Below are positions 1-64,000 of a stretch of DNA of 64,000 bases, in pieces (the stretch's first letter is position 1; each line of letters begins with the position of its first letter). The position numbers were made by a program, and so were the translations under genes. Source of the DNA: Pseudosulfitobacter pseudonitzschiae (lineage in GTDB: Bacteria; Pseudomonadota; Alphaproteobacteria; Rhodobacterales; Rhodobacteraceae); the NCBI RefSeq assembly GCF_002222635.1, contig NZ_CP022420.1, forward strand, positions 1 through 64,000. Reading direction: 5' to 3'. The notes below the pieces were generated by a model that did no database searches, had not been told where the DNA came from, and saw only the letters and a list, made by a program, of their open reading frames with translations.

Positions 1-49
1 CTCATCCCACAGCCAGACCCGGCGCGAATTCCCCGCGCCCTGCATCCTA

Positions 50-76
50 GAAGGGCGATGATCACCGTCGCCCTTC
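50..76. terminator. 9-bp hairpin, possible terminator of an upstream gene
   Basis: GAAGGGCGA (50-58) pairs perfectly with TCGCCCTTC (68-76) across a 9-nt loop. No T-run follows on the plus strand, so it may be a factor-assisted terminator or simply a structured leader. No gene is visible in the first 222 bases; the rest of this stretch is leader for the haloperoxidase-like gene. Confidence 0.35.
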
Positions 77-222
77 CTGCCTTGCGCCCCCCGCCCCGAT
101 GCAGGCGTCTCGTCGCCGCCCATGGCAGGTTTCGCCCTGTTCTGGCCGTCCCGGCTCTGATCCCGCCGCAATTGCTGGAATAGGAAGGGTGCAGGGAAAT
201 TCCCCCCAACCAGGAGTTACAG

Positions 223-1533
223 ATGAGATACGACCAAGGAACCAAACAACGACGCCGGGTGGCAAAGCTTCTGCTTTCCGCGCTACTCGCCACATCGGCG
301 CTCGCCGTCACCCATGCCAACGCAGCCGCGGCCGACGACCCAGCCTGGTGCCAGCCGGATTGCGGTGACCTCGTCAGCGACTGGAGCCTGAACGCTTACG
401 CGGTAATGCGTGCGGCAAACGGCTATGCCGATCCGATGGCCGCCACGCGCGTGCTCGCCACCATGCATATCGCTATGCACGACGCTGCGAATGCCGGCGC
501 GGCAAGATATGCCACGCACACGAGGATCAGTGCGCCCGCCGCGGACTATGACGCGGCGGTCGCCACCGTCGTCGCGGCGCATGACGTGTTGGTCGGATTC
601 TTCCCCGATCAGGCGGCGATCGTCGCAGCCGCGCTCGAGGCTTCGCTGCTTGACGCGGGCGTCGGCGCCGCCGTCCAAGCCGGACGTGCCGTCGGCGCGG
701 ATGCAGCTGCGGCGATCCTTGCCGAACGCGCAACGGATGGCGCCGAAGCCCGGGAAGGCTGGACCGAGCAAGAGGGTGTGGGACATTACCGGCATGTGCC
801 GGGCTGGGACTTCCTGGTCTCGCCGCAGTGGCGCTCGGTCCGTCCCTTCGCACTCGCCTCACCGGATCAGTTCAGGACCGCCCCACCACCGGCTCTCGCT
901 AGCGCCGAATATGCCGTCGAGTTCGCCGAGGTCGCGGCAACCGGCCGGGACGTCTCCGAGACCCGATCGGCCGAGGAAACCGAATACGCGGCGTTCTGGT
1001 ACGAGTTCTCGGACATAGGCTGGAACCGTGCAACCCGCGTTGCAGCGCGCGAGCACGATCTCGATCTGCGCGACAACGCCAGGCTCTTCGCTCTCGTCAA
1101 CGTGGCGATGGCCGACGGCTATATCGCCGGTTGGGACTCGAAGATGCACCACGACTTCTGGCGCCCTGTCACTGCGATCGCGACGGCCGATGATGATGGC
1201 AACCCCGGGACCACCTCCATCGAGAGCTGGGCACCTTTCCTGCCGACGCCGCCCATCCAGGACCACCCCTCGACCCACTCGGTCCTCGGCGCGGCGACTG
1301 CCACGGTGCTCGCGGAAACCCTCGGCGACACGGGTTTCGCGATGACCTCTACGACGGCGTTGGGCCATGCACCATGGCGGAGCTTCGAAGGCTTCACCGA
1401 CGCTGCGGAAGAGAATGCCGAGTCGCGTATCCATGCCGGGATCCATTTCCGCTCGGCGATTGACACGGGTTTGGACCTCGGCCGGAAGATCGGAACGCAT
1501 GTCTTGAACAACTTCCTCGTTCCAGTCAACTAA
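223..1533 (+). CDS. exported vanadium-dependent haloperoxidase-like protein
   Basis: This 436-residue protein resembles bacterial vanadium-dependent haloperoxidases of the PAP2/acid phosphatase superfamily, which bind vanadate and oxidise halides with peroxide, or act as phosphatases. The vanadate-pocket motifs are visible in order: K307 with the following HHDFWRP block, DHPSTHS at 347-353 (His and Ser lining the pocket), and SRIHAGIHFR at 401-410 with the Arg and His expected of the last motif. The N-terminus has a basic stretch (QRRRVAK), a hydrophobic core and an Ala-rich cleavage region around residue 35, so the protein is probably periplasmic. An AGGAG lies 8 bases before the ATG. A strong hairpin follows the stop, so it is probably monocistronic. 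Halide versus phosphate specificity cannot be told from sequence. Confidence 0.83.
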   Translation: MRYDQGTKQRRRVAKLLLSALLATSALAVTHANAAAADDPAWCQPDCGDLVSDWSLNAYAVMRAANGYADPMAATRVLATMHIAMHDAANAGAARYATHTRISAPAADYDAAVATVVAAHDVLVGFFPDQAAIVAAALEASLLDAGVGAAVQAGRAVGADAAAAILAERATDGAEAREGWTEQEGVGHYRHVPGWDFLVSPQWRSVRPFALASPDQFRTAPPPALASAEYAVEFAEVAATGRDVSETRSAEETEYAAFWYEFSDIGWNRATRVAAREHDLDLRDNARLFALVNVAMADGYIAGWDSKMHHDFWRPVTAIATADDDGNPGTTSIESWAPFLPTPPIQDHPSTHSVLGAATATVLAETLGDTGFAMTSTTALGHAPWRSFEGFTDAAEENAESRIHAGIHFRSAIDTGLDLGRKIGTHVLNNFLVPVN

Positions 1534-1539
1534 GTCCGC

Positions 1540-1564
1540 GCTGGCGGGGCCCCACCCCGCCAGC
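1540..1564 (+). terminator. terminator-like hairpin after the haloperoxidase gene
   Basis: GCTGGCGGGG (1540-1549) and CCCCGCCAGC (1555-1564) form a perfect 10-bp GC-rich stem with a 5-nt loop, starting 6 bases after the stop codon. There is no U-tract, so termination would be weak intrinsic or factor-assisted. Confidence 0.6.
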
Positions 1565-2145
1565 CGGCTTCCATTCCGACGTCTGTAGTCCTGACTGCGG
1601 GATACAATGGTATGGTCTCGTGCTTGCCAAAGGGGAGTTGCGCGGTCCAGCCCCGTGGCCCGGACGCCTGCAGCCAAACTCAGGTTGATCAGACTTGCAT
1701 TCATTAACCAGCGAACGCCCGTTCTCAGCACGGTCGGATGCAAATGCACCCGCGCAGCGAAGGTCTACTTACCACCCGCCCGTCGGAATACTTCGCAGTC
1801 GCAGCGCAAACCGAGCAGGCGCGGCGAATGGCAGGTCCGTCCCGCATTGTGTGAGTGCGCCGGTGGCGCAGCGAACGTCTGGTCTTGACGTCGAGCGGCG
1901 ATAACGGTCCTTTCTGGCCGGTCTCCCTTGTCCTACGTCAAATCAGATGTCGTTTTTCACAGATAAGTTCAGCAGCTTGTCACCAGGCGTTCAGTGAACC
2001 TGATCGAGGGTATGGGAAGTAAGCTGCGCAGATTGTTGCTCAGCAGGATCGGTCGCTGACCGCCGCCGCCTCACGCTGATGTAGAAAGCCATGTAGCCGT
2101 GGCCCTCGGGCTCCTGCGCCGAAGTTTGAAACGGCCTATGCCGAT
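1565..2145. other. gene-free stretch
   Basis: About 580 bases between the haloperoxidase terminator and the 3' end of the MAPEG gene. Open frames here are short, lack a ribosome binding site and resemble no family I recognise. I see no RNA gene and no repeat. Confidence 0.5.
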
Positions 2146-2721
2146 TCAGAATAGCCCGAGAACCGAACTCATCGCGAGGTAGCTCGTCACGCCGAACAGT
2201 GTCAGCAGACTGAGGCTCATGCAGAGGCCGCGCGCGCCGGTCCTGCCGGCAAGATAGCTCCAGGTGTAGCCGAGCCGTGCCAGCGCGAAGCCGATGGACC
2301 ACAGGTAGAGGACGGCGGCAGGCGGCGAAACGAAGGCCAGCAACAAGGCGGGACACAGGAAGCAGACGACGTTCTCTGTCGTGTTGCGGTGGGCGTTGTG
2401 GCGCCGCTCCAGCTCGTCTGATGCATGTGCCGGGATCACAGCGCCTTCGCGGCCCCGCGCCGCGCGTTCCTCTGGCGTCGCCGAGAGATCAAACCGCAGC
2501 CGGGTCAGTTCGGTGCTGGTCATCAGCCAGGCGTGGTTGGCGACCAGCAGGGCAAAGGTGATCGCCAGCGCGCCAACCGCGCCCTCGGATGGCAGCGCAA
2601 CCACCACCGGCTGCACGCCGATCAGCACCAGATTGACGGCGATGGCGGCAATCAGCAGGGCGACGGGATAGCCGATGATGATCATCGCCACCCGACGCTT
2701 GCGGGGCTCAGTGCTGCGCAT
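2146..2721 (-). CDS. MAPEG family integral membrane protein
   Basis: The 191-residue protein has four hydrophobic segments (about 12-34, 47-66, 118-138 and 170-190). Between them lies the polar MAPEG signature region, RRHNAHRNTTEN (about 106-117), in which the conserved Arg/His/Asn/Glu bind glutathione in this family, plus the later ARLGYTWSYL element. MAPEG proteins are trimeric membrane glutathione transferases or peroxidases. The start overlaps the end of the upstream methyltransferase gene by 14 bases, so the two are translationally coupled and co-transcribed leftward. The substrate is unknown; a detoxification role is inference. Confidence 0.8.
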   Translation of the reverse strand: MRSTEPRKRRVAMIIIGYPVALLIAAIAVNLVLIGVQPVVVALPSEGAVGALAITFALLVANHAWLMTSTELTRLRFDLSATPEERAARGREGAVIPAHASDELERRHNAHRNTTENVVCFLCPALLLAFVSPPAAVLYLWSIGFALARLGYTWSYLAGRTGARGLCMSLSLLTLFGVTSYLAMSSVLGLF

Positions 2722-3349
2722 CCGGATCCTCCGTCCAGATCGCCACGATGAAGACGGCCTTGTCGGGCGCAGGCCGCCACTGATGATCGATCGAAAATCC
2801 TGCCCCGCGCAGATCGGCGGCGAGGCCCTCGGCGCTCAGCGGACGGACCAGCGGCAGCAGGCCGAGCGCATGGCCGACCGGCAGAAGCCGCCGGGCGATC
2901 CCTTGCATGTCGGCAAGGCAGACCGTGCTGCTGACGAAGATGCCGCCCGGCTTCAGCAGGCAGTGGACCTTTGAGAGCGCGACGCAAGGGTCTTCGAGCA
3001 GATGCAGGACGCTGAGGCCCAGTACCGCGTCATAGTTGCCATCCGTTGCTGGCCAGTCCTCGATCCGTGCCACCTCGAAATTCACGTTCCGGGCGCCCTG
3101 CACTTGCGCCTTCTCGCGGGCGATGCCGATCATCCGGTCGGAAAAGTCGATGGCGTCGATACTGGCGACATGGGGGGCGTGAATCAGGGCGGTCGTGCCG
3201 GTTCCGCAGCCGAATTCCAGCACCCGCATGTCGGGGCGCAGATAGGATTGCGTGATCTCCAGCTTGCGGCGATAGGCCGCCTCGTCGGCGACCGGCTGGC
3301 GGGAATAGCGCCTGGCGATCCAGTTCCAGAATCTGGGCGATGGGGGCAT
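2708..3349 (-). CDS. class I SAM-dependent methyltransferase
   Basis: A 213-residue cytoplasmic methyltransferase. Motif I is RVLEFGCGTGT (42-52), followed by an acidic residue at the end of strand 2 (DAIDFSD), motif II-like YDAVLGLSVLHLLED and the LLKPGG loop. The start chosen (complement of CAT at 3347-3349) gives a standard N-terminus; the frame continues upstream but would run into the divergent LysR promoter. It overlaps the MAPEG gene and is divergent from the LysR gene, which probably controls it. The methyl acceptor is not predictable. Confidence 0.85.
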   Translation of the reverse strand: MPPSPRFWNWIARRYSRQPVADEAAYRRKLEITQSYLRPDMRVLEFGCGTGTTALIHAPHVASIDAIDFSDRMIGIAREKAQVQGARNVNFEVARIEDWPATDGNYDAVLGLSVLHLLEDPCVALSKVHCLLKPGGIFVSSTVCLADMQGIARRLLPVGHALGLLPLVRPLSAEGLAADLRGAGFSIDHQWRPAPDKAVFIVAIWTEDPDAQH

Positions 3350-3441
3350 TCGCGGGCTCCTGTCGGGGTTCGGACCCTCAATACATATGCGCGTTTGCGA
3401 TTCGAATTGCCAAAAACCGGCTATCCGATATACGCAAACCG
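3350..3441. promoter_or_regulatory. divergent promoter region with LysR-type inverted repeat
   Basis: GTTTGCG (3393-3399) and CGCAAAC (3433-3439) are perfect inverted copies 33 bases apart between the divergent methyltransferase and LysR genes. The spacing is long for a single LTTR T-N11-A box but fits two half-sites, one near each promoter. Inference only. Confidence 0.4.
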
Positions 3442-4362
3442 ATGAAGTGGGACACGGTCGCCTTCGACTGGAACCAGGCGCGCGCCTTCCTCGCCACGAT
3501 CGAGGAGGGCTCGCTGTCGGCCGCCGCGCGGGCGCTCGGCCAGACCCAGCCGACGCTGAGCCGGCAGGTGGCCCAGCTGGAAGACGTGCTGGGCATCGAA
3601 CTTTTCCGGCGGGTCGGCCGGTCGCTGGTGCCGACCGAGGCGGCTTTCGATCTGCTCGACCATGTCCGCGCCATGCGCGACGCAGCACTCGGCGTCTCGC
3701 TTGCCGCCTCGGGCCGAAGCCAGGCGATCGAGGGCCGGGTCAGCATCACCGCGACCAATTTCATGGCCACGCGCGCGCTGCCGCCTGTCCTGAAACGGCT
3801 GCGGGCCATTGCGCCGGGGATCGAGGTCGAGATCATCGCGTCGAACGAATTGCGCAACCTGATGCGGCGCGAGGCGGATATCGCCATCCGGCATGCGCGC
3901 CCCGAACAGCCCGAACTGATCGCGCGGCTCGTGAACGAGACCGCCGCGAACCTCTATGCCTCGACCGAATTCCTGGACCGCTGCGGGCATCCGCAAAGCC
4001 ACGCGGAACTCGAAACCCTCGACTTCATCGGGTTTGAACATGACCATGCCGAACGCCTGCTGCCGATCCTGAACGAGCGCGGCATCATGGTGACGCGGCA
4101 GAATTTCAGGCTGGTCTCGGCCAGCGGATCGGTCATTCTGGAACTGGTGCGCCAGGGGCTTGGCATAGGTCTGATGTCGCGGGACATGGCGGCGACCGCC
4201 CCGGGCCTGTCGATCGTACTGCCCGATTTTCAGCCGATCCCGGTGCCGGTCTGGCTTGTCACCCACCGCGAACTGCACACCAGCCGCCGGATCCGGCTGG
4301 TCTTCGATCTGCTTGCCGACGCGCTGTCGCGGGACGCGCCGCACCGCGATCTACCGGTGTGA
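3442..4362 (+). CDS. LysR family transcriptional regulator
   Basis: A 306-residue LysR-type regulator. The N-terminal winged helix-turn-helix occupies about residues 8-65, with the classic run SLSAAARALGQTQPTLSRQV (24-43) and an ELFRRVGR wing. The rest is the periplasmic-binding-like effector domain. The upstream frame extension is rejected because it would overlap the divergent methyltransferase gene. It is transcribed away from the methyltransferase/MAPEG pair, the usual layout for a local LTTR. The effector is unknown. Confidence 0.9.
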   Translation: MKWDTVAFDWNQARAFLATIEEGSLSAAARALGQTQPTLSRQVAQLEDVLGIELFRRVGRSLVPTEAAFDLLDHVRAMRDAALGVSLAASGRSQAIEGRVSITATNFMATRALPPVLKRLRAIAPGIEVEIIASNELRNLMRREADIAIRHARPEQPELIARLVNETAANLYASTEFLDRCGHPQSHAELETLDFIGFEHDHAERLLPILNERGIMVTRQNFRLVSASGSVILELVRQGLGIGLMSRDMAATAPGLSIVLPDFQPIPVPVWLVTHRELHTSRRIRLVFDLLADALSRDAPHRDLPV

Positions 4363-4383
4363 TCCGCACAATCAGGTCGCGCT

Positions 4384-5394
4384 TCAGGATGCCATCGGCG
4401 CCAGCGCCCGCCACTTCTTGCGGTAGGCCGAGGCGGAGATTCCGACATGCTTGCGGAAGGCCGAGCGGAAGCTGGACGGCTCGCTGTATCCGACTTCGGC
4501 CGCGATATCGTCGATGGGCATCGCGGTCGTCTCCAGCAGCTGCTTGGCTTCCTCGACGCGCAGCGTCTGCACATAGCTTGCCGGCGCCTGACCCGTCGCC
4601 TTTTTGAACCGGCGCGAAAAGCCGCGCTCGGTCAGTTGGCTGCGCGCGGCCATCGCCGCGACCGGGCTGGATGTGTCATAGTTCTGCGCCGCCCAGATCT
4701 GCGCATCGGCGACAAGCTGGTCGTCATGCTGCCCGCCCGCCGTCAGCGAGGCATAGGAAAGCTGGCCGTCGCTGTGCGGGTCGATCAGGTAGATCTTCGC
4801 GATCCGGCGGGCCTCGTCCGCACCCGCGAAACGCCCGATCAGGTAGAGCATGAGATCGGCCCAGGCCGAGGTGCCGCCGGCGGTGATGACGCGGTGGCCG
4901 TCGCCGGCGGGAATCAGGATTCGTTCACGGCAGACCTTCACATGGGGAAAGGCCCGGCCGAGCATGTCGGCATAGCCCCAATGCGTCGTCGCCCCCTTGC
5001 CATCCAAAAGGCCGGCCGCGCCCAGCAGAACCGCACCGGAGCAGACCGAAGTGACGATGGCGCCGCGCGCATAGGCCCCGTTGATCCATTCGGCCACCGG
5101 GGCGAAGTCTTCGGGCAGACCGGTATTGGGGTCGAACAGCAGATCGGGCACGATGATGAAGTCGGGGACGGGACGCTCGGCCAGTGCCGCATCCGGCGTG
5201 ATCTTGCGCCCGTTGATGTCCCAGTAGGGTGCCCCGTCCAGCGTTCTCAAGGTGACATGGAAGATGGGTTCAGCCGTCGGGAGGCCATGCAGCATCTCCC
5301 AGTCGCGACCGACCGAGGCCAGAATGTCGAGGATCGAGAACAGCACTGAGGTTCCGGCAATGCGCGATCCGATAACCGCTGTTTTGATCGTCAT
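4384..5394 (-). CDS. GlxA-type AraC family regulator with DJ-1/PfpI domain
   Basis: A 336-residue two-domain protein. Residues about 1-190 form a DJ-1/PfpI class I glutamine amidotransferase-like domain with the nucleophile-elbow Cys118 in SVCSGAVLLG and GATTHW downstream. Residues about 225-330 form an AraC DNA-binding domain with two helix-turn-helix units; the second is IAAEVGYSEPSSFRSAFRKH. This is the GlxA/FtrA-like architecture, where the first domain usually senses a ligand rather than catalysing. It is convergent with the LysR gene, 21 bases apart. Confidence 0.88.
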   Translation of the reverse strand: MTIKTAVIGSRIAGTSVLFSILDILASVGRDWEMLHGLPTAEPIFHVTLRTLDGAPYWDINGRKITPDAALAERPVPDFIIVPDLLFDPNTGLPEDFAPVAEWINGAYARGAIVTSVCSGAVLLGAAGLLDGKGATTHWGYADMLGRAFPHVKVCRERILIPAGDGHRVITAGGTSAWADLMLYLIGRFAGADEARRIAKIYLIDPHSDGQLSYASLTAGGQHDDQLVADAQIWAAQNYDTSSPVAAMAARSQLTERGFSRRFKKATGQAPASYVQTLRVEEAKQLLETTAMPIDDIAAEVGYSEPSSFRSAFRKHVGISASAYRKKWRALAPMAS

Positions 5395-5532
5395 ATCCCG
5401 CTCGCCTTACCCGCGTCCGTCTGGAAATCACCGATCTGGTCCGCTTCTCTTCTGCCACAGTTTGACAGTTCGGTCCATGTGAAACGCAGTCCGGCACGCA
5501 ATCCCGCCTGCCGCGCAAAGGAGAAGACAGGA

Positions 5533-5721
5533 ATGAGACACTTGATTTTGACGGCTGTGTTGGGCGTTTCGGGGACCACGGCGATCGCCGGTTCGGCAAG
5601 CAACGGCCTGCAACTGAATGGCGTCGTATCGAACGTGATCACGATCAACGCGGCATCGCCGCGGGATCGCGACGCCCATCAGGCCCTGATCAGCATGGCG
5701 GCGCGCAAGCTGGGCGGCTGA
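5533..5721 (+). CDS. small exported protein
   Basis: A 62-residue product starting at the ATG preceded by AAAGGAG (5517-5523, about 9 bases upstream). It has a short signal-peptide-like N-terminus (MRHLILTAVLGVSGTTAIAG) followed by about 40 polar residues. It ends 10 bases before the next gene, with which it probably forms an operon. I recognise no family. The strong ribosome site and the gene pair are the main reasons to call it. Confidence 0.5.
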   Translation: MRHLILTAVLGVSGTTAIAGSASNGLQLNGVVSNVITINAASPRDRDAHQALISMAARKLGG

Positions 5722-5731
5722 GGGCGGACCG

Positions 5732-6409
5732 ATGAAAGCAGGCGCTGCTCTTCTCGCGGCGGGACTCATGTTGATCCCGTATCCGGTCTTGCCAGAAGCA
5801 GACAGCCCTGCGCACCCGATAGATCTGACCGGATCGGCATTGCTTGTGTCGAACACGTCGCGGAAACTGCTCGACTACATTGTTCAGTGCGCATTGCCCG
5901 AAGGCACGATGGCCGTCGCGCACCATGACGGACAGACCTATCGCTTTCGCGGAACGGTCGGGATCGCGCCGGAGTGGCGCAGTGGCGCCTTGAGCGTGGC
6001 AGATCAGGCGGCCGTCACCGCCTGCCTGCTGGCCCGCACCAACGCCTTTGGCGTGCCGGTCCTGATCTCGATGCGCGGCGTCGGTGGCGATCTGGCAGGA
6101 CTGCAGACATTGCGCGCAACCAAGGCGGAGCAGCAGGCATTCCCGCTGTGGGAAGGCGCGTTTTTCGGAAACATCTTTGCCGATCCGCCGCGCGCCTATG
6201 CGTGCCGGGGCGACGTATCCTCCGAAACGGAGGCGGCGCTGCGTCGGGCCAGGCGCATCTGCACACTGCCATCCGCAGAAATCACGTCAAGCGGCCAGCC
6301 GATCTCGTCTTGCGGGTTTGTCGTTCTGGGCCCCTGCGCTTCTGACGCGGCCCGGCTGATCCGGCGGGGCTTCGGCGATCAGGCGATGGATGTCTACCTG
6401 CCGCGGTAA
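5732..6409 (+). CDS. exported protein of unknown function
   Basis: A 225-residue product with a hydrophobic N-terminus (MKAGAALLAAGLMLIPYPVL), probably periplasmic. Six or more cysteines in the mature part (for example QCAL, TACLL, YACRG, RICTL, SSCGF, GPCAS) suggest disulfides, and ACLLARTNAFGVPVLISMRG looks like a conserved block. I do not recognise the family. It follows the small exported protein by 10 bases. Confidence 0.62.
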   Translation: MKAGAALLAAGLMLIPYPVLPEADSPAHPIDLTGSALLVSNTSRKLLDYIVQCALPEGTMAVAHHDGQTYRFRGTVGIAPEWRSGALSVADQAAVTACLLARTNAFGVPVLISMRGVGGDLAGLQTLRATKAEQQAFPLWEGAFFGNIFADPPRAYACRGDVSSETEAALRRARRICTLPSAEITSSGQPISSCGFVVLGPCASDAARLIRRGFGDQAMDVYLPR

Positions 6410-6726
6410 TGTTGGCGAACCGAGTTCAGATCCTATCGTCGATCACCGCCGCATTCTGCGGGAATTCCCCACGAAATCCACCGTCGGGAGGATTGACGCG
6501 CAGTCTGCGAAAACGATCTTTTCGCGCCTCCAAGGCGGGATGGAACAATCAGTCGCGCATTCCGAAAGGCACCGACCTTCCTGTATTTATCGCATTTGAA
6601 CATAACGCCTGTCCTATAATCACCGTTTCCGTCTTTTTGCACCCTACCGCGACTCGCGCGGACAATTCATTCCTGTGACCAACGGCGCAAACAATTCCGC
6701 CGTCCCAGTCACCAAAGGAGATGAAA
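6410..6726. other. intergenic leader, no gene seen
   Basis: About 315 bases that are more AT-rich than the flanks. It presumably holds the promoter of the gene run starting at 6727. The strong ribosome binding site AAAGGAG is at 6714-6720. Open frames here are short and unsupported. Confidence 0.45.
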
Positions 6727-7809
6727 ATGACGGTTCAAAACGAGATCATCGCATTCGACGAGGCCAGGGCCGAAGCCTTTGCCAACCGCTTTGTCGGCAC
6801 GCTGAACGAAGCGGCATTGGCGATCATGACATCGCTTGGGCACCGCGCCGGCCTGTTCGATGCGCTGGCCGAAAATCCCGGCCTGACGTCGGACGCACTG
6901 GCCCTCAAGGCGGGCGTGAACGAACGCTACTTGCGGGAATGGCTCGGCGTCATGGTGACGTCCGGTGTCGTTGCCTACGACCCCCATGCAGGCAGCTACA
7001 CGCTGCCGCCCGAGCATGCCGCGTTTCTCACCCGCGCGGCCGCGCCCGACAACATGGCGGTGACAACGCAGTTCATCGGTGTCGCCGCCTCTGTCGAAAA
7101 CGAGATGCTGGAGCGGTTCCGCACCGGCGAGGGCCTCTGCTATGGCCATTTCGACCGGTTTCACGAGGTCATGGCCGAGGACAGCGCTCAACTGGTGGTG
7201 GCCAGCCTTGTCGATGCGATCCTGCCGGTCGTGCCGGGCCTGATCGACCGGTTGAAGGACGGGATCGACGTGGCCGATTTCGGCTGCGGCGGCGGGCGGG
7301 CGATGCTGCGTCTGGCACGGGAATTCCCCCACAGCCGTTTCTTCGGTTTTGATCTTTGCGCCGACGCCTTCGCGGCGACCGAGGCCGAAGCGCGTGCCGA
7401 AGGGCTGGAAAATCTCGCATTCGAGAGCTGCGATCTGTCCTCGGTGCAATCCGTCGGACGGTTCGATCTGGTCACCGCGTTCGACGCCGTCCACGACCAG
7501 AAGGATCCGAAAGGGTTTCTGGCGCTCATCCACCGGTCGCTGCGCAAGGGCGGCGTGTTCCTGATGCAGGATATCGGCGGCTCGCGCGATCTGGAGAAGA
7601 ACATCAAGAACCCGTTCGCGCCGCTGCTCTACACGATCTCATCCATGCACTGCACGCCGATCTCGATCGGTCAGGGCGGGCCCGGACTGGGGGCGATGTG
7701 GGGCGTCGAGACGGCGCAGGAATACCTCGCCGCCACCGGCTTCGCCTCGGTCGAGACGCATCGCCTGCCGCATGACCCGATCAACGCCTACTTCGTCGCC
7801 CGACCCTGA
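6727..7809 (+). CDS. SAM-dependent methyltransferase with N-terminal winged helix
   Basis: A 360-residue protein. Residues about 28-95 form the winged-helix dimerisation domain seen in Rv2258c-like methyltransferases (GLFDALAENPGLTSDALALK, ERYLREWL). From about 165 on comes the class I fold, with motif I DVADFGCGGGRAM (181-193), a downstream FDLVTAFDAVHD and SLRKGGVFLMQD. The ATG at 6727 is chosen over the one at 6721 because the AAGGAG abuts the first ATG directly and is 6 bases from the second. It opens a same-strand run to 12239. The acceptor is unknown. Confidence 0.87.
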   Translation: MTVQNEIIAFDEARAEAFANRFVGTLNEAALAIMTSLGHRAGLFDALAENPGLTSDALALKAGVNERYLREWLGVMVTSGVVAYDPHAGSYTLPPEHAAFLTRAAAPDNMAVTTQFIGVAASVENEMLERFRTGEGLCYGHFDRFHEVMAEDSAQLVVASLVDAILPVVPGLIDRLKDGIDVADFGCGGGRAMLRLAREFPHSRFFGFDLCADAFAATEAEARAEGLENLAFESCDLSSVQSVGRFDLVTAFDAVHDQKDPKGFLALIHRSLRKGGVFLMQDIGGSRDLEKNIKNPFAPLLYTISSMHCTPISIGQGGPGLGAMWGVETAQEYLAATGFASVETHRLPHDPINAYFVARP

Positions 7810-7837
7810 GCGACGCCCGGAAAAGAGGAGAAATACC

Positions 7838-8053
7838 ATGGAACTGAACCTGAAACACATTTGGCCTACGCGGTCTCGCGGCAGAGGCGTCGCCGGGCGT
7901 ACCCGCCGACTGATCGCGCGAATACGCAACCGGCAAAGACTGCGGCGGGACAAGCGGCACGTGTCGCAGCTTTGCGACCACCTGCTCCGGGACATTGGAC
8001 TGGACGAATACGCAGTCCGGCGGCGCGAAAGCGACCAGTGGCCCGAGCTTTGA
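7838..8053 (+). CDS. DUF1127 domain small protein
   Basis: A 71-residue basic protein with the DUF1127 signature near its end: RHVSQLCDHLLRDIGLDEYA, then RRRESDQWP. DUF1127 proteins are small Arg-rich proteins common in Rhizobiales and Rhodobacterales; some affect phosphate, nitrogen or small-RNA turnover. A GAGGAG lies 7 bases before the ATG. It sits between the methyltransferase and the monooxygenase genes and is probably co-transcribed with both. Confidence 0.8.
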   Translation: MELNLKHIWPTRSRGRGVAGRTRRLIARIRNRQRLRRDKRHVSQLCDHLLRDIGLDEYAVRRRESDQWPEL

Positions 8054-8077
8054 CGCATGGCATCGAAAGGACAACAC

Positions 8078-9301
8078 ATGCAAGTGACACGAAAAAACGA
8101 AACGCTGGTGATCGGTGCGGGGCTTTCGGGCCTCGCAACCGCCCGTGCGCTCGCCGGTCGCGGCCTTCCGGTCACCATTCTTGAAGCGCAGCACCGCGTG
8201 GCCGAGCCGTGGCGGCAGCGCCACCCCGCGCTGCGGCTCAACATCCACCGCCACTTTGCCCGGCTTCCGGGGCAGAAGGCGCCGCACGATGATGGCGTCT
8301 TTCTCAAACGCGACACGGTGGTGGCGCATCTGGAGCGCTATGCGGCGCGTCTGGGTGTGCCGATCCATTTCGGAACGGCTGTGACCGGGATCGACAGAGC
8401 TGGCGACGGCTGGGCAGTGACCACAACAAACGGCCCGTTTCACGCGGCCCATGTCGTGATCGCTACCGGCCGGGATCGGGAGCCTTACATTCCTGACTGG
8501 CCGGGGCGCGAGAGCTTCGACGGTGAGTTCCTACACGCAGCCGATCTCGGCGATACGTCCCGTTTCGACGGCAAGCGGGTGCTGGTGGTGGGCGCCGGCA
8601 ACTCGGGATCGGACGTGCTCAACCATCTGGTGCGGCACGACCCGGCAGAGGTTCTGGTCTCGGTCCGGCACGGCCCTGCGGTGGTGCCGACACGGGTCTT
8701 CGGGTTGCCGCTGCACCGGCTGGCACGGATCTTCGCGGCGCTGCCCGCGGCGGTGCTCGACCCGGCCTTCCGGATCACCCAGCGGCTGTTCCTTGGAAAC
8801 CTCGCGCGCCACGGGCTGAAAAGCCATCCGGACGGCGGTGGCACGCGGCTGTTGCGCGACGGCGTGGCCTTCGCCATCGACGACGGGTTCGTCGCCGCGC
8901 TGAAGGCGGGCCGCATCCGGGTCGTGCCCTCGGTTGAGGGATTCGACGGTGCGCAGGTCCAGTTGTCGGACGGCACGGCATGCCGCCCGGATGTGGTGAT
9001 CGCGGCGACTGGCTATCGCACCGGGCTGGAGCGATTGCTGGGGCACCTCGACGTGCTCGACCGGTCCGGCCAGCCCCGGCACCCGATGGGTGAGCGCGAC
9101 GCCGCCAATCCCGGTCTGTGGTTCACCGGCTTCCGGCCGATCTTTACCGGCTATTTCGACGCCGCGCGCATCGCAGCCGACCGTATCGCCGACGCCGTCG
9201 CGGCCGATTCCCGGCGCCACCCGGCAGCTAGAGAATCCGGCGCGCATGCCGCGCGCGCCGTCACGACACGCCCCGCACAAGCGGGCGCAAGCCCGACCTG
9301 A
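8078..9301 (+). CDS. FAD-dependent monooxygenase (flavin-containing type)
   Basis: A 407-residue flavoprotein. The FAD-binding GAGLSG is at 13-18 and the NADPH-binding GAGNSG at 172-177, with IATGRDREPYIPDWPG between and ATGY near 325. This two-Rossmann layout is that of group B flavin monooxygenases (FMO/YUCCA/CzcO-like). The ATG at 8078 is used because AAAGGA stands 8-10 bases upstream; the earlier ATG at 8057 has no such site. The last 35 residues are low-complexity Ala/Arg. It is part of the run from 6727 to 12239. Confidence 0.87.
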   Translation: MQVTRKNETLVIGAGLSGLATARALAGRGLPVTILEAQHRVAEPWRQRHPALRLNIHRHFARLPGQKAPHDDGVFLKRDTVVAHLERYAARLGVPIHFGTAVTGIDRAGDGWAVTTTNGPFHAAHVVIATGRDREPYIPDWPGRESFDGEFLHAADLGDTSRFDGKRVLVVGAGNSGSDVLNHLVRHDPAEVLVSVRHGPAVVPTRVFGLPLHRLARIFAALPAAVLDPAFRITQRLFLGNLARHGLKSHPDGGGTRLLRDGVAFAIDDGFVAALKAGRIRVVPSVEGFDGAQVQLSDGTACRPDVVIAATGYRTGLERLLGHLDVLDRSGQPRHPMGERDAANPGLWFTGFRPIFTGYFDAARIAADRIADAVAADSRRHPAARESGAHAARAVTTRPAQAGASPT

Positions 9302-9323
9302 AACCGAAAAAGGAACCAACCAG

Positions 9324-9875
9324 ATGAAACCGACCAATCTTGTCTTTGCGGCACTCGTCGCGACCGCACCCCTCGCGGCCCAGGCGGGCGAACCGCTCGC
9401 CGCCTTCGACGTGGCCGAGGATATCTCGCGCTTTGTCTATGCGCCAGCGCCGGTCTTCGACGACGGCATGCCCGCCTACGGCAACCCGTTCGTCACGCAG
9501 GGCTACATCTACCCCGCCGGCACACTCGATGGCGGCATCGAGGGCACCCTGCCCGATGGCAGCCCGGCCTTCCCCGAGCTCGTCATCGGGGAGTGGACCT
9601 GCGACGGGTTCTTCGTCGGCGACGGCATGCGCACCGAAACCGGCGCCATCGTGATGACCCGGCAGATCTACCGCTTCGATGACGGTGACCTGCTGATCAG
9701 CCATGGCCCGGAACTTGTCGATCCCGGCGTGAGCGTCACCCGCGCCGTGACCGGCGGCACCGGCGGATATGCCGACGCTCCGGCTCAGCTTGCCCAGGTG
9801 CTTCTGGGGATGAGCGACGGCTACGGCGTCCGGTTGCAGGTCGAGATTGAAACCCGCGATGGTGCCGAAGGTTGA
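9324..9875 (+). CDS. exported beta-barrel protein, allene-oxide-cyclase/dirigent-like
   Basis: A 183-residue product with an N-terminal signal (MKPTNLVFAALVATAPLAAQAGE). The mature part contains GEWTCDGFFVGDG, alternating strands (MTRQIYRFDDGDLLISHGPE) and AVTGGTGGYADAPAQLAQVLLG. The GGTG-Y followed by a Q and LG pattern is typical of the small lipocalin-like barrel shared by allene oxide cyclase and dirigent proteins. Such bacterial proteins have no settled function. An AAAGGAA lies 10-15 bases upstream of the ATG. Family assignment is tentative. Confidence 0.58.
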   Translation: MKPTNLVFAALVATAPLAAQAGEPLAAFDVAEDISRFVYAPAPVFDDGMPAYGNPFVTQGYIYPAGTLDGGIEGTLPDGSPAFPELVIGEWTCDGFFVGDGMRTETGAIVMTRQIYRFDDGDLLISHGPELVDPGVSVTRAVTGGTGGYADAPAQLAQVLLGMSDGYGVRLQVEIETRDGAEG

Positions 9876-9967
9876 GAAGCCGCACACGCAACACTTGGGC
9901 GGCGGGATCGGCAATGCGCCGGGCCTCGCCGCACTTTCGATCAACCACCCGAACAGGAACCAGGCAG

Positions 9968-10372
9968 ATGAAATTTCTCCGGATACGCGCCACCGACGAT
10001 GGCAAATCCTATTTCGATGACGACACCTGGCCGGTCTTCGACGGCGATTTCACGCCGCCATCGCCCGCGGGCTACAGCGTCACCGAAACCATGGGCGCGA
10101 GCGGCGTTCTGATGATGCACCATCCCGCCGGCTATCGCGACGAATGGCATTGCGCCCCGGTGCCGGTCCTCGGGACCGTTCTGACCGGATCGGTGCGCAT
10201 CGAGACCAGCGACGGAGACACGCGGCTGCTGTCGCCCGGCGATCAGTTCGTGGCGATGGACCTGAGCGGCGCTGGCCATAGGATGGAGGAAACAAATGGC
10301 GCTGCCTACGACTTTGCGCTGGTACTGTTGAACGGCCTTCCCGGCCCGCTGTCCGGGGGAAGCCCGAAATGA
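9968..10372 (+). CDS. cupin domain protein
   Basis: A 134-residue single-domain cupin. The two conserved regions are DEWHCAPVPVLGTVLTGSVRIET and LLSPGDQFVAMDLSGAGHRME; metal-ligand candidates are the His of EWH and the His of GHRME. The ATG is preceded by AGGAACCAGGCAG. Its last four bases overlap the start of the glutathione transferase gene (ATGA at 10369-10372), so translation is coupled. Confidence 0.72.
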   Translation: MKFLRIRATDDGKSYFDDDTWPVFDGDFTPPSPAGYSVTETMGASGVLMMHHPAGYRDEWHCAPVPVLGTVLTGSVRIETSDGDTRLLSPGDQFVAMDLSGAGHRMEETNGAAYDFALVLLNGLPGPLSGGSPK

Positions 10373-10974
10373 AGCTCTATTTCATGCCAGGCGCCTGCTC
10401 GCTGGCGCCGCATATCGCCCTTCGCGAGGCCGACCTGCCGTTCAGCCTGGTAGAGGTCAACTACCAGACTCGACTAACGGAAGGCGACCGCAACTATCTC
10501 GAGATCAATCCCAAGGGCTATGTCCCGGCGCTTGAACTGGCGGATGGCGAGCTTTTGACAGAACTTCCGGTGATATTGCAATATGTGGATGCGCTGGCAC
10601 CCGAAGCCGCCCTGTTGCCGCAACCCGGGATGGGCCGCTATCGCGCGTTGGAATGGTTGAATTTCATCGGCACCGAGATTCACAAAAGCTTCAGCCCGCT
10701 CTTCCGGCCCACGACACCCGAGGCGTTCCTGAAACCGGGCCGGGAGCATCTGTCCCGGCGGCTCGACATGGCCGAGGGTCATCTGCGCCAGCACAGATAC
10801 CTGTCGGGCTCCGAATTCTCGCTGGCGGATGTCTATCTGTTCACCGTTTGCCGCTGGCTGGGGGACCAGGATCTTGCGCTTGCGACCTGGCCGGCATTGC
10901 AGCGGCATTTCGATGATATCCTGCGGCGGCCGGCTGTCAGGGACGCACTCGCGCATGAGGGTCTGACCGCATGA
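10369..10974 (+). CDS. glutathione S-transferase, beta class
   Basis: A 201-residue GST. The thioredoxin-like domain begins MKLYFMPGACSLAPHIALRE with Cys10, the catalytic Cys of beta-class bacterial GSTs. NPKGYVPALEL supplies the cis-Pro, and LSGSEFSLADVYLF is the N-capping box of the helical domain. It is coupled by 4-base overlaps to the cupin gene before it and the methyltransferase after it, so these three enzymes very likely act together on an electrophilic substrate. Confidence 0.9.
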   Translation: MKLYFMPGACSLAPHIALREADLPFSLVEVNYQTRLTEGDRNYLEINPKGYVPALELADGELLTELPVILQYVDALAPEAALLPQPGMGRYRALEWLNFIGTEIHKSFSPLFRPTTPEAFLKPGREHLSRRLDMAEGHLRQHRYLSGSEFSLADVYLFTVCRWLGDQDLALATWPALQRHFDDILRRPAVRDALAHEGLTA

Positions 10975-11660
10975 CCTCTGCGACGGACCACCAGATTGAC
11001 CGGATCGCGATGTATCGGGAGATGCAGCGCGCCATTCCCGGTCTCGATGGCATGTACCGCCTCGTGTCCGCCCTGATCGCGAGTCTTGCCGGCAAGGGCG
11101 CGCGGCTGCTGATCGCGGGGGCTGGCGGTGGGCGCGAAATCGCGGCTCTGGGCGCAAACGCGCAGGCGTTCGAGATCACGGCCATCGACCCCTCCGGCGA
11201 CAATCTGGAGACCGCGAAACAGGTCGCCGAACAGGTGGGTATGTCGGGCAGGATCACGTTCTTCCGGGGCACCGCCTCCGACCTGCCGTCGCGGCCATGC
11301 TTCGATATCGCGACATCCCTGCTGGTCATGCACCATCTTCGCGATGATGGCACCAAACTGGCCTATCTGACGGCCCTCGCAGATCGGCTGACCCCTGGGG
11401 GCACGCTGATCCACGCCGACGCATGTCTTGGCGGGACAGGGGAATTCGAGATGCTGATCCCGGCCTATCTGGCGCATGCGGACCTTGTCGGTGCCAATCC
11501 TCACGCGACGCGCCTCGAACTCGAAGCGATACCGCGCATGCCGGTCGTGCCCGAAACCCGCATGCGGGCCCTGTTTGCGCAGGCAGGCTTTGGCGAGCCG
11601 CGCGAAGTCTTCCGAAGCCTGTGGTATCGATGCTGGGTCAGCACCCGCACCGGGATGTAG
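10971..11660 (+). CDS. class I SAM-dependent methyltransferase
   Basis: A 229-residue methyltransferase. Motif I is LLIAGAGGGREIAAL (46-60), followed by ITAIDPSGDNLETAKQ, the acidic end of strand 2, then DIATSLLVMHHLRDD and RLTPGGTLIHAD. Motif I has AGAGGG rather than the commoner GCGTG but keeps the glycines. It starts inside the GST stop codon (ATGA overlap). The acceptor is unknown. Confidence 0.85.
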   Translation: MTSATDHQIDRIAMYREMQRAIPGLDGMYRLVSALIASLAGKGARLLIAGAGGGREIAALGANAQAFEITAIDPSGDNLETAKQVAEQVGMSGRITFFRGTASDLPSRPCFDIATSLLVMHHLRDDGTKLAYLTALADRLTPGGTLIHADACLGGTGEFEMLIPAYLAHADLVGANPHATRLELEAIPRMPVVPETRMRALFAQAGFGEPREVFRSLWYRCWVSTRTGM

Positions 11661-11705
11661 CGGCCGCCTGCAAAAGGCATCGGCGCAAATTTATTGGAGG
11701 ATTAC

Positions 11706-12239
11706 ATGCAGCCCATCATCTATGACGTCGCCATCTCGATCGACGGCTTCATCTCGGGCCCGGACGGGGACATTTCGCAATTCGCGCAGGAGGGACCGGT
11801 CGTCGAGGACTACATGGCGCGGCTGGCAACCTATGCCACCGCGATCATGGGCAGACGGACCTACGAGTTCGGCTATCGCTTCGGCCTGAAGCCCGGTCAG
11901 AACCCCTATGAGCACATGACAACGTTGGTCTTCTCGCGGTCTCTGGAACTGCCAGAAAACAGCGATGTAGAAGTGCATGCGAGCGGCGATGCGCATCTGC
12001 TCGGGGAGTTCAAGGCTTCAACACCGGGGCCGATCTACCTCTGCGGCGGCGGGGCATTCGCCGGAGCACTGCTGTCCCTGGGCCTGATCGATCTTCTCCG
12101 CCTGAAACGCGCACCGGTCATCCTCGGCAGCGGCGTTCACCTGTTCGGAGACACAGCCGTATCCCCTGCCCTGCGCCATGTCGAAACGCGGAAGTATGAC
12201 GGCGGGTACCTCTTTCAGGAATTCGCCCTGCGCGGCTGA
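11706..12239 (+). CDS. dihydrofolate reductase family protein (RibD C-terminal type)
   Basis: A 177-residue protein of the DHFR/RibD-C superfamily: YDVAISIDGFISGPDGD at the N-terminus, IMGRRTYE in the middle, PIYLCGGGAFAGALL and ILGSGVHLFG toward the end. Family members are NADPH-dependent reductases; many stand-alone ones have no known substrate. The ATG at 11706 is preceded by TTGGAGG at 11694-11700. It is the last gene of the plus-strand run and is followed by a strong hairpin shared with the convergent acetyltransferase gene. Confidence 0.84.
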   Translation: MQPIIYDVAISIDGFISGPDGDISQFAQEGPVVEDYMARLATYATAIMGRRTYEFGYRFGLKPGQNPYEHMTTLVFSRSLELPENSDVEVHASGDAHLLGEFKASTPGPIYLCGGGAFAGALLSLGLIDLLRLKRAPVILGSGVHLFGDTAVSPALRHVETRKYDGGYLFQEFALRG

Positions 12240-12276
12240 TGCAGGTTTTCCCCGACCGGGTCGCGGCATCCCATCC

Positions 12277-12302
12277 ACCGGATGCGTTCCGACGCATCCG
12301 GT
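12277..12302. terminator. bidirectional terminator between convergent genes
   Basis: ACCGGATGCGT (12277-12287) and ACGCATCCGGT (12292-12302) form a perfect 11-bp stem with a 4-nt loop, lying between the convergent DHFR-like and acetyltransferase genes, so it can end transcription from both sides. Confidence 0.75.
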
Positions 12303-12348
12303 CGGCGGTTCCGAAAGCAACCGGTCACTTGGCGATGGCGCAGGTGAG

Positions 12349-12801
12349 TCAGTCTGCCCCCGTCGGGATCAGATGCACCTCCAACTCTGCATCCCGCACC
12401 GCGCCGACTTTGCGATAAAAGGCCCGGGCCGATGCGTTCTCGGCCCACAGGTCCAGAACGATCACGTCGCATCCCAGTTCCACCGCCTTGTGGCGCAGCG
12501 CCGCGATGAGCGCGCCGCCGACCCCGCGATTGCGGCACCGCTGCGTAACCACCAGATCGCCAAGCCACAGCCTTCGGGATCCTGTGTGAATTTCGAAGCG
12601 CTTGCCGTAAGACGCGAAGCCCACGATCTCCGTACCGATTTCGGCGAGGAGGCAATCGAACCACCTGTCTCCGCCGAATCCGAGCCGGAGCAAAGCGTCC
12701 GTGTCCGCGCCCGGATCGGGATCGGCCACATGGCTGGCCAGCTCACGCGCCAGTTGCGCGATGGCCGGAACGTCGGCCTCAAGCGCGTGTCGGATGCGCA
12801 T
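12349..12801 (-). CDS. GNAT family N-acetyltransferase
   Basis: A 150-residue single-domain GNAT. Strand 4 and motif A are LWLGDLVVTQRCRNRGVGGALI, with the acetyl-CoA pyrophosphate loop R-N-R-G-V-G-G; motif B is VLDLWAENASARAFYRKVGA. Its first 23 bases overlap the end of the upstream PNPOx-like gene, so the two are coupled. The substrate is unknown. Confidence 0.85.
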   Translation of the reverse strand: MRIRHALEADVPAIAQLARELASHVADPDPGADTDALLRLGFGGDRWFDCLLAEIGTEIVGFASYGKRFEIHTGSRRLWLGDLVVTQRCRNRGVGGALIAALRHKAVELGCDVIVLDLWAENASARAFYRKVGAVRDAELEVHLIPTGAD

Positions 12802-13741
12802 CTTGCCATCTCCCGGTCTGGTTCAGGTCCGGCCAGACCTCGATCAGGCGTGCGGTGGCCGGAAGCGCATGTTCCACATGCCAGATCTCGTCCGGCACGA
12901 AGTCCACGATGCGTTCAGCGCCCGCGAAGGCGGTGGCACGGCCGGAGGTCCAGTCGACCGCCGCCCGACCGGTCAGGCACAGCGCGTCGCCGCTGGCGAA
13001 ATCCGGCACCAACAGACCCGCCCGGCCATCGGCCTCGATATTGCCGAGCGTGTTGAAGTACCGGTTGCCCGAGAAATCGGGAAAGGAAAGCGTGCCGTCC
13101 TCGTTGATGCCCAGAAACCCGGGCCGCCCGCCGCGGTGGGAGACATCGAGTCCTTCAGTGGCGTTCCTTGCAACTCGCGCGCCGCGCGAGGCGATGAAGA
13201 ACGTATCCGCGCCGGCAATGATGCTCCGGACCGCGTCACTCTTCAACGGCATTTGCCGTCGCACGGGCAGCGGTGGATCGGTGCGCGACAGCTCGAAGGC
13301 GCGGGTCTGGATGTATTTCGGGCAGTTGCCGAAACTCTGCTCGACGGCAATTTCCAGGCCCTCGCCGCCAGAGGCGGTCTGGCCATTCATCCTGTTGCGG
13401 CGGCGCGTTGCAAGATCGATGCCGATCAGACCGACACTCGCGCCGGGACCGGTGTCGAGGTCGAAGTCCTCTGCAAGATCCGGTGTGTGGCTCAGCGAAA
13501 GTCGTTTCGGGGAAAGCGCCCGTGCGAATCCCGGCGTTCCCGATACCGGCACCGCCCAGGGCCGGCCCCGCCGGTCGAGAAGTGCGAGGAACACCAGCGG
13601 CAGGCTCTCGAAGAACTCCTGATGCTGCGCGGGCATGGCATCGCGCATCGCGCGCGAGGCCATCTCTCGCGTCCGCGGCGGAACGCCGGCGCGATCCTGC
13701 ACCGCGATCTCGCCGGCGTGAAATGTGGCTGGGTGGTTCAT
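12779..13741 (-). CDS. pyridoxamine 5'-phosphate oxidase-like flavin-binding protein
   Basis: A 320-residue protein with the split-barrel FMN-binding fold. GADTFFIASRGARVARNATEGLDVSHRGGRPGFLGINED in the middle, followed by LSFPDFSGNRYFNTLGNI and AGLLVPDF, matches the PNPOx-like family, whose members bind FMN or F420 or act as nitrosation/oxidation protective proteins. The long N-terminal half is an extra domain seen in larger members. The gene is co-transcribed leftward with the two acetyltransferase genes. Confidence 0.8.
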   Translation of the reverse strand: MNHPATFHAGEIAVQDRAGVPPRTREMASRAMRDAMPAQHQEFFESLPLVFLALLDRRGRPWAVPVSGTPGFARALSPKRLSLSHTPDLAEDFDLDTGPGASVGLIGIDLATRRRNRMNGQTASGGEGLEIAVEQSFGNCPKYIQTRAFELSRTDPPLPVRRQMPLKSDAVRSIIAGADTFFIASRGARVARNATEGLDVSHRGGRPGFLGINEDGTLSFPDFSGNRYFNTLGNIEADGRAGLLVPDFASGDALCLTGRAAVDWTSGRATAFAGAERIVDFVPDEIWHVEHALPATARLIEVWPDLNQTGRWQDAHPTRA

Positions 13742-13762
13742 GTTTCCCTCCTTGTCGGGATG

Positions 13763-14398
13763 TCAGGTGATCGCGGGCAGCGGCGAGCGCGCCATGCCGG
13801 GCAGTACCTTCTCGAAGTGAAATCGACGGATCGCCCCGCCGAGGGTCTTGTTGGTTGCCCGCGTCGCGACCTCCTGCCGAACCTTGCGATATCCGGCGTT
13901 TCGGTAGAGGGTGAGTGCGGCCGTTTGCAACTCCGACGTGCTGAGGATCATCCGCTTGCAGCCGGCCTTTTGGGCCTCGGTCTCGGCGCGGGCCAGCAAG
14001 TCACGCCCAATGCCGCGGCGCCGGAACCGCGGATCGACATACATGCGGCGCAGCTCGGCCGCGCCGGGTTCCGCCTGTTCGAGACCGAACATGCCGACCA
14101 GTCCGCCCGCTGCGGAGGCGACGAAGAACTGTCCACCGCGCGCGGCATAGTAGCGCGCGATATTGTCGATCTCCTCTCGCAGCGCAGTGGCAATGTAGGC
14201 CTCGAATTGTTCCGCCATGTGACGCGGTGCCATCAGCCTGTTCACCGCGATGAAAAGCGCGCGCACCGCCGCCGCATCGTCCGGTTCGAACGGTCGCACG
14301 ATGATCGGGTCATCAACTGGTGCCTTTGAGGCGGCCTGGTCATTCCGGTCGGCGCGCGTCGGAACAGAAGGGCTGGACTCCTCGGCATCGCGTTTCAT
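13763..14398 (-). CDS. GNAT family N-acetyltransferase
   Basis: A 211-residue GNAT with a 35-residue polar N-terminal tail. Motif A is LRRMYVDPRFRRRGIGRDLL and motif B LSTSELQTAALTLYRNAGYRK. The ATG at 14398 (MKRDAEES) is preferred over an earlier in-frame start with a Cys-rich improbable N-terminus. It lies 21 bases upstream of the PNPOx-like gene on the same strand. The substrate is unknown. Confidence 0.84.
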   Translation of the reverse strand: MKRDAEESSPSVPTRADRNDQAASKAPVDDPIIVRPFEPDDAAAVRALFIAVNRLMAPRHMAEQFEAYIATALREEIDNIARYYAARGGQFFVASAAGGLVGMFGLEQAEPGAAELRRMYVDPRFRRRGIGRDLLARAETEAQKAGCKRMILSTSELQTAALTLYRNAGYRKVRQEVATRATNKTLGGAIRRFHFEKVLPGMARSPLPAIT

Positions 14399-14470
14399 GG
14401 GCGGAATTCTCCCACAGCATGGTTTGCATACTCCCGACCGGCCCGCCGGAGAACCGACAGGCCGGTTCAC

Positions 14471-15013
14471 TCAGGCGGCGCGGGCTTTGCGGGCGGGGAA
14501 GTCGATATCGGTATCGGCGACGTGGTTGAGGTAGTTGGTGAAGATGTTCGCCACCACGTTCGCGACCGTCTCGACGATATCCGCCTCCGAAAGGCCGGCA
14601 TCGCGGGCCGTGGTCAGGTCTGCATCGGCGATCAGGCCGCGTGCCTGCACGATGGCCAGCGCCAGCCGCAATATCGCCGCGGTTCGCGGATCGTCCGAGC
14701 GGCCGGCCAGATGGGCGTCGATATCGCCGGGCGTCATCTTCAGCCCGGCAGAGATCGCGGCATGGGCCGAGGCGCAGTAGTCGCAGCCATTTACTCCGGC
14801 AACGGCAAGGGCGATCGCCTCGCGTGTGCGGGCGTCGAAGCTGCCTCGGGCCAGCGCCTCGTTGAGGCCGAGCATGCCGCCGAGCACAGCGGGCTGGTTT
14901 GCCGCGACGCGGTAGAGGTTCGGCACCATGCCGAGCTTGCCCTTGATCGCGGTGAAAAGCGTGGCGGCCTCGGGGGCGGCGGCGGTGTCGGAAACCTGGG
15001 TGATACGTGCCAT
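14471..15013 (-). CDS. carboxymuconolactone decarboxylase/AhpD-like protein
   Basis: A 180-residue all-helical protein with the AhpD redox motif C77-D-Y-C80 and His84 (NGCDYCASAHAA), plus AREAIALAV before it and VVANIFTNYLNH at the end. These are features of the carboxymuconolactone decarboxylase family members that act as alkylhydroperoxidases. The ATG at 15013 is preceded by a purine-rich GAAAGGACAT. It is probably in one operon with the small membrane protein upstream. Confidence 0.86.
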   Translation of the reverse strand: MARITQVSDTAAAPEAATLFTAIKGKLGMVPNLYRVAANQPAVLGGMLGLNEALARGSFDARTREAIALAVAGVNGCDYCASAHAAISAGLKMTPGDIDAHLAGRSDDPRTAAILRLALAIVQARGLIADADLTTARDAGLSEADIVETVANVVANIFTNYLNHVADTDIDFPARKARAA

Positions 15014-15041
15014 GGGATATGTCCTTTCGTGGATTTGGGGA

Positions 15042-15404
15042 TCAGGCCGAGGCCAGGTCGGCTTCGGGCTTCGACAGGGCGATGACCGCCACAACGGCAG
15101 CGCCGTTCAGCCAGTAATAGGCCGCGTCGAGTCCGGAAAAGCCGAGCGCGAAGGGCAGGAACAGAAACAGCACGCCGACACCCAGATCGACGGTGAGATG
15201 CAGTTTGTAGGGCAGTACACGGATCAGCCCGAGATGATGGTCGGTGAAGACCGTCAACAGGAGAGCCGCAATACCGATCACCGGCGAGATGCCAAGCGCG
15301 AGGGGATGCGATGTGCCGAGCCCGAGCAGAAACGGCAGGGCGATAAGCGCAAGCGCGACCGGATAGTCGAGCCTGGCATGGATGGTCTTGGTGACGAAGC
15401 GCAT
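15042..15404 (-). CDS. small four-helix membrane protein
   Basis: A 120-residue protein, almost wholly hydrophobic, with about four transmembrane segments (roughly 12-30, 37-53, 68-87, 92-110). DYPVALALIALPFLLGLG and a repeated LG-FSG element resemble SPW-repeat membrane proteins. AAAGGACC stands just upstream of the start at 15404. It is likely co-transcribed with the AhpD-like gene. Function unknown. Confidence 0.62.
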   Translation of the reverse strand: MRFVTKTIHARLDYPVALALIALPFLLGLGTSHPLALGISPVIGIAALLLTVFTDHHLGLIRVLPYKLHLTVDLGVGVLFLFLPFALGFSGLDAAYYWLNGAAVVAVIALSKPEADLASA

Positions 15405-15540
15405 GGTGGAGGTCCTTTCGGAAGGGTTGCAAGGGCGACGGTGTATCCGCCGCGTCACCTGCCTACCCGACCTGATCAGGACGGTGAATTCCTGAAAGTC
15501 CGGGAAACCTCTCAGATCGTCCGACGATTGGGACGACTTG

Positions 15541-16494
15541 TCACGCCGCGCGGGACTCGGCACCGCCCTGCCGGAACGCGGCGGGTGAGATACCGATCTC
15601 TTTCTTGAACACCCGACTGAACGCGGATTCAGAGGCGTAACCTGATACTTCCGCCGCCTCGGCGACGCTGAGTCCGCGCGCACTGATCGCCTCGCGGGCG
15701 ATCTGCATCCGCCAGGACGTCACGTAGCTCATCGGGGTTGCGCCGATCCGCGCCGTGAATCTTTCGGCGAAGCCGGTGCGCGACAGTCCCGCCTCGCGGG
15801 CCAGCGCCGCCACGGTCCAATTCGAAGTGGGATTCCGGTGAAAGGCGGTGAGCGCGCGGGCAAGGTGCGGGTCCGCGAAGCCCGCCACGCCGCAATCGAC
15901 CTCGCGCGCCTGCTCGATATAGGCCCGGATCGCCTGGGCGAAGATCGCCTCGGACATCTTGAGCGCGATCAGGTCGCCACCCAGCCGCGCGCCGCCCGCC
16001 TCGGCACCGATCACGCGAAGCGTGGCCTCGAGCCAGGGGCCCGCCTCCTCGCCGTAGCCCCGCAGATGAATGAAAGGGGGAAGCTGGTCGAACAACAGAT
16101 GCTTGGACCCCTCGGCCAGGGCAAAATGTCCGCAGATCAGTTGCGTGTCGCGGGGGCTTTCGTCGCCACCCCAGACCAACGTGCCATGGCCCGGAAAACC
16201 GGCGCGAGACAGGATGTCGTCAAGCGGCAACGCGTCGTCCGGGCCGGTATGGCGGCACGACAGGACATGGGCGGTGCCATGGGGAATCACGATCAGATCG
16301 CCTTGGGCGAGATGCACCGGCACCGGCACGCCCGCCACCCGGACGAGCGCCTCGCCCCGGTGCGCGAAATGAAAGCGCGCGACGTCGCGGAAGGCGGGCA
16401 CACGCACGCCCCAGGGTTCAGTGAAGCTCGTGCGGAAGTAGAGCGTGCCACGGAGCGAGAGGCGGGTGAGGATATCGCTGAGCAGGTCAAACAT
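15541..16494 (-). CDS. AraC family regulator with N-terminal cupin domain
   Basis: A 317-residue regulator. Residues about 1-190 form a cupin effector domain of the AraC-binding type (WGVRVP, FHFAHRGEALVRV, LAQGDLIVIPHGTAHVL). Residues about 215-315 form the AraC DNA-binding domain with two helix-turn-helix units, the second being VAEAAEVSGYASESAFSRVF. The start at 16494 is chosen because the upstream extension would cover the apparent operators. It is divergent from the DUF4142 gene at 16636. Confidence 0.9.
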   Translation of the reverse strand: MFDLLSDILTRLSLRGTLYFRTSFTEPWGVRVPAFRDVARFHFAHRGEALVRVAGVPVPVHLAQGDLIVIPHGTAHVLSCRHTGPDDALPLDDILSRAGFPGHGTLVWGGDESPRDTQLICGHFALAEGSKHLLFDQLPPFIHLRGYGEEAGPWLEATLRVIGAEAGGARLGGDLIALKMSEAIFAQAIRAYIEQAREVDCGVAGFADPHLARALTAFHRNPTSNWTVAALAREAGLSRTGFAERFTARIGATPMSYVTSWRMQIAREAISARGLSVAEAAEVSGYASESAFSRVFKKEIGISPAAFRQGGAESRAA

Positions 16495-16577
16495 GAATGC
16501 AATTTTTATCACCGAAATCCGAAAACGTCCATACAGCCGGACGATCGGGCATTCATCCCGAACGCACCGGCATTCAT
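16493..16577. promoter_or_regulatory. repeated half-sites between araC-type gene and DUF4142 gene
   Basis: GCATTCAT occurs at 16549-16556 and 16570-16577 as direct repeats exactly 21 bases apart (two helical turns), each preceded by G. A third copy lies in inverse orientation at 16493-16500, overlapping the start codon of the AraC-type gene. This is the geometry expected for AraC-family binding and autoregulation. Confidence 0.55.
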
Positions 16578-16635
16578 GGTCCGGTTCCTTTCGTGTCAAC
16601 TGGCGTCATCGAAACCCAACCAAGGAGATGACACG

Positions 16636-17163
16636 ATGAAAACCCTTACACTCATGATCGGCCTTGCCGTGGCGGCGACCGGTGTTGTTGCGCAGGCCGG
16701 TGAGGCGATGAACGATCTCGAGATCGCCCATACCGCCTATACGGCGGGTCAGCTCGACATCCGGTATGCGCATCTTGCTCTGGCTGTGTCTGAAAACGAT
16801 GCCGTGCGCGAATTTGCCCAGACCATGATCCGGGATCATTCCGCGGTGAACGAAGCGGCAGGCGCGTTGATCGCCGAACTCGATGTCACCCCGCAGGACA
16901 ACGCGCTGTCTCAGGCGCTGATCGAGGGGGCGGCGGCAAAGCGCACCGAACTGGCGAGCCTGGCGGGCGCGGCCTTCGACTGTGCTTATGCGACGAACGA
17001 ACTCGGCTACCACCAGGTCGTGAACAAGACGGTCGCCGAGGACTTCATCCCCGTGGTCACAGTCGAACCTCTGAAGGCGCTGCTGGGGGATGCGCTCGTC
17101 ACCTTCCGCGCACATGAAGCACATGCGGAGAATATGGTGTCGGGTCTGCAATGCGCGGGCTGA
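16636..17163 (+). CDS. DUF4142 family exported protein
   Basis: A 175-residue product with a signal peptide (MKTLTLMIGLAVAATGVVAQAGE). The mature helical part matches the DUF4142 pattern: EIAHTAYTAGQLDIRYAHLAL, then AQTMIRDHSAVNEAA and a final FRAHEAHAENM. Such periplasmic ferritin-like proteins have no firm function. AAGGAG is 9 bases before the ATG. Its last 13 bases overlap the cupredoxin gene. Confidence 0.85.
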   Translation: MKTLTLMIGLAVAATGVVAQAGEAMNDLEIAHTAYTAGQLDIRYAHLALAVSENDAVREFAQTMIRDHSAVNEAAGALIAELDVTPQDNALSQALIEGAAAKRTELASLAGAAFDCAYATNELGYHQVVNKTVAEDFIPVVTVEPLKALLGDALVTFRAHEAHAENMVSGLQCAG

Positions 17164-17519
17164 CACGGCCCACACGGAGACGGTTTGGTCAGGGACTCGG
17201 CACCGCGCTGGCCCTGGCCGGACTCCCCGGCATTCTTCGGGCACATGACGGCACGCATGAGGTCACGGTGCGAATCGAGCGTTTCGCCTTCGATCCGCCT
17301 GAAATCGAGATCATCGTCGGCGACAGTGTGACCTGGATCAACGGTGATGTCGCACCGCACACGGCCACCGCGCTCAGCGGCGACTGGGATACCGGCAATC
17401 TCGAACGGGATGGCCAAGGTCGGATCACGTTCGATTCACCAGGCGAGCATCGCTACATCTGCGGGTTTCACCCGCACATGAAAGGAACTGTCGTCGTTCA
17501 CGCCAAAACGGACGGCTAA
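17151..17519 (+). CDS. exported type 1 copper protein (cupredoxin)
   Basis: A 122-residue protein with a twin-arginine-type leader (RRRFGQGLGTALALAG). The mature beta barrel holds the blue-copper ligands His70 (GDVAPHTATA), Cys104, His107 and Met110 (CGFHPHMKG), as in amicyanin and pseudoazurin. It is a likely periplasmic electron carrier. It starts inside the end of the DUF4142 gene, so the two proteins are made together. Confidence 0.86.
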   Translation: MRGLTRPTRRRFGQGLGTALALAGLPGILRAHDGTHEVTVRIERFAFDPPEIEIIVGDSVTWINGDVAPHTATALSGDWDTGNLERDGQGRITFDSPGEHRYICGFHPHMKGTVVVHAKTDG

Positions 17520-17588
17520 CCAGCGCGGGCCGGCCACTACTCATCCCCCGGCGGGTGGCCCGCGCAACAAACCATGAAGGAAAAAACC

Positions 17589-18281
17589 ATGTCTGAACCC
17601 ATCACCCTCGTAAGCCACGCGCTTTGCCCCTATGTCCAGCGCATCGCCATCGCCCTTGCAGAAAAGGGCGTCGCGCATGACCGTGTCACCATTGATCTCG
17701 CTGACAAGCCGGGCTGGTTTCTGGCGATTTCGCCGCTCAGCCGCACGCCGGTCCTGAAGGTGGACGACGCGGCGCTGTTTGAATCCGCTGCGATCCTTGA
17801 ATATCTCGAGGAAACACAGCCCAACCCGCTGCATCCCGCCGATCCGGTCGAACGGGCGCGGCATCGTGCCTGGATCGGTTTCGGTTCGGAAGTGCTGAAC
17901 GACATCGCGGGTTTCTACGCCGCGCCGGACGAGGCAGCGCTCGACGCAAAGGCGGCGGCACTGCATGCCCGCTTCCGCCTGCTCGAGGACCATCTCGGCC
18001 AGGGCCCGTGGTTCGCGGGCGACCGCTTCAGCCTGGTCGACGCGGTCTTCGCTCCGGTGTTCCGTTACTTCGAAACCTTCGAGCAGATCGGGGACTTCGG
18101 TTTTTTCGACGGGCTTGCCCGGGTTCCGGCCTGGCGTGTGGCGTTGGCGGCCCGACCGACCGCGCGCAATGCCGTCGCCGCTGACTATGGTGACCGTCTG
18201 GCCGAGTTCCTGCGTCGCCGCAATGGCGCGCTGGCAGGTCGTATGGAAATAAGCTCCGTGCGGGAAAGGCAGTCGGCTTGA
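17589..18281 (+). CDS. glutathione S-transferase family protein
   Basis: A 230-residue GST. CPYVQR at 13-18 places the catalytic Cys at the start of helix 1, as in omega-like and glutaredoxin-like GSTs. SPLSRTPVLKVDDAALFESAAILEYL contains the cis-Pro and the Glu-Ser glutathione contacts; the C-terminal domain includes WFAGDRFSLVDAVF. The ATG at 17589 follows AAGGAAAAAACC. Confidence 0.87.
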   Translation: MSEPITLVSHALCPYVQRIAIALAEKGVAHDRVTIDLADKPGWFLAISPLSRTPVLKVDDAALFESAAILEYLEETQPNPLHPADPVERARHRAWIGFGSEVLNDIAGFYAAPDEAALDAKAAALHARFRLLEDHLGQGPWFAGDRFSLVDAVFAPVFRYFETFEQIGDFGFFDGLARVPAWRVALAARPTARNAVAADYGDRLAEFLRRRNGALAGRMEISSVRERQSA

Positions 18282-18340
18282 GCCAGGAAGCCGCCGCCAT
18301 GTGCTACGATGTCGAAGCCCGTCACAAGGAGAGCGGCGGC

Positions 18341-18826
18341 ATGACGCAGAAAGGGTCGCCCCGGATCACATTCGCGCGCTTGCCGGATATCCCGCCGGAC
18401 ATCCTGATCGCGCATATGTCCGACCCGCGCGTGGCCGCACACATGCCGCTGCTGAAAGGCGCGTGGAACCGCGACATCGCCGCGGAATTCGTCGCAGCCA
18501 AGGAGGAGCGCTGGCGCAGCGACGGGCTGGGGCATTGGGCAATCCTTGCGGATGATCGCTATGTGGGCTGGGGCGGGTTCCAGAAGGAGGGCGTGGAATG
18601 GGATTTCGGCCTGGTCCTGAAACCTGACGCCTTCGGACTTGGCGCACGGATCACCCGCGAGGCCATCGCCTTCGCCAGGGCCGACGCGCGCATTCCCTTC
18701 GTCACCTTCCTGCTGCCGCCGTCGCGCCGGAACCTCGCCGCGCTCGACCGGTTGGGCGCGAGGTTCGTCGGCGAAATCGAGCATGATGGCGCGACATTCC
18801 TCAAGTACCGGTTGGAGACGCGGTGA
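18341..18826 (+). CDS. GNAT family N-acetyltransferase
   Basis: A 161-residue acetyltransferase-like protein. DDRYVGWGGFQKEGVEWDFGLVLKP and FGLGARITREAIAFAR correspond to strand 4 and motif A, with a degenerate pyrophosphate loop (FGLGARIT). The ATG at 18341 has AAGGAG 9-13 bases upstream; earlier starts lack one. It follows the GST gene closely on the same strand. Confidence 0.78.
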   Translation: MTQKGSPRITFARLPDIPPDILIAHMSDPRVAAHMPLLKGAWNRDIAAEFVAAKEERWRSDGLGHWAILADDRYVGWGGFQKEGVEWDFGLVLKPDAFGLGARITREAIAFARADARIPFVTFLLPPSRRNLAALDRLGARFVGEIEHDGATFLKYRLETR

Positions 18827-19127
18827 CATCCGGTTCTACACGGAGCCGATTGCAAGGAAGAAACCCAATTTCTGGGGCCGCGGACGGTTTTCTTGCTCAC
18901 GGATCGCTGGCTACGATACCTGCAGCGGCATCCAAGGGAGTGGCGTTCCCGCACTCGGATCCAAGTGAATGGTGGCTGCGTGCCGGTCTCAACCGTAGGA
19001 GGTTTGGCAATCTGCAGCAATGCGGCCGTTCGATCACAGTGCAGCATCGGACGGGGCGGGCTCCAAGCTGCCTTACGGCAGCACCCCGAACCCGGTGGAT
19101 TACCCCCGCCGGGCCCGAGGTGGAGAC
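18827..19127. other. intergenic, nothing recognised
   Basis: About 300 bases between the acetyltransferase gene and the convergent ssb gene. I find no plausible gene, RNA or repeat other than the ssb hairpin at its right edge. It may mark the border between cargo and plasmid backbone. Confidence 0.4.
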
Positions 19128-19145
19128 CCCGTTCTTCAGAACGGG
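19128..19145 (-). terminator. hairpin over the ssb stop codon
   Basis: CCCGTTCT (19128-19135) and AGAACGGG (19138-19145) pair perfectly around a 2-nt centre, so the true loop must open one or two pairs. The structure includes the ssb stop codon and may terminate ssb transcription. Confidence 0.45.
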
Positions 19146-19540
19146 ATCTCGTCGTCGCGGTCGACCAGCTCGGGGTCTTGTCCCTCGGCCGACTTCGGGC
19201 GGCTGAGGAAGTCGACCTTTTCGGCGATGATCTCGCAGCCGTAGCGATCGTTGCCCATGCTATCGATCCACTTGCTGTAGTGGATACGGCCGTGGACGAG
19301 GACCTTCATGCCCTTTTCGCAATGCTCCGCGACCGTCTTGCCGAGACCGTTGAAGCAGGTGATGCGGTGCCATTCCGTGTCCATGACCCGGTAGCCGTTG
19401 TCGTCGCGCAGCACGCGACCTTCCGCGAGGCGGGGGCGCGAGGTGGCGAGGCTGAAGTTGGTGATCTGGGTGCCGCCCTGGGTGGTGCGGGCTTCGGGGT
19501 TCTGGCCGATGTTGCCGGCGAGGATGACGATGTTCTGCAT
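19136..19540 (-). CDS. ssb: single-stranded DNA-binding protein, plasmid type
   Basis: A 134-residue SSB. The OB fold runs from MQNIVILAGNIGQNPEART through TQITNFSLATS, TEWHRITCFNGLGKTVAEHC, GMKVLVHGRIHYSKW and GNDRYGCEIIAEKVDFL. The C-terminal acidic tip DDEIPF is the conserved protein-interaction tail. AGGAG is about 6 bases before the start. It is short compared with chromosomal SSBs, as usual for mobile-element copies, and lies in the plasmid backbone near rep genes. Confidence 0.9.
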   Translation of the reverse strand: MQNIVILAGNIGQNPEARTTQGGTQITNFSLATSRPRLAEGRVLRDDNGYRVMDTEWHRITCFNGLGKTVAEHCEKGMKVLVHGRIHYSKWIDSMGNDRYGCEIIAEKVDFLSRPKSAEGQDPELVDRDDEIPF

Positions 19541-19922
19541 GATAAGCTCCTGTGTTTCCTGTCTTCGGGACTGTCCCTTCGACAAGACCCTGAAAAAGCC
19601 CGTCGGGTGACGCGTGCACGGTGGACAGCATGGACGCCGGAAACCCCCAAAGGACCGGGGTGGAGCGGGCTGGGCGTGGAACACGCCCGACACGGCCCGG
19701 TCTGACGCGGGGTTGCGCGTGAGGCAGACCGAACGGGATTAGGGGATTGTCAGTCGAAGGGATGGACCAGAGGACAGAGGAGCGCGGGGAGCCCATGCCA
19801 GATCCTGTCACCTTGCCAATCAAGGCTGCCTGACCCAAGCCCAGCACAATACACTGTGCGGCAAAGACTATGAATCAGCCAACACTCGTCACCTGCACCC
19901 TGCCTACGGGAGTTGCGGCGTC
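19541..19922. other. intergenic, no gene seen
   Basis: About 380 bases upstream of ssb. It must contain the ssb promoter; I find no convincing gene or RNA. Several short frames lack ribosome sites. Confidence 0.4.
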
Positions 19923-20321
19923 ATGCCACGACGAGTATCGATACCGGATCATTCAGAAGATGAGGCACCAATTGCTGATTTCGATCTCTAGGCACTGTCG
20001 CTCACCGAGCTGAAGAAAATGCAGAAAGACGTCTCCAAGGCGATCTCCACCTTTGAGGAGCGGCAGAAGGCGGAAGCCCGCGCCAAGGTGGAAGCCTTCG
20101 CTCGGGATCTGGGCTATCTCCTTGCCGAACTCGTCGGCACAGATACGAAAACCAAGCGTGTGCCTGCCCCGGTGAAGTACCGTCACACTGAGAACCCTGC
20201 GCTCACCCGATCCGGTCACGGGCGCAAACCGCAGTGGTTCGTGAAGGCGCTGGCTGTTGGAAAATCGAAGGACGATCTGGCGGCACGAAGGCGCTACGCG
20301 GCCGGATCATTTTGGATTTGA
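19923..20321 (+). pseudogene. H-NS/HvrA family protein, interrupted by an amber codon
   Basis: From the ATG at 19923 the frame reads MPRRVSIPDHSEDEAPIADF, then DL, then TAG at 19989-19991, then continues in the same frame as ALSLTELKKMQKDVSKA and on to the stop at 20321. The part after the stop is a clear H-NS histone-family protein: coiled-coil N-terminus (TFEERQKAEARAKVEAF), then YRHTENPALT and GHGRKPQW. The C-terminal DNA-binding motif normally reads TWSGRGRKP; here it is TRSGHGRKP, losing the Trp. An ATG at 20019 could make a 100-residue protein lacking the first helix. Decay is more likely than function. Confidence 0.62.
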
Positions 20322-21359
20322 CGGCTCGACTGCGGGAAACTCGAACGCTGTCTCGTCGGGTTTTGGCCCCATCACACGAGTAGGCAGATTGGGAGCAGGC
20401 GCATAGCCGCGGTGGTGCCCTTTGACCAGAACAACTTTGCCGCTGCGGTAGTGCCGCTCATGCTCGGCAACCCAGTGACGCATGGGTCCGTTGCGCGCGT
20501 CTTGGGTTTGACATTCGAATTCAAGGCGAGCGGTCCTTTCCGCCATGTGCGCGGCGGCCTTCGGGCCAATCCGGATCGTCAGATGTGATTTCTGGGCACC
20601 AAGTATCCAGGACTTGCCAAACTTCCGGGCAGTCTTCGTGTTCTTGCTGGTGAATGTCTCGGTTTCCGTGGGGATGATTCCGCCCAGATCCGGCGAGTCA
20701 AGCATGGCAAAGAGCGCGTATGGAATGAAGAGATCGTAGCCAGTTTCAACCTGATGCACCGTGCGTCGACCGTTGATCATTTCCATCGTATCTCTGCTCC
20801 GCACGCGGAAATCGACCACGGAACGGCTCTGCTCGACTTCGACGTTATCATAGTTCAGCTCTCCTGCCGGCGTTCGCTTGACGAGCAAGGCGCAGATCGG
20901 GTCGACGACACGCGAATTCTCACGGCGATGAAACATCGTGATGCGCAAATGGTGCTCGTTACGATCATCAAGCAGATAGCCGCGCAAGCCGGTGCCTGAC
21001 GGCTTGTCGTCATACCTGGTCACAGATGAAGCCCGTTCGAAGCGTGCGACGCCCAGCTCTCGATCGTCGAACTCTACCCAAACGACGTCAGCAGGTAGTT
21101 TCACCTCACCAAGGATCGCCATGGCCGGTAGCCCGGTTTCGGCTGCCTGTTTGGCGACAGCGTCATGTAGAGAATCGGCGTAGGCTGCTGCCAAATGATC
21201 GAGAAGGTACACTTTGGCCTGCTGCAGTGCGTCGAGCGCATGCTCGCGAAAGAGTTTCAGGTCTTCGGACGGCGTGAAGTGCCAAACCAAGTCGTCAGCG
21301 GGAGCCGATTTACCCGCCAGTGATGATCCATATAACGAAATCAATGATTTATAGAGCAT
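20307..21359 (-). CDS. plasmid protein of unknown function
   Basis: A 350-residue protein. The start at 21359 (MLYKSLISLYG) has GAGGT about 10 bases upstream. The sequence looks like a folded soluble protein: an alpha-helical first part (FREHALDALQQAKVYLLDHL), a central Glu/Arg-rich segment (VVDPICALLVKRTPAGELNYDN) and a C-terminal HWVAEHERHYRSGKVVLVKG followed by HHRG, reminiscent of phage or plasmid proteins with a short basic motif. I do not recognise a family. Its 3' end overlaps the convergent H-NS remnant by 15 bases. Confidence 0.62.
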   Translation of the reverse strand: MLYKSLISLYGSSLAGKSAPADDLVWHFTPSEDLKLFREHALDALQQAKVYLLDHLAAAYADSLHDAVAKQAAETGLPAMAILGEVKLPADVVWVEFDDRELGVARFERASSVTRYDDKPSGTGLRGYLLDDRNEHHLRITMFHRRENSRVVDPICALLVKRTPAGELNYDNVEVEQSRSVVDFRVRSRDTMEMINGRRTVHQVETGYDLFIPYALFAMLDSPDLGGIIPTETETFTSKNTKTARKFGKSWILGAQKSHLTIRIGPKAAAHMAERTARLEFECQTQDARNGPMRHWVAEHERHYRSGKVVLVKGHHRGYAPAPNLPTRVMGPKPDETAFEFPAVEPSNPK

Positions 21360-21584
21360 ACTTTGGCACCTCAACCCGACACAGAACAGCTTGCGGCGTA
21401 GCACGTCCATGTTCAAGCGGCTTTCGTAGCGCCATCGAGTGCCGTGACGTGTGCTCCAATCGCGTCAGGATAGCTATGCCGACCATTGTTGGCTCATTTT
21501 GACAGTCGGCCGGGGCCGTTGACAGGCGAAAGGGCCGGATCGGTGACCCTGCCCCGACGCCGAGCCCTTCTCGAAACCGTGGGC

Positions 21585-21749
21585 CTAAGCCCACGGGTCG
21601 ATCTCAACCAGCACCTGAACTTCGTCGCCGTCGATTTCATCGGCGGGAATGGCGCCATAGGTTCCATCCCCGGCCTGGAAGACGACGATCGAGACCATGA
21701 GGGTGGCGGCGAGGGAGGCTGCGAAGGCGTGTGCATCTTTGCGGGACAT
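21585..21749 (-). CDS. small single-pass membrane protein
   Basis: A 54-residue product: MSRKDAHAFAASLAATLMVSIVVFQ forms a basic N-terminus and one transmembrane helix, followed by an acidic tail rich in Asp/Glu (ADEIDGDEVQVLVEID). AGGAG sits 8 bases before the ATG, the main reason to prefer this start over longer frames. Function unknown. Confidence 0.55.
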   Translation of the reverse strand: MSRKDAHAFAASLAATLMVSIVVFQAGDGTYGAIPADEIDGDEVQVLVEIDPWA

Positions 21750-22135
21750 CTGTTTGGCTCCTGTCTTGGAGGCGGAGGACCATCCCCCGCGCGACAGGAC
21801 CCCGCAGGCCCGAATACTGGCTGACATCACCGGGTGCGTTCGGCTTGCCCGAATCCATCCGGCGGCACGGGCTTGCCCGTAGTCCGACCCCTCGCGGGTT
21901 GATCTCGAAGACGGGATTCGGGCCAAGGAAGGGAATGGCGAGCGGGGGATGGTCCCCCAACATCAGGAGCCGGTTGTCCCGCTGATGCTTGGAACGCCGC
22001 CAGCCTCCCGGCCACGCTCTTGGTTGAAGACTTCTTCTTTGGGGATGGATCCTTTGGTGCCCCGCGAACTCAAAGGACAGGGTTGTGATGGATGAGAGGC
22101 CCGCGCTTGGGCGGGCCCCTCGGTTTCAGTTGGGC
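21750..22135. other. intergenic, one hairpin
   Basis: No gene is visible. GGCCCGC (22098-22104) and GCGGGCC (22111-22117) form a 7-bp stem with a 6-nt loop just past the stop of the minus-strand gene at 22136 and probably terminate it. The remainder holds the promoter of the small membrane protein. Confidence 0.45.
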
Positions 22136-22609
22136 TCAGGCGGCCAGGTCCGCGCCCCCTGCCCTTTCGCCCTGTTCATCGCCGACGATTTCAAGCCGCG
22201 CGTTGCGGTATCCTTCCTTGGCGATCCAAAGCTCGGCCGCAGTGACGGACTCCGCCAGATGCAGCAGCTCCGTGTTGCCGCCGAAGTCGAGAAGCACGCG
22301 CACCTGCCCGGGCTTCGGATCCTCGGCCACCTCGAAGACGAGGGTGCTGTCAGCGGAATGGCTGCGCATGATGGTCACGAGGATCACCCCGTCCGACGAG
22401 AAGTTGCCCTCATGCAGCGTGAACGACGCGGGAGCCGTCCAGGTCGGATAGGCCCGGGGTGGTTCCTTTTTTACAAGGCGGCCGACACCGTTCGAACGCT
22501 CCCAGGCCGCCAGCTTCTTCGTGAAGCGTGCCGGTGGCTTGGGGCTGCCGTCAGTGTAGCGAATGAGCGCCCCGAGGGGTGCGGTTTCGATGATGGTTGT
22601 TGCAGACAT
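22136..22609 (-). CDS. hypothetical protein next to large ParB-like gene
   Basis: A 157-residue soluble protein with GAGGAATC right before the ATG. It has no signal peptide or membrane segment. The N-terminal part (RYTDGSPKPPARFTKKLAAW) is basic and the C-terminal half is acidic. I recognise no family. It lies 99 bases downstream of the large ParB-like gene on the same strand, with its own palindrome and hairpin between, so it may be separately regulated plasmid maintenance material. Confidence 0.68.
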   Translation of the reverse strand: MSATTIIETAPLGALIRYTDGSPKPPARFTKKLAAWERSNGVGRLVKKEPPRAYPTWTAPASFTLHEGNFSSDGVILVTIMRSHSADSTLVFEVAEDPKPGQVRVLLDFGGNTELLHLAESVTAAELWIAKEGYRNARLEIVGDEQGERAGGADLAA

Positions 22610-22622
22610 GATTCCTCATTCC

Positions 22623-22642
22623 GAATGCGAGTAATCGCATTC
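22623..22642. promoter_or_regulatory. 8-4-8 palindrome before hypothetical gene
   Basis: GAATGCGA (22623-22630) and TCGCATTC (22635-22642) are perfect inverted repeats around GTAA, 13 bases upstream of the start of the gene at 22609. This is a typical operator size. Confidence 0.42.
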
Positions 22643-22675
22643 ATCTTATTGATATTGTTACGTTATAGGGTGATT

Positions 22676-22696
22676 GGGGGCGGAATCTCCGCCCCC
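22676..22696 (-). terminator. hairpin after large ParB-like gene
   Basis: GGGGGCGGA (22676-22684) and TCCGCCCCC (22688-22696) form a 9-bp stem with a 3-nt loop, 12 bases past the stop of the ParB-like gene. No U-tract. Confidence 0.5.
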
Positions 22697-22708
22697 CACT
22701 GGATCACG

Positions 22709-24886
22709 TTATTCCGCGGCCAGCATCGATGCGCCTTGAGCAGGCAGGTCATCCGTCAGGAATGCAGGAAGGTCAGCTTCACTGACGCTGTCAGCGACTT
22801 CGGCATCCGCCCCCTGGCCTTCGGCACGGTCCTCACCGTCCAGCGCCACGAGATCGTTCCGGCGCAGGACCTCGGGCAACCAGCCGCTGCCCTTCAGCAA
22901 GCGCTCGGCTTCACTGGCCATCTCGCTTTTCTTCAGGTGATCGAGGAGCTGGGCAGTCCCCTCCCCTTTCGCTTCGCGCACGGCCTCGAGGATGCGGGCC
23001 TTGGGCACGCGGTTGAGATAGGTGTCGACCGTCGGCTCCCAGCCCGCCTCGACCATGTCGAGATCTGTGGCACGCGCCACGAGATCGGAATGCGCCATCC
23101 GCCGGGTCAGACCGCCTGCGGAGATGCCTGCACCGTATGGGTTCACCTTCTCATGCAGCGCGTTGACGCCGAAGCTGAGGCAATGCGCCAGCAAGGCCAA
23201 CCGACTGCCCTGATCGAGGACCGTCAGATAGTCCCAGAGCGCTGCATCATCGCCAAGCGGCAGATCGGCTTCCCATTCCGCATGACGCTCGTCGACCAGC
23301 TTCGCCACCACGCTGTCTTTCAGATCGGGCGCTTGCGCTGACATATAGACCTGACGCACGGATGCCTCGAGACAGCTGCCCGAAGCAGATGAGGTGCGGA
23401 AGGTGTCCGTCACCAGCTTCAGGAGCAGGAGTGTCAGCGCGACATCCGGCGAGCGCCCGATCGCTTCACGCAGCGCCAGCGTCCGGTGGGCCGTCAACTC
23501 CATGACCAGCCGCTCAGGCAGCGGCTTCAACGACCCTTCATCCTCATCCTCCGGCAAGTCAGCTCCGATCGGCTGGCCACCCGACATGATGACGGTTCCG
23601 CCATGAGCGGCCCTGCCATGGCCGTCGGTGAGATCACGATAATCCCCCTGCCCTGCCACCGCAGGATCAGTACCATCCTGGACCGCGGTCTCGTCAGCGG
23701 GCTCATCCTCTGGACGCACATAGCCGCGATAGACGGCCAGCGCGCCGTAGCGGTCGAGCGTGACGAACGCCCCTGCCCGTCCGATTTCCATCGGATGATA
23801 GATCAACGGCCGGGTCTCGATCTTTTCCATCTCCGTTTCCAATACGCCAAGCCGCGTGGCGATCTCGTCGGGGATGTCATCCTGATCCGCGTATTCCTCC
23901 TCGAGCGCTCGGTACTCGGCGAGCAGCTTGGCATGAGCTGCACCTTCGTCATCCGTCATCGGTGCCGGATCACCAGACAGAGACCGCAGCCCGTGACTGT
24001 AGCCGTAGGGCAGGTCAAGCGCGACCTCGATCCACTTCCAGCCCTCAACCGCAACCGTCTCAGCCTCGGCCTGGAGTTTTTCCGTCACCAGCCGATCGAG
24101 CAGGGCAGGGTCCTCGAGCCAGCGACCGTCATCGCCCTGAAAGAGGTCATGTAGCATCGTGCCGCCCGCTGCTTCGTAGGCCTCAACACCCACAAAGACC
24201 GCGCGCCGGTCAGACGCCCGGACCGACGTCTCTGTCAGCATGCGCCGGATCTGGAATGGCTCCTTGTTCCAGGATGAATGGATCACATCCCAGACCTGAA
24301 CCTGACGCGCATGATCGGGGTTCACGGTGAAGGCCATGAGCTGTTCCAGCGTCATGCCATCCTCGGCATAGACCTCAAGCAGGGCAGGGGCGACGGAAGC
24401 GAGTTTCAGGCGTTGCTTCACGACCTGCTGCGTCACGAAGAAGGCCGCAGCAATCTCTGCGTCGCTCTGGCCCTTGTCCCGCAGCGCCACAAACGCGCGG
24501 AACTGGTCGAGCGGGTGCAAGGCGACGCGCTGCATGTTCTCTGCAAGGGAATCGTCCTCGGCCAGAATCTCGGAAGCAGCATCGCGGACGATGCAGGGAA
24601 TGGGCGTGGTCTTTGCCAAACGCTTTTGCTTCACCAGCAAGGACAATGCTTGAAACCGGCGGCCACCGGCCGGGATCTCGAACTTGCCGATCTCGGTACC
24701 ATCGTCAGCCAAGACGGGCCGCACGCTCAGGCTCTGCAACAGACCGCGGCGGGCGATGTCTTCGGCCAGTTCCTCGACAGACACGCCAGCCTTGATGCGC
24801 CGCACATTGGACTGGCTCAGCACCAGCTTGTCGAAAGGGATATCCCGGGACGGCGACAGGGTGATTTTCTGGACAGCTTTGGTCAT
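22709..24886 (-). CDS. very large ParB/RepB/Spo0J family protein
   Basis: A 725-residue protein, more than twice the usual ParB length. Residues about 10-110 are the ParB N-terminal CTP-binding domain (PFDKLVLSQSNVRRIKAGVS, ELAEDIARRGLLQSLSVRP, IPAGGRRFQALSLL), then AEDDSLAENMQRVALHPLDQFRAF and a KorB/ParB-like helix-turn-helix (SDAEIAAAFFVTQQVVKQRLK). The long C-terminal part is acidic and helical with no domain I can name. The start at 24886 has GGAGAAG 5-11 bases upstream; the frame runs further upstream through a parS-like palindrome, which argues against that longer start. No ParA partner is adjacent apart from RepA of the repABC operon, which has its own RepB. Confidence 0.84.
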   Translation of the reverse strand: MTKAVQKITLSPSRDIPFDKLVLSQSNVRRIKAGVSVEELAEDIARRGLLQSLSVRPVLADDGTEIGKFEIPAGGRRFQALSLLVKQKRLAKTTPIPCIVRDAASEILAEDDSLAENMQRVALHPLDQFRAFVALRDKGQSDAEIAAAFFVTQQVVKQRLKLASVAPALLEVYAEDGMTLEQLMAFTVNPDHARQVQVWDVIHSSWNKEPFQIRRMLTETSVRASDRRAVFVGVEAYEAAGGTMLHDLFQGDDGRWLEDPALLDRLVTEKLQAEAETVAVEGWKWIEVALDLPYGYSHGLRSLSGDPAPMTDDEGAAHAKLLAEYRALEEEYADQDDIPDEIATRLGVLETEMEKIETRPLIYHPMEIGRAGAFVTLDRYGALAVYRGYVRPEDEPADETAVQDGTDPAVAGQGDYRDLTDGHGRAAHGGTVIMSGGQPIGADLPEDEDEGSLKPLPERLVMELTAHRTLALREAIGRSPDVALTLLLLKLVTDTFRTSSASGSCLEASVRQVYMSAQAPDLKDSVVAKLVDERHAEWEADLPLGDDAALWDYLTVLDQGSRLALLAHCLSFGVNALHEKVNPYGAGISAGGLTRRMAHSDLVARATDLDMVEAGWEPTVDTYLNRVPKARILEAVREAKGEGTAQLLDHLKKSEMASEAERLLKGSGWLPEVLRRNDLVALDGEDRAEGQGADAEVADSVSEADLPAFLTDDLPAQGASMLAAE

Positions 24887-24977
24887 CAGATCTTCTCCAC
24901 AACGGGCGCCGGAAGCCACTCTCCCGATCTCACTTCCCGTCACCCTCAAACCAACACTCCTTTCCCTCTCATGATCG

Positions 24978-24997
24978 TTCTTGACCGCGGTCAAGAA
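24978..24997. other. parS-like palindrome, copy 1
   Basis: TTCTTGACCGCGGTCAAGAA is a perfect 20-bp palindrome just past the repC stop codon and 92 bases upstream of the large ParB-like gene. Its 18-bp core TCTTGACCGCGGTCAAGA recurs at 26309 and 26350. repABC plasmids carry parS palindromes in such positions. Confidence 0.68.
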
Positions 24998-24999
24998 GT

Positions 25000-26133
25000 T
25001 CATGTGGGAGCAAGTTGTGTGCGTAGGATCCTTTCGAAATAGGCGTCAGGGTGTTTGATCGTGTCTGCTCTTGCTATCAGGTAGTCGAAGACGAGAAGCA
25101 GTTTTCCCGCGCCAGCTTTCTGGATGCCATGCCGCAGTTCGTCTTGGCTTATTCTAAGCAATCGACCGAGGTCGTATAGAATGCGGGTGAGGGCTTCTCC
25201 TGTACGCGGCGGATCTGGGAAAAATCCCGCAACATGGGTGAAGTCTTCCCATGCCATGCGTGCTGGGTCTCGGTTCATCGTGGGTTTGGCTTGTGCGGGT
25301 TGTTCACCGCGATTGACCGTAGAGGGAGCAATCTTTTTAATATCTTTTTTTATAGACTCTATGTGCCGGACATTTTGTCCGTTTGTGGCGGGCAGATCGT
25401 TGGAACTTGGTGTATGAGGTCGGTGTTCGATAGCTTGTAAATTATCTTCGGAACCAGCTTTTTCTGCGGCATGGTGTTCACCGTAGCTTGCGTCGGTATC
25501 GGCTCCGAGGGCTCTAAGTTCCGAGATAACGCTCAGGACTGCATCAACGGTTAATGTTGCTCGACGCAGGACATTTCTGATCATGTTGAGGGTAGAGAGC
25601 TTTGCGTCATCGAAGCGTGTCTGTTGGAGTAGCGAAGCTCGTAGGGCCAACGCCTCAGCCTTCAGTGATCGCAAGCGCTCGCGTTCTTCGGTGAGTTGCA
25701 AGGCTTGCGTCGAGAGCGAGCCGTACCTCTGGATCAAGGGCTTCAGGTCGATGCCGAAGGCATCTCTGATAACGCCTCCATACCGCAGCGGAAAGCGTTT
25801 GCCATTTGCTGAGTTCTTGCGTTCGATCAGTTCAGCAGCTGAGAGGCGTCCCAGGCTGCGTCGAAGTGTTCTCTCATCGAGTCCATTGGCGCGCTCTGAC
25901 AGAGAAGCGTTCGATGGGAACACGACAGTGAGGGTAAGTCGCTGGCTGTCCTGAATCTCACGTTCTTTGCGGGGTAGGAAGCTAATGAGCGCGGTCAGAA
26001 CGGCGAGGTCATTGGCTGTGAGACCGAGCTCCTTCCTCAGTACGCGAACTGGGCCCAGAAGCTCATAGGGGTTAGGGCAGGGCAGAGATATCCGTTCCGC
26101 CAGGGCGGTTGTTGTTTCAGTTGCATGTCTCAT
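25000..26133 (-). CDS. repC: replication initiator RepC
   Basis: A 377-residue RepC-type initiator, third gene of the repABC operon. The N-terminal half is a winged helix DNA-binding domain: KELGLTANDLAVLTALISFL, VVFPSNASLSERANGLDERT, LRRSLGRLSAAELIERKNS and GKRFPLRYGG. A helical linker (LTEERERLRSLKAEALALRA) and a C-terminal domain (MAWEDFTHVAGFFPDPP, IKHPDAYFERIL) follow. In known repABC plasmids the origin lies inside repC. The ATG at 26133 gives the family's usual N-terminus; a TTG further upstream would read into the antisense-RNA region. Expression is expected to be limited by the ctRNA just upstream. Confidence 0.87.
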   Translation of the reverse strand: MRHATETTTALAERISLPCPNPYELLGPVRVLRKELGLTANDLAVLTALISFLPRKEREIQDSQRLTLTVVFPSNASLSERANGLDERTLRRSLGRLSAAELIERKNSANGKRFPLRYGGVIRDAFGIDLKPLIQRYGSLSTQALQLTEERERLRSLKAEALALRASLLQQTRFDDAKLSTLNMIRNVLRRATLTVDAVLSVISELRALGADTDASYGEHHAAEKAGSEDNLQAIEHRPHTPSSNDLPATNGQNVRHIESIKKDIKKIAPSTVNRGEQPAQAKPTMNRDPARMAWEDFTHVAGFFPDPPRTGEALTRILYDLGRLLRISQDELRHGIQKAGAGKLLLVFDYLIARADTIKHPDAYFERILRTQLAPT

Positions 26134-26176
26134 GGTGTTTCGGAAGAAAAAGCATCCCCGTTCACCGCGAGCGGTG

Positions 26177-26205
26177 TTGAAATCGATTCGTTTTGGGGGT
26201 ATCAA
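26177..26205 (+). promoter_or_regulatory. promoter of the antisense RNA
   Basis: TTGAAA (26177-26182), a 17-base spacer and TATCAA (26200-26205) form a good sigma-70-type promoter on the plus strand, opposite to repABC, ending about 6 bases before the proposed RNA start. Confidence 0.55.
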
Positions 26206-26211
26206 TCAGGT

Positions 26212-26268
26212 GTCGAGACTGATTGAGGCCCTTCGGAAGCATCGCTTTCGGGGGGTCTTTCTTTTTCT
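26212..26268 (+). ncRNA. counter-transcribed RNA controlling repC (incompatibility RNA)
   Basis: The repB-repC gap of repABC plasmids encodes a small antisense RNA (ctRNA) that represses repC. Here, 6 bases after a plus-strand promoter, a roughly 57-nt segment ends in a strong intrinsic terminator. CCCTTCGGAAGC (26229-26240) pairs with GCTTTCGGGGGG's first 12 bases (26244-26255) around ATC, 12 pairs including three G-U, followed by TCTTTCTTTTTCT. The G-U pairs exist only in the plus-strand RNA; in the minus strand they become A-C mismatches, so the terminator is directional. The RNA is complementary to the repC leader. The start site is inferred. Confidence 0.68.
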
Positions 26269-26307
26269 AGCCGGTCCTCCTTTCGTTTTCTGCTCGTTGC
26301 TTTTGAT

Positions 26308-26327
26308 GTCTTGACCGCGGTCAAGAC
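26308..26327. other. parS-like palindrome, copy 2
   Basis: GTCTTGACCGCGGTCAAGAC, a perfect 20-bp palindrome (22 bp with the flanking T and A), lies in the repB-repC gap, 10 bases downstream of the repB stop. Confidence 0.68.
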
Positions 26328-26336
26328 ACGGGGTCG

Positions 26337-27260
26337 TCACTTTGGCCCGTCTTGACCGCGGTCAAGAAGCTCCATGACCAGTTTCCGGACTGCCTCCTCA
26401 ACACGAGGGACAAGATCAGCGTCAACATCGATGGTGATGCGGTTGCCCTTTCGGCCGATCTTCACGCGCTCACTGGGATGTGTCTTCTGCGTCGACGGTT
26501 TGGTGGCTGTCAGCAAGGTAACCGCCGCTTCGAGACGGTCGGGGCCCGGTACGTTGCGAGGGATTTTGCCGGCAACTTCTCGGGCTCTCGCGACGTCTTT
26601 CTCGCACAGCCTGAAAAGCTTTTCCCAAACCCGTCGACCAACGCCGTGTGCAGGTCCGATAGCCTGGATCAGTTCCATCGGGATGCCCGTAGCGATACGG
26701 TTCATCCGCGAGACGAGCGATTCATCGATCTGAAGTGCCCGATACGCGATCGTTTGAGCGTTCTTGCGCGTTTCGTCGGTTTTCCCAAGTTCTCGAATGA
26801 TCCCGGCGACAAACAGAGCCCTTTCGATGAACGATGGGTCTTGACGCGCATTATTCTCCACGCCTTGGGCAATGAGAGCTTCCTCGTCGGTCATCTCCAT
26901 GACCGTGGCGCGCACTTTCTGACCAAGTTGGCGACAAGCGAGAAGCCGACGGCGTCCATAGACGATCTCAAGCGCACCGTCCTGGGTTCGGCGAACCAGC
27001 ACTGGAACCTTTTGACCGTGCTCGCGGATCGACGAGACAAGCTCATCCAGACCATCGCTTGGATCGATGCGGTCCATGACCGCGGACATCCGTATGGCGG
27101 TCGGGTCGATCAGCCGCGTGGCGTGTTTATCTTCTTCGAGCACGGATGCTTGTGCGCGAGCTACAGTCGGGCTCGTTCGCTTCACATCCAGATCCTCGTC
27201 CGAAGGCGGCGTTTTGCCCATCGCGTTCTTGAGTGAGTCCCCGAAGACCTTACGCGCCAT
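26337..27260 (-). CDS. repB: plasmid partition protein RepB (ParB family)
   Basis: A 307-residue RepB, the centromere-binding protein of the RepAB partition system. The N-terminal segment (MARKVFGDSLKNAMG) is the RepB leader that contacts RepA. The ParB domain follows: SDGLDELVSSIREHGQKVPV, YGRRRLLACRQLGQKV, EEALIAQGVENNARQDPSFIERA and the helix-turn-helix region ALQIDESLVSRMNRIATGIP. Its start overlaps the end of repA by 11 bases. Its 3' end contains a parS-like palindrome read as LDRGQD in the protein. Confidence 0.91.
   Translation of the reverse strand: MARKVFGDSLKNAMGKTPPSDEDLDVKRTSPTVARAQASVLEEDKHATRLIDPTAIRMSAVMDRIDPSDGLDELVSSIREHGQKVPVLVRRTQDGALEIVYGRRRLLACRQLGQKVRATVMEMTDEEALIAQGVENNARQDPSFIERALFVAGIIRELGKTDETRKNAQTIAYRALQIDESLVSRMNRIATGIPMELIQAIGPAHGVGRRVWEKLFRLCEKDVARAREVAGKIPRNVPGPDRLEAAVTLLTATKPSTQKTHPSERVKIGRKGNRITIDVDADLVPRVEEAVRKLVMELLDRGQDGPK
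26350..26367. other. parS-like palindrome, copy 3, inside repB
   Basis: TCTTGACCGCGGTCAAGA lies within the last codons of repB, 10 bases from the stop and 22 bases from copy 2, so the two copies form a close pair. Confidence 0.68.
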
Positions 27261-28431
27261 GGCTACGCCCCCATGCTTTCAGGATTTCGCGTTCGACTTC
27301 GTCGGTCACGCGCGAGACGGACTCGATCGCGCGCTCGTAAGTTCTGCGATTCACGTCGCGAGGTTCGACCTCGAAGATGCTCTGCTGGGTGTTCGCAGCA
27401 TCACCCACGGCTGTTGATTTCAGGAACTCGGCAGACAGCACGGCATCCCCGAGGACTGTCCGAAGCAGAGACGAGATCTGCACCTGCGGACCATCCGTAT
27501 TTTCGTAGCGGGTGATCAGAACGCGCACGAAGTTCAGTCCATGTTCCGGGGCGTGTGCCTCGACGACGCCCATCAGGTTGCTCGCCATGCCCAGAAAGCT
27601 CGCCAGCGACATGACATCGAGCATCGACGCGTTGAGCGGGATCAGGACCCCAGTTGATGCAAAGAGTGCAGAGATCACAGAGAAGTTCAGCTGCGGTGGG
27701 GTGTCAAATATCACCACATCATATCGGTTGAGGACGGGCTCAAGCGCTTCCCGGATGCGGCTATGGAACGTGGTGGCGCCGTGCCTGAAGCTCAAGGCGA
27801 CCTCGAACTCGTACTCCATGATGTCCATGGATGCTGGAATCAGATCCACAGTCGGGAAGTTCGTTTTGCGAATGATATCTGCTGCGGGCAATGGATCGTC
27901 GGATCGGATAAGATCGTATGAAGTCGGCATATCCGGATCGAGCTCGGGAGTAACCCCGAACAGGTTTGTCAGACTTGCCTGGCTGTCGAGGTCGATCAGC
28001 AAGACCCGGTAGCCGCGCAGACCCAGTAGTTGTCCTACATGGGCAACAGATGACGTCTTTGCCGAACCACCCTTCAGGTTGAAGATCGTCAAGACCTGAC
28101 AAGCCTCTCCCGGTCTTCTGTGCGGGTGTTCTTCTGGCTTGATCCTTCCAGTCTCGAGAAGTACGCGTTGTGCCTCGACCATCTCCTCTGCAGAGAAGCT
28201 ACGGCGGTTGCCGCCCTCCAGGACACCTTCGGGAAAGCCTTCGAGGTTTGACACATGATGGCGAAAGGTATTCTGATTAATGCGAAGCAGTTCAGCCGCT
28301 TCCCGCATGGCGAAGCGTCGGAGGCCCTTCTGAGCGTCCGGTGGGAAGGTTTCCTGCGCATGTTCACGCAACCGACTACCAAGCCGCTTGGACATGACTT
28401 CAAATCTCTGGGAGGCCCGTATCCCGTTCAT
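27250..28431 (-). CDS. repA: plasmid partition ATPase RepA (ParA family)
   Basis: A 393-residue ParA-type Walker ATPase with an N-terminal helix-turn-helix (RREAAELL-like AMREAAELLRINQNTFRHHV, about 41-60) used for autorepression. The deviant Walker A is K120-G-G-S-A-K-T-S-S, followed by LLIDLDSQASLTNLFG and VVIFDTPPQLNF. The ATG at 28431 has GAGGG 5-9 bases upstream and is preferred to the TTG at 28461. First gene of the repABC operon; the downstream repB overlaps it by 11 bases. Confidence 0.92.
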   Translation of the reverse strand: MNGIRASQRFEVMSKRLGSRLREHAQETFPPDAQKGLRRFAMREAAELLRINQNTFRHHVSNLEGFPEGVLEGGNRRSFSAEEMVEAQRVLLETGRIKPEEHPHRRPGEACQVLTIFNLKGGSAKTSSVAHVGQLLGLRGYRVLLIDLDSQASLTNLFGVTPELDPDMPTSYDLIRSDDPLPAADIIRKTNFPTVDLIPASMDIMEYEFEVALSFRHGATTFHSRIREALEPVLNRYDVVIFDTPPQLNFSVISALFASTGVLIPLNASMLDVMSLASFLGMASNLMGVVEAHAPEHGLNFVRVLITRYENTDGPQVQISSLLRTVLGDAVLSAEFLKSTAVGDAANTQQSIFEVEPRDVNRRTYERAIESVSRVTDEVEREILKAWGRSHGA

Positions 28432-28782
28432 CACTGCCCTCAAGTCTTTGTTGTTTTGCAAAGCTTAACAGATATTGTGGATAAATCCAGACCAAACCGT
28501 TGAGCGGCCTGGGGGCGTTGAAGGCACCGATTTCTGTCGACGGTAAACTGTTAAAAATCAGCGTCTTGGGCGACTGCGCTCTCGCTCTACTTCAACACCT
28601 CGTTGCCAACTACGTAGTGACCACAAGATGTATTGTGAGTGCGTACAGAAATCAGTCGGCAGAATCGGATGGGCGATTCTCGTGTCGCGTTTAGTTCCCG
28701 ATTTCAATTGAAGCAGTAAGCTGAAACTGAAGCGCTGGAATTTCATCTTAGCGCTTCACCAACGCGTCAAGATTCCTGAGCT
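28432..28782. promoter_or_regulatory. repA upstream region with a consensus DnaA box
   Basis: No gene is seen in these 350 bases between repA and the recombinase gene. TTATCCACA, the perfect E. coli-type DnaA box, is present on the minus strand at 28476-28484, 45 bases upstream of the repA start. The stretch is more AT-rich than its surroundings and must contain the repABC promoter and the RepA operator, neither of which I can point to with confidence. Confidence 0.5.
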
Positions 28783-29934
28783 TCACAGCCCTGAGGCTTT
28801 GGTCAGGTTCACCCTGAACCTGTCGCGCCTGCGCTGGTAGCGCCGGGTCATCTCGGCCGACGCATGTCCGAGTTGCTTTTGAACATAGCGCTCATCAACC
28901 TCTGCCGACGAGGCGAGCCCGGCACGTAAGGAATGGCCGGAGAACATCGCCAACCGTTTAGCTTCCGGCAGATCAGATCTGACGCCACTCTTCAGAACGG
29001 TCGCCTTGATCAGCCGGGCGACGTGCTTGTCGGAAAGTCGTGTCTCGAGGGCGCGTTTGCCGTCCCGCGACGTACGCACGAAAACCGGCCCGAAGTCGAT
29101 CTTTGCAAAATACAGCCATTGCTCAAGTGCGTGGACAGGACAGGTCTGGTCGCTTGAGCCGCGCCCGACCTCGACCTCGCGCCACCCGGTCTTGGCGTTC
29201 AGCGTCAGCAGAGCGCCATCTTCGAAAATCTCGATCCAACCGCCGGAGTCCGGTGTATCATCCTTGTGCACGTCAAGGCTCACGATCTCGGAGCGACGGA
29301 GACCTCCAGCATAGCCCAGAAGTAAGATCGCCCGGTCTCGAAGCCCGCGGAGATCATAGGGAAGGGTGCCCACCATGGCCTGGATGTCCTCCGGCAGGAT
29401 CGCTTCCTTCTGAACCGGCGGACGCGCGTGTTTGCGCCTAATCCCGGCCAGAACGGTGGCGACATGGCGGTCCTTGCGATCAAGAGTGAACCCTCGCTGC
29501 CTGTAATTCCAAGCGAGGCCGGAGAGGCGCCGCTCAATGGTGGAGACCGAGAGAGCAGGGGCCTTCCCGGTCGCGGCGGCCAGGTCCGCCACATAGAGCC
29601 CGACCATCTCGGGCGAGGAGGGCAGGGGATCCGTCCCTTTCAGCCGGCACCAGCGGGTGAAGTGTTTCCAGTCGGCCGAGTAGGCCTTGTTGGTGTTCTC
29701 AGCTGTAGAGGCCTCGGCGTAGTCGCGCGCGGTGTCGATCAGCCGGTCGAGCGCGCCGGAGCCGGCCACATGAGCGGGCAGAGCGATTGAGGCTCGGTCC
29801 CGAGAGGTTCTCTCGTCGTGTTCGTCACTGTTCAGCGAGTCATAGGACGCTGAGCTCGAAATCTCTGCGTCAGACGCGTCGGAATCCTCGATTTTGGTGC
29901 CGTTATTCGTGAGACTGCTCATGTTTCCGAGCAT
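28783..29934 (-). CDS. tyrosine recombinase / site-specific integrase
   Basis: A 383-residue tyrosine recombinase. Residues about 62-165 form the SAM-like core-binding domain (YSADWKHFTRWCRLKG). The catalytic domain has all active residues: R213 (GGLRRSEI), K248 (NAKTGWREV), H334 and R337 (HSLRAGLA), H357 (LGHAS) and Y366 (TRRYQRR). The first 50 residues are an acidic Ser-rich tail. The start at 29922 is an equal alternative. It may resolve plasmid multimers or mediate integration; its 5' flank carries a 10-5-10 palindrome. Confidence 0.88.
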   Translation of the reverse strand: MLGNMSSLTNNGTKIEDSDASDAEISSSASYDSLNSDEHDERTSRDRASIALPAHVAGSGALDRLIDTARDYAEASTAENTNKAYSADWKHFTRWCRLKGTDPLPSSPEMVGLYVADLAAATGKAPALSVSTIERRLSGLAWNYRQRGFTLDRKDRHVATVLAGIRRKHARPPVQKEAILPEDIQAMVGTLPYDLRGLRDRAILLLGYAGGLRRSEIVSLDVHKDDTPDSGGWIEIFEDGALLTLNAKTGWREVEVGRGSSDQTCPVHALEQWLYFAKIDFGPVFVRTSRDGKRALETRLSDKHVARLIKATVLKSGVRSDLPEAKRLAMFSGHSLRAGLASSAEVDERYVQKQLGHASAEMTRRYQRRRDRFRVNLTKASGL

Positions 29935-29945
29935 ATCATTTTTAC

Positions 29946-29970
29946 GTCCGATAACGCAAGGTTATCGGAC
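29946..29970. repeat. 10-5-10 inverted repeat upstream of the recombinase
   Basis: GTCCGATAAC (29946-29955), GCAAG, GTTATCGGAC (29961-29970): perfect arms with a 5-base asymmetric centre, 12 bases from the recombinase start and between divergent genes. The shape fits a tyrosine-recombinase core site or an operator. Confidence 0.55.
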
Positions 29971-30048
29971 ATCATGGCAAAAGATAGAGCGAGGCGTTTT
30001 CTGTGCTATTTTCTGGAGCAAAGCGCCGCGATGGTTTAGGCTTCAGTC

Positions 30049-30933
30049 ATGACATTTGCCCGACCGGAACACTCCATCGACACAGACACTCTACCCCGGA
30101 TGCCCGCATGGGTCACCTCGGCACGTCCTGAAGCCTTTGAAGATGTGGCGTTTTTATCAGGCGCGGCGCTGAACCACCTGCATCTTGTGTTGGGACGCGA
30201 AGAGGTCCCCAAAGCCTTGTTGCGGGATCGGCTGGCGCTGCGAGCGGCCGAGGCATGTGCCGGGTTTTCTGGTCGTCCGGAAAGAGCCCCAGAGCTGCGC
30301 GACGCGATTCATCTTCTGCGCCCTGGCGATCTACCTGGTCCCGCGGGGGAAACTTACCTTGCCTGGCGTCGCGCGGTGGAGCGGCCGGTGTCGATCAAGG
30401 CTCTGGGCCGAGCCTTGCCGATCTTGGAGTTGGGCCAGATTGCTACATGGCTCGATACGGGGAAGGGAGCGCCGGTGACCCGTGCCGCGATGGCGCTGGA
30501 TGCTGTCCTGACGGAGGCACCCCGTGCCGAAGTCCCGGCGTTGATCCTCGCGGACGCCGCCCTCGCCCAGGCGCTTGGTTGGGATCATGTCGTGCCGCTG
30601 CTGGCCGCGGGTTTGAAACGCACAGACCTGCGCAAGCGGGGTGACGATTTGCGCCTAGCCTGTCATCGCGCAGTGACCGCATCCGCGGTCGAGGCCGCGC
30701 GTCTGGCTGTCGATCTCGCGCGTCGGGCTTCGCTTTTGAAAGGAGTTGCACCAAAGCTTCGGGCCAAGGGGGCAGGGGCGGCGGTGAAAATATTCCTGAC
30801 GCAGGACGCCGTGGCGCCCAGTGCCCTGCCTTTGCCGGACCGCGCGGCGCGGCGGCTCTGTGACCGGCTTGTCGATCTCGGCGCGGTCCGTGAGCTAACC
30901 GGGCGCGACACATTCCGGCTCTACGGGGTGTAG
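30049..30933 (+). CDS. DUF1403 family protein
   Basis: A 294-residue protein matching the DUF1403 pattern: FLSGAALNHLHLVL, RLALRAAEACAGFSGRPE, LRDAIHLLRPGDLPGPAG and a C-terminal LCDRLVDLGAVRELTGRDTFRLYG that resembles a winged-helix wing. DUF1403 genes are found on rhizobial and rhodobacterial plasmids, often beside ScpB-like and RHE_PE00001-type genes as here. No function is established. It is 2 bases from the scpB-like gene, so co-expressed. Confidence 0.76.
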   Translation: MTFARPEHSIDTDTLPRMPAWVTSARPEAFEDVAFLSGAALNHLHLVLGREEVPKALLRDRLALRAAEACAGFSGRPERAPELRDAIHLLRPGDLPGPAGETYLAWRRAVERPVSIKALGRALPILELGQIATWLDTGKGAPVTRAAMALDAVLTEAPRAEVPALILADAALAQALGWDHVVPLLAAGLKRTDLRKRGDDLRLACHRAVTASAVEAARLAVDLARRASLLKGVAPKLRAKGAGAAVKIFLTQDAVAPSALPLPDRAARRLCDRLVDLGAVRELTGRDTFRLYGV

Positions 30934-30935
30934 CC

Positions 30936-31592
30936 ATGAGCATGGACAGCGAAAGTGGGAACCGGTTTCGCGGTTCGGACATGCGACCGGAAAGGAAGTC
31001 GAAGGATCGACCAGAAGCTGAGCTTGATCGCGAGTTGCTCGACCTGCCACCGGAGTTGCGCTGGCGGGAATGGATGCGCCGGATCGAGGCGGTGCTGTTT
31101 GCCTCTGCCTCGCCTGTACCGCGCGAGGATCTGGCGCGCATAGTGGGGCAGGGGACTTCGGTTGATCTGCTGTTGGAAGACCTTGCCGCTGATCTGGAAG
31201 GGCGGGCGTTCGAGATTGCCATGGTCGCAGGGGGGTGGATGTTCCGGACGCGGCCTGTTTACGCGCCTGCGATCCGCGCCGCAGCGGATGTCGGAGACCA
31301 GTTGCTGGACCTGAACGAGTTCGACGTCGCGATTTTGGCGGCCATCGCCTACCACCAGCCGATCACCCGCGATGGGCTCAAAGACATCTTTGGCAAAGAG
31401 ATCAGCCGGGACCTGATCGGAAGGCTGCATGCGCAGGGTCTGATTGGAACTGGGCCGCGCGCGCCGCGTCGTGGTGCCCCCTATACCTTCGTCACCACAG
31501 ACGCGTTCCTCGCAGCTTTCGGGCTGGAGAGCTTGCGCGACCTGCCAGATGCTGAACAGCTGAATGATGCCGGGCTGGCCGCGCGCGCCTGA
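30936..31592 (+). CDS. ScpB-like protein (SMC accessory, plasmid version)
   Basis: A 218-residue ScpB homologue. The two winged helices are visible: RIEAVLFASASPVPREDLAR for the first, and DVAILAAIAYHQPITRDGLK followed by IGRLHAQGLIGTGPRAPRRG and YTFVTTDAFLAAFGLESL for the second. ScpB normally pairs with kleisin ScpA on SMC; no scpA or smc lies here, so it may plug into the chromosomal condensin or act alone. Residues 1-45 are a charged leader. It is coupled to the DUF1403 gene and convergent with tniQ 16 bases away. Confidence 0.8.
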   Translation: MSMDSESGNRFRGSDMRPERKSKDRPEAELDRELLDLPPELRWREWMRRIEAVLFASASPVPREDLARIVGQGTSVDLLLEDLAADLEGRAFEIAMVAGGWMFRTRPVYAPAIRAAADVGDQLLDLNEFDVAILAAIAYHQPITRDGLKDIFGKEISRDLIGRLHAQGLIGTGPRAPRRGAPYTFVTTDAFLAAFGLESLRDLPDAEQLNDAGLAARA

Positions 31593-31608
31593 AACTCACC
31601 GGGAATTT

Positions 31609-32619
31609 TTACAGCGCTTGCCGCTGCTGATCGAGCCGCGCGGCCGCCTGAACGAGATCCGCCAAATGCGGGCCAGCGGTGGTAGAGCAAGGCCCAGCTT
31701 TGGGCCGAGGCAGGACGGCATCGCTGAAAGATGTGACCAGTCCGCTCCAAGCTGGCGCAGCCTGAACGACGCGTTTCCAATAGATAATCGCGGAACTTCT
31801 TCTCTTTTCGAACGGCGTCGACCGCCCTTCCGCCAATTTCTGAAACAGCTGATAGCGATCCCGATGAGAGAGGCGCGCGATGGACATTGGCCGTCGACTA
31901 AATTGAAAGCAGGCTGATCCAAGAAGGTCCGGGAGTGATCGCCCCTCTGCCATTCGATGCCCTGATGCCTGCAGACGAAGCAGATCGTCGATCAGACGCT
32001 CAAGACGCCGAACCCCATTGGTGGCAGGACGGATGCGTTTGCAGAGGGCCGCGCCGCACCAGGCGCAGATCTGATGCGGCACAAGACGCTTCTGGCTGAA
32101 CGGAGCCAATCCTTGTCCGCAGGATGGGCACCTGTCCCGAAGTCGGCAGCCGTGGCGAAAGCAAGAAACGCGTGTCGCGAGGCGCCAGTCTCGGCGAAAA
32201 TAGGGCGTTTCGTCTTCCGTCAGACAAGCGGGACAGAACTGCAGCCAGGTAACCTGCCTCCTGGGTGCGCAACTCTGCTGAGGCGATGCCCGCAGGGGCA
32301 AACGCAGCACAGCCAAAGGGTCAGGGGCAATGGTCAGAGCCGCGATGTCTTCCACGGGTATGCCGGTATGCTCTCGCAGAAACTGCAGGATGCGATCGGG
32401 CAACGCCCGATCAAGCCGCGCCGACCAGTTCTCACCCGGCGCTCCGAGAAGCGTGCCAAAATAGTGCGGAGGTATGCCGTTCGCGTAGGCGAGGCGGTGC
32501 AGCCAACTCGACAGAAGTTCACCTGGTGCGGGCATAATGCTCACTGGCCAACGGCTTCCCGCCACACTTTCATACCGCTCTGCAGATGTGACGGATATCT
32601 CGGTCGGCCCAAACCTCAT
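31609..32619 (-). CDS. tniQ: TniQ family transposition protein
   Basis: A 336-residue TniQ/TnsD-type protein. The N-terminal region (PAPGELLSSWLHRLAYANG) is the TniQ signature. Zinc-finger cysteines follow in CPACLTEDETPYFRRDWRLA, CFRHGCRLRDRCPSCG and ICAWCG. TniQ proteins choose target sites and bridge the target DNA to the TniB ATPase. The start overlaps the end of tniB by 4 bases. The C-terminal region beyond about 260 is less conserved. Confidence 0.82.
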   Translation of the reverse strand: MRFGPTEISVTSAERYESVAGSRWPVSIMPAPGELLSSWLHRLAYANGIPPHYFGTLLGAPGENWSARLDRALPDRILQFLREHTGIPVEDIAALTIAPDPLAVLRLPLRASPQQSCAPRRQVTWLQFCPACLTEDETPYFRRDWRLATRVSCFRHGCRLRDRCPSCGQGLAPFSQKRLVPHQICAWCGAALCKRIRPATNGVRRLERLIDDLLRLQASGHRMAEGRSLPDLLGSACFQFSRRPMSIARLSHRDRYQLFQKLAEGRSTPFEKRRSSAIIYWKRVVQAAPAWSGLVTSFSDAVLPRPKAGPCSTTAGPHLADLVQAAARLDQQRQAL

Positions 32620-33482
32620 GTCATATCGTGACGCAAAGCGGAATTACGGCGCCTCGAGAGAGGCACATAGCCGAGGTCCCACAGGGTTGCGCCCGTGATC
32701 CGGCCCTCACCGCGCGAGATTGCCGCCACTGCGGCACGGGTGACGATCTCGACAACCTCGCCGATCAGCCCCTCTGACAGATCATGGATGATCTTCGCCA
32801 AGGGTTCGCGCGACAGATCGGAGGTGTCGGCGAGCGGCAGACTGGCTTCCAGGCTGTCGAGAAGCGTCGCGAATTCCTCGTCATACGGCCATCGTGGAAT
32901 GGGGATCGTATCGAAACGTGAGCCCATTTCGTCGGTGTCATGCACCGCATCGTAGATCGCGATTTCGCCGACAAGGACTGGTGAGATGTCATGCACCCGT
33001 GCGATCCGCCGCAAGAACGAGAAGATGGCCTTCACATCCTGGCGCCGCCCGCGCAATGCGCTGTGGAACTCGTCGAAGATCAAAAGGCGCGGCTTCAGGC
33101 GCTCCAGAAGATGATCGACCTGATCGCCGGCGCGGGACAGGCTGCGCCAGCCCGCGGCTTGTGGCGCGCGCAATCCGGACAGGATGCTGGCATAGAAATG
33201 CGACAGGCCTGCACCTTCCCGGGTCTGGATCACCCACACCTTTTGCTGGTCGGCGGTACGCAGATGTTCGATGGCGAAGCGTTCGGCGATCATGGTCTTG
33301 CCGTTGTGGTAGGGACCGGCAAGCAGCAAACCGCGTGGGCGCAGCGATGGCGGTCGCTCGAGCAGCAGTCGCATCGCGTCATGCGCCGCGCCGGCGGCCG
33401 GATGGCTGATCCAGCGCGGCGCGCGAACATGGGCGATCCGCACTGCGTCATCGGCCTGCAAGAGCGGGATTATGGCGGGCAT
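32616..33482 (-). CDS. tniB: TniB AAA+ ATPase
   Basis: A 288-residue TniB/TnsC-type regulator. ALHVRAPRWISHP-like text (IAHVRAPRWISHPAAGAAH) opens the family, Walker A is GPYHNGKT (56-63), Walker B LLIFDEFHS, and ARVHDISPVLVGEIAIYDAV precedes a sensor. TniB activates TniA and passes on the target choice. The ATG at 33482 lies 16 bases past the tniA stop; a GTG at 33497 is possible. It overlaps tniQ by 4 bases. Confidence 0.85.
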   Translation of the reverse strand: MPAIIPLLQADDAVRIAHVRAPRWISHPAAGAAHDAMRLLLERPPSLRPRGLLLAGPYHNGKTMIAERFAIEHLRTADQQKVWVIQTREGAGLSHFYASILSGLRAPQAAGWRSLSRAGDQVDHLLERLKPRLLIFDEFHSALRGRRQDVKAIFSFLRRIARVHDISPVLVGEIAIYDAVHDTDEMGSRFDTIPIPRWPYDEEFATLLDSLEASLPLADTSDLSREPLAKIIHDLSEGLIGEVVEIVTRAAVAAISRGEGRITGATLWDLGYVPLSRRRNSALRHDMT

Positions 33483-33498
33483 GAGGTGATCCGGCACC

Positions 33499-35133
33499 CT
33501 ACCAATCCTCGACAGGGAAGACCCGCCGAGGGCGATCCGGATCGAGCTTTTCTTGGGTCGGGACGGAAGGCGCGGCGAAGTCGGCATAAGGCTTCTTTGC
33601 CTCGGTGGCATGCCGGGCGCGGGTCATCTCCTTCAACCGGCTTTTGGGGGTTTTGGCGGCGGCAGCAGTGGCTGCGATTTCGCGTCGGATGGCTGATGCC
33701 TCCTGCACAGGGCGCCGCTGGATTTCACGCCGCTGCTGTCGATCCGCCTGGTGCTGCCAAAGCGTGATCGGCTCGGCCAGTCCGTCCCGTCGCCTGACCG
33801 GCCGCCAGGCCTGCGTATCCGGATCCTTGACGTAGACATGGCTGATGTCGCGAGGATCATAGCACAGATCGAGCGGCTCCAGCCGGTCACGACGCGCAAC
33901 CAGCGGGCCAAGCCAGGGCTCGAAATAGTCGATGGCGAAGAGACTGATGCCCTGAGGTGAAATTTTCCGCGTCTTGCGTGGCAGGAAATTCAGCAGCACA
34001 TCGACAGGCGCATCGATAGGCCGGTCCTTCGGCTGGAACCGATCTTCCCACTCTTTCGCCGGAACGGTCAGCCTGCGCGCATTCTGGCTCAGGTTGTGGT
34101 CGATGATCGCGAGCGCGATGCAGCGTTCAAGATCCGCGAAGCTGAGCCGTGCCCGCGCTTCCGAGGCATAGTCGCCCCGATCCGCGATGGAACGCCCCGT
34201 CTTGCCGGGCAAGGCGCGTAGCGCGGTGTTCACTTTCCCAAGCAGGCGTTCCACGACTCCGCCCCGATGCACGGTGCCCTTGTTCCGCATGCGTATGGCG
34301 ATGCCATAGTCCGCGCATCCTCTGCTGAAGGTGCTGCTCTGGAACTCCTTGGCGGAATCGACGACGATTTGCTTCGGGCGACCGTGCATCGGCCAGGCAT
34401 GATCGATACCGCGTTCTGCCAGCCAGTCAATCTTGCAGCACATCGCGTGCGCCAGACAAAGCGCGACAGACAGTCGTGACGGCCGCTCGAGGGTCAGGCA
34501 GAAGCCGATGATCGCGCTCGTGGCCACATCTGCAGCGATGGTCAGATAGGGACGACCAACGAAGACACCGTGGTCATCAATCACCTCAACAAATTGGATG
34601 TCTGCCGGCGTGTGATCGATCTGGACAACGTCGAGCGCGTGGTTAGCCCGGATGTAGCCCGGTCGCGGCTTCAGCCGGTGCAGGTGTTTACCATCCGACA
34701 GGCGGCGGCGGGCAATTTCTTCCGGGGCGAACAGAATGGGGATCCGCCGGGCGACAGTGACATAGGCGGGTGGAGTGTGCCCTTCCTCTGCGCAGCGGGT
34801 GCGGATCTCTTCAACGATCGGTGCAAGGTCCGGCTGCTCCGGGCGCAACCACATCTCCCGCAGGGTCACCGCGATGATGTTCTCGACTGCGGGGTTGATC
34901 CTTGGTTGTCTTGTTCCACTCCTTCGCGGCAGAAGGGACGATACCCTGCGCTCTTCCCGATACCGCGCCAGATAGTTGTAGACTTGGCGTGTCGAGAGCC
35001 GCAGCTCGGATGCCGCGCGCATCACGGCCTCACGCACCGGCGCCGCTCCGTCAAGAATCCGGTCCAACTCGCGCGCGGTACGCGTCGCCTTGGCCCACGC
35101 TTCATCCGAGGCATGCGCTTCGCCGGACGTCAT
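33499..35133 (-). CDS. tniA: TniA transposase (DDE, Mu/TnsB type)
   Basis: A 544-residue transposase. An N-terminal helix-turn-helix (LRLSTRQVYNYLARYREE) and a second DNA-binding part precede the RNase H-like core with D173 (VVQIDHTPADI), D259 (IVVDSAKEF) and E295 (RGGVVERLLG). A Mu-C-type beta barrel follows, with a basic C-terminal tail. The start at 35133 is preferred; a GTG at 35184 is possible. First gene of a tniABQ operon. No terminal inverted repeats or target duplications are identified. Confidence 0.88.
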   Translation of the reverse strand: MTSGEAHASDEAWAKATRTARELDRILDGAAPVREAVMRAASELRLSTRQVYNYLARYREERRVSSLLPRRSGTRQPRINPAVENIIAVTLREMWLRPEQPDLAPIVEEIRTRCAEEGHTPPAYVTVARRIPILFAPEEIARRRLSDGKHLHRLKPRPGYIRANHALDVVQIDHTPADIQFVEVIDDHGVFVGRPYLTIAADVATSAIIGFCLTLERPSRLSVALCLAHAMCCKIDWLAERGIDHAWPMHGRPKQIVVDSAKEFQSSTFSRGCADYGIAIRMRNKGTVHRGGVVERLLGKVNTALRALPGKTGRSIADRGDYASEARARLSFADLERCIALAIIDHNLSQNARRLTVPAKEWEDRFQPKDRPIDAPVDVLLNFLPRKTRKISPQGISLFAIDYFEPWLGPLVARRDRLEPLDLCYDPRDISHVYVKDPDTQAWRPVRRRDGLAEPITLWQHQADRQQRREIQRRPVQEASAIRREIAATAAAAKTPKSRLKEMTRARHATEAKKPYADFAAPSVPTQEKLDPDRPRRVFPVEDW

Positions 35134-35319
35134 CGATATGAAACTTCCGAGACCGGCTGGGTCATGCGCCAACAGGGCGGCCACTTGCTGAAATACGTAG
35201 CCAAAATTGAAGCCTTAAGCTGAAAAATGATGTGTGCTTACCCCGTATCATCCAGAAATCACGTAATAATCATGTGCTGAAATGGTGAAGAAAATGCGAC
35301 AGTTGTTCTGCCCGGTCCC
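35134..35319. repeat. tniA upstream region with three GCTGAAA repeats
   Basis: GCTGAAA occurs at about 35187, 35218 and 35276, all in the same orientation, in the gap between tniA and the divergent RHE_PE00001-like gene. Repeats near tniA/tnsB usually mark a transposon end, but the copies agree only over 7-8 bases and I cannot place an end. Confidence 0.3.
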
Positions 35320-36279
35320 ATGGAAGAGGAACCGGATTATCTGCCGCCCGGACCGCGGGACGAACCGCGTGAAACCGAGGTCCTCGACGATTGGCGGAAG
35401 GCAGAGGCGGGTCATGCCGCGCGTCTTGCCCGTGTGGCCGGTCGCGTCGGCGCGCTGGACGACCGCCTGAAGCGCAGCCCGGAAGGCTGGCGGCACAGGC
35501 TTGCCCTGATCGAGGCTGCTGATCTCAGCTGGTTCGCGGGAGACCGCATCGGCCCGGATCGGCTGGCGCTCTGGATTTCCATGCGCATTTCCGGCCTGCA
35601 AGACGACACCGCTGCACTCGCGCGGGTTGGTTGGGCGGTACGTCGTCTGACAGGCGGGCCAGGCCCAGAGGTGGACCTGTCTGGCTTCCTCGACCGCCGC
35701 GATCCTGAGAACATGGCAGATGAAGCCGAGTCTTTCGCGGGCCGTGCGGGCGGTTGGCTAGGCCTGATGGCACAAGCCGCCGATCTTCACACTATAACTC
35801 GCGCCTGCGTGGGCTTTCACTTTTGGAGCCTCGCGGGCCTCGGGCAGCAGGGCGATCGAATGGAAGCGGCAGTCACGGCCGCGCGGATCGCGGCCAGCGA
35901 GGAGAGAGGCGCAGTCTTTGCGCCTCTGGCCATGGGCGGGGCAGGGGGGCTGCGCGCCGGCGGCCCACCCGCTGACCGTCTGGCGCGCTGGCTTGACGGG
36001 ATGGAGACCGCCTGCCTGACCGCAATGCGGCACCTTGACGATATCGAGGCATGGTCAGCGCGGGCAGAAACCGAGATGACCCCGCTCTCGGGCCGCACGC
36101 CCCCGGCCTTGTGCGCTGTTCTAACCGAATGGCCACTCGTCTCCGCCCCGATGGCCGAGGCTCTGACTGGTGCCAGTCGCGCCGCCGTCCAGCGCAACCT
36201 TGCCTGGATGGAAGCGCGGGGTTTGATCCGCGAGATGACCGGGCAGGATCGGTATCGGATGTGGCGCGCCGCGAACTGA
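35320..36279 (+). CDS. RHE_PE00001 family protein with C-terminal HTH
   Basis: A 319-residue protein that looks like the RHE_PE00001/DUF1612 family found at repABC plasmid loci in rhizobia and rhodobacteria. The first half is helical (RHRLALIEAADLSWFAG, ALWISMRISGLQDD). The C-terminal 70 residues contain a helix-turn-helix (PPALCAVLTEWPLVSAPMAE, TGASRAAVQRNLAWMEARGL). No strong ribosome site precedes the ATG, so the start is uncertain. It is divergent from tniA. Function unknown; a DNA-binding plasmid maintenance role is inference. Confidence 0.7.
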   Translation: MEEEPDYLPPGPRDEPRETEVLDDWRKAEAGHAARLARVAGRVGALDDRLKRSPEGWRHRLALIEAADLSWFAGDRIGPDRLALWISMRISGLQDDTAALARVGWAVRRLTGGPGPEVDLSGFLDRRDPENMADEAESFAGRAGGWLGLMAQAADLHTITRACVGFHFWSLAGLGQQGDRMEAAVTAARIAASEERGAVFAPLAMGGAGGLRAGGPPADRLARWLDGMETACLTAMRHLDDIEAWSARAETEMTPLSGRTPPALCAVLTEWPLVSAPMAEALTGASRAAVQRNLAWMEARGLIREMTGQDRYRMWRAAN

Positions 36280-36864
36280 CTGCTCCGCATGGGCGCAGGG
36301 CGGCAGCTAGTATGGAAATGGATCGCCTCGATACACATTGCGCCGATGTGCAGGCGCATGGTCATTTACACATGTAAACAGCTGTTTAACCGCTGTAGCG
36401 CTGAAAATGGCGCTGTCAGCCGTGCTGCAACGCATCAAGAGACGATGGTCGCGCCGCATACAGATAGAGTTCGCCGGAGCGCGCGAATGCTAATGGGGAA
36501 GACGTTTTCGGGAACTTCGGTGTTTTTCGACCATCTCCGGAAAAGTCACCGACAATATTCAGCTATTTTGATGCCTCGACGGAGATATAGGACTCTCCGG
36601 AAGCAAATGAAAAAAATTCTCCTGCGACTCTCTCCTGCGACTCAGAGTATCATTGCTTCCAAACTGAAACAGGTTGCCGGCAACGCAGCGAACAACCTTC
36701 ACACATGCTGCGGATTTCGACTGAAACAAGGTTCCCCCAGACAACGGATCCGCCCCCGTCGATAATCTCGGATGGCTCTACCGTCTGTCTGGAGACCCCG
36801 CATCATGCGATGTCACACCATATTCATAAGAATCACGTATACACGTCTCGACAACAGGAGGCGG
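36280..36864. other. 585-base non-coding stretch with palindromes and a tandem repeat
   Basis: No convincing gene. TTTACA-CA-TGTAAA (36365-36378) overlaps the 14-bp palindrome TAAACAGCTGTTTA (36375-36388). A perfect tandem repeat of TCTCCTGCGACTC occupies 36618-36630 and 36631-36643, and CTCCGGAA occurs twice near 36534 and 36594. The stretch is more AT-rich than the flanks and must hold the phnF promoter. Confidence 0.5.
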
Positions 36865-37689
36865 ATGACTTTTATGCTGACTCTAGCGAGGAACGCGGGA
36901 ATTGCCATATGGGCCCAGATTGCGGCGGCGCTCAGGTCCGATATTGCCGAGCGACATGAGGCAGATGACTGGCTCCCCTCCGAGATCGAGTTGGCGGCGC
37001 GCTTCGGGGTCAATCGGCACACATTGCGCCGGGCGGTCGATGTGCTGGTTGATGATGGGCTGGTCGAGCGCGTGCATGGACGTGGCACGCGCATTCTGGC
37101 ACGTGAACTGGTCTATGGGATCGGGCGTGACACCCGATTTACCGAGCGGCTTGCGGCTTCGGGACGCACAGCGGAGGTCATGCTTCTTGATCGGGCCGAT
37201 ATCGTGGCCGAACAGTCGGTGGCGCGAAAGTTGCGTCTGGCTGAAGACACGCCGATTCTGTGTTTACGGACCTTGCGCGGCGAGGGGGACATTGCGTATG
37301 CCGTGTCGCTGCATTTCCTGTGCGGCGCAGCGGCGACGGCTGCGCAAACTTACACAGGCGGTTCGCTCACGAGGCACTTGCGCGAGGTGGGCGGGATCAC
37401 GCTTGACCGGATCGAGAGCCTGATCACTACGCGACTGCCGAGGAGCGAGGATGCGCTTGCGCTTAGGATGCCCCGCACCCAGCCAGTCTTGCGTGTGAAG
37501 GGGGTAAATGCCTGCCGCGCCAGTGGCGAGGTGCAGGAATATGTCATCAGTCAGTTTCGCGGCGATCGGATTGAGTTTGCAGTTGGCGAAGCCGCGCAAA
37601 CTCCGTCGTGCCCGGCCCGTCCCAAAGGATCGGAGGCTTTGGATAGACTCCCCAGTCAAATCAACGAACAAGAAGAGGGCCTCAGATGA
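36865..37689 (+). CDS. phnF: phosphonate metabolism regulator PhnF (GntR/HutC family)
   Basis: A 274-residue GntR-type regulator. The winged helix spans about 15-78 (WLPSEIELAARFGVNRHTLR, RAVDVLVDDGLVERVHGRGT), then the UTRA effector domain with RFTERLAASGRTAEVMLLD, ILCLRTLRGEGDIAYAVSLH and DALALRMPRTQPVLRVKGVN. This is the PhnF layout and it precedes phnG-M. AGGAGG lies just 3 bases before the ATG at 36865; the ATG at 36874 is an alternative start. It probably represses the phn operon until phosphonate or low phosphate is sensed. Confidence 0.85.
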   Translation: MTFMLTLARNAGIAIWAQIAAALRSDIAERHEADDWLPSEIELAARFGVNRHTLRRAVDVLVDDGLVERVHGRGTRILARELVYGIGRDTRFTERLAASGRTAEVMLLDRADIVAEQSVARKLRLAEDTPILCLRTLRGEGDIAYAVSLHFLCGAAATAAQTYTGGSLTRHLREVGGITLDRIESLITTRLPRSEDALALRMPRTQPVLRVKGVNACRASGEVQEYVISQFRGDRIEFAVGEAAQTPSCPARPKGSEALDRLPSQINEQEEGLR

Positions 37690-37885
37690 CGCCAACACCA
37701 GGGTCGCGCCCATGACGGTCATTTGATCCGCTCATAACCGCGCCGAAACTGCCAACCCTCAAGAGCGTGGTGGTTGCGCACGACTAACAACGAAAATCCG
37801 AGGTCTCGAACCTTTTCAAGTGCGGGAGGCACCATCTTTCCCGCATCCCCCTTTTTGCTGACTGCCTGAAAGAAAGACACACCAG
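37690..37885 (+). promoter_or_regulatory. phnF-phnG gap with operator-like palindrome and hairpin
   Basis: ATGAC-G-GTCAT (37712-37722) is an 11-bp palindrome right after phnF. TGCGGGA (37821-37827) and TCCCGCA (37839-37845) form a 7-bp hairpin followed by a CT-rich run with five T, a possible terminator or attenuator ahead of phnG. No Pho box is recognisable. Confidence 0.4.
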
Positions 37886-38359
37886 ATGCTCCAGCCCGAT
37901 TTGACAGACCAACAGCGCGCGAGGTTTCATGCAACGCTTGCGAATTGTGCCGCGAAAGACGTGCTGCGTCTGCGCGATGACCTTGGCCTGACCACCGACC
38001 GGCACAGCCTGCGCCGCGTGCGCGTCATGCTTCAGATGACCGATGGTGTCAGCCGCAGTGCATTCAACATGTCCGAGGCGCTTGCAATAGAGGCCTGGGC
38101 AGAGATCGGCGCGTACAAGGCCTGTCTTCTGCGGTTGGGCGATGAGCATGAAGCGGCTGTCGCCGGGGCCACCATCCTTGCTGCGATCGAAGCCGACCCG
38201 ACGCTCGTGCCGCCCTTGACCAAGGCCCTTGCCACCCTGGAGCGTGCGCGCGCCGCAGCTCATTCAAGGGAGCGGGCTGCCGTGCGCGCGACCGAGATCG
38301 ATTTCGAAGGCGGCGAGGTCGAGGCCTATGACGCCAATGACTATTCAACTGATCGATAA
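37886..38359 (+). CDS. phnG: C-P lyase subunit PhnG, divergent
   Basis: A 157-residue protein at the phnG position. The central part (FNMSEALAIEAWAEIGAYKA, LLRLGDEHEAAVAGATIL) aligns with the PhnG region that normally reads FNLGE-TVTRA-V-L and GRD-HAE-AAL-DAL. The C-terminal ERAAVRATEIDFEGG resembles the RQAEVNASRVDFFTM end of PhnG. Similarity is modest, so the call leans on operon order. PhnG is part of the PhnGHIJ core complex that attaches the phosphonate to ribose. It is 13 bases upstream of phnH. Confidence 0.66.
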   Translation: MLQPDLTDQQRARFHATLANCAAKDVLRLRDDLGLTTDRHSLRRVRVMLQMTDGVSRSAFNMSEALAIEAWAEIGAYKACLLRLGDEHEAAVAGATILAAIEADPTLVPPLTKALATLERARAAAHSRERAAVRATEIDFEGGEVEAYDANDYSTDR

Positions 38360-38372
38360 GGGAGAGATACGC

Positions 38373-38942
38373 GTGAGAGATGAGATCAATCCGCTGGGGC
38401 CGGACCCGTTCGAGACCCAGGCCTTGGGTCGCGCCGCGCTGACGGCGCTGGCCTATCCGGGCCGGGTGATCGGCTGTGATGCTGCCCTTGCCGGTCTGTT
38501 GCGCACCTTCGTGCCGACCGGCACACGCCTGCATCTGGATCCGGCCTTCGAGGCTGCGGGCGTGGCAGGCCCCGACGGCGCGCGCCCTGTCGGCCCCGAG
38601 CGCGCTACGGTTGCTGCGGCACCGGCGGCGCGGGCCGCGATCATACTGCCCGCCCTGCCGCGCGGCACGCTGCTGCACCCGGAAGAGGGGGCTTTGCTGA
38701 TCGTCATGGTCGCAGGTTTGGCGGAGGCCGAAGGCGGACCCCGCTATCGTGTCAGCCGGGGCGCGGCCGGCGGGCGGACACGCGATCTGAGCGTCACCGG
38801 CTTGCCCGACGGCTTCGTAGCCGCTCGCGCTGCCGCCACGGCCGACTATCCGCTCGGTGTGGACATTTTGCTTGTCGATGAGACGACGGGCAGACTCGCG
38901 GGGCTGCCGCGGCATGTGCGTCTTGCGCACGGGGAGGAGTGA
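38373..38942 (+). CDS. phnH: C-P lyase subunit PhnH
   Basis: A 189-residue PhnH. Typical elements are PFETQALGRAALTALAYPGR near the start, LLRTFVPTGTRLHLDPAF, LPRGTLLHPEEGALLIVMV and the C-terminal DGFVAARAAATADYPLGVDI with LLVDETTGRLAGLPR. The GTG at 38373 has AAGGGAGAG about 6 bases upstream and avoids overlap with phnG; the ATG at 38337 is an alternative. It stabilises the C-P lyase core. Confidence 0.85.
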   Translation: MRDEINPLGPDPFETQALGRAALTALAYPGRVIGCDAALAGLLRTFVPTGTRLHLDPAFEAAGVAGPDGARPVGPERATVAAAPAARAAIILPALPRGTLLHPEEGALLIVMVAGLAEAEGGPRYRVSRGAAGGRTRDLSVTGLPDGFVAARAAATADYPLGVDILLVDETTGRLAGLPRHVRLAHGEE

Positions 38943-38943
38943 G

Positions 38944-40134
38944 ATGGGCTATACCGTTGTTCGTGGCGGCACGAGGGCGATGCTGGCGGCCGAGGAAATG
39001 CTCGATGCGGTGCGCCTTGGCGCATTTCGCGCCGCACCAGAGGCCGCGCCCGAAGTTGCACAGCAGGTGGAGATGATCCTGTCGGCGCAGCGCCATGCGG
39101 TGGATCGGGTGATGTGCGAGGCGGGGCTTTATGCGCCGCGCTTGGCCGCGCTGGCGATCGTCCAGTCCGAAGGCGACGTGATCCATGCCTCTTTTGTGTT
39201 GCGCGCGTTGCGGGTAAGCCTGCCGCGCCGGGGAACCGCAGAACCGCTCGACATGGACCGGATGCGGGTGTTGCGGCGGCTGTCCTCGGCGTTCAAATCG
39301 GTGCCAGGCGGGCAGTTCCTTGGTCCGACGCGCGATTATACACTGCATTTCCTGCGTCACGATCTGCTGCGCGAGGTGCCGCAGACGCGCCGAGCCGAGG
39401 CCTTGGCCGCGCTCGGGGCCGATGGTGCCGGGCAAACCGCTCCGCTTCCGGCGATGCTGCGTGTTGTGGAGGTGCTGCGCGAGGCTGGGCTGGTCAAGCA
39501 ACCCGCTGAGGCCCCCGAGGCCGAGCCCGCCGATATCACCATGGCACCGATGCGCTTTCCGCGCCCAGCCCGGTCGGCGCGGTTGCAGGCGCTGGCCCGA
39601 GGCGAGAGCGGGATGCTGATCGGCCTCGCCTATTCCTCTTTGCGTGGCTATGGCCATTCGCACCCCACCCTCGGTGAATTGCGCGTCGGCCATGTGCCCG
39701 TGCGGCTGAGTCACCCAATATGGGATTTCGACGTGGACATCGGCGAGGTGCCTGTCACGCAGGTTGATGCGATCATCTCCGGCGTGGGCACGATCTCGAC
39801 CAGCGGTGATGATGAGGATGGGCTGCGTCTGGCGCTCGGCTTCGGCGCGGCGCTCGGTCAACAGGAAGAGCGCGCCATCGCCATGTCGATTCTCGATGGC
39901 TGTCTCGAAGAGGGAGACGCGGAAGAGGGCGGACCGTCCGACGATACCGAGTTCGTGCTCTACCATTGCGACGGTGTCGAGAGCCTCGGCTTTGTCGAGC
40001 ATCTGAAAAAGCCGCATTACATGCTCTTCGCTTCGGTGATGGATCGGATGAGCGCGGCAAATGCAACCAGGCGGAACGCTGTCGGCGACACCGTGGCGAC
40101 GCCCGAAACCGAACCCATGGAGGCCGGAGAATGA
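38944..40134 (+). CDS. phnI: C-P lyase subunit PhnI (nucleosidase component)
   Basis: A 396-residue PhnI, the subunit that replaces adenine of ATP with the phosphonate. Conserved text includes MGYTVVRGGTRAMLAAEEML, FLGPTRDYTLHFLRHDLL, MRFPRPARSARLQALARGES, RGYGHSHPTLGELRVG and EFVLYHCDGVESLGFVEHLK. The length is slightly above the E. coli protein (354). It starts 1 base after the phnH stop and overlaps phnJ by 4 bases. Confidence 0.93.
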   Translation: MGYTVVRGGTRAMLAAEEMLDAVRLGAFRAAPEAAPEVAQQVEMILSAQRHAVDRVMCEAGLYAPRLAALAIVQSEGDVIHASFVLRALRVSLPRRGTAEPLDMDRMRVLRRLSSAFKSVPGGQFLGPTRDYTLHFLRHDLLREVPQTRRAEALAALGADGAGQTAPLPAMLRVVEVLREAGLVKQPAEAPEAEPADITMAPMRFPRPARSARLQALARGESGMLIGLAYSSLRGYGHSHPTLGELRVGHVPVRLSHPIWDFDVDIGEVPVTQVDAIISGVGTISTSGDDEDGLRLALGFGAALGQQEERAIAMSILDGCLEEGDAEEGGPSDDTEFVLYHCDGVESLGFVEHLKKPHYMLFASVMDRMSAANATRRNAVGDTVATPETEPMEAGE

Positions 40135-41018
40135 CCGAGCGTTTCACGACCGGGGCCTGGGATGCGCCCTGGCCCTTTGCCTATCTGGACGAGTTCATGA
40201 AGGCCTCGGTCCGGCTTGCGGTGCTGCGTGCAGTCTGCATTCCCGGATATCAGGTGCCCTATGTCTCAGAGGAGGTGCCGATTGCGCGAGGCTATGGCTC
40301 GGGCGGATTGCAGGTCACGCTGTCGCTGATCGGCCCCGATGACCGTTACAAGATCATCGACGAGGGCGATGACGAGACGGTGAACGCCGTCAACCTGCGG
40401 CGCATGGTCGGGCTGGTGACGGGGGCTGTCGCCACCACAGATCCCGAACGTGCCGATCTCATTCAGACCCGTCACAAGGTGCCGGAGGTGCCATTGCGCG
40501 AGGATCAGATCGTGATCCTTCAGGTCGCCTTTCCCGATGCGTTGCGGTTTTTCGAACGCTCCGAGGCGGTTGCGCGGCAGATGCACGCCGAGAGGGATTA
40601 CAGCAAGCTTTGGCTCAGGCTCTATGAAAGCGTCATCGCCCATGGCGAGATCATGATCGGCGGGCGCTATCCGGTGATGATCGAGGGGCGCTATGTGCTT
40701 GATCCCACCCATGTGCCACGCTGGGATCTGCCCAAGCTCGATCATTCGCCGGCGCTCTTCATCTTCTGCGCCGGCCGGGAAAAGCGCATCTACGCCATCC
40801 CGCCCGATACCACGGTAGAGCCCTTGGGCTTTGAGGATCATCCGTTCCGCGTCGAGGATCAGACCGGGCGATCCTGCCGTCTATGCGGCTCGACCGAGAG
40901 CTTTCTCGCCCCTGCGCTCGGGCCGGACGGCGAGATGACCTGGACCTGTTCAGACAGTGCCTGGTGCCGCAAATGCCGCGGTGAAACGCTGGAGGACATG
41001 ACATGGCAAACCCTGTGA
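40131..41018 (+). CDS. phnJ: C-P lyase radical SAM subunit PhnJ
   Basis: A 295-residue PhnJ, the enzyme that cleaves the carbon-phosphorus bond. It has the GYGSGGLQVTL glycine loop around residue 46-50 and the cysteines of the iron-sulfur/radical site at 249, 252, 273 and 279 (CRLC, TCSDSAWC). A further Cys is at 282. These correspond to E. coli Cys241, 244, 266 and 272. The ATG overlaps the phnI stop (ATGA). Its last 16 bases overlap phnK. Confidence 0.95.
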   Translation: MTERFTTGAWDAPWPFAYLDEFMKASVRLAVLRAVCIPGYQVPYVSEEVPIARGYGSGGLQVTLSLIGPDDRYKIIDEGDDETVNAVNLRRMVGLVTGAVATTDPERADLIQTRHKVPEVPLREDQIVILQVAFPDALRFFERSEAVARQMHAERDYSKLWLRLYESVIAHGEIMIGGRYPVMIEGRYVLDPTHVPRWDLPKLDHSPALFIFCAGREKRIYAIPPDTTVEPLGFEDHPFRVEDQTGRSCRLCGSTESFLAPALGPDGEMTWTCSDSAWCRKCRGETLEDMTWQTL

Positions 41019-41839
41019 TCCGGGTCGAAAACCTGTCGCTGCGCCACGGCGCGCGACCCTGCGCGGGGAATTGCCCGGCGATGGAGGCCACGACCCAAAG
41101 TGCCGTCTGCCCGGTCTGCGGCGCGGTCTGGGCGCTGCGCGATGTGTCCTTCGAGGTTTGGCCGGGCGAGATTTTCGGCATTGTCGGTGAAAGCGGCGCG
41201 GGCAAGACCAGCCTCATCGACATGCTCGATTTCCGCGCCGAGCCGACGTCAGGCGCGATTTATTACAACGGTTGGCGGGAAGGGAAGCAGCCGCTCCACG
41301 ATGCCTCTGCCGAGGAGCGGCGCGCGCTGCGCAATTCCGATCTCGGGATCGTCTATCAGAACCCGCGCCGCGCGCTGATGATGGGCATGAGCGCGGGCGG
41401 CAACGTGATCGAGCGGATGCTAGCCGCAGGCGAGCGGCATATCGGGAGGATGCGCAGCCGCGCGCATGGCCATCTAGATCACATGGAACTGGGCGACCGG
41501 ATGGATGTCGAGACCATGACGCTCAGCGCCGGGATGCGCCAGCGGGTGCAGATCGCGCGCGCATTGGCCAACCGTCCGCAAGTGCTTTTGCTTGATGAGC
41601 CGACAACCGGCCTCGATCTCTCGGTGCAGGCGCGCACGCTCGATCTCATCCGCAAAGTGCAACGCGAGCTTGGCCTGACGGTGATCCTCGTGACCCATGA
41701 CTGGGGCGTTCTGCGGCTTCTGGCGCGGCGTGCGATTGTGCTCAAGGCGGGCCGCGTCGTGGAAAGCGGCATGGTCACGCAACTCATGGAAGACCCCCAA
41801 GCCCCCTATACCCAACTATTGGTGAGTTCCGCACTATGA
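41003..41839 (+). CDS. phnK: C-P lyase ATP-binding protein PhnK
   Basis: A 278-residue ABC-type ATPase that docks on the PhnGHIJ core. Walker A is GESGAGKT (62-69), the signature LSAGMRQRVQIARAL (from 174) and Walker B VLLLDEPTTGLD. The signature has Ala where LSGGM is usual. The N-terminal PCAGNCPAMEAT and VCPVCG carry four cysteines, a PhnK trait. Frame overlaps with phnJ and phnL show a single operon. Confidence 0.92.
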   Translation: MANPVIRVENLSLRHGARPCAGNCPAMEATTQSAVCPVCGAVWALRDVSFEVWPGEIFGIVGESGAGKTSLIDMLDFRAEPTSGAIYYNGWREGKQPLHDASAEERRALRNSDLGIVYQNPRRALMMGMSAGGNVIERMLAAGERHIGRMRSRAHGHLDHMELGDRMDVETMTLSAGMRQRVQIARALANRPQVLLLDEPTTGLDLSVQARTLDLIRKVQRELGLTVILVTHDWGVLRLLARRAIVLKAGRVVESGMVTQLMEDPQAPYTQLLVSSAL

Positions 41840-42573
41840 CATGCCCCCCCGTTCTGGAGGTGGCAAACCTCAGCAAGACCTTCACCTTGCATCTTCTTGG
41901 CGCGCGCGAAATCGTGGCGCTCAATGATGTGTCTTTTGCCCTTGCCGAAGGCGAGTTTCTGGCGCTCACGGGGCGCACGGGCGCAGGGAAATCGACGCTG
42001 ATCAAGACCTTGCTGCATTACAACCGACCAACCGGGGGGTCTGTGCGGTATCGGCGTGCCGATGGCACGGTGCTCACGCTGGCCGATCTGCCGGTGATCG
42101 ACCTCATCGCGTTGCTCGAAGGCGAGATTGGCTACGTTTCGCAGCATCTGAGCGTTGTGCCGCGGGTCGGTGCGCTTGATCTGATGATCGAGGCGGCACT
42201 CCATGACGACCGCGCCCGTGCCGAGGCCGAGGCGCTGGCGCTGTTCGAGCGGCTTTGCCTGCCCGAGGCGCTGGCACCGGTCTATCCGGTGACGTTTTCG
42301 GGCGGCGAGAAGCAGCGTTTCAATCTTGGCCTCACGCTGATGCGGCACCCGCGTTTGCTGATCCTCGATGAGCCGACCGCCGCGCTCGACCCCGCGACGC
42401 GGGAGGTCGTGATCGACCTACTGGCGGACCTCAAGGTCGCCGGCACCTCGACCATCGCCGTGCTGCACGACCGCGTTGCCGTGGATCGGCTGGCCGATCG
42501 CGAAATCGAAATCAACGACGGGCGGATCATGGCCGAGACGCCAATCTGTCGCAAGGAGGAAACTGTCCTATGA
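41836..42573 (+). CDS. phnL: C-P lyase ATP-binding protein PhnL
   Basis: A 245-residue ABC-type ATPase. Walker A is GRTGAGKST (46-54), the signature FSGGEKQRFNLGL (from 154) and Walker B LLILDEPTAALDP. PhnL works with PhnK and the core complex, not as a membrane importer. It overlaps phnK and phnM by 4 bases each. Confidence 0.92.
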   Translation: MTCPPVLEVANLSKTFTLHLLGAREIVALNDVSFALAEGEFLALTGRTGAGKSTLIKTLLHYNRPTGGSVRYRRADGTVLTLADLPVIDLIALLEGEIGYVSQHLSVVPRVGALDLMIEAALHDDRARAEAEALALFERLCLPEALAPVYPVTFSGGEKQRFNLGLTLMRHPRLLILDEPTAALDPATREVVIDLLADLKVAGTSTIAVLHDRVAVDRLADREIEINDGRIMAETPICRKEETVL

Positions 42574-43760
42574 CCCTTGTTATTGAAAACGCCCAGATCG
42601 TTCTGCCCGATCGTGTTGTCGAGGGGGCGCTTTGCCTTGAAGACGGGCGCATCACCGACATCCGCGAGGGGGCGGGCGCACCGGACGGGGCCGGACAGGT
42701 GATAGACGCCGAAGGCGATTGGCTTATCCCTGGCTGCATAGACCTGCATGGCGACGATATCGAATTCGAGATCGGCGCGCTTGGCCCGCGTGCCGGCACC
42801 TTGCGCATGCCGGTCGAATTGGGGCTCATCCAATCCGACAAGAACGCCGCCGCTTGGGGGATCACCACGAAACTGCACGCCATCGCCTATTTCGAGGACG
42901 AGGCCAAGAACCGCTCCAAACGGCTTTCGAGGCAGATCATGGACGCGATCCGTGATCACGCGGCGGCGGGGCGGCTACTGGTTGAGCACTGGGTGGACCT
43001 GCGATACGAGGTGACTGCCGATCCAGCCTATACGCTCGAGGCGATGGCGCATCCGGTTGTGCGGATGATCTCAGTCATGGATCATACGCCCGGCGAGGGG
43101 CAGTTTGCTGATCTGGAAAGTTACAAGGCCCTGAACCGGCAGTTGACCGATGCCGATGATGACGAGCTTGAACGGCTGGTCGCCGAGAAACAGGCGCGTG
43201 CCCATCTCAAGACGGCGCATGAAGCCCTAGTCGCCGCGCGCGCGCATGAACTTGGCCTGATCATCGCCTCGCATGACGACAATAGCGCAGCTCGGGCCGA
43301 GGCATGGTACGCATTAGGTGGTCGCCTGTCGGAAATGCCCGTCCGTCTGGAGGCGGCAGAGCGCGCCCACGCCTTGGGTATGTTTGTCAGCATGGCAGGT
43401 CCTAATTTGCTGCGCGGCGGCTCGGCCAGCGGCAACCTGAACCTGATCGAGGCGCTGGCAGTGGGCGCATTGGATGCGATCTGCTCGGACTACTATCCGC
43501 CTGCGCTGGTCTGTGGCGCGTTCAAACTCGTTCAGGACGGACATATCCCCGATCTCTTTGACGCGATCCGGCTGGTCAGCAGCGGCCCTGCCGCAGCACT
43601 TGGCCTAACTGATCGCGGTGCCATCGCCCCCGGCTTGCGGGGCGATCTGGCACAGGTCTCGACCCGGCTCGGCCATCCGGTCGTGCGCCGGACCTTCCTG
43701 GCCGGAGACCTCGTTTACGAGGACCGCCGGTTCGAGAAAACCCCAACCAACCGCTGCTAG
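42570..43760 (+). CDS. phnM: PhnM, ribose triphosphonate diphosphatase
   Basis: A 396-residue amidohydrolase-fold enzyme that removes pyrophosphate from the phosphonoribose triphosphate. Metal-site motifs include DLHGDDIEFEIGALGPRAGT near residue 52, MDHTPGEGQFAD, IASHDDNSAARAEAWYALGG and CSDYYPPALV. Length and motifs fit PhnM. It is the last enzyme gene; no phnN, phnO or phnP follows within the window. It is 8 bases before the transporter genes. Confidence 0.93.
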   Translation: MTLVIENAQIVLPDRVVEGALCLEDGRITDIREGAGAPDGAGQVIDAEGDWLIPGCIDLHGDDIEFEIGALGPRAGTLRMPVELGLIQSDKNAAAWGITTKLHAIAYFEDEAKNRSKRLSRQIMDAIRDHAAAGRLLVEHWVDLRYEVTADPAYTLEAMAHPVVRMISVMDHTPGEGQFADLESYKALNRQLTDADDDELERLVAEKQARAHLKTAHEALVAARAHELGLIIASHDDNSAARAEAWYALGGRLSEMPVRLEAAERAHALGMFVSMAGPNLLRGGSASGNLNLIEALAVGALDAICSDYYPPALVCGAFKLVQDGHIPDLFDAIRLVSSGPAAALGLTDRGAIAPGLRGDLAQVSTRLGHPVVRRTFLAGDLVYEDRRFEKTPTNRC

Positions 43761-43768
43761 AGGATATC

Positions 43769-44818
43769 ATGAAAAACTTTCTTACCGCGACCTGCACCGC
43801 GCTGACGCTGGCCATCACCGGCCCTGTCGTCGCCGAAGAACTGACCGTTTATGACCTGCCCAGCAAATACATGAACTGGGCCGGTCTGGTGGAGGCCTAT
43901 GAGGCCAAGACCGGCATTCGCCCCACGCTCGACCTCAAGAACGGATCGAGCACCGCGCTGGCCGCGCTCAAGCTCGAGGCGGCAAACCCGATCGCCAATG
44001 CGGCGTTCTGGTCGCTCGACATCGCCTCTGAGGCCAAGGCTTCCGGCGTCACTGCCCCGCTCAAGGTTGCGCGTTTTGACGAGATCCCCGCAGACCTGCG
44101 CGACCCGGAACACTATTGGTGGGGCGTCGGAACCGCCAATATCGTGATCGGCGTGAATACGGACGTCCTGGAACGTCGCGGCCTGCCGCTGCCGACCTCG
44201 TGGGCCGATCTGCTCGACCCGAAATACAAGGGGCTTGCCTGTTCGATGGATCCGACCTGGTCGGGCACTGCCTCGGTGTTCATGTATTCGATGAATGCGA
44301 TCCTGGGCGGCACGCCTGACGATTTCACCACGGGCTTCAACTTTCTCAAGGCGTTCCAAGACAACGGTCACAGCTACCGCACCGAGATCGTGGCACCGCG
44401 TCTGGCGCAAGGCGAATGCCCGATCACCATTGATGCCGAGGGCAACATCCTGATCGAAAGGGCCAATGGCGCGCCGGTCGATGTGGTCGTTCCCTCGGAA
44501 GGTGTGGCGGCGGTGCCGCTCGGCATGGGGTTTGCCAAAGGTGCCCCCGAACCCGAGAAGGCCGCCGATTTCCTGAACTGGGTGCTGAGCGACGAGGCAC
44601 AGGAAATCATCGCGCGCTCCTATTTCCGGCCTGTCATCGCCAGTGCGATCCCGGCGGAGATGTCGGATGCCTTCCCCGAGATCGCCCGTCAGGTGCCTGT
44701 GGACATCCCCCATGCCGCCGCCAATGTCGGCAATCTCAAACGCGCCTTCACCGCTGCCGTGCTGCAAGGCGGCGATGTCAAGGCTGCGCTGAGCGAAATC
44801 GGTCTGGCGGGAAGCTGA
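43769..44818 (+). CDS. ABC transporter substrate-binding protein, phosphonate-linked
   Basis: A 349-residue periplasmic binding protein with a signal peptide (MKNFLTATCTALTLAITG, cleavage near residue 22). The fold and motifs (NGSSTALAALKLEAANPIAN, WWGVGTANIVIGVNTDVLER, LPTSWADLLDPKYKG, FLNWVLSDEAQEII) are of the iron/polyamine/2-aminoethylphosphonate binding group, not PhnD. Position right after phnM suggests a phosphonate ligand such as 2-aminoethylphosphonate. A hairpin follows the gene. Confidence 0.85.
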   Translation: MKNFLTATCTALTLAITGPVVAEELTVYDLPSKYMNWAGLVEAYEAKTGIRPTLDLKNGSSTALAALKLEAANPIANAAFWSLDIASEAKASGVTAPLKVARFDEIPADLRDPEHYWWGVGTANIVIGVNTDVLERRGLPLPTSWADLLDPKYKGLACSMDPTWSGTASVFMYSMNAILGGTPDDFTTGFNFLKAFQDNGHSYRTEIVAPRLAQGECPITIDAEGNILIERANGAPVDVVVPSEGVAAVPLGMGFAKGAPEPEKAADFLNWVLSDEAQEIIARSYFRPVIASAIPAEMSDAFPEIARQVPVDIPHAAANVGNLKRAFTAAVLQGGDVKAALSEIGLAGS

Positions 44819-44826
44819 ACCATCGC

Positions 44827-44860
44827 GCCGGGGGCGGCTTGCCTGCCCCCGGCCCCTTTT
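44827..44860 (+). terminator. attenuator hairpin after the binding-protein gene
   Basis: GCCGGGGGC (44827-44835) pairs with GCCCCCGGC (44845-44853) across 9 bases, followed by CCCTTTT. It probably ends part of the transcripts so that binding protein exceeds permease. Confidence 0.7.
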
Positions 44861-44887
44861 CCAATCTGACCGACCGGGGTCTTTGCC

Positions 44888-45724
44888 ATGCGCGCCTTCA
44901 TGATCGTAACGACCATAGCCCTGCTGGGCATATTCGCCCTCGGCCTGGCCTATCCGCTGGCAACTGTGATCCTCGTCAGCCTGACCGGCGAGAGTGGCGC
45001 GCCGACGCTTGATGTCTATCGCCGGGTCTTTGCGAGCGGCTACTTCATGCAGGCGCTGGCCGAGACCGTGATGTTCTGCCTTGTGACCTCGTTCATCGCG
45101 ACGGCGTGGGCTCTGCCCCTGGCCTGGCGGATCGGGCGCAACGGGGCGGGGGCGCATTTCCTGCAAACCCTCAGCCAGATCAACTTCGCCTTCGCCGGTA
45201 TCATCTACGGCATGTTGATGATCGTGCTGATGGGCAATGCCGGCGTGCTTGCCCTGCTTGAAGCATGGCTTCTGGGCACCGAGGCCACGCGCGGCCTGGC
45301 CTTCACGGCGTTCGGTCTCGGCGTCGCTTACCTGAGCTTTCAGATCCCGCGCTCGGCCCTCATTCTGGCCGAGGCGATCGCCAAGATGGATCCGGGCCTG
45401 CCGGCAGCGGCACGCACGCTGGGGGGGCGCGGTCCTGCGGTGACGTTTCTGGTCGTGGTGCCGATCCTGCGCCCGGCGCTGATCGAGGCGGCGGTCTTTT
45501 CCTTCCTTCTGGCGATGGCCTCCTTCGGGCCGGCCTTGCTGATCGCGCGCTCGGTCACGATCTTTCCCGCGGTCATCTACCGGGAATTCACCGGCTTTCT
45601 CAACTTTGGAAATGCCGCGGCCATGGCGATCCTGCTGTTGATTGTCGCTTTGGCGTTGGCGGGCGTACTGCGGCTTCTTGTTGGACGCGCGACGCCCTTT
45701 CACACGCAGACCGACGCCACCTGA
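44888..45724 (+). CDS. ABC transporter permease, first
   Basis: A 278-residue inner membrane protein with about six transmembrane segments (for example MIVTTIALLGIFALGLAYPL at the start). The EAA-type cytoplasmic loop is LAEAIAKMDPGLPAAARTLG followed by GRGPAVTFLVVVPILRPAL. It belongs to the same family as PhnU/PhnV and spermidine/iron permeases. It pairs with the permease at 46745. Confidence 0.86.
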   Translation: MRAFMIVTTIALLGIFALGLAYPLATVILVSLTGESGAPTLDVYRRVFASGYFMQALAETVMFCLVTSFIATAWALPLAWRIGRNGAGAHFLQTLSQINFAFAGIIYGMLMIVLMGNAGVLALLEAWLLGTEATRGLAFTAFGLGVAYLSFQIPRSALILAEAIAKMDPGLPAAARTLGGRGPAVTFLVVVPILRPALIEAAVFSFLLAMASFGPALLIARSVTIFPAVIYREFTGFLNFGNAAAMAILLLIVALALAGVLRLLVGRATPFHTQTDAT

Positions 45725-45746
45725 CCCTTGAGAGAGGAAGACAGAC

Positions 45747-46748
45747 ATGACCATCACGATGAACGGGATTGAAAAACGGTTCGGCGACAAACCGGTGCTC
45801 GAGGGGATCGACCTGGTTCTCGCGCCAGGGCGTGTGACGGCGCTCATTGGCGCGTCGGGCTCGGGTAAGACGACCTTGCTCAACATCATTGCAGGCTTGC
45901 TTGAACCGAGTGCCGGGCGCATCCTCTTTGACGGGCGCGATGTCACGCCGCTTGACGCGGCCGAGCGCAATATCGGCTATGTGTTCCAGAGCTTTGCGTT
46001 ATTCCCGCATCTGAACGTGCGCGACAATGTGGCCTTCGGGCCGCGTATGCGCGGCATGAAACGTGCCGAGCGTCATGAGCGGGCCATGACGGCGCTTGCC
46101 CGCGTGCGGATGGACAGCTTTGCCGATCGCGGTGTCGATGCCCTATCCGGCGGACAGCGTCAACGCGTTGCTCTGGCGCGGGCCCTGGCGACGGAGCCTG
46201 ATATCCTCTTGCTTGACGAGCCGCTTTCTGCGCTCGATCCGGTCCTGCGCGACGATATCCGCTCCGAATTGCGCGCGCTGCTCGAGCCTCTCGACATCAC
46301 CACGCTCATCGTCACCCATGACAAGGCCGATGCCTTCGTTCTCGCCGACCGGATCGTCATGCTCTCGGGTGGACGTATCCTGCAGGAGGGCACGCCGCGC
46401 GATCTCTATGACCGACCAACCCATATCGAGGTGGCGGCGTTTTTCGGCGCGGTCAACACGCTGTTCGATGCAGCGAGCGAAGGTGGAACCGGGCCTATCC
46501 TGCGGCCCGAGGATCTGCGCCTTGCCGAGAACGCCGCGCGCGCCGATCTGACGATCACTGTTGGGCGGCAGCTCTATCTTGGCGATCGGTTACGGGTGAT
46601 GGGGCTGACGGCGGACGGAACAAGCGTGACCGTCGATCTGCCCAAGGCCACCGGCTTGCGGGATGGCGATGTTCTGCATCTCAACCTGCCGCCGGGCCAC
46701 CGCGACCGTGCGGCCGCGCCTCTGCTCAGCCTTCCGGGACGGTCATGA
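45747..46748 (+). CDS. ABC transporter ATP-binding protein with TOBE domain
   Basis: A 333-residue importer ATPase. Walker A GASGSGKTT (35-43), Q-loop region GYVFQSFALFPHLNVRDNV, signature LSGGQRQRVALARAL, Walker B LLLDEPLSALDP and H-loop LIVTHDKADAF are intact. The last 90 residues form a TOBE-like beta domain (ILRPEDLRLAENAARADLTI). This is the Fe/polyamine/2-AEP (PhnT-like) subtype rather than PhnC. AGAGAGG precedes the ATG. It overlaps the next permease gene by 4 bases. Confidence 0.9.
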   Translation: MTITMNGIEKRFGDKPVLEGIDLVLAPGRVTALIGASGSGKTTLLNIIAGLLEPSAGRILFDGRDVTPLDAAERNIGYVFQSFALFPHLNVRDNVAFGPRMRGMKRAERHERAMTALARVRMDSFADRGVDALSGGQRQRVALARALATEPDILLLDEPLSALDPVLRDDIRSELRALLEPLDITTLIVTHDKADAFVLADRIVMLSGGRILQEGTPRDLYDRPTHIEVAAFFGAVNTLFDAASEGGTGPILRPEDLRLAENAARADLTITVGRQLYLGDRLRVMGLTADGTSVTVDLPKATGLRDGDVLHLNLPPGHRDRAAAPLLSLPGRS

Positions 46749-47566
46749 CCGCCTCGGCCGGCATGTACGCGATCCCGACCCGGCGACGGCAGCGCGCCGG
46801 AGCGCGAGCCGAACGCTTTTGGGCCTGGGTCGAGCCGGTTCTCGTCTGGTCTCCGGCGGGGCTGCTACTGATACCGCTCCTCTTTCTCGCGATTGGGTCG
46901 TTCACAGCCCGTTGGGACAGTCGGGGCCTTTCGGGTCTCTCGCTCGACGCCTATGCTACGATCTGGTCAACGGCGCAGGGTGAGATCGGCTTCAGCCTGT
47001 TTCTCGCCATCGGTGTGAGCACGATCAATCTTTTGCTCGGGGTGCCGCTTGGTGTGCGCCTCGCGCAGGGCGGGCGGCGCGGGCAGGTTCTGGTCAAGGC
47101 CATCGTGAGCATGCCGATAGTGCTGCCGCCGATGATCGTGGCGATGGGTCTGGTCCTTGCCTGGCCGCGCTTGATCGGAAGCTGGGAAATCCTTATGCTG
47201 GCTCACCTTGTGTGGACCTTTCCGTTTGTGGTCTGGCCGGTGATGACAGCCATGATGGCACTTGATGCGCCGACACTTGCCGCAGCGGCGCGTACGCTCG
47301 GCGCGTCTGATTGGGCGATCTTTACCCGCGTGATCCTGCCCAATCTGCGCAATGCGATCCTGCTGGCCTGGTCGATGACCTTCATCATGTCATTTGCTGA
47401 GATCAACGGGTCGCTTTTCCTCGCCTCAGCGGGCAGTCATCCGGTCGGAGTGGGACTGCTCGAAAGTTTTCTCAATCTCGAAATCAGGGTAGCGGCAGCC
47501 TATACGGTCCTCTTCCTGCTTGTGCTAACACCGGTTTTTCTTCTGACGGTACGGCGGGGCGCGTAA
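46745..47566 (+). CDS. ABC transporter permease, second
   Basis: A 273-residue protein with six predicted transmembrane segments, beginning after a 30-residue basic leader (TRRRQRAGARAERFW). The EAA-type loop is MALDAPTLAAAARTLGASDW followed by AIFTRVILPNLRNAI. It completes a binding protein-permease-ATPase-permease set. The first and second permeases are clearly different, as in PhnU/PhnV. Confidence 0.86.
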   Translation: MTASAGMYAIPTRRRQRAGARAERFWAWVEPVLVWSPAGLLLIPLLFLAIGSFTARWDSRGLSGLSLDAYATIWSTAQGEIGFSLFLAIGVSTINLLLGVPLGVRLAQGGRRGQVLVKAIVSMPIVLPPMIVAMGLVLAWPRLIGSWEILMLAHLVWTFPFVVWPVMTAMMALDAPTLAAAARTLGASDWAIFTRVILPNLRNAILLAWSMTFIMSFAEINGSLFLASAGSHPVGVGLLESFLNLEIRVAAAYTVLFLLVLTPVFLLTVRRGA

Positions 47567-47756
47567 TGGTCGCAAAGATGCGGTGCGCGGGGGTTGCCGG
47601 TATGCTTGCCCCCCGAACGATAGAGCTATACGGTTGTCTGAGGCACTTGAATGGCTACAATCCGAATTGAGCATCGGCATCAACAAACCCTTAGTTCGAT
47701 CCAGACGGCTTGGCCTTGTGCGTGGAAATCCTAGACCCGACGACTTTTCCATCCAT
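47567..47756. other. border between phn block and insertion sequences
   Basis: A 190-base stretch with no gene. A run GGGGG near 47589 and CCCCCC near 47609 could make a weak hairpin after the last permease gene. Sequence character changes toward the insertion-sequence block. Confidence 0.35.
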
Positions 47757-48171
47757 GTAGTCGGCGGCTGCAGGATTATCCCGCGCATGGAGACGAGGTA
47801 ACGGTTGATCTCGCGGTTTGCCGTTGGCGATGTTTGGCTCCCGCTTGCCCGCGCCGGACTTTCTCGGACCAGACCGTCTCGGTTGCGCGTCCTTTTGCGC
47901 GGCGCACCTCGCGTGTCGGGGAGATTGTCAGCCATCTTGGGCATGCGACCGGCGGGCGGCCTGCCGAGCGGCTCTTGCACCGTTTGGGCCTTGGGGTCAG
48001 CGATGACACGGTGCTCAGGCAGCTGAAGAAGTGTGCTCAAGGCACCGCCGAGCCGCCGACGGTCATCGGGATCGACGACTGGAGCTGGCGGAAGTCGCAA
48101 ACCTACGGCACGATCATTGTCGATCTGGAGCGTCGCGTGGTCATCGACATTCTCGAGGATCGAGACGTCGT
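47757..48171 (+). pseudogene. ISL3 family transposase fragment
   Basis: Reading from about 47757 gives LQDYPAHGDEVTVDLAVCRW, RCLAPACPRRTFSDQTVSVA, ARRTSRVGEIVSHLGHATGG, GVSDDTVLRQLKK and TVIGIDDWSWRKSQTYGTII. This is the middle of an ISL3-type transposase (zinc ribbon, HTH and first catalytic Asp in GIDDW). Both ends are missing. It is interrupted at 48171 by the ISKra4-type element. Confidence 0.75.
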
Positions 48172-49634
48172 CGGGAGTGGACAAAAGATGGGGGTCATGC
48201 GGCGCGTTTTCTGTTTGCGACGGTCAGCCGACCATCGAGAACTGCGGCCCTTGTGACGGCTACTCGGTGAGCCCCTTTGGGCGACCAACGCATCCTTCTG
48301 CGCTTTCCCATGCGGGCATTGGCAATGTCATCGACTGATCCTTCGGCACGAGATGACGAGATGGGCAGCCCGTTACGGTACCGTCGGCCATAGTCGACAA
48401 GGGATTCCATGTTGTTCGCGAGATAGGTGTACAGTGTCTCGCATCGGGCCTGCAAACGAGCGGCAGCGGTGCGAACAGCCAGAGGTTCTTCCGCAAGGCG
48501 GGTGCAATCGTGCATGAGCCCCTTCAGATAAGTTTCCGCGACCCGTGCTCTGCCATGCCAAAGCCACCAGCGGAGGCTTTTCGCGGGGCGCTGGAACAGC
48601 ACCGGAATTCCAGTGAACCCCGGTATCTGGACCAGACCCTGAACGGCGGCCTCGACATGTCGAATCCGCATCGAGATGTGCCACCAGTCGAGGATATGCT
48701 TCACCTGGCCGTCGCCACCCATGGCATTCCGTATGAGGTTCGGGAGAGCAATCTCGCCATCAGAGATTACCGTCAACAGACGGCCCGGCTTCCATCCAAA
48801 GTCTGACAGCTCTTCTCGCATACGGCTGCCTGGCGATGCCGTCGCATTGGCGACCAAGCCAAATCGTCGGCACATATTGCGACTTTCTATCTTACCGACC
48901 ACAAGATCGAGGTGTCGCTGCTGATACTCCGGTCGACAGCGGATATGCGCACCGTCCAGAAAAACCGTCAAACCACCTTTGGGCGGTGCTTCAACGGGAT
49001 CGCCTGATGCCCTTCGACTTTTCTCGAGCCCAGTGGCTACTCTTCCCAACCGGTCACGTACCGTGGTGTGATGGGGCGGATGGCAGGGGAGGAAGCTTTT
49101 CATCAGCCGCGCGGCTTCGCGAAAGGAATGCCGGGACCCAAGCTCCGCATGTAGCCGCTGCAGCTCCGGGGTAGCTCGGTCTGGAAAGAAATAGGCCAGC
49201 GGAGAAATAGGTCCGCCGGGCACCGCCGCTGACCTGGCATCACAAGAACAGCGGCGCAAGCGCGCGGCTTTGACCCGAACCCGGCCAAAGAGCGTGTCGA
49301 GATCGCGCGTGCGATAGTCATGAATGGCACGAACCGAGGCGCAATCCGGGCATACGCGGCTTTCTCGGATGATTTCCTCAACCTGATCGCAAAGAATTGC
49401 CCGCTGAATCTGTTCGACAACCCTCTTCCCATCCTCAAGGCGCAGCCCGATCCCGTCTGGACAGGTCACCCGGTAGGGTCGAGAAATGCCTTCAAGCAGA
49501 TGAGTGCGCTTCTCCCCGTTGTCGAAGGTAGTTTCGATTGTAATCCGTACGTCCATGACAGCCCCCCTCGCAAAGAGCTTACCTTAGCACAGGCCAGATC
49601 ACCGACGACGACCCCCATGTTTTGTCCACTCCCC
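48172..49634 (-). mobile_element. ISKra4-type insertion sequence with 5-bp target duplication
   Basis: Ends are inverted repeats: GGGAGTGGACAAAA-G-ATGG then GGGTC on the left (48173-48196) and, on the right, the complement GGGGAGTGGACAAAACATGG then GGGTC (49610-49634). GTCGT flanks the element on both sides (48167-48171 and 49635-49639). The single gene inside, on the minus strand, fills almost the whole element. It sits inside an ISL3 fragment. Confidence 0.8.
48195..49556 (-). CDS. ISKra4 family transposase
   Basis: A 453-residue transposase. An N-terminal zinc-binding part (VCPDCASVRAIHDYRTRDLD, TLFGRVRVKAARLRRCSC) is followed by FFPDRATPELQRLHAELGSR. The DDE core has Asp in LTVFLDGAHI, Asp in LLTVISDGEIALP and Glu in SSRAEGSVDDIANARMGKRR. 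RMRW and VAVTRAAVLDGRL follow at the end. These match ISKra4 transposases. The gene is intact. Confidence 0.84.
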   Translation of the reverse strand: MDVRITIETTFDNGEKRTHLLEGISRPYRVTCPDGIGLRLEDGKRVVEQIQRAILCDQVEEIIRESRVCPDCASVRAIHDYRTRDLDTLFGRVRVKAARLRRCSCDARSAAVPGGPISPLAYFFPDRATPELQRLHAELGSRHSFREAARLMKSFLPCHPPHHTTVRDRLGRVATGLEKSRRASGDPVEAPPKGGLTVFLDGAHIRCRPEYQQRHLDLVVGKIESRNMCRRFGLVANATASPGSRMREELSDFGWKPGRLLTVISDGEIALPNLIRNAMGGDGQVKHILDWWHISMRIRHVEAAVQGLVQIPGFTGIPVLFQRPAKSLRWWLWHGRARVAETYLKGLMHDCTRLAEEPLAVRTAAARLQARCETLYTYLANNMESLVDYGRRYRNGLPISSSRAEGSVDDIANARMGKRRRMRWSPKGAHRVAVTRAAVLDGRLTVANRKRAA

Positions 49635-49739
49635 GTCGTGTCTCAGATTTAAGGGCAACGCGACACCATTTTATCTGACGACGGACACTCACGTTAATGA
49701 AGAGCTCATGTTGCCGATCTTGACGTAACCAACCGCACA
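49635..49739. other. short stretch between insertion-sequence remnants
   Basis: About 100 bases with the duplicated GTCGT at its left edge; after that the ISL3 frame meets TAA. No feature recognised. Confidence 0.3.
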
Positions 49740-49983
49740 GCCTAGGACCAATCGGATGGTTGAACGTTTCAATAGCCGCAGCTAAGAAGTATTGCAAAGC
49801 CACCATTTCCCATCAGGCGAGGAACTGGAAACGACGGGGCATCGCTACGAGTGGCTCTATAACTAGCAGCTCTCGCAATCAGCATTGGGCAGCATGACGC
49901 CCTCGCAGGCGATGAAGGACTGGCAGAAACTCAAGCCAGCGCTGGACAAGAAACAGCTATACTACCTGAGACGGGACGTGCCA
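49740..49983 (+). pseudogene. IS481-like transposase C-terminal fragment
   Basis: From 49756 the frame reads MVERFNSRS, stop, EVLQSHHFPSGEELETTGHR then YEWLYN, stop, QLSQSALGSMTPSQAMKDWQ and KLKPALDKKQLYYLRRDV. This is the C-terminal part of an IS481/IS3-type DDE transposase with two in-frame stops. The last part is in frame with the TetR gene, giving a misleadingly long open frame from 49885. Confidence 0.7.
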
Positions 49984-50004
49984 ACTATTAGAACTGGTCA
50001 AATA

Positions 50005-50622
50005 ATGCGCACCGAAGCGAAATCAATTACTGCCCGAAGCTCGCGACGAACGCAGGCTGAGCGATCACATGAAACCCGCGTCAAAATCTGCGAAGCAACG
50101 CTCCAAGCGCTGGTTGAAGTTGGCTATGAGCAGATCTCTACCACCCTTATTGCGCGGAGGGCAAAGGTTTCGCGCGGTGCACTTACCCACCAGTTTCCTA
50201 CACGCAATGACATGTTAATTGCGGCCTTTGATAAGCTGGTTGAGGGGTGGCGCGAAGGTTATCCCTTTAACCTCGATCCTGACAAGGAGCAGCTATCAGT
50301 GCATGCACTCATTGAGGCGCTCTGGGAGAATATCTACTCAGGTGGCCGCTACATAGCAGCGATGGAATTTATGTTGGCAGCAAGACAAGACAACGAACTT
50401 GGTCAATCGCTGCGCGAAATCTTGGAAACTTGGACACGGAAGCGTGACCGGGTGATCGTGCGGCTTGGGGGTGGAAACGTCGACGATTCGGATGCCGAAA
50501 CAATGGCCAAGCTTCACCTCTCAGTATTGCGTGGAATTGCTATGCATCGGAGCTTAGATTCCGACCCCAAAACTGCCAGAAAACTGGTCGATCTATGGAA
50601 ACAGATCGCAATAAATGAATGA
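50005..50622 (+). CDS. TetR family transcriptional regulator
   Basis: A 205-residue TetR-type repressor. The DNA-binding helices are VKICEATLQALVEVGYEQIS, then TTLIARRAKVSRGALTHQFP (HTH about 41-65). The ligand domain follows with a typical ALWENIYSGGRYIAAMEFML. The start at 50005 (MRTEAKSI) excludes the IS481 remnant fused upstream. The original promoter may have been lost with that insertion. It most likely represses the TRAP operon at 54377, whose promoter carries two palindromes. Confidence 0.85.
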   Translation: MRTEAKSITARSSRRTQAERSHETRVKICEATLQALVEVGYEQISTTLIARRAKVSRGALTHQFPTRNDMLIAAFDKLVEGWREGYPFNLDPDKEQLSVHALIEALWENIYSGGRYIAAMEFMLAARQDNELGQSLREILETWTRKRDRVIVRLGGGNVDDSDAETMAKLHLSVLRGIAMHRSLDSDPKTARKLVDLWKQIAINE

Positions 50623-50653
50623 CGAGCTAGTTGTCAGATCGCAGCAGTTCATA

Positions 50654-50993
50654 CTGTTGTGGCTGATCTTGCCCGGGACAGAGATGCCGTCGTCGGCTTT
50701 GAGTCGACTGGCGGTCAAGAATGGCAGCTCTAGGCGCTTTTGGAGGCAGAAGGTGTTGCAGCCCGCTAGGTGCCCCCGCTCAGGTGAAGGCGTTTGAGTA
50801 AAGCCGAGGCACGCGCGCCAAGACCGACCTGATCTATGCGGAACTCATCGCCCGCTTCTTTGCTTTCCGTCCCGAAACAGGCCGCAGCCTTCCCGCAGAA
50901 AACTATGCCTTCTCAAATCCTTGACGTCGAAATGAACCAAATTGATCGAGATGCGCAAACGGCTACTGACCCAAGTCTGCGCAAAGCAGAAAC
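50654..50993 (+). pseudogene. IS110 family transposase, N-terminal remnant (outer element)
   Basis: Reading gives VVADLARDRDAVVGFESTGG, QEWQL, stop, ALLEAEGVAAR, stop, VPPAQVKAFE, stop, SRGTRAKTDLIYAELIARFF and AFRPETGRSLPAEN, then after a gap LIEMRKRLLTQVCAKQKL. KTDxIxAELIA is the IS110 DEDD signature. Several stops show decay. The text breaks off at the left end of the IS3 element and resumes after it at 53816. Confidence 0.78.
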
Positions 50994-51056
50994 TGGTCTT
51001 GTCACGGTTTAGTTCCGGTCTCTTTCGAGCAATGTTTGCTATGAAGGAGATTGAGA

Positions 51057-51298
51057 ATGGCAACGAGATACACAGACGAGTTTCGCCGTGATGCAGTGCG
51101 CATCGCAACGACCAGTGGACTGACACGACCACAAGCGGCTTCTGATTTGGGGATTGGGCTTTCGACGCTGAACAAGTGGGTCCAAAAGCATCAGCATGAT
51201 GACCTGATGTCGGGTCCTCACGAAGACGTTGAGAAAGAGAACGAACGCCTTCGCAAGGAAGCCCGGCTGCTGCGAGAGGAGAGGGAAGTGTTAAAAAA
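51057..51298 (+). pseudogene. IS3 OrfA, cut by the inner IS110
   Basis: MATRYTDEFRRDAVRIATTS, then LTRPQAASDLGIGLSTLNKW and the leucine-zipper region KENERLRKEARLLREEREVL is an IS3 OrfA. It is interrupted after EVL; the missing tail KAAIFFAGQSR with its stop lies at 52888-52923, right after the inner element. Confidence 0.82.
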
Positions 51299-51299
51299 C

Positions 51300-51524
51300 C
51301 TTTCCGGGCCGCAGCCCGCCTGTGCGCGGTATAAACAGCCTGTGCTATGCTGCGCCTGAAGGGCAGTTGCCGATTGCTTATTGGAGGGTCAGACCCCGTT
51401 AAAAAACGTGGCACATGGGTTGATGCGCACTTGAGAGTGGTGACGCCGCTGTTGCGGTGATCCCGGTTAGGAAGATGACGAACTTGCATGGCCCACGCCC
51501 TTCTTCCCAAACGGAGGAGATGCC
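51300..51524 (+). ncRNA. candidate bridge RNA region of the inner IS110
   Basis: IS110-group elements encode a bridge RNA in the non-coding left end, upstream of the transposase, which pairs with target and donor DNA. This 225-base stretch is the only non-coding part of the element long enough for one. GGGTC-A-GACCC (51386-51396) is a small visible hairpin. I have not derived the binding loops. Confidence 0.4.
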
Positions 51525-52886
51525 ATGACGAACTCTATGACCGGCGGCCACCCGGATTTGAAGATGGTCAATCCAAATGCCGCGGCGATTGATATCGGCT
51601 CGACCATGCATATGGCTGCGGTAAACCCTGATTCCTGCGACATGCCAGTACGTGCTTTTGGAACATTCACGCAGGATCTGCATGCGCTGGCGGCATGGTT
51701 CAAATCCTGCGGTGTCACCAGCGTCGCGATGGAATCGACCGGTGTTTACTGGATCCCGGCTTTTGAGATACTTGAGGGCCATGGGCTTCATGTGATCTTG
51801 GTGAATGCGCGCTACGCCAAGAACGTGCCGGGTCGCAAAACCGATGTCAGCGATGCCGGATGGCTGCGTCAGCTACACTCCTATGGCCTGTTGCGTGGCA
51901 GTTTCCGGCCTGAGGCCGAGATCGCCACCCTGCGCGCTTACATGCGCCAACGGGAACGGCTCACTGAGTATGCCGCAGCCCATATCCAGCACATGCAGAA
52001 GGCACTCATGGAGATGAACCTGCAATTGCATCATGTCGTCTCCGACATCACCGGCATCACAGGAATGCGGATCATCCGCGCCATTGTCGGTGGCGAGCGT
52101 GATCCGGAGGCTCTCGCCGCGTTCCGGGATGTTCGCTGCAAATCCTCTGTGGACATGATCAAAGCTGCGCTGCTCGGCAACGACCGTGAGGAACATATCT
52201 TTGCCCTGACACAGTCGCTGGAGCTCTACGATTTCTACAAAGCGCAGATCAAGGTGTGCGACCGTAGGCTGGAGGCGGCGGTTGGAGCCCTGACAGTCCG
52301 GGCTGACGGTGATCTGGCTCCATTGCCCAAGGCGCGGATCAAGCGCAAGCAGCACAACGCTCCATCCTTCGATGTGCGGGCGGCGCTATATGGAGTATTG
52401 GGCGTGGATCTGACGCAAATCCACGGCCTTGGGCCTTCGCTCGCACAGAAGCTGGTTGCCGAATGCGGCACCGATTTGCGCGCCTGGAAGAGCGCCAAGC
52501 ACTTCACGTCGTGGCTCTGCCTGGCCCCCGGAAACAAGATATCTGGTGGCAAGCTACTGTCTTCGCGGACACGTCGATCTTCAAGCCGCGCCGCTGCTCT
52601 TCTGCGTCTGGCTGCCGTCACGATTGGCCGCAGTGACACGGCTTTGGGCGCGTTCTATCGACGACTGTCATCTCGCATCGGCAAGCAAAAGGCAGTTACG
52701 GCGACAGCGCGCAAGATTGCCGTTCTATTTTACAACGCCATTCGCCATGGCATGACCCATCAAGATCAAGGTGCCGCGGCCTATGATGAGCGACATCGAC
52801 AACGTGTGCTGTCAAACCTTCAGCGCCGCGCCAAGACCCTCGGATTTGCATTGGCACCCATAACAGAGGAGGTCGCTGTTTCTTAG
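51525..52886 (+). CDS. IS110 family transposase (inner element)
   Basis: A 453-residue DEDD transposase. The N-terminal RuvC-like part has AAAIDIGSTMHMAAV (first Asp), AMESTGVYWIP (Glu) and GRKTDVSDAGWLRQLHSYGL (Asp pair). The C-terminal Tnp domain has IHGLGPSLAQKLVAECGTDL and the Ser region LLSSRTRRSSSRAAALLRLA. GGAGGAG stands just upstream. The TAG stop lies at the junction with IS3 DNA and may be supplied by the target. The gene looks intact. Confidence 0.88.
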   Translation: MTNSMTGGHPDLKMVNPNAAAIDIGSTMHMAAVNPDSCDMPVRAFGTFTQDLHALAAWFKSCGVTSVAMESTGVYWIPAFEILEGHGLHVILVNARYAKNVPGRKTDVSDAGWLRQLHSYGLLRGSFRPEAEIATLRAYMRQRERLTEYAAAHIQHMQKALMEMNLQLHHVVSDITGITGMRIIRAIVGGERDPEALAAFRDVRCKSSVDMIKAALLGNDREEHIFALTQSLELYDFYKAQIKVCDRRLEAAVGALTVRADGDLAPLPKARIKRKQHNAPSFDVRAALYGVLGVDLTQIHGLGPSLAQKLVAECGTDLRAWKSAKHFTSWLCLAPGNKISGGKLLSSRTRRSSSRAAALLRLAAVTIGRSDTALGAFYRRLSSRIGKQKAVTATARKIAVLFYNAIRHGMTHQDQGAAAYDERHRQRVLSNLQRRAKTLGFALAPITEEVAVS

Positions 52887-52919
52887 GAAGGCGGCGATCT
52901 TCTTTGCAGGCCAAAGCCG

Positions 52920-53777
52920 GTGAGGTTCGCCTTCATTGACGCCTGGAAAGAAGTTTGGCCCGTGGAATTTCTCTGCCGTATCATGCAGGTCACATCTCGT
53001 GGGTTCCGTGCTTGGCGGATACGCCCAATGAGCCAACGACAGCGAGATGATATGGTGCTTTTGGCCCACATTCGTGAGCAGCATCGGCTTAGCTTGCAAA
53101 GCTACGGGCGGCCCCGGATGACCGAAGAACTGGAAGAGCTGGGGCTGAGCGTCGGTCACGGTCGTGTGGGCCGCCTGATGCGTGAGAACGGCATCAAAGT
53201 CATCAGAACGCAGAAATACAAGGCGACGACGGACAGCAATCACACGTTCAACATTGCACCCAACCTGCTGGATCAGGACTTCTCAGCGGATGGCCCCAAT
53301 CAAAAGTGGGCCGGAGATATCAGCTACATCTGGACCAGTGAGGGCTGGCTTTATCTGGCCGTCATCCTTGACCTGTACTCTCGCCGCGTAATCGGTTGGG
53401 CGGTTAGCAACCGGATGAAGCGAGATCTGGCGATCAGGGCGTTAGATATGGCCGTTGCTTTGCGACAGCCGCCCGAAGGGTGCATTCATCATACGGATCG
53501 CGGGTCGCAATATTGTTCCAACGAGTATCAACGACGTCTTTCCAAGCATGGCTTCAAGGTCTCGATGAGTGGCAAGGGCAATTGTTACGACAATTCCATG
53601 GTGGAAACGTTCTTCAAATCCATTAAGGCTGAGCTGATTTGGCGGAACCGTTGGGAAACACGCCGTCAGGCCGAGGGCGCGATATTCCAGTACATTAACG
53701 GCTTTTATAACCCGCGCCGTCGCCACTCATCGCTCGGCGGCAAAAGCCCCTTGGCTTTCGAGCGGAAGGCCGCATAA
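52920..53777 (+). CDS. IS3 family transposase OrfB
   Basis: A 285-residue OrfB with HTH_21 and rve domains. Catalytic residues are Asp in WAGDISYIWTS, Asp in IHHTDRGSQYCS and Glu in DNSMVETFFKSIKAEL, followed by YINGFYNPRRRHSSLGGKSP. It overlaps the orfA tail in the -1 frame, as expected for programmed frameshifting, but orfA is disrupted by the IS110 so the fused transposase cannot be made. Confidence 0.86.
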   Translation: MRFAFIDAWKEVWPVEFLCRIMQVTSRGFRAWRIRPMSQRQRDDMVLLAHIREQHRLSLQSYGRPRMTEELEELGLSVGHGRVGRLMRENGIKVIRTQKYKATTDSNHTFNIAPNLLDQDFSADGPNQKWAGDISYIWTSEGWLYLAVILDLYSRRVIGWAVSNRMKRDLAIRALDMAVALRQPPEGCIHHTDRGSQYCSNEYQRRLSKHGFKVSMSGKGNCYDNSMVETFFKSIKAELIWRNRWETRRQAEGAIFQYINGFYNPRRRHSSLGGKSPLAFERKAA

Positions 53778-53815
53778 ATGAGTTGAGAGACCGGAACGTA
53801 AGCGCGACAAGACCA

Positions 53816-54190
53816 GTCTGTTGGAGGTGGCCACCGTTCTCCGTTCCATCATGAGGATCGGCCCGGTTGCCAGCTTAATACTGATCGCTGAGATGCCCAT
53901 GATAGGCACTATCTCCGGGGAAGAGGCTGCTGCACTCACTGGGTTAACGTCGGGCGCGCACGTTAGTGGAACCCATCGCGCGAAACGGGCCATCGCCGGA
54001 GGTCGCCGTGCAATGCGGCATTTGATGTTTCGGGCGGCATTGGTCGCGGCACATCACAATCCAAGCCTGATATCCTTCGCAAGGCCGGAAAACCGCACAA
54101 GGTCATTATCATGGCGTCGCGAGAAAGCTCGTCACCATCGAGAACGTCCTGTGCAAAACCGTCGGAAATGGACTGACCCGACGGTCTGAG
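53816..54190 (+). pseudogene. IS110 family transposase, C-terminal remnant (outer element)
   Basis: VLRSIMRIGPVASLILIAEM, IGTISGEEAAALTGL, HVSGTHRAKRAIAGGRRAMR, HLMFRAALVAAHHNPSL, then in another frame KAGKPHKVIIMA. This is the Tnp_IS116/IS110 C-terminal domain of the element whose first half is at 50654. A frameshift after NPSL shows decay. About 30 residues of the middle are missing at the IS3 insertion. Confidence 0.78.
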
Positions 54191-54254
54191 AGATACAGTC
54201 GCTACAAATTTTTGGCACCTTGGGTCCTTATTATCTCCGCGGAAAAATAAGTAG

Positions 54255-54303
54255 TTGATTTACGAGCAGGACTGCTCGTATGATACAAACAGACTTGTTC
54301 GTA
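54255..54303 (+). promoter_or_regulatory. TRAP operon promoter with tandem TetR-type operators
   Basis: -35 TTGATT (54255-54260), 18-base spacer, -10 TATGAT (54279-54284). Operator 1 is TACGAGCA-GGAC-TGCTCGTA (54261-54280), filling the spacer. Operator 2 is TACAAACA-GACT-TGTTCGTA (54284-54303), covering the start site. Both are 8-4-8 palindromes spaced 23 bases apart with consensus TACRARCA-N4-TGYTCGTA. Bound protein would block RNA polymerase. Confidence 0.75.
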
Positions 54304-54376
54304 ATCTGCTTGCATGACGAGCGATTCGATATTTAAAAACCGCCCGTGCTCACGGGCCGAAAACGGGGAAAACAAC

Positions 54377-55354
54377 ATGACCATCAAAACACTTCTTGGC
54401 GCAATCGCCGTTCTAAGTCTCACCGTCTCGCCGACGTTGGCCGCAACTTGGGACCTTTCGAACGAATATCCTGCCGGTTCTCTGCAAGGTCAGACCGCTG
54501 AGTTCTTCGCTAACGCCGTGGCTGAGAAGACAGAGGGCGAAGTCGTGGTTACGGTGCATCATGGAGCGGCGCTTGGATATAAGAGCGTCGACAACTTCGA
54601 TGCAGTGGGCGACGGCGCATTGCAGGCCGCATCTTCGGCTTTTGTGTTCTGGACCGGTATCGACCCCATCTTCCAACTGTCCTCGTTGCCGTTCCTCGCT
54701 CCGACGTCAGAGGATGTTCGTGACCTATATGAGCTGGCGAAGCCGGAGTATGAGAAGGTCCTCGAAAGCAACAATCAGATACTGTTGCTCGCAACGCCGT
54801 GGCCGTCCTCGGGTCTTTGGGGTAACAAAGCCTTCACCTCTACAGCCGATCTCGAAGGCGTGAAGGTCCGCACCTATGACGTTGCTTCTACTGAAACTAT
54901 TAAGAACACCGGCGCCTTTCCAATTCAGATCTCTTGGGCCGACGTATCAGCACAGCTCTCGACCAATGCGATCGACGCCGTACTTACCTCGCCCAATGGC
55001 GGCGTTGGGGTTCAAATGTGGGAACTGCAGTCGGATTTTACCAATTTAAATTATGCCTCATCGCTGCAGGCAATCCATCTGAATGTGGACGCCTGGAACG
55101 ACCTGAGCGAATCACAACAGGCAGCCGTTAAGGAAGCGGCCGCCGAAGCCGAAGCTTTTGGGTGGGGGCTTTTGGCGGATGCGACTTCCAAAGACTTTGA
55201 AACCATGCGCGAAAACGGCATGACTGTGACCGAAGAAGTCCCCTCCGAATTCGCAACAGCACTGACTGCGGCCGCGCAACCATTCATTGACCAGTGGCTC
55301 GAAGAAACAGGTGAGCGTGCGCAGTCCATAATGTCCGCTTACCAGAAGCGATAG
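54377..55354 (+). CDS. TRAP transporter solute-binding protein DctP type
   Basis: A 325-residue periplasmic binding protein with a signal peptide (MTIKTLLGAIAVLSLTVSPT, cleavage near LAA). Family features are YPAGSLQGQTAEFFANAVAE, DGALQAASSAFVFWTG, LEGVKVRTYDVASTETIKNT (with the Arg that grips a carboxylate) and an Asn-Gly turn near 215. TRAP binding proteins usually capture organic acids. GGGGAAAAC precedes the ATG. A strong hairpin separates it from dctQ. Confidence 0.9.
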   Translation: MTIKTLLGAIAVLSLTVSPTLAATWDLSNEYPAGSLQGQTAEFFANAVAEKTEGEVVVTVHHGAALGYKSVDNFDAVGDGALQAASSAFVFWTGIDPIFQLSSLPFLAPTSEDVRDLYELAKPEYEKVLESNNQILLLATPWPSSGLWGNKAFTSTADLEGVKVRTYDVASTETIKNTGAFPIQISWADVSAQLSTNAIDAVLTSPNGGVGVQMWELQSDFTNLNYASSLQAIHLNVDAWNDLSESQQAAVKEAAAEAEAFGWGLLADATSKDFETMRENGMTVTEEVPSEFATALTAAAQPFIDQWLEETGERAQSIMSAYQKR

Positions 55355-55369
55355 TACCTCCCTCAACTG

Positions 55370-55404
55370 GCGTGGGCAGTCTTCTTTTCTGTCCACGCTT
55401 TTTT
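55370..55404 (+). terminator. intrinsic terminator/attenuator between dctP and dctQ
   Basis: GCGTGGGCAG (55370-55379) pairs with CTGTCCACGC (55389-55398), ten pairs with one G-U, 9-nt loop, followed directly by TTTTTT. A textbook intrinsic terminator in mid-operon. Confidence 0.82.
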
Positions 55405-55423
55405 CCCATCGCTGGAGATCTGC

Positions 55424-55948
55424 ATGAAACATTTTTATTTGGGCGTTTTTGCCCTGTCTCGACTGGCTGCCGTAATTGCTTCATTTGCGCTGGTTTACAT
55501 GGTGGGCCATATCGTCTTTGAGATTATCCTACGAGGCTTCTTTGCTACCTCGACTTTCGTCCTTGACGAATTTGTTGGGTATGCAATTGCAATTTGCGTG
55601 ATTTGGTCGCTGGGCTATGTTCTGGAACATGGGGATCTCATCCGCGTCGGCCTGGTACTCGATCGCCTGCCAGAGCAAGCACAGCGACTGACGACTGCAG
55701 CGGCAGCTTTGGTGGCCTGCTCACTTACCATAGGGCTGACCTGGATTTTCTGGATGCGGGTCGTGCGAGCATGGTCGCGCGGTACCGTGTCATCCTCAGT
55801 TGCTGCGGTGCCGACGTGGATACCCGAGGGCGCAATCATGATAGGTTTCGGACTCTTTGCACTAGCTGCCTTTGCGTACGGGCTCCGTCACATCACCGGA
55901 CACCCTTCGCCCGCTCAACACACGCCGCTGGCGACCCCTGTCGAATAA
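55424..55948 (+). CDS. TRAP transporter small permease DctQ type
   Basis: A 174-residue protein with four transmembrane helices (about 10-32, 48-66, 88-110, 130-150). DctQ hallmarks are FVLDEFVGYAIAICVIWSLG and EHGDLIRVGLVLDRLPEQAQ. The small subunit pairs with DctM. 24 bases before dctM. Confidence 0.88.
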   Translation: MKHFYLGVFALSRLAAVIASFALVYMVGHIVFEIILRGFFATSTFVLDEFVGYAIAICVIWSLGYVLEHGDLIRVGLVLDRLPEQAQRLTTAAAALVACSLTIGLTWIFWMRVVRAWSRGTVSSSVAAVPTWIPEGAIMIGFGLFALAAFAYGLRHITGHPSPAQHTPLATPVE

Positions 55949-55972
55949 GCCGCATCAAACCGGAGATATTGT

Positions 55973-57283
55973 ATGGACACGCTTGTAATTGCGGCTGCTA
56001 CGCTGGGCTTCCTATTGTTGTTTCTCGGCCTAGGCATCTGGGTGTTCATCTCGCTGGCCCTAGTGGCCACAGCTTCGCTGTTCTTTCTAGACGGAATGGG
56101 TTTTCCGCGTATCGGCTCAATCGCGGCAAGTATCATCTATCGCTATTCTACAAGCTGGGAACTGTCGGCCATCCCGATGTTCATCTGGATGGGCGAGATC
56201 ATCTTCCGTACTGATATCTCGACGCGGCTGTTTCGCGGTCTGTCGCCGTTCGTTGACTACATCCCCGGCCGCTTGTTTCATACCAACGTACTTGGATGCA
56301 CGCTATTCGCAGCGGTATCAGGCTCTTCGCCCGCCACCACCGCTACAGTTGGGCGCATTACCACGCGCGAGCTGGCTAAACGGGGCTATGACGACCGACT
56401 TTCGCTGGGGTCACTTGCAGGAGCTGGCTCCCTCGGCCTTATGATCCCACCGTCAATCGTGATGATCGTCTACGGAATTCTTGCCGAGCAGTCGATCTCG
56501 CGTCTATTCGCGGCCGGTGTGCTGCCAGGGCTGATGATTTGTGCGCTCTTTTCAGGTTATATCATGATACGCGCCACTCTGAATCCGGCGCTGGTTCCGG
56601 CTAAACGTGAGTCACGCAGCGTGGTGGATTTTCTGCGCGCACTCTTGGACCTTGCGCCGCTTGCAGTGTTGATGACTATTGTCCTTGGTTCGATCTACAG
56701 TGGCATTGCCACTCCGTCCGAGGCTGCAGCCATCGGCGTGATCGCCGCCATCTTTATCTCTATCGTGACGCGCCAGCTATCGCTGACCCTGCTGCGTGAT
56801 ACATTGATGGGTGCGCTGCGGACCTCGACCATGGTGTGCTCAATCTTGATTGCTGCAGCCTTCATGTCCACCGCTATTGGCTATTTGCATATACCCGCCG
56901 ATGTCGCCGACGGCATTGCCTCGCTGGACCTACCCCCTTGGGGACTACTGTTGGTGCTGTCATTGTTCTATCTCGGCCTCGGTTTCTTCCTCGACGGCAC
57001 CTCAATCGTGGTTATGAGTTTGCCCATCTCGCTGCCGCTCGCATTGCAGGCGGGCTTTGATCCGATCTGGTTCGGAATCTACCTGGTGTTGATGATAGAG
57101 ATGGCGCAGGTAACCCCCCCGGTTGGCTTTAACCTGTTCGTTTTACAGGGCATTTCGGGCCGACCGCTCAGCTATGTTTCACGCGCCGCGCTTCCTTTCT
57201 TTGTACTGATGCTGGTCGGGGTCGCTCTGCTGGCCGTCTTCCCAGGCATAGCATTGTGGCTCCCGAACTCTCTGTATGGATAA
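55973..57283 (+). CDS. TRAP transporter large permease DctM type
   Basis: A 436-residue membrane protein with about 12 helices. DctM motifs include GWELSAIPMFIWMGEI-like SWELSAIPMFIWMGEIIF, SGSSPATTATVGRITTRELA, GAGSLGLMIPPSIVMIVYGI and FDPIWFGIYLVLMIEMAQVT followed by PPVGFNLFVLQG. It overlaps the GAF gene by 8 bases. Confidence 0.91.
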   Translation: MDTLVIAAATLGFLLLFLGLGIWVFISLALVATASLFFLDGMGFPRIGSIAASIIYRYSTSWELSAIPMFIWMGEIIFRTDISTRLFRGLSPFVDYIPGRLFHTNVLGCTLFAAVSGSSPATTATVGRITTRELAKRGYDDRLSLGSLAGAGSLGLMIPPSIVMIVYGILAEQSISRLFAAGVLPGLMICALFSGYIMIRATLNPALVPAKRESRSVVDFLRALLDLAPLAVLMTIVLGSIYSGIATPSEAAAIGVIAAIFISIVTRQLSLTLLRDTLMGALRTSTMVCSILIAAAFMSTAIGYLHIPADVADGIASLDLPPWGLLLVLSLFYLGLGFFLDGTSIVVMSLPISLPLALQAGFDPIWFGIYLVLMIEMAQVTPPVGFNLFVLQGISGRPLSYVSRAALPFFVLMLVGVALLAVFPGIALWLPNSLYG

Positions 57284-57761
57284 TCCAATGACCCCGAAAG
57301 TAGTCGACTTCTCCGCCCTGCTGGTCGCACAGACCAAGCCGAATCAGCCTTATTCGCTATTTCGTGCAGTACAGGACACTTGCGAAACCCGCTTCGGCTT
57401 CCGTTTTCTAACCATCTTGAAGAACCTTCCCGGCACCGGAAACGTAATGCGGATGCACAGTTCCGAGGCAGACTATCCAACCGGCGTGTTCAAACCCATG
57501 GGCCTGACTCAGTGGGGTAGGGTGGTGTTAGACGGTGGCCAGAGTTGGTTAGGAAATTCGCGCGAGGATGTGTTCTGGGCCTTCCCGGACGCCGAACTCA
57601 TCCTGTCCAAAGGCTGCGAGGCCTGTGCCTGTGCTCCGGTGCTATGGGCTGGTCGTTGCATCGGCGTACTATCGCTGAACTCCACGCGAGATAGTTACTC
57701 CTCCGAGGATATGGCTGAACTGACCTTAATTGCGCAGAGCCTCGCGCCAGCGCTGATATGA
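57276..57761 (+). CDS. GAF domain protein
   Basis: A 161-residue single GAF domain: FRAVQDTCETRFGFRFLTIL at the start, a central helix-loop, then CEACACAPVLWAGRCIGVLS and SYSSEDMAELTLIAQSLAPA at the end. Three Cys lie in CEACAC. GAF domains bind small ligands; none is identifiable here. Coupled to dctM by overlap, so it may report on the imported solute. Confidence 0.8.
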   Translation: MDNPMTPKVVDFSALLVAQTKPNQPYSLFRAVQDTCETRFGFRFLTILKNLPGTGNVMRMHSSEADYPTGVFKPMGLTQWGRVVLDGGQSWLGNSREDVFWAFPDAELILSKGCEACACAPVLWAGRCIGVLSLNSTRDSYSSEDMAELTLIAQSLAPALI

Positions 57762-57780
57762 ATCGGAAAGAGTGACCAAG

Positions 57781-58278
57781 ATGAGCACATCGTTGATTAA
57801 GAACGCCAGTAATGTCGATGGCACCGGTCAGGATATGATTGATCTAGTGCGGATCAACATTAACGATGTTCAAATCCATCACACGCGTATGCAAGTTTCT
57901 TTCGAAATGAGAGCCGAGCTCAACCTGGACAGGCTGACCGTCATGCTTAGATTGATCACCTATCGTTATGTCGCGGCTGCCACTGCATCTCGATCGGCTC
58001 CCCAACATCGAAGTGCACAGGCGTTAAATAAACACAGCTCGAGCCAATCCGTTGCAGAAGAGTTAGATTTTTTCGCGAATTTTGATGGCCTGCTTAATCC
58101 AACCCTAATTCTTCTTATACGCGACAATGCGGTTCTACTCTGGCAACTCACGCAGGCTGTTTCAGGCCACACTGCTCTGCACCTGTTCCATGTCATAGGA
58201 TATGTGCGGCAGTTCATGCGGCCGGTGCTGCTTATTTTTAAGGTGCGGGCGCAATTTGGTGATGAGGTCTGCCTATGA
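57781..58278 (+). pseudogene. unknown frame beginning like an amidohydrolase (probable remnant)
   Basis: The first residues, MSTSLIKNASNVDGTGQDMI, match the start of the amidohydrolase family (compare LLKNARIVDG of the gene at 59623). After that the sequence resembles nothing I know and lacks the HxH metal motif. It may be the truncated first amidohydrolase of this TRAP cluster, followed by unrelated DNA. The frame ends with a 4-base overlap on proC, so a real short gene cannot be excluded. Confidence 0.4.
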
Positions 58279-59090
58279 CGCGGCGTATAATACTGTTAGG
58301 CGCGGGCAATATGGGCTATGCGATGCTCGACGGTTGGCTACGGCAAGATCCAATGCTCGAGGTTCATGTCGTAGAACCTGTCGCGACATTGCGGGGCCGC
58401 GCCGATGCTCTTGGCGCAACAACAGTTCCCACGTTAAGCGATCTACCAGAAGGTATACAGCCCGATCTAGTGGTGCTGGTGGTTAAGCCGCAGATGGTGG
58501 CTCCTATTCTTGCCAAATGCGGCAAGTTTGCCGGCGGCCACACGACCTTCCTTTCGGTCGCAGCAGGGATCACGCTAGGATCAATGCGTGCAGCCTTGCC
58601 AGAAGCCGCCCCAATCATCCGTTGTATGCCCAACACCCCTGCTGCCATCGGTGAAGGAATGATAGTGCTTTGTGCTGGCGCAGATGTGCCAAGCGCGGCT
58701 AGGCGCTTTGTACAGGTCCTTATGGCATCCTCCGGTGCGGTTAGCTGGATCACAGATGAAGCACAGATGGATGCGGTGACCGCGATTTCCGGCTCCGGTC
58801 CCGCCTATGTGTTTCACTTCATCGAAGTGCTGGCTGAAGCGGGCCAGTCCCTCGGCCTGCCAGCCGATACAGCTGCAATTCTGGCTGTACAAACAATCGC
58901 GGGTGCTGGCCGTATGGCAGTGATGTCAGACGCTTCCCCCAGTGCTTTGCGCGCGCAAGTGACTAGTCCAAACGGCACAACCGCGGCGGCATTGGCTGTA
59001 TTAATGCAGGGGCAAGCGCTGAAACAGCTTGTCGAACGGGCCGCCTTAGCGGCGTACGCCCGCAGTATTGAATTGGGCCAGGAGAGCTAA
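58275..59090 (+). CDS. proC: pyrroline-5-carboxylate reductase
   Basis: A 271-residue ProC-type enzyme. NADPH-binding LLGAGNMGYAML is at 7-18, then VVKPQM, SVAAGITL and RCMPNTPAAIGEGM. The C-terminal dimer domain has DAVTAISGSGPAYVFHFIEV and LRAQVTSPNGTTAAAL. It reduces a cyclic imine (P5C) to proline or acts on a related imine. As a plasmid, TRAP-linked copy it is probably catabolic rather than biosynthetic. Confidence 0.9.
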   Translation: MTRRIILLGAGNMGYAMLDGWLRQDPMLEVHVVEPVATLRGRADALGATTVPTLSDLPEGIQPDLVVLVVKPQMVAPILAKCGKFAGGHTTFLSVAAGITLGSMRAALPEAAPIIRCMPNTPAAIGEGMIVLCAGADVPSAARRFVQVLMASSGAVSWITDEAQMDAVTAISGSGPAYVFHFIEVLAEAGQSLGLPADTAAILAVQTIAGAGRMAVMSDASPSALRAQVTSPNGTTAAALAVLMQGQALKQLVERAALAAYARSIELGQES

Positions 59091-59513
59091 ATGACGCAAC
59101 ATTCTCAATACGAGTCTCTCGTCATATTGATCCCCGGCAGATTAGGAACCCTTCAGGAAATGGCAATGCGCGAAACCTTTACATATGATTTCCTCAGTAT
59201 GGAACTGCCTCCGACAGTTTGTGATCCCGAATACAATAGGGTTGTCTTCAAGAAGGGTATATCAACCCTTTGTGGAACAAATATTGCCCGCTTTTTTACG
59301 GAAGAGCGAGCGGATTTGATGACCTTCGCTGCTTGCAATGTCTGTAGGCATATCCATGCCGCATCTCCCAGCAATCATTATCGGACTCCGATTCCAGGTG
59401 AGTGCGTTGGCGATATTAAGCAACAGCCAAATCACGATGATATGCGCGACCTTTGGTGCCGCAATGCCAATGTTCTCGATCTGCAATTTAGGTTCAACTA
59501 TCTTGAAATCTGA
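59091..59513 (+). CDS. hypothetical protein, possibly not a gene
   Basis: A 140-residue open frame starting right after the proC stop. Only the first 45 residues (MTQHSQYESLVILIPGRLGT) look protein-like; the remainder is His/Cys-rich with no family resemblance. It may be a fragment left by deletion. The following 109 bases up to 59622 hold nothing recognisable. Confidence 0.3.
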   Translation: MTQHSQYESLVILIPGRLGTLQEMAMRETFTYDFLSMELPPTVCDPEYNRVVFKKGISTLCGTNIARFFTEERADLMTFAACNVCRHIHAASPSNHYRTPIPGECVGDIKQQPNHDDMRDLWCRNANVLDLQFRFNYLEI

Positions 59514-59622
59514 AACTATGCCGCAGCAACGTTTGAGAGTTTTAGGCTGATGTACTTAGTCACTACTTAATGGGTTGCAAACCTCCGCGTGAATTCCCCG
59601 CTCAATGATTGAAAGACGCCAA

Positions 59623-60858
59623 ATGACCCTTATTTTATTGAAGAATGCCCGCATCGTTGACGGGGTCGCATGTGACCTTACCGATCCGATGGGTATCGTA
59701 ATTGAAGACGGCATGATCCGCGAGGTTGGCCCGAATGCGACGGTCAAGACGGATGAGGTGATGGATCTGGCCGGGTTGACGGTAATGCCGGGGCTGATTG
59801 ACTGTCATGTCCACGTCATCGCTACGACTGCCAATTTGGGGTTGAATGCGACGCTACCTCCTTCGTTAATTGCGGCGCGCAGCAGTGTACTAATGCGTAA
59901 TATGCTAATGCGCGGGTTCACGACTGTTCGCGATCTGGGCGGCGCAGACCGCGGACTGCAGCTTGCAGTCGAAGAAGGCATTTTTGTCGGACCACGTTTG
60001 GTGATCTGTGGCAAAGCCCTGTCGCAAACCGGAGGGCACACCGATTACCGCGGCCCCTATCACAGCCGAGATGTTAGCTGGTATGCGCAAAGCCTTGGCG
60101 CGATGGGGCGCATTTGTGATGGGGTTGCTGATGTGCAACGGGCCGCCCGGGATGAAATTAAAAACGGCGCGCAATTTGTAAAGGCTATGGCGGATGGAGG
60201 CGTATCATCACCATCCGACCCAGTTGGTTATCTTGTTTTCTCAGTCGATGAACTGAAGGCGATGGTCGAGATTGCAAAAAGCTTTGGCACCTATGCCACG
60301 GGGCACCTTTATACCGATGAGGCGATTGTCCGCGCCTTGGACTGTGGGTTTGAATGCATCGAACATGGGAACCTAATTTCAGACGCAACTATCATGCGGA
60401 TCGCCAAGGAAGGTATCCCACTGGTTCCGACCAATATCACCTACGACGTTCTTGCAAAATCGGGTGCCCGCTTTGGGTTGCTGCCGGAATCTGTCGCTAA
60501 GATCGCGGATGTGCGCGAGGCTGGGTTGGCACGACTGGAGAAGATGCATGCGGCGGGTGTCGTAATGGGCTATGGCTCTGATCTTCTGGGCGGTATGCAA
60601 ACCGAGCAGTCGGGCGAATTTCCGTTGCGCGGGCGCTATATTCCCGCTGACGCGGTGATCCGGTCGGCTACGGTAGATGCTGCAAAAGTATTGCGGATGG
60701 AAGGCAAGATCGGAACGATTGCGCCCGGTGCCTTTGCCGATATCATCGCGGTCGACGGAAATCCGCTGCAAAATCTTGATCTGCTTACGTCGCAGGGCGC
60801 CCATATGCCGCTGATCATGAAGGGTGGCAAAGCAATTAAAAAGATGGCGTCACTTTGA
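59623..60858 (+). CDS. amidohydrolase, imidazolonepropionase/prolidase type
   Basis: A 411-residue metal-dependent hydrolase. Metal ligands are visible: H62 and H64 (GLIDCHVHV), bridging K187 (GAQFVKAMADGG), H228 (ATGHLYT), H248 (CIEHGN) and D320 (GYGSDLLG). A Lys-bridged binuclear site with this spacing is typical of the Xaa-Pro dipeptidase-like (Sgx9260) amidohydrolases. With proC next to it, release of proline or a cyclic amino acid from a peptide or amide is plausible. The ATG at 59623 is preferred to one at 59605. Confidence 0.86.
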   Translation: MTLILLKNARIVDGVACDLTDPMGIVIEDGMIREVGPNATVKTDEVMDLAGLTVMPGLIDCHVHVIATTANLGLNATLPPSLIAARSSVLMRNMLMRGFTTVRDLGGADRGLQLAVEEGIFVGPRLVICGKALSQTGGHTDYRGPYHSRDVSWYAQSLGAMGRICDGVADVQRAARDEIKNGAQFVKAMADGGVSSPSDPVGYLVFSVDELKAMVEIAKSFGTYATGHLYTDEAIVRALDCGFECIEHGNLISDATIMRIAKEGIPLVPTNITYDVLAKSGARFGLLPESVAKIADVREAGLARLEKMHAAGVVMGYGSDLLGGMQTEQSGEFPLRGRYIPADAVIRSATVDAAKVLRMEGKIGTIAPGAFADIIAVDGNPLQNLDLLTSQGAHMPLIMKGGKAIKKMASL

Positions 60859-60998
60859 TGGCCAAATTGTATGCCGCGCGGCCCCGAGGGAACAAGAGGG
60901 TGAAGAAGCGCCTTTCAAGGGACAAGTTTGATCCACCACCGTGCTAATGTCCGCTCTGAGAATGAGTGGCATCAATCATCAACCAACAGGAGAGTAAA
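60859..60998. promoter_or_regulatory. leader of the second TRAP operon
   Basis: A 140-base gap. The ribosome site AGGAGAG is at 60988-60994. The palindrome of the first TRAP promoter is not found here, so control differs or it is co-transcribed with the amidohydrolase. Confidence 0.4.
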
Positions 60999-62120
60999 AT
61001 GAAAAAATTGATGACCATTACTGCGATTGCGACACTTTTTTCCAGCGTTGCATCGGCTGAAACTAACTTCATCGCCAACAGTTTTTACGAAGGTGCAGTG
61101 CCTATGTCAGGCGAGGGGTATGTTCGCTGGGCTGAGCTTGTCAAGCAGTTGTCGAACGGTGATCTGGTGCCTGAGGTCTTTACTGGCACAGTGCTTTTGG
61201 CACCCCGCGCAGCCCTTCAGGGCATTCAAGACAACGTGGTTCAGGTTGCGCATCACGCGGCGATCTATACGCCCTCTGATCTTCCAGTGGCAAATGCGGT
61301 GCAGGAGTTGGGTTTTGCTTATTCAGATCCGACTGTCGCAATTCTTGCTGTCACAGATTTTTCGATGAACAACCCAGTTCAGCTTGCCGAATGGAAAGAC
61401 AAGCGGGTGGTTTACCTTGGGGCCTATGCAACCCCAGCCTATGTTTTGATGTGTTCAAGCCCAGTTCGTACCCTCGAGGAGATGAAGGGCAAGCGCATTC
61501 GGACCGCCGGCTCAGCCGTTTCGGTCTGGGTCGAAGAGGCGGGGGGGATTCCCGTCAACGTGCCGTCAAGCGAGATGTATACAGGGCTTGAACGTGGCAC
61601 ACTGGATTGCGCCACGAACGCGGCGAGTGACCTTTTGGACAGGTCGCTTCTTGAGGTGGCAGAGCATACGACACTGCTGTCAACGGGGATGTATTGGTCT
61701 GGTCCGCAATGGGGCTACAATCCCGACTTCTGGGCGAGCCTTACGCCTGAGCAGCGCGAAATCCTTATGCAAGCTTCTGCGCGGTCGATGGCGCGCATGG
61801 TCATCGCTTATGGTACTAAGGTCAACGCAGGGCTAGAGGCATCCAAGGCAGCAGGCGGCAATGTATATGAGCCAGAACAAGATCTTGCAGATCATGTCGC
61901 TGAGTTCCGCAACCGCACCTCTGTCTCAGCCGCGGCAAAGGCCGACACCGATTTTGGTGTGGCCGAGCCAGAAGCGCTGATTGCCGACTTTGAGGAGACG
62001 ATGCAGAAATGGGCCGATTTGGTGGCCGATGTTGACACGAATAATGAAGACGCCCTGACTGATCTTGCGATGCGGGAAATTTTTAGCAAGGTTGATGCGA
62101 CAACCTACGGCGTAAATTGA
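60999..62120 (+). CDS. TRAP transporter solute-binding protein, second system
   Basis: A 373-residue protein with a signal peptide (MKKLMTITAIATLFSSVASA). It is longer than the first DctP and of a different subfamily. Features are RWAELVKQLSNGDLVPEVFT, LLAPRAALQGIQDNVVQVAH, GKRIRTAGSAVSVWVEEAGG and ERGTLDCATNAASDLLDRSL. AGGAGAG precedes the ATG by 5 bases. The ligand is unknown. Confidence 0.89.
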   Translation: MKKLMTITAIATLFSSVASAETNFIANSFYEGAVPMSGEGYVRWAELVKQLSNGDLVPEVFTGTVLLAPRAALQGIQDNVVQVAHHAAIYTPSDLPVANAVQELGFAYSDPTVAILAVTDFSMNNPVQLAEWKDKRVVYLGAYATPAYVLMCSSPVRTLEEMKGKRIRTAGSAVSVWVEEAGGIPVNVPSSEMYTGLERGTLDCATNAASDLLDRSLLEVAEHTTLLSTGMYWSGPQWGYNPDFWASLTPEQREILMQASARSMARMVIAYGTKVNAGLEASKAAGGNVYEPEQDLADHVAEFRNRTSVSAAAKADTDFGVAEPEALIADFEETMQKWADLVADVDTNNEDALTDLAMREIFSKVDATTYGVN

Positions 62121-62128
62121 CCGCCTGC

Positions 62129-62151
62129 GGGCCTGCGTGCGTCGCAGGCCC
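62129..62151 (+). terminator. hairpin between second dctP and dctQ
   Basis: GGGCCTGCG (62129-62137) pairs perfectly with CGCAGGCCC (62143-62151) around TGCGT, followed by ACTTTATCCTT. Probable attenuator, 8 bases after the stop. Confidence 0.7.
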
Positions 62152-62184
62152 ACTTTATCCTTACAAGAAAGGCTTGGTTGCAAG

Positions 62185-62679
62185 ATGAATTTGGTTCCTG
62201 GGACCATCCGTTGGCTAAACATTGGCACCGCCGTTGCAGCCTGTGTTGCTATGGTGCTGATGATGCTGCACATCACGCTTGACGTAGGAGTGCGATATTT
62301 TTTCAACGGGCAGATTGTCGGCACGCTGGAATGGGTTTCGTTCTACTATATGGTAGCGCTCGTTTTCCTTGGGTTCGGCTATGTAGAATACAAGAATGAG
62401 AACATTCGCGTCGACCTGTTTGCCCAGTTGATGCCAAAGCGAGTGCAGTTTGGCCTCTACATATTTGCTTGCCTGCTTGGCATGATCTTCTTTGGGATGC
62501 TTTTCTGGCGGACTTTGCTTGATGCCATCAGTGCAACCCAGCGCAGCGAAGAAGCGATGAGCAATTTTCGATTCCTAATTTGGCCTGCGCGTTGGACGCT
62601 TCCCATTGGCTTTGGGGGCACTTTTTTGGCCGTATTTGCAAACTTTCTGCGCGCGATTGTGCGCCGAGAGGCCCTTTGA
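62185..62679 (+). CDS. TRAP transporter small permease, second system
   Basis: A 164-residue four-helix protein: IGTAVAACVAMVLMMLHITL, EWVSFYYMVALVFLGFGYVE, LYIFACLLGMIFFGMLFWRT and a last segment near 135-155. YKNENIRVDLFAQLMPKRVQ is the DctQ loop. Not closely similar to the first DctQ. Confidence 0.87.
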   Translation: MNLVPGTIRWLNIGTAVAACVAMVLMMLHITLDVGVRYFFNGQIVGTLEWVSFYYMVALVFLGFGYVEYKNENIRVDLFAQLMPKRVQFGLYIFACLLGMIFFGMLFWRTLLDAISATQRSEEAMSNFRFLIWPARWTLPIGFGGTFLAVFANFLRAIVRREAL

Positions 62680-62713
62680 TGCAGCCGACCACAAAACTTT
62701 CAGAGGGCATGAA

Positions 62714-64000
62714 ATGAGCAACCTCGATATGGGGATCGCAGGAGTGGTTGCGGCACTTGTGTTAATCGCCATCCGCGTGCCAATCGGTCTGGCGCTTGGC
62801 CTGGTGTCAATCGCGGGCGTTGCGGTAATGTTCAACATGAATGTGGCTTGGGGGATGATATCGACCACGCCCTTCGACTATGTGGGCCAGTGGGAACTGT
62901 CGGCAGCGCCGATGTTCTTGCTGATGGGATTTATCTGCTCTTCCACAGACATGACACGCGGACTGTTTACCGCCCTTAGGCTATATCTTGCAAGATTACC
63001 CGGCGGTTTGGCGATCACCTCTGTGGCGGCCTGTGCCTTCTTTGCGGCAGCCTCGGGGTCATCGGTAGCGACCGCTGCTGCGATGTCTCGCATGGCTGTG
63101 CCGGAAATGCTTAACAACGGTTATGATAAGGGTTTGGCGACAGGAACGATTGCCGCATCGGGCACTTTGGGGTCCCTTATTCCGCCTTCGATCCTGCTTA
63201 TACTTTATGGGGTCTATGCGCAGGTGTCGGTAGGTCAACTGTTCATGGCGGGTTTTCTTCCGGGCCTTCTGTCGGCGTTTATCTACATCGCGATGATTTA
63301 CATCCGCGTGAAATTGAAACCAGAACTCGCTGGTACAGTGCAGATTGATACCACAGCACAAGAGCGGCGCGATGCGTTTCGCGACGTCTGGCCTTTGCCA
63401 ACATTGATCCTTGTTGTGCTGGGGGGAATCTTTTCTGGTGTTTTCTCACCCACTGAAGCGGGCGCACTGGGTGCATTCGCGGCCACCGTTATTGCAATCG
63501 TGCGACGAAAACTAACCTGGGCAGCCCTGGTCGATGCGGTTTCGCAGGCAATTGTATCTACAGCGTCAATCTTTATTATTTTGATTGGGTCGTTGTTTTT
63601 CACCAGGTTTTTGGCCCTGTCAGGATTTCCGCGGGCTTTTGCGGATGCAATTTTGTCGGTTAGCACGGAAACTTGGTGGATTTTGCTGGCTGTGACGTTG
63701 ATCTTTCTAGTTCTAGGAATGTTGATCGACAGTATCGGCCTGCTTTTATTGACGCTGCCAATCCTTGTGCCACTGGTGAATGAGGCCGATATCAATCCAG
63801 TTTGGTTTGGGATCATCATCATCAAGTTGCTTGAGATTGGATTGATTACCCCGCCGATCGGGCTAAATGTCTATGTAATAAACGGGGCGCTAAACAATCG
63901 CGTAACTTTGCCTGAAATTTTCCGCGGTATCACTTGGTTTGTCGCGATGGATATACTGACCTTGGTCATTCTGATCTCATTTCCGATCATTTCACTTTGG
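62714..64000 (+). CDS. TRAP transporter large permease, second system (runs off window)
   Basis: 429 codons are present without a stop, about the full length of a DctM. The frame begins MSNLDMGIAGVVAALVLIAI. Typical motifs are WELSAAPMFLLMGFICSSTD, SGSSVATAAAMSRMAVPEML, SGTLGSLIPPSILLILYGVY and INPVWFGIIIIKLLEIGLIT followed by PPIGLNVYVING. It completes a DctP-DctQ-DctM set. Confidence 0.9.
   Translation, partial: MSNLDMGIAGVVAALVLIAIRVPIGLALGLVSIAGVAVMFNMNVAWGMISTTPFDYVGQWELSAAPMFLLMGFICSSTDMTRGLFTALRLYLARLPGGLAITSVAACAFFAAASGSSVATAAAMSRMAVPEMLNNGYDKGLATGTIAASGTLGSLIPPSILLILYGVYAQVSVGQLFMAGFLPGLLSAFIYIAMIYIRVKLKPELAGTVQIDTTAQERRDAFRDVWPLPTLILVVLGGIFSGVFSPTEAGALGAFAATVIAIVRRKLTWAALVDAVSQAIVSTASIFIILIGSLFFTRFLALSGFPRAFADAILSVSTETWWILLAVTLIFLVLGMLIDSIGLLLLTLPILVPLVNEADINPVWFGIIIIKLLEIGLITPPIGLNVYVINGALNNRVTLPEIFRGITWFVAMDILTLVILISFPIISLW

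Follow-up and report, generated by a model that had tools for sequence, protein, structure and literature searches.

Transposons of the Tn5053/Tn402 family have ends that begin with TGTCG, duplicate 5 bp of the target, carry the serine resolvase TniR and a res site inside the element, and insert into the res regions of plasmid resolvases; Minakhina reportedly described them in 1999 as 'res site hunters'. In the sections of Benler et al. (PMC8649781) that deal with Tn7-like clade 3 (Tn5053), these elements are given serine or tyrosine resolvases, and the absence of tnsA is taken to predict replicative transposition. A passage of PMC7157771 describes the TnpS/TnpT rst site of Tn4651 as two pairs of inverted repeats lying between divergent genes. 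Tni transposons that carry a tyrosine resolvase are an already known kind of element.

The window analysed here, a stretch of 64,000 nucleotides from Pseudosulfitobacter pseudonitzschiae, is part of contig C6 (142 kb) in a genome of 8 contigs and 5.1 Mb. Judged by its ends and borders, the region 28683-35301 of the window (6,619 bp) is a complete Tni transposon, TGTCGC...GCGACA. The interpretation that we regard as likely is that of a Tn5053-like replicative transposon with a REC/core resolution system common to RepABC backbones and with DUF1403 and ScpB as accessory factors. The window lies beside genes matching ParA, ParB and RepC, the RepC match (136.9 bits) falling under the curated cut-off of 150. 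Six genes fill the element: REC, a TnpS/Cre-like tyrosine recombinase (28783..29934, minus strand; PF00589); DUF1403 (30049..30933, plus strand; PF07183, E 6.8e-99); a ScpB-like protein (30936..31592, plus strand; PF04079, E 3.3e-34); TniQ (31609..32619, minus strand); the TniB ATPase (32616..33611, minus strand; start at ~33482 going by annotated relatives); and the TniA DDE transposase (33499..35184, minus strand; start at ~35133 going by annotated relatives). TniA matches PF09299 and, weakly, rve; its sequence aligns with TnsB chains of solved structure (7svw, E 1.4e-31), in which alignment the DDE positions were read by eye. Neither TnsA nor the serine resolvase TniR (PF00239) is found among the six. 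A sequence-only reading of this DNA had named seven genes, all of which are present and open. It had placed them in a block at 28783-36279 lacking visible transposon ends, and had considered the block as one element with ScpB, DUF1403 and RHE_PE00001 as its parts. The limits lie instead at 28683 and 35301; ScpB and DUF1403 are indeed inside, whereas the RHE_PE00001-like gene is cut off as a 3' remainder at 35302..36279 (plus strand; open reading frame 35320-36279), outside the element. The reading frame is there as described, but its RHE_PE00001 label is weaker than had been claimed, scoring 22 bits where the curated cut-off is 250.

The left end (28683..28713, plus strand) reads TGTCGCGTTTAGTTCCCGATTTCAATTGAAG from 28683, beginning TGTCGCGTTTAG, and coincides with a sharp homology border at 28680-28683 that is common to L021, L031-L034 and L037 in the alignment of the window with its relatives. 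The relatives with this border are Roseovarius indicus pRIdsm_01, pRIdsm_02 and pRIdsm_03, two Pseudosulfitobacter plasmids and contig C4 of the same genome. The right end (35277..35301, minus strand) is its inverted partner, TGTCGCATTTTCTTCACCATTTCAG read inverted from 35301. The motif TGAAGCNNTAAGNTGAAA, derived from the same ends at which its occurrences were counted, is found three times in the window with at most 1 mismatch, each time at the ends, against 0 expected in 100 shuffles. These putative TniA-binding repeats are located at 28709..28726 (plus strand; 0 mismatches, 0 expected), 28741..28758 (minus strand) and 35208..35225 (plus strand). The direct repeat AATTGAAGC..TAAGCTGAAA was rejected as a pair of REC att sites, as it belongs to these three TniA-site-like end repeats. 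The sequence-only reading had named a contrary case, in which TniABQ would be a separate element, bounded by ends of its own, between ScpB and the RHE gene. With the left end located outside REC, this is not seen; the gap between scpB and tniQ is only 16 bases, as that reading had counted. Both ends together with flanks were recovered in 12 loci (the window, L031, L032, L033, L034, L037, L091, L140, L141, L243, L245 and L246), and the same gene order with common ends recurs on unrelated plasmids, as had been anticipated. The 12 are a sample; 67 plasmid records hold most of window 29975-35301. L089 lacks flanks because its draft contig is the element almost end to end, and this element holds a second Tni set inside.

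The RHE_PE00001-like gene, interrupted near its 5' end, is on the evidence of the aligned junctions the insertion target. The three R. indicus copies of the element align at 100.0% over 6,619 columns and the target genes to their right are 72.9-81.0% alike; they are therefore read as independent insertions at one base position. Perfect 5-bp duplications flank two of the 12 two-ended elements, CTGGT in L031 and GTGGT in L032, and in both the joined flanks restore the reading frame of the target, ...DLWFLPGP..., as in the intact copy on contig C8. The other 10, the window's copy included, show no matching flanking 5-mer. In 14 of 17 cases the left flank matches a stretch of C8 that carries a serine-recombinase gene (PF00239) with the RHE gene facing it; the left flanks of the window's copy, L141 and L246 do not match. 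Four of the matching flanks (L031, L032, L091, L148) stop at an identical base within the 5' coding part of the RHE gene, and those of L142, L243 and C4 end at most 20 bases from that base. The flank of L247 ends between the two genes, those of L033, L034, L037 and L245 end within the serine-recombinase gene, and those of L105 and L140 match the C8 stretch nearby, short of the junction. The junctions within the recombinase gene look like adjacent deletions, such as replicative transposition might leave. In one genome, two contigs (L140 and L141) whose elements align at 100.0% have swapped flanks, CCGGC being the right 5-mer of one and the left 5-mer of the other.

The element resembles the Tn5053/Tn402 family in its TniA, TniB and TniQ genes without TnsA, its aligned transposase core, its inverted TGTCG ends with repeated internal sites, the 5-bp duplication where intact (two of the 12 two-ended copies, the window's not among them) and its position beside a plasmid serine-recombinase gene (in those 14 left flanks, the window's not among them). 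It differs in having a tyrosine recombinase, a core dyad, DUF1403 and ScpB instead of TniR and res, and in having no cargo between its ends. TniA, TniB and TniQ would insert the element with a 5-bp duplication at a preferred spot, between or around the plasmid serine-recombinase gene and the 5' end of the facing RHE_PE00001-like gene. Since TnsA is missing from the six genes, transposition should be replicative and yield cointegrates, which REC, acting on a 25-bp core, would resolve without a serine resolvase.

This core site, GTCCGATAA-CGCAAGG-TTATCGGAC (29946..29970, plus strand), is a conserved 25-bp dyad with 9-bp arms and a 7-bp spacer, located between REC and DUF1403 and also identified by crossover mapping. 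The gaps between REC and DUF1403 in the relatives have GTCCGATAA-N7-TTATYGGAC in common, with few changes. Across 292 genomes of the order, the pattern GTCCRATAANNCAANNTTATYGGAC finds 59 sites, spread over 40 genomes, and the reversed control pattern finds 0. Most of the sites (45) lie at most 350 bp upstream of a full DUF1403 gene, 4 lie upstream of a fragment and 10 stand alone; a core with at most 2 mismatches is present in 78 of 80 named loci. For comparison with TnpS, we take the site-specific integrase of pWW0 that lies beside a divergent KfrA_N gene to be, by its place, TnpS of Tn4651, and the KfrA_N gene presumably to be TnpT. REC is 28% identical to this presumed TnpS over 298 aa (E 2e-20), a similarity that is not specific to resolvases. 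This likeness to the presumed TnpS and to Cre, combined with the rst-like plan of the site, leads us to read REC and the core as a resolution system. The arrangement resembles TnpS/TnpT-rst in pairing a tyrosine recombinase with a divergent partner gene across a two-dyad site, and differs from it in adding ScpB and in using a Tni rather than a Tn3 transposase. DUF1403 was rejected as a TnpT homologue, with no match to the presumed TnpT of pWW0. Cre/lox likewise has a single tyrosine recombinase on plasmids and a dyad core, set beside the present site by plan and not by sequence, whereas the REC site has a second dyad and two companion genes.

The distribution of these genes was surveyed in 72 loci with full-length DUF1403: the window, L017, L019 and the survey loci L083-L152. 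The survey loci derive from a search that found DUF1403 in 71 of 292 genomes, with strong matches and lone core sites kept and short weak matches left out. ScpB adjoins DUF1403 in all 72. The core (at most 2 mismatches) lies beside the pair in 59 and is missing from 13, a divergent REC accompanies the pair in 42, and RepABC-type genes lie within 9.5 kb in 41. TniQ follows ScpB in 8 loci and is absent there in 64. Eight loci are at most 1.5 kb from a contig edge. As DUF1403-ScpB mostly occurs without TniQ and its usual partners are the core and REC, a role in recombination or resolution fits it better than one in the choice of target by TniQ. The occurrence of REC, core, DUF1403 and ScpB beside repABC on many alphaproteobacterial plasmids argues for a part in plasmid fusion and the exchange of replicon modules as well. 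The same counts bear on an explanation to which we give an even chance, that the four-part module is primarily a multimer-resolution device of RepABC backbones, comparable to Cre/lox and captured by the transposon, with DUF1403 and ScpB aiding monomerisation or segregation. The many modules beside repABC without Tni genes are in keeping with it, as are the Mameliella locus, where the REC stop is 12 bp from the repC stop, and the best PDB match of REC, which is Cre. Complete mobile elements, on the other hand, hold the module between their own ends, and the left end is found on the REC side of DUF1403 even in stretches of Paracoccus and Rhizobium devoid of Tni genes. A backbone origin is compatible with resolution of the transposon by REC, the sole difference being which role came first.

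A second dyad, with arms GGCGTTTT and AAAGCGCCG, was located by alignment at 29993..30028 (plus strand) and may serve as an accessory site, an operator or both. Aligned across 84 sites, it takes the approximate form GGCGGTTT...AAAGCGCCG, L155 and L117 being among the exceptions; L130 has a proper second dyad. A looser pattern places its start 17-22 bases past the core in 78 of 80 sites. Core and second dyad both persist in the Hyphomicrobiales (Rhizobium, Nitrobacter, Methylocella and Bradyrhizobium), where the Nitrobacter arms are changed on both sides (GACC/GGTC) and the Bradyrhizobium site has 4 mismatches. DUF1403 and ScpB, encoded as an operon beside the site, would most likely be accessory or architectural factors that bind the second dyad, comparable to TnpT for TnpS. 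Both companions, of which ScpB is related to a chromosome-folding protein, probably assist in recombination. The C-terminal region of DUF1403 resembles HTH_13 below the Pfam cut-off. The predicted model of DUF1403 is poor (pLDDT 58.8), and a fold assignment from it was abandoned, with no PDB matches at E <= 0.001; its profile gave weak matches alone among PDB sequences (E 0.53 and 0.76), and DUF1403 and RHE queries of PHROGs returned nothing at E <= 0.01. DUF1403 was also rejected as a full RHE paralogue, the profile comparison (43% probability, E 2.5e-4) covering the C-terminal region only. The ScpB-like protein belongs to the ScpB family of the SMC-ScpA-ScpB condensin and is 35% identical to the ScpB on contig C1, the presumed chromosome. 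It differs from the condensin subunit in being tied to a recombination site, and no gene named ScpA or SMC appears in the gene tables of the loci, which are incomplete.

The site may also attract a second class of Tni elements, with ends TGTCGTTCTTGTTCC..., located on the REC side of the core. In L020, L087, L089 and L127 the distance between their right end and the core is exactly 29 bp; L101 shows no such end, and no 5-bp duplication was seen for the elements of this class. A fuller model, which we offer tentatively and at somewhat less than an even chance, is that DUF1403 and the ScpB-family (KITE) protein bind the second dyad, shape both sites and so direct REC to resolution instead of fusion. 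The site would then be a shared dock for swaps of replicon halves and cargo halves of RepABC plasmids, read as a target from 29 bp away by the second Tni class.

The second dyad may be just the promoter or operator of DUF1403, since it is kept at loci lacking the core. A promoter-like TTGTGG-17-TAGTGT, identified by eye, overlaps the dyad. Of the 12 core-less loci away from contig edges, 11 keep the dyad and L110 does not; its presence therefore follows that of DUF1403. L143, which is among the 12, has a core that has diverged to 21 of 25 bases. DUF1403 and ScpB might accordingly form a small regulatory pair that represses its own promoter, or an SMC-loading pair, contact with SMC being thinkable at 35% identity to the C1 protein, and their adjacency to the core would be linkage only. 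We think this doubtful. Lone core sites without DUF1403 (for instance L020 and L156-L160) keep the dyad arms while the promoter-like parts are altered, as judged by eye, so a double role of the second dyad is favoured over a purely regulatory one. The narrow range of distances between core and dyad and the persistence of both in the Hyphomicrobiales also speak against mere linkage, and the gene tables, incomplete as they are, name no ScpA or SMC partner.

The role proposed for REC at the core agrees with the mosaic structure of related sequences, in which similarity repeatedly switches at the core. An initial scan placed 65 of 211 strong change points no more than 30 bp from it. Comparison of 139 distinct sites gave 86 pairs whose near-identity is confined to one side, and in 62 of these the change point overlaps the core to within 4 bp. 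Mosaic pairs anchored at the core yield 93 change points, 76 of them no more than 20 bp away from it; shifted anchors yield 7 out of 215 near the anchor (0/11, 0/17, 0/68, 5/57, 1/36 and 1/26 at -450, -300, -150, +150, +300 and +450); the pairs are not independent events, because they share members. Ordinary homologous recombination, or unequal rates of change in REC and DUF1403, is a very improbable source of these switches: 17 of the 93 do lie elsewhere, as at +147..168 and +402..436, but the drop in identity from 1.000 to ~0.78 within 25 bp, recurrent across many genera, and the anchor control do not fit a difference in rates or random breakpoints. The element in the window, as far as its alignments tell, is itself a hybrid. 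Left of the core it equals the copy on C4, with an identity of 1.0 and a match that stops at 29977; compared with the R. indicus elements its identity is 0.885 for the 1,150 bp on the left side of the core and 1.0 for the 1,150 bp on the right. Beyond the element, half the length of window 36300-60000 is matched by R. indicus pRIdsm_03 at 99.7%, and the rep side is 93-96% identical to Sulfitobacter, Salipiger and Pseudosulfitobacter plasmids over about one-third of the query. The left end with REC is 96.9% identical to Phaeobacter, where the DUF1403-ScpB side reaches just 76.9%. Crossovers between copies of the module would fuse plasmids and exchange replicon modules, and the window would be one such product.

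That ScpB ties chromosome folding to the choice of target by TniQ, as the sequence-only reading had proposed from the adjacency of scpB and tniQ within the element, is highly unlikely, given the 64 DUF1403-ScpB pairs with no TniQ after ScpB and the second-class element of L087, where TniQ does not adjoin ScpB.

In the open-access literature we found no mention of DUF1403, nothing on the combination of ScpB, plasmid, repABC and transposon, and no precedent for DUF1403 and ScpB as partners, for the site with two dyads, for its occurrence on RepABC backbones as well or for the targeting at 29 bp; RHE_PE00001 is mentioned in two papers. The Tn5053-like reading with resolution by REC assigns a function that can be tested to DUF1403 and to a plasmid ScpB beside which no SMC partner is named, and would widen the known routes by which TnsA-less Tn7-like elements resolve cointegrates. 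It points to one short site, recognisable by its pattern in two orders, at which bacteria with multiple replicons would swap replication modules and cargo, and suggests how the plasmids of marine bacteria reshuffle their parts.

A core-pattern search of this one genome recovered five core sites, copies of the 25-bp dyad site that in the window lies between the tyrosine recombinase gene and the DUF1403 gene, on five contigs: at position 81628 of C2, 173266 of C3, 241537 of C4, 29946 of C6 (the contig to which the window belongs) and 10090 of C7. Around the C2 site, approximately 9.5 kb of flanking sequence showed neither the recombinase gene nor the DUF1403 gene. At the C3 site a Tni element intervenes between the core and the recombinase gene. 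Several draft contigs from the compared genomes carry a core site about 50-340 bases from their start or end (G195:C21, G195:C4, G195:C14, G182:C3, G131:C15 and G237:C24); such breaks near core sites are an expected result of repeats or mixed junctions.

The Actibacterium plasmid pNS6002 (locus L244) encodes a copy of the tyrosine recombinase (81% identical), and an annotated Tn3-family transposase and a PF00239 recombinase (2204-5837) are located between this copy and the core. On Nitrobacter plasmid 3 (L252; Hyphomicrobiales), TniA and TniB genes lie upstream of the core and DUF1403-ScpB.

Contig C6 bears an additional TniB gene shortly past the edge of the window (L023, G000:C6:65774-67747), adjoining a C-terminal fragment of an RHE_PE00001-like gene. 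Within the window, a perfect 19-bp inverted repeat, TCTTGACCGCGGTCAAGAC (26309-26367), is located at the 3' terminus of the repB-like gene.

In locus L036 (at 2755 and 8884), and likewise in L035, two sequences resembling the right transposon end bracket about 6 kb between TniA and the RHE_PE00001-like gene, the inner one reading GCGACG. Besides two unknowns, this stretch encodes a VWA protein and an alpha/beta-hydrolase-like one, and it may be cargo taken up by an outer end.
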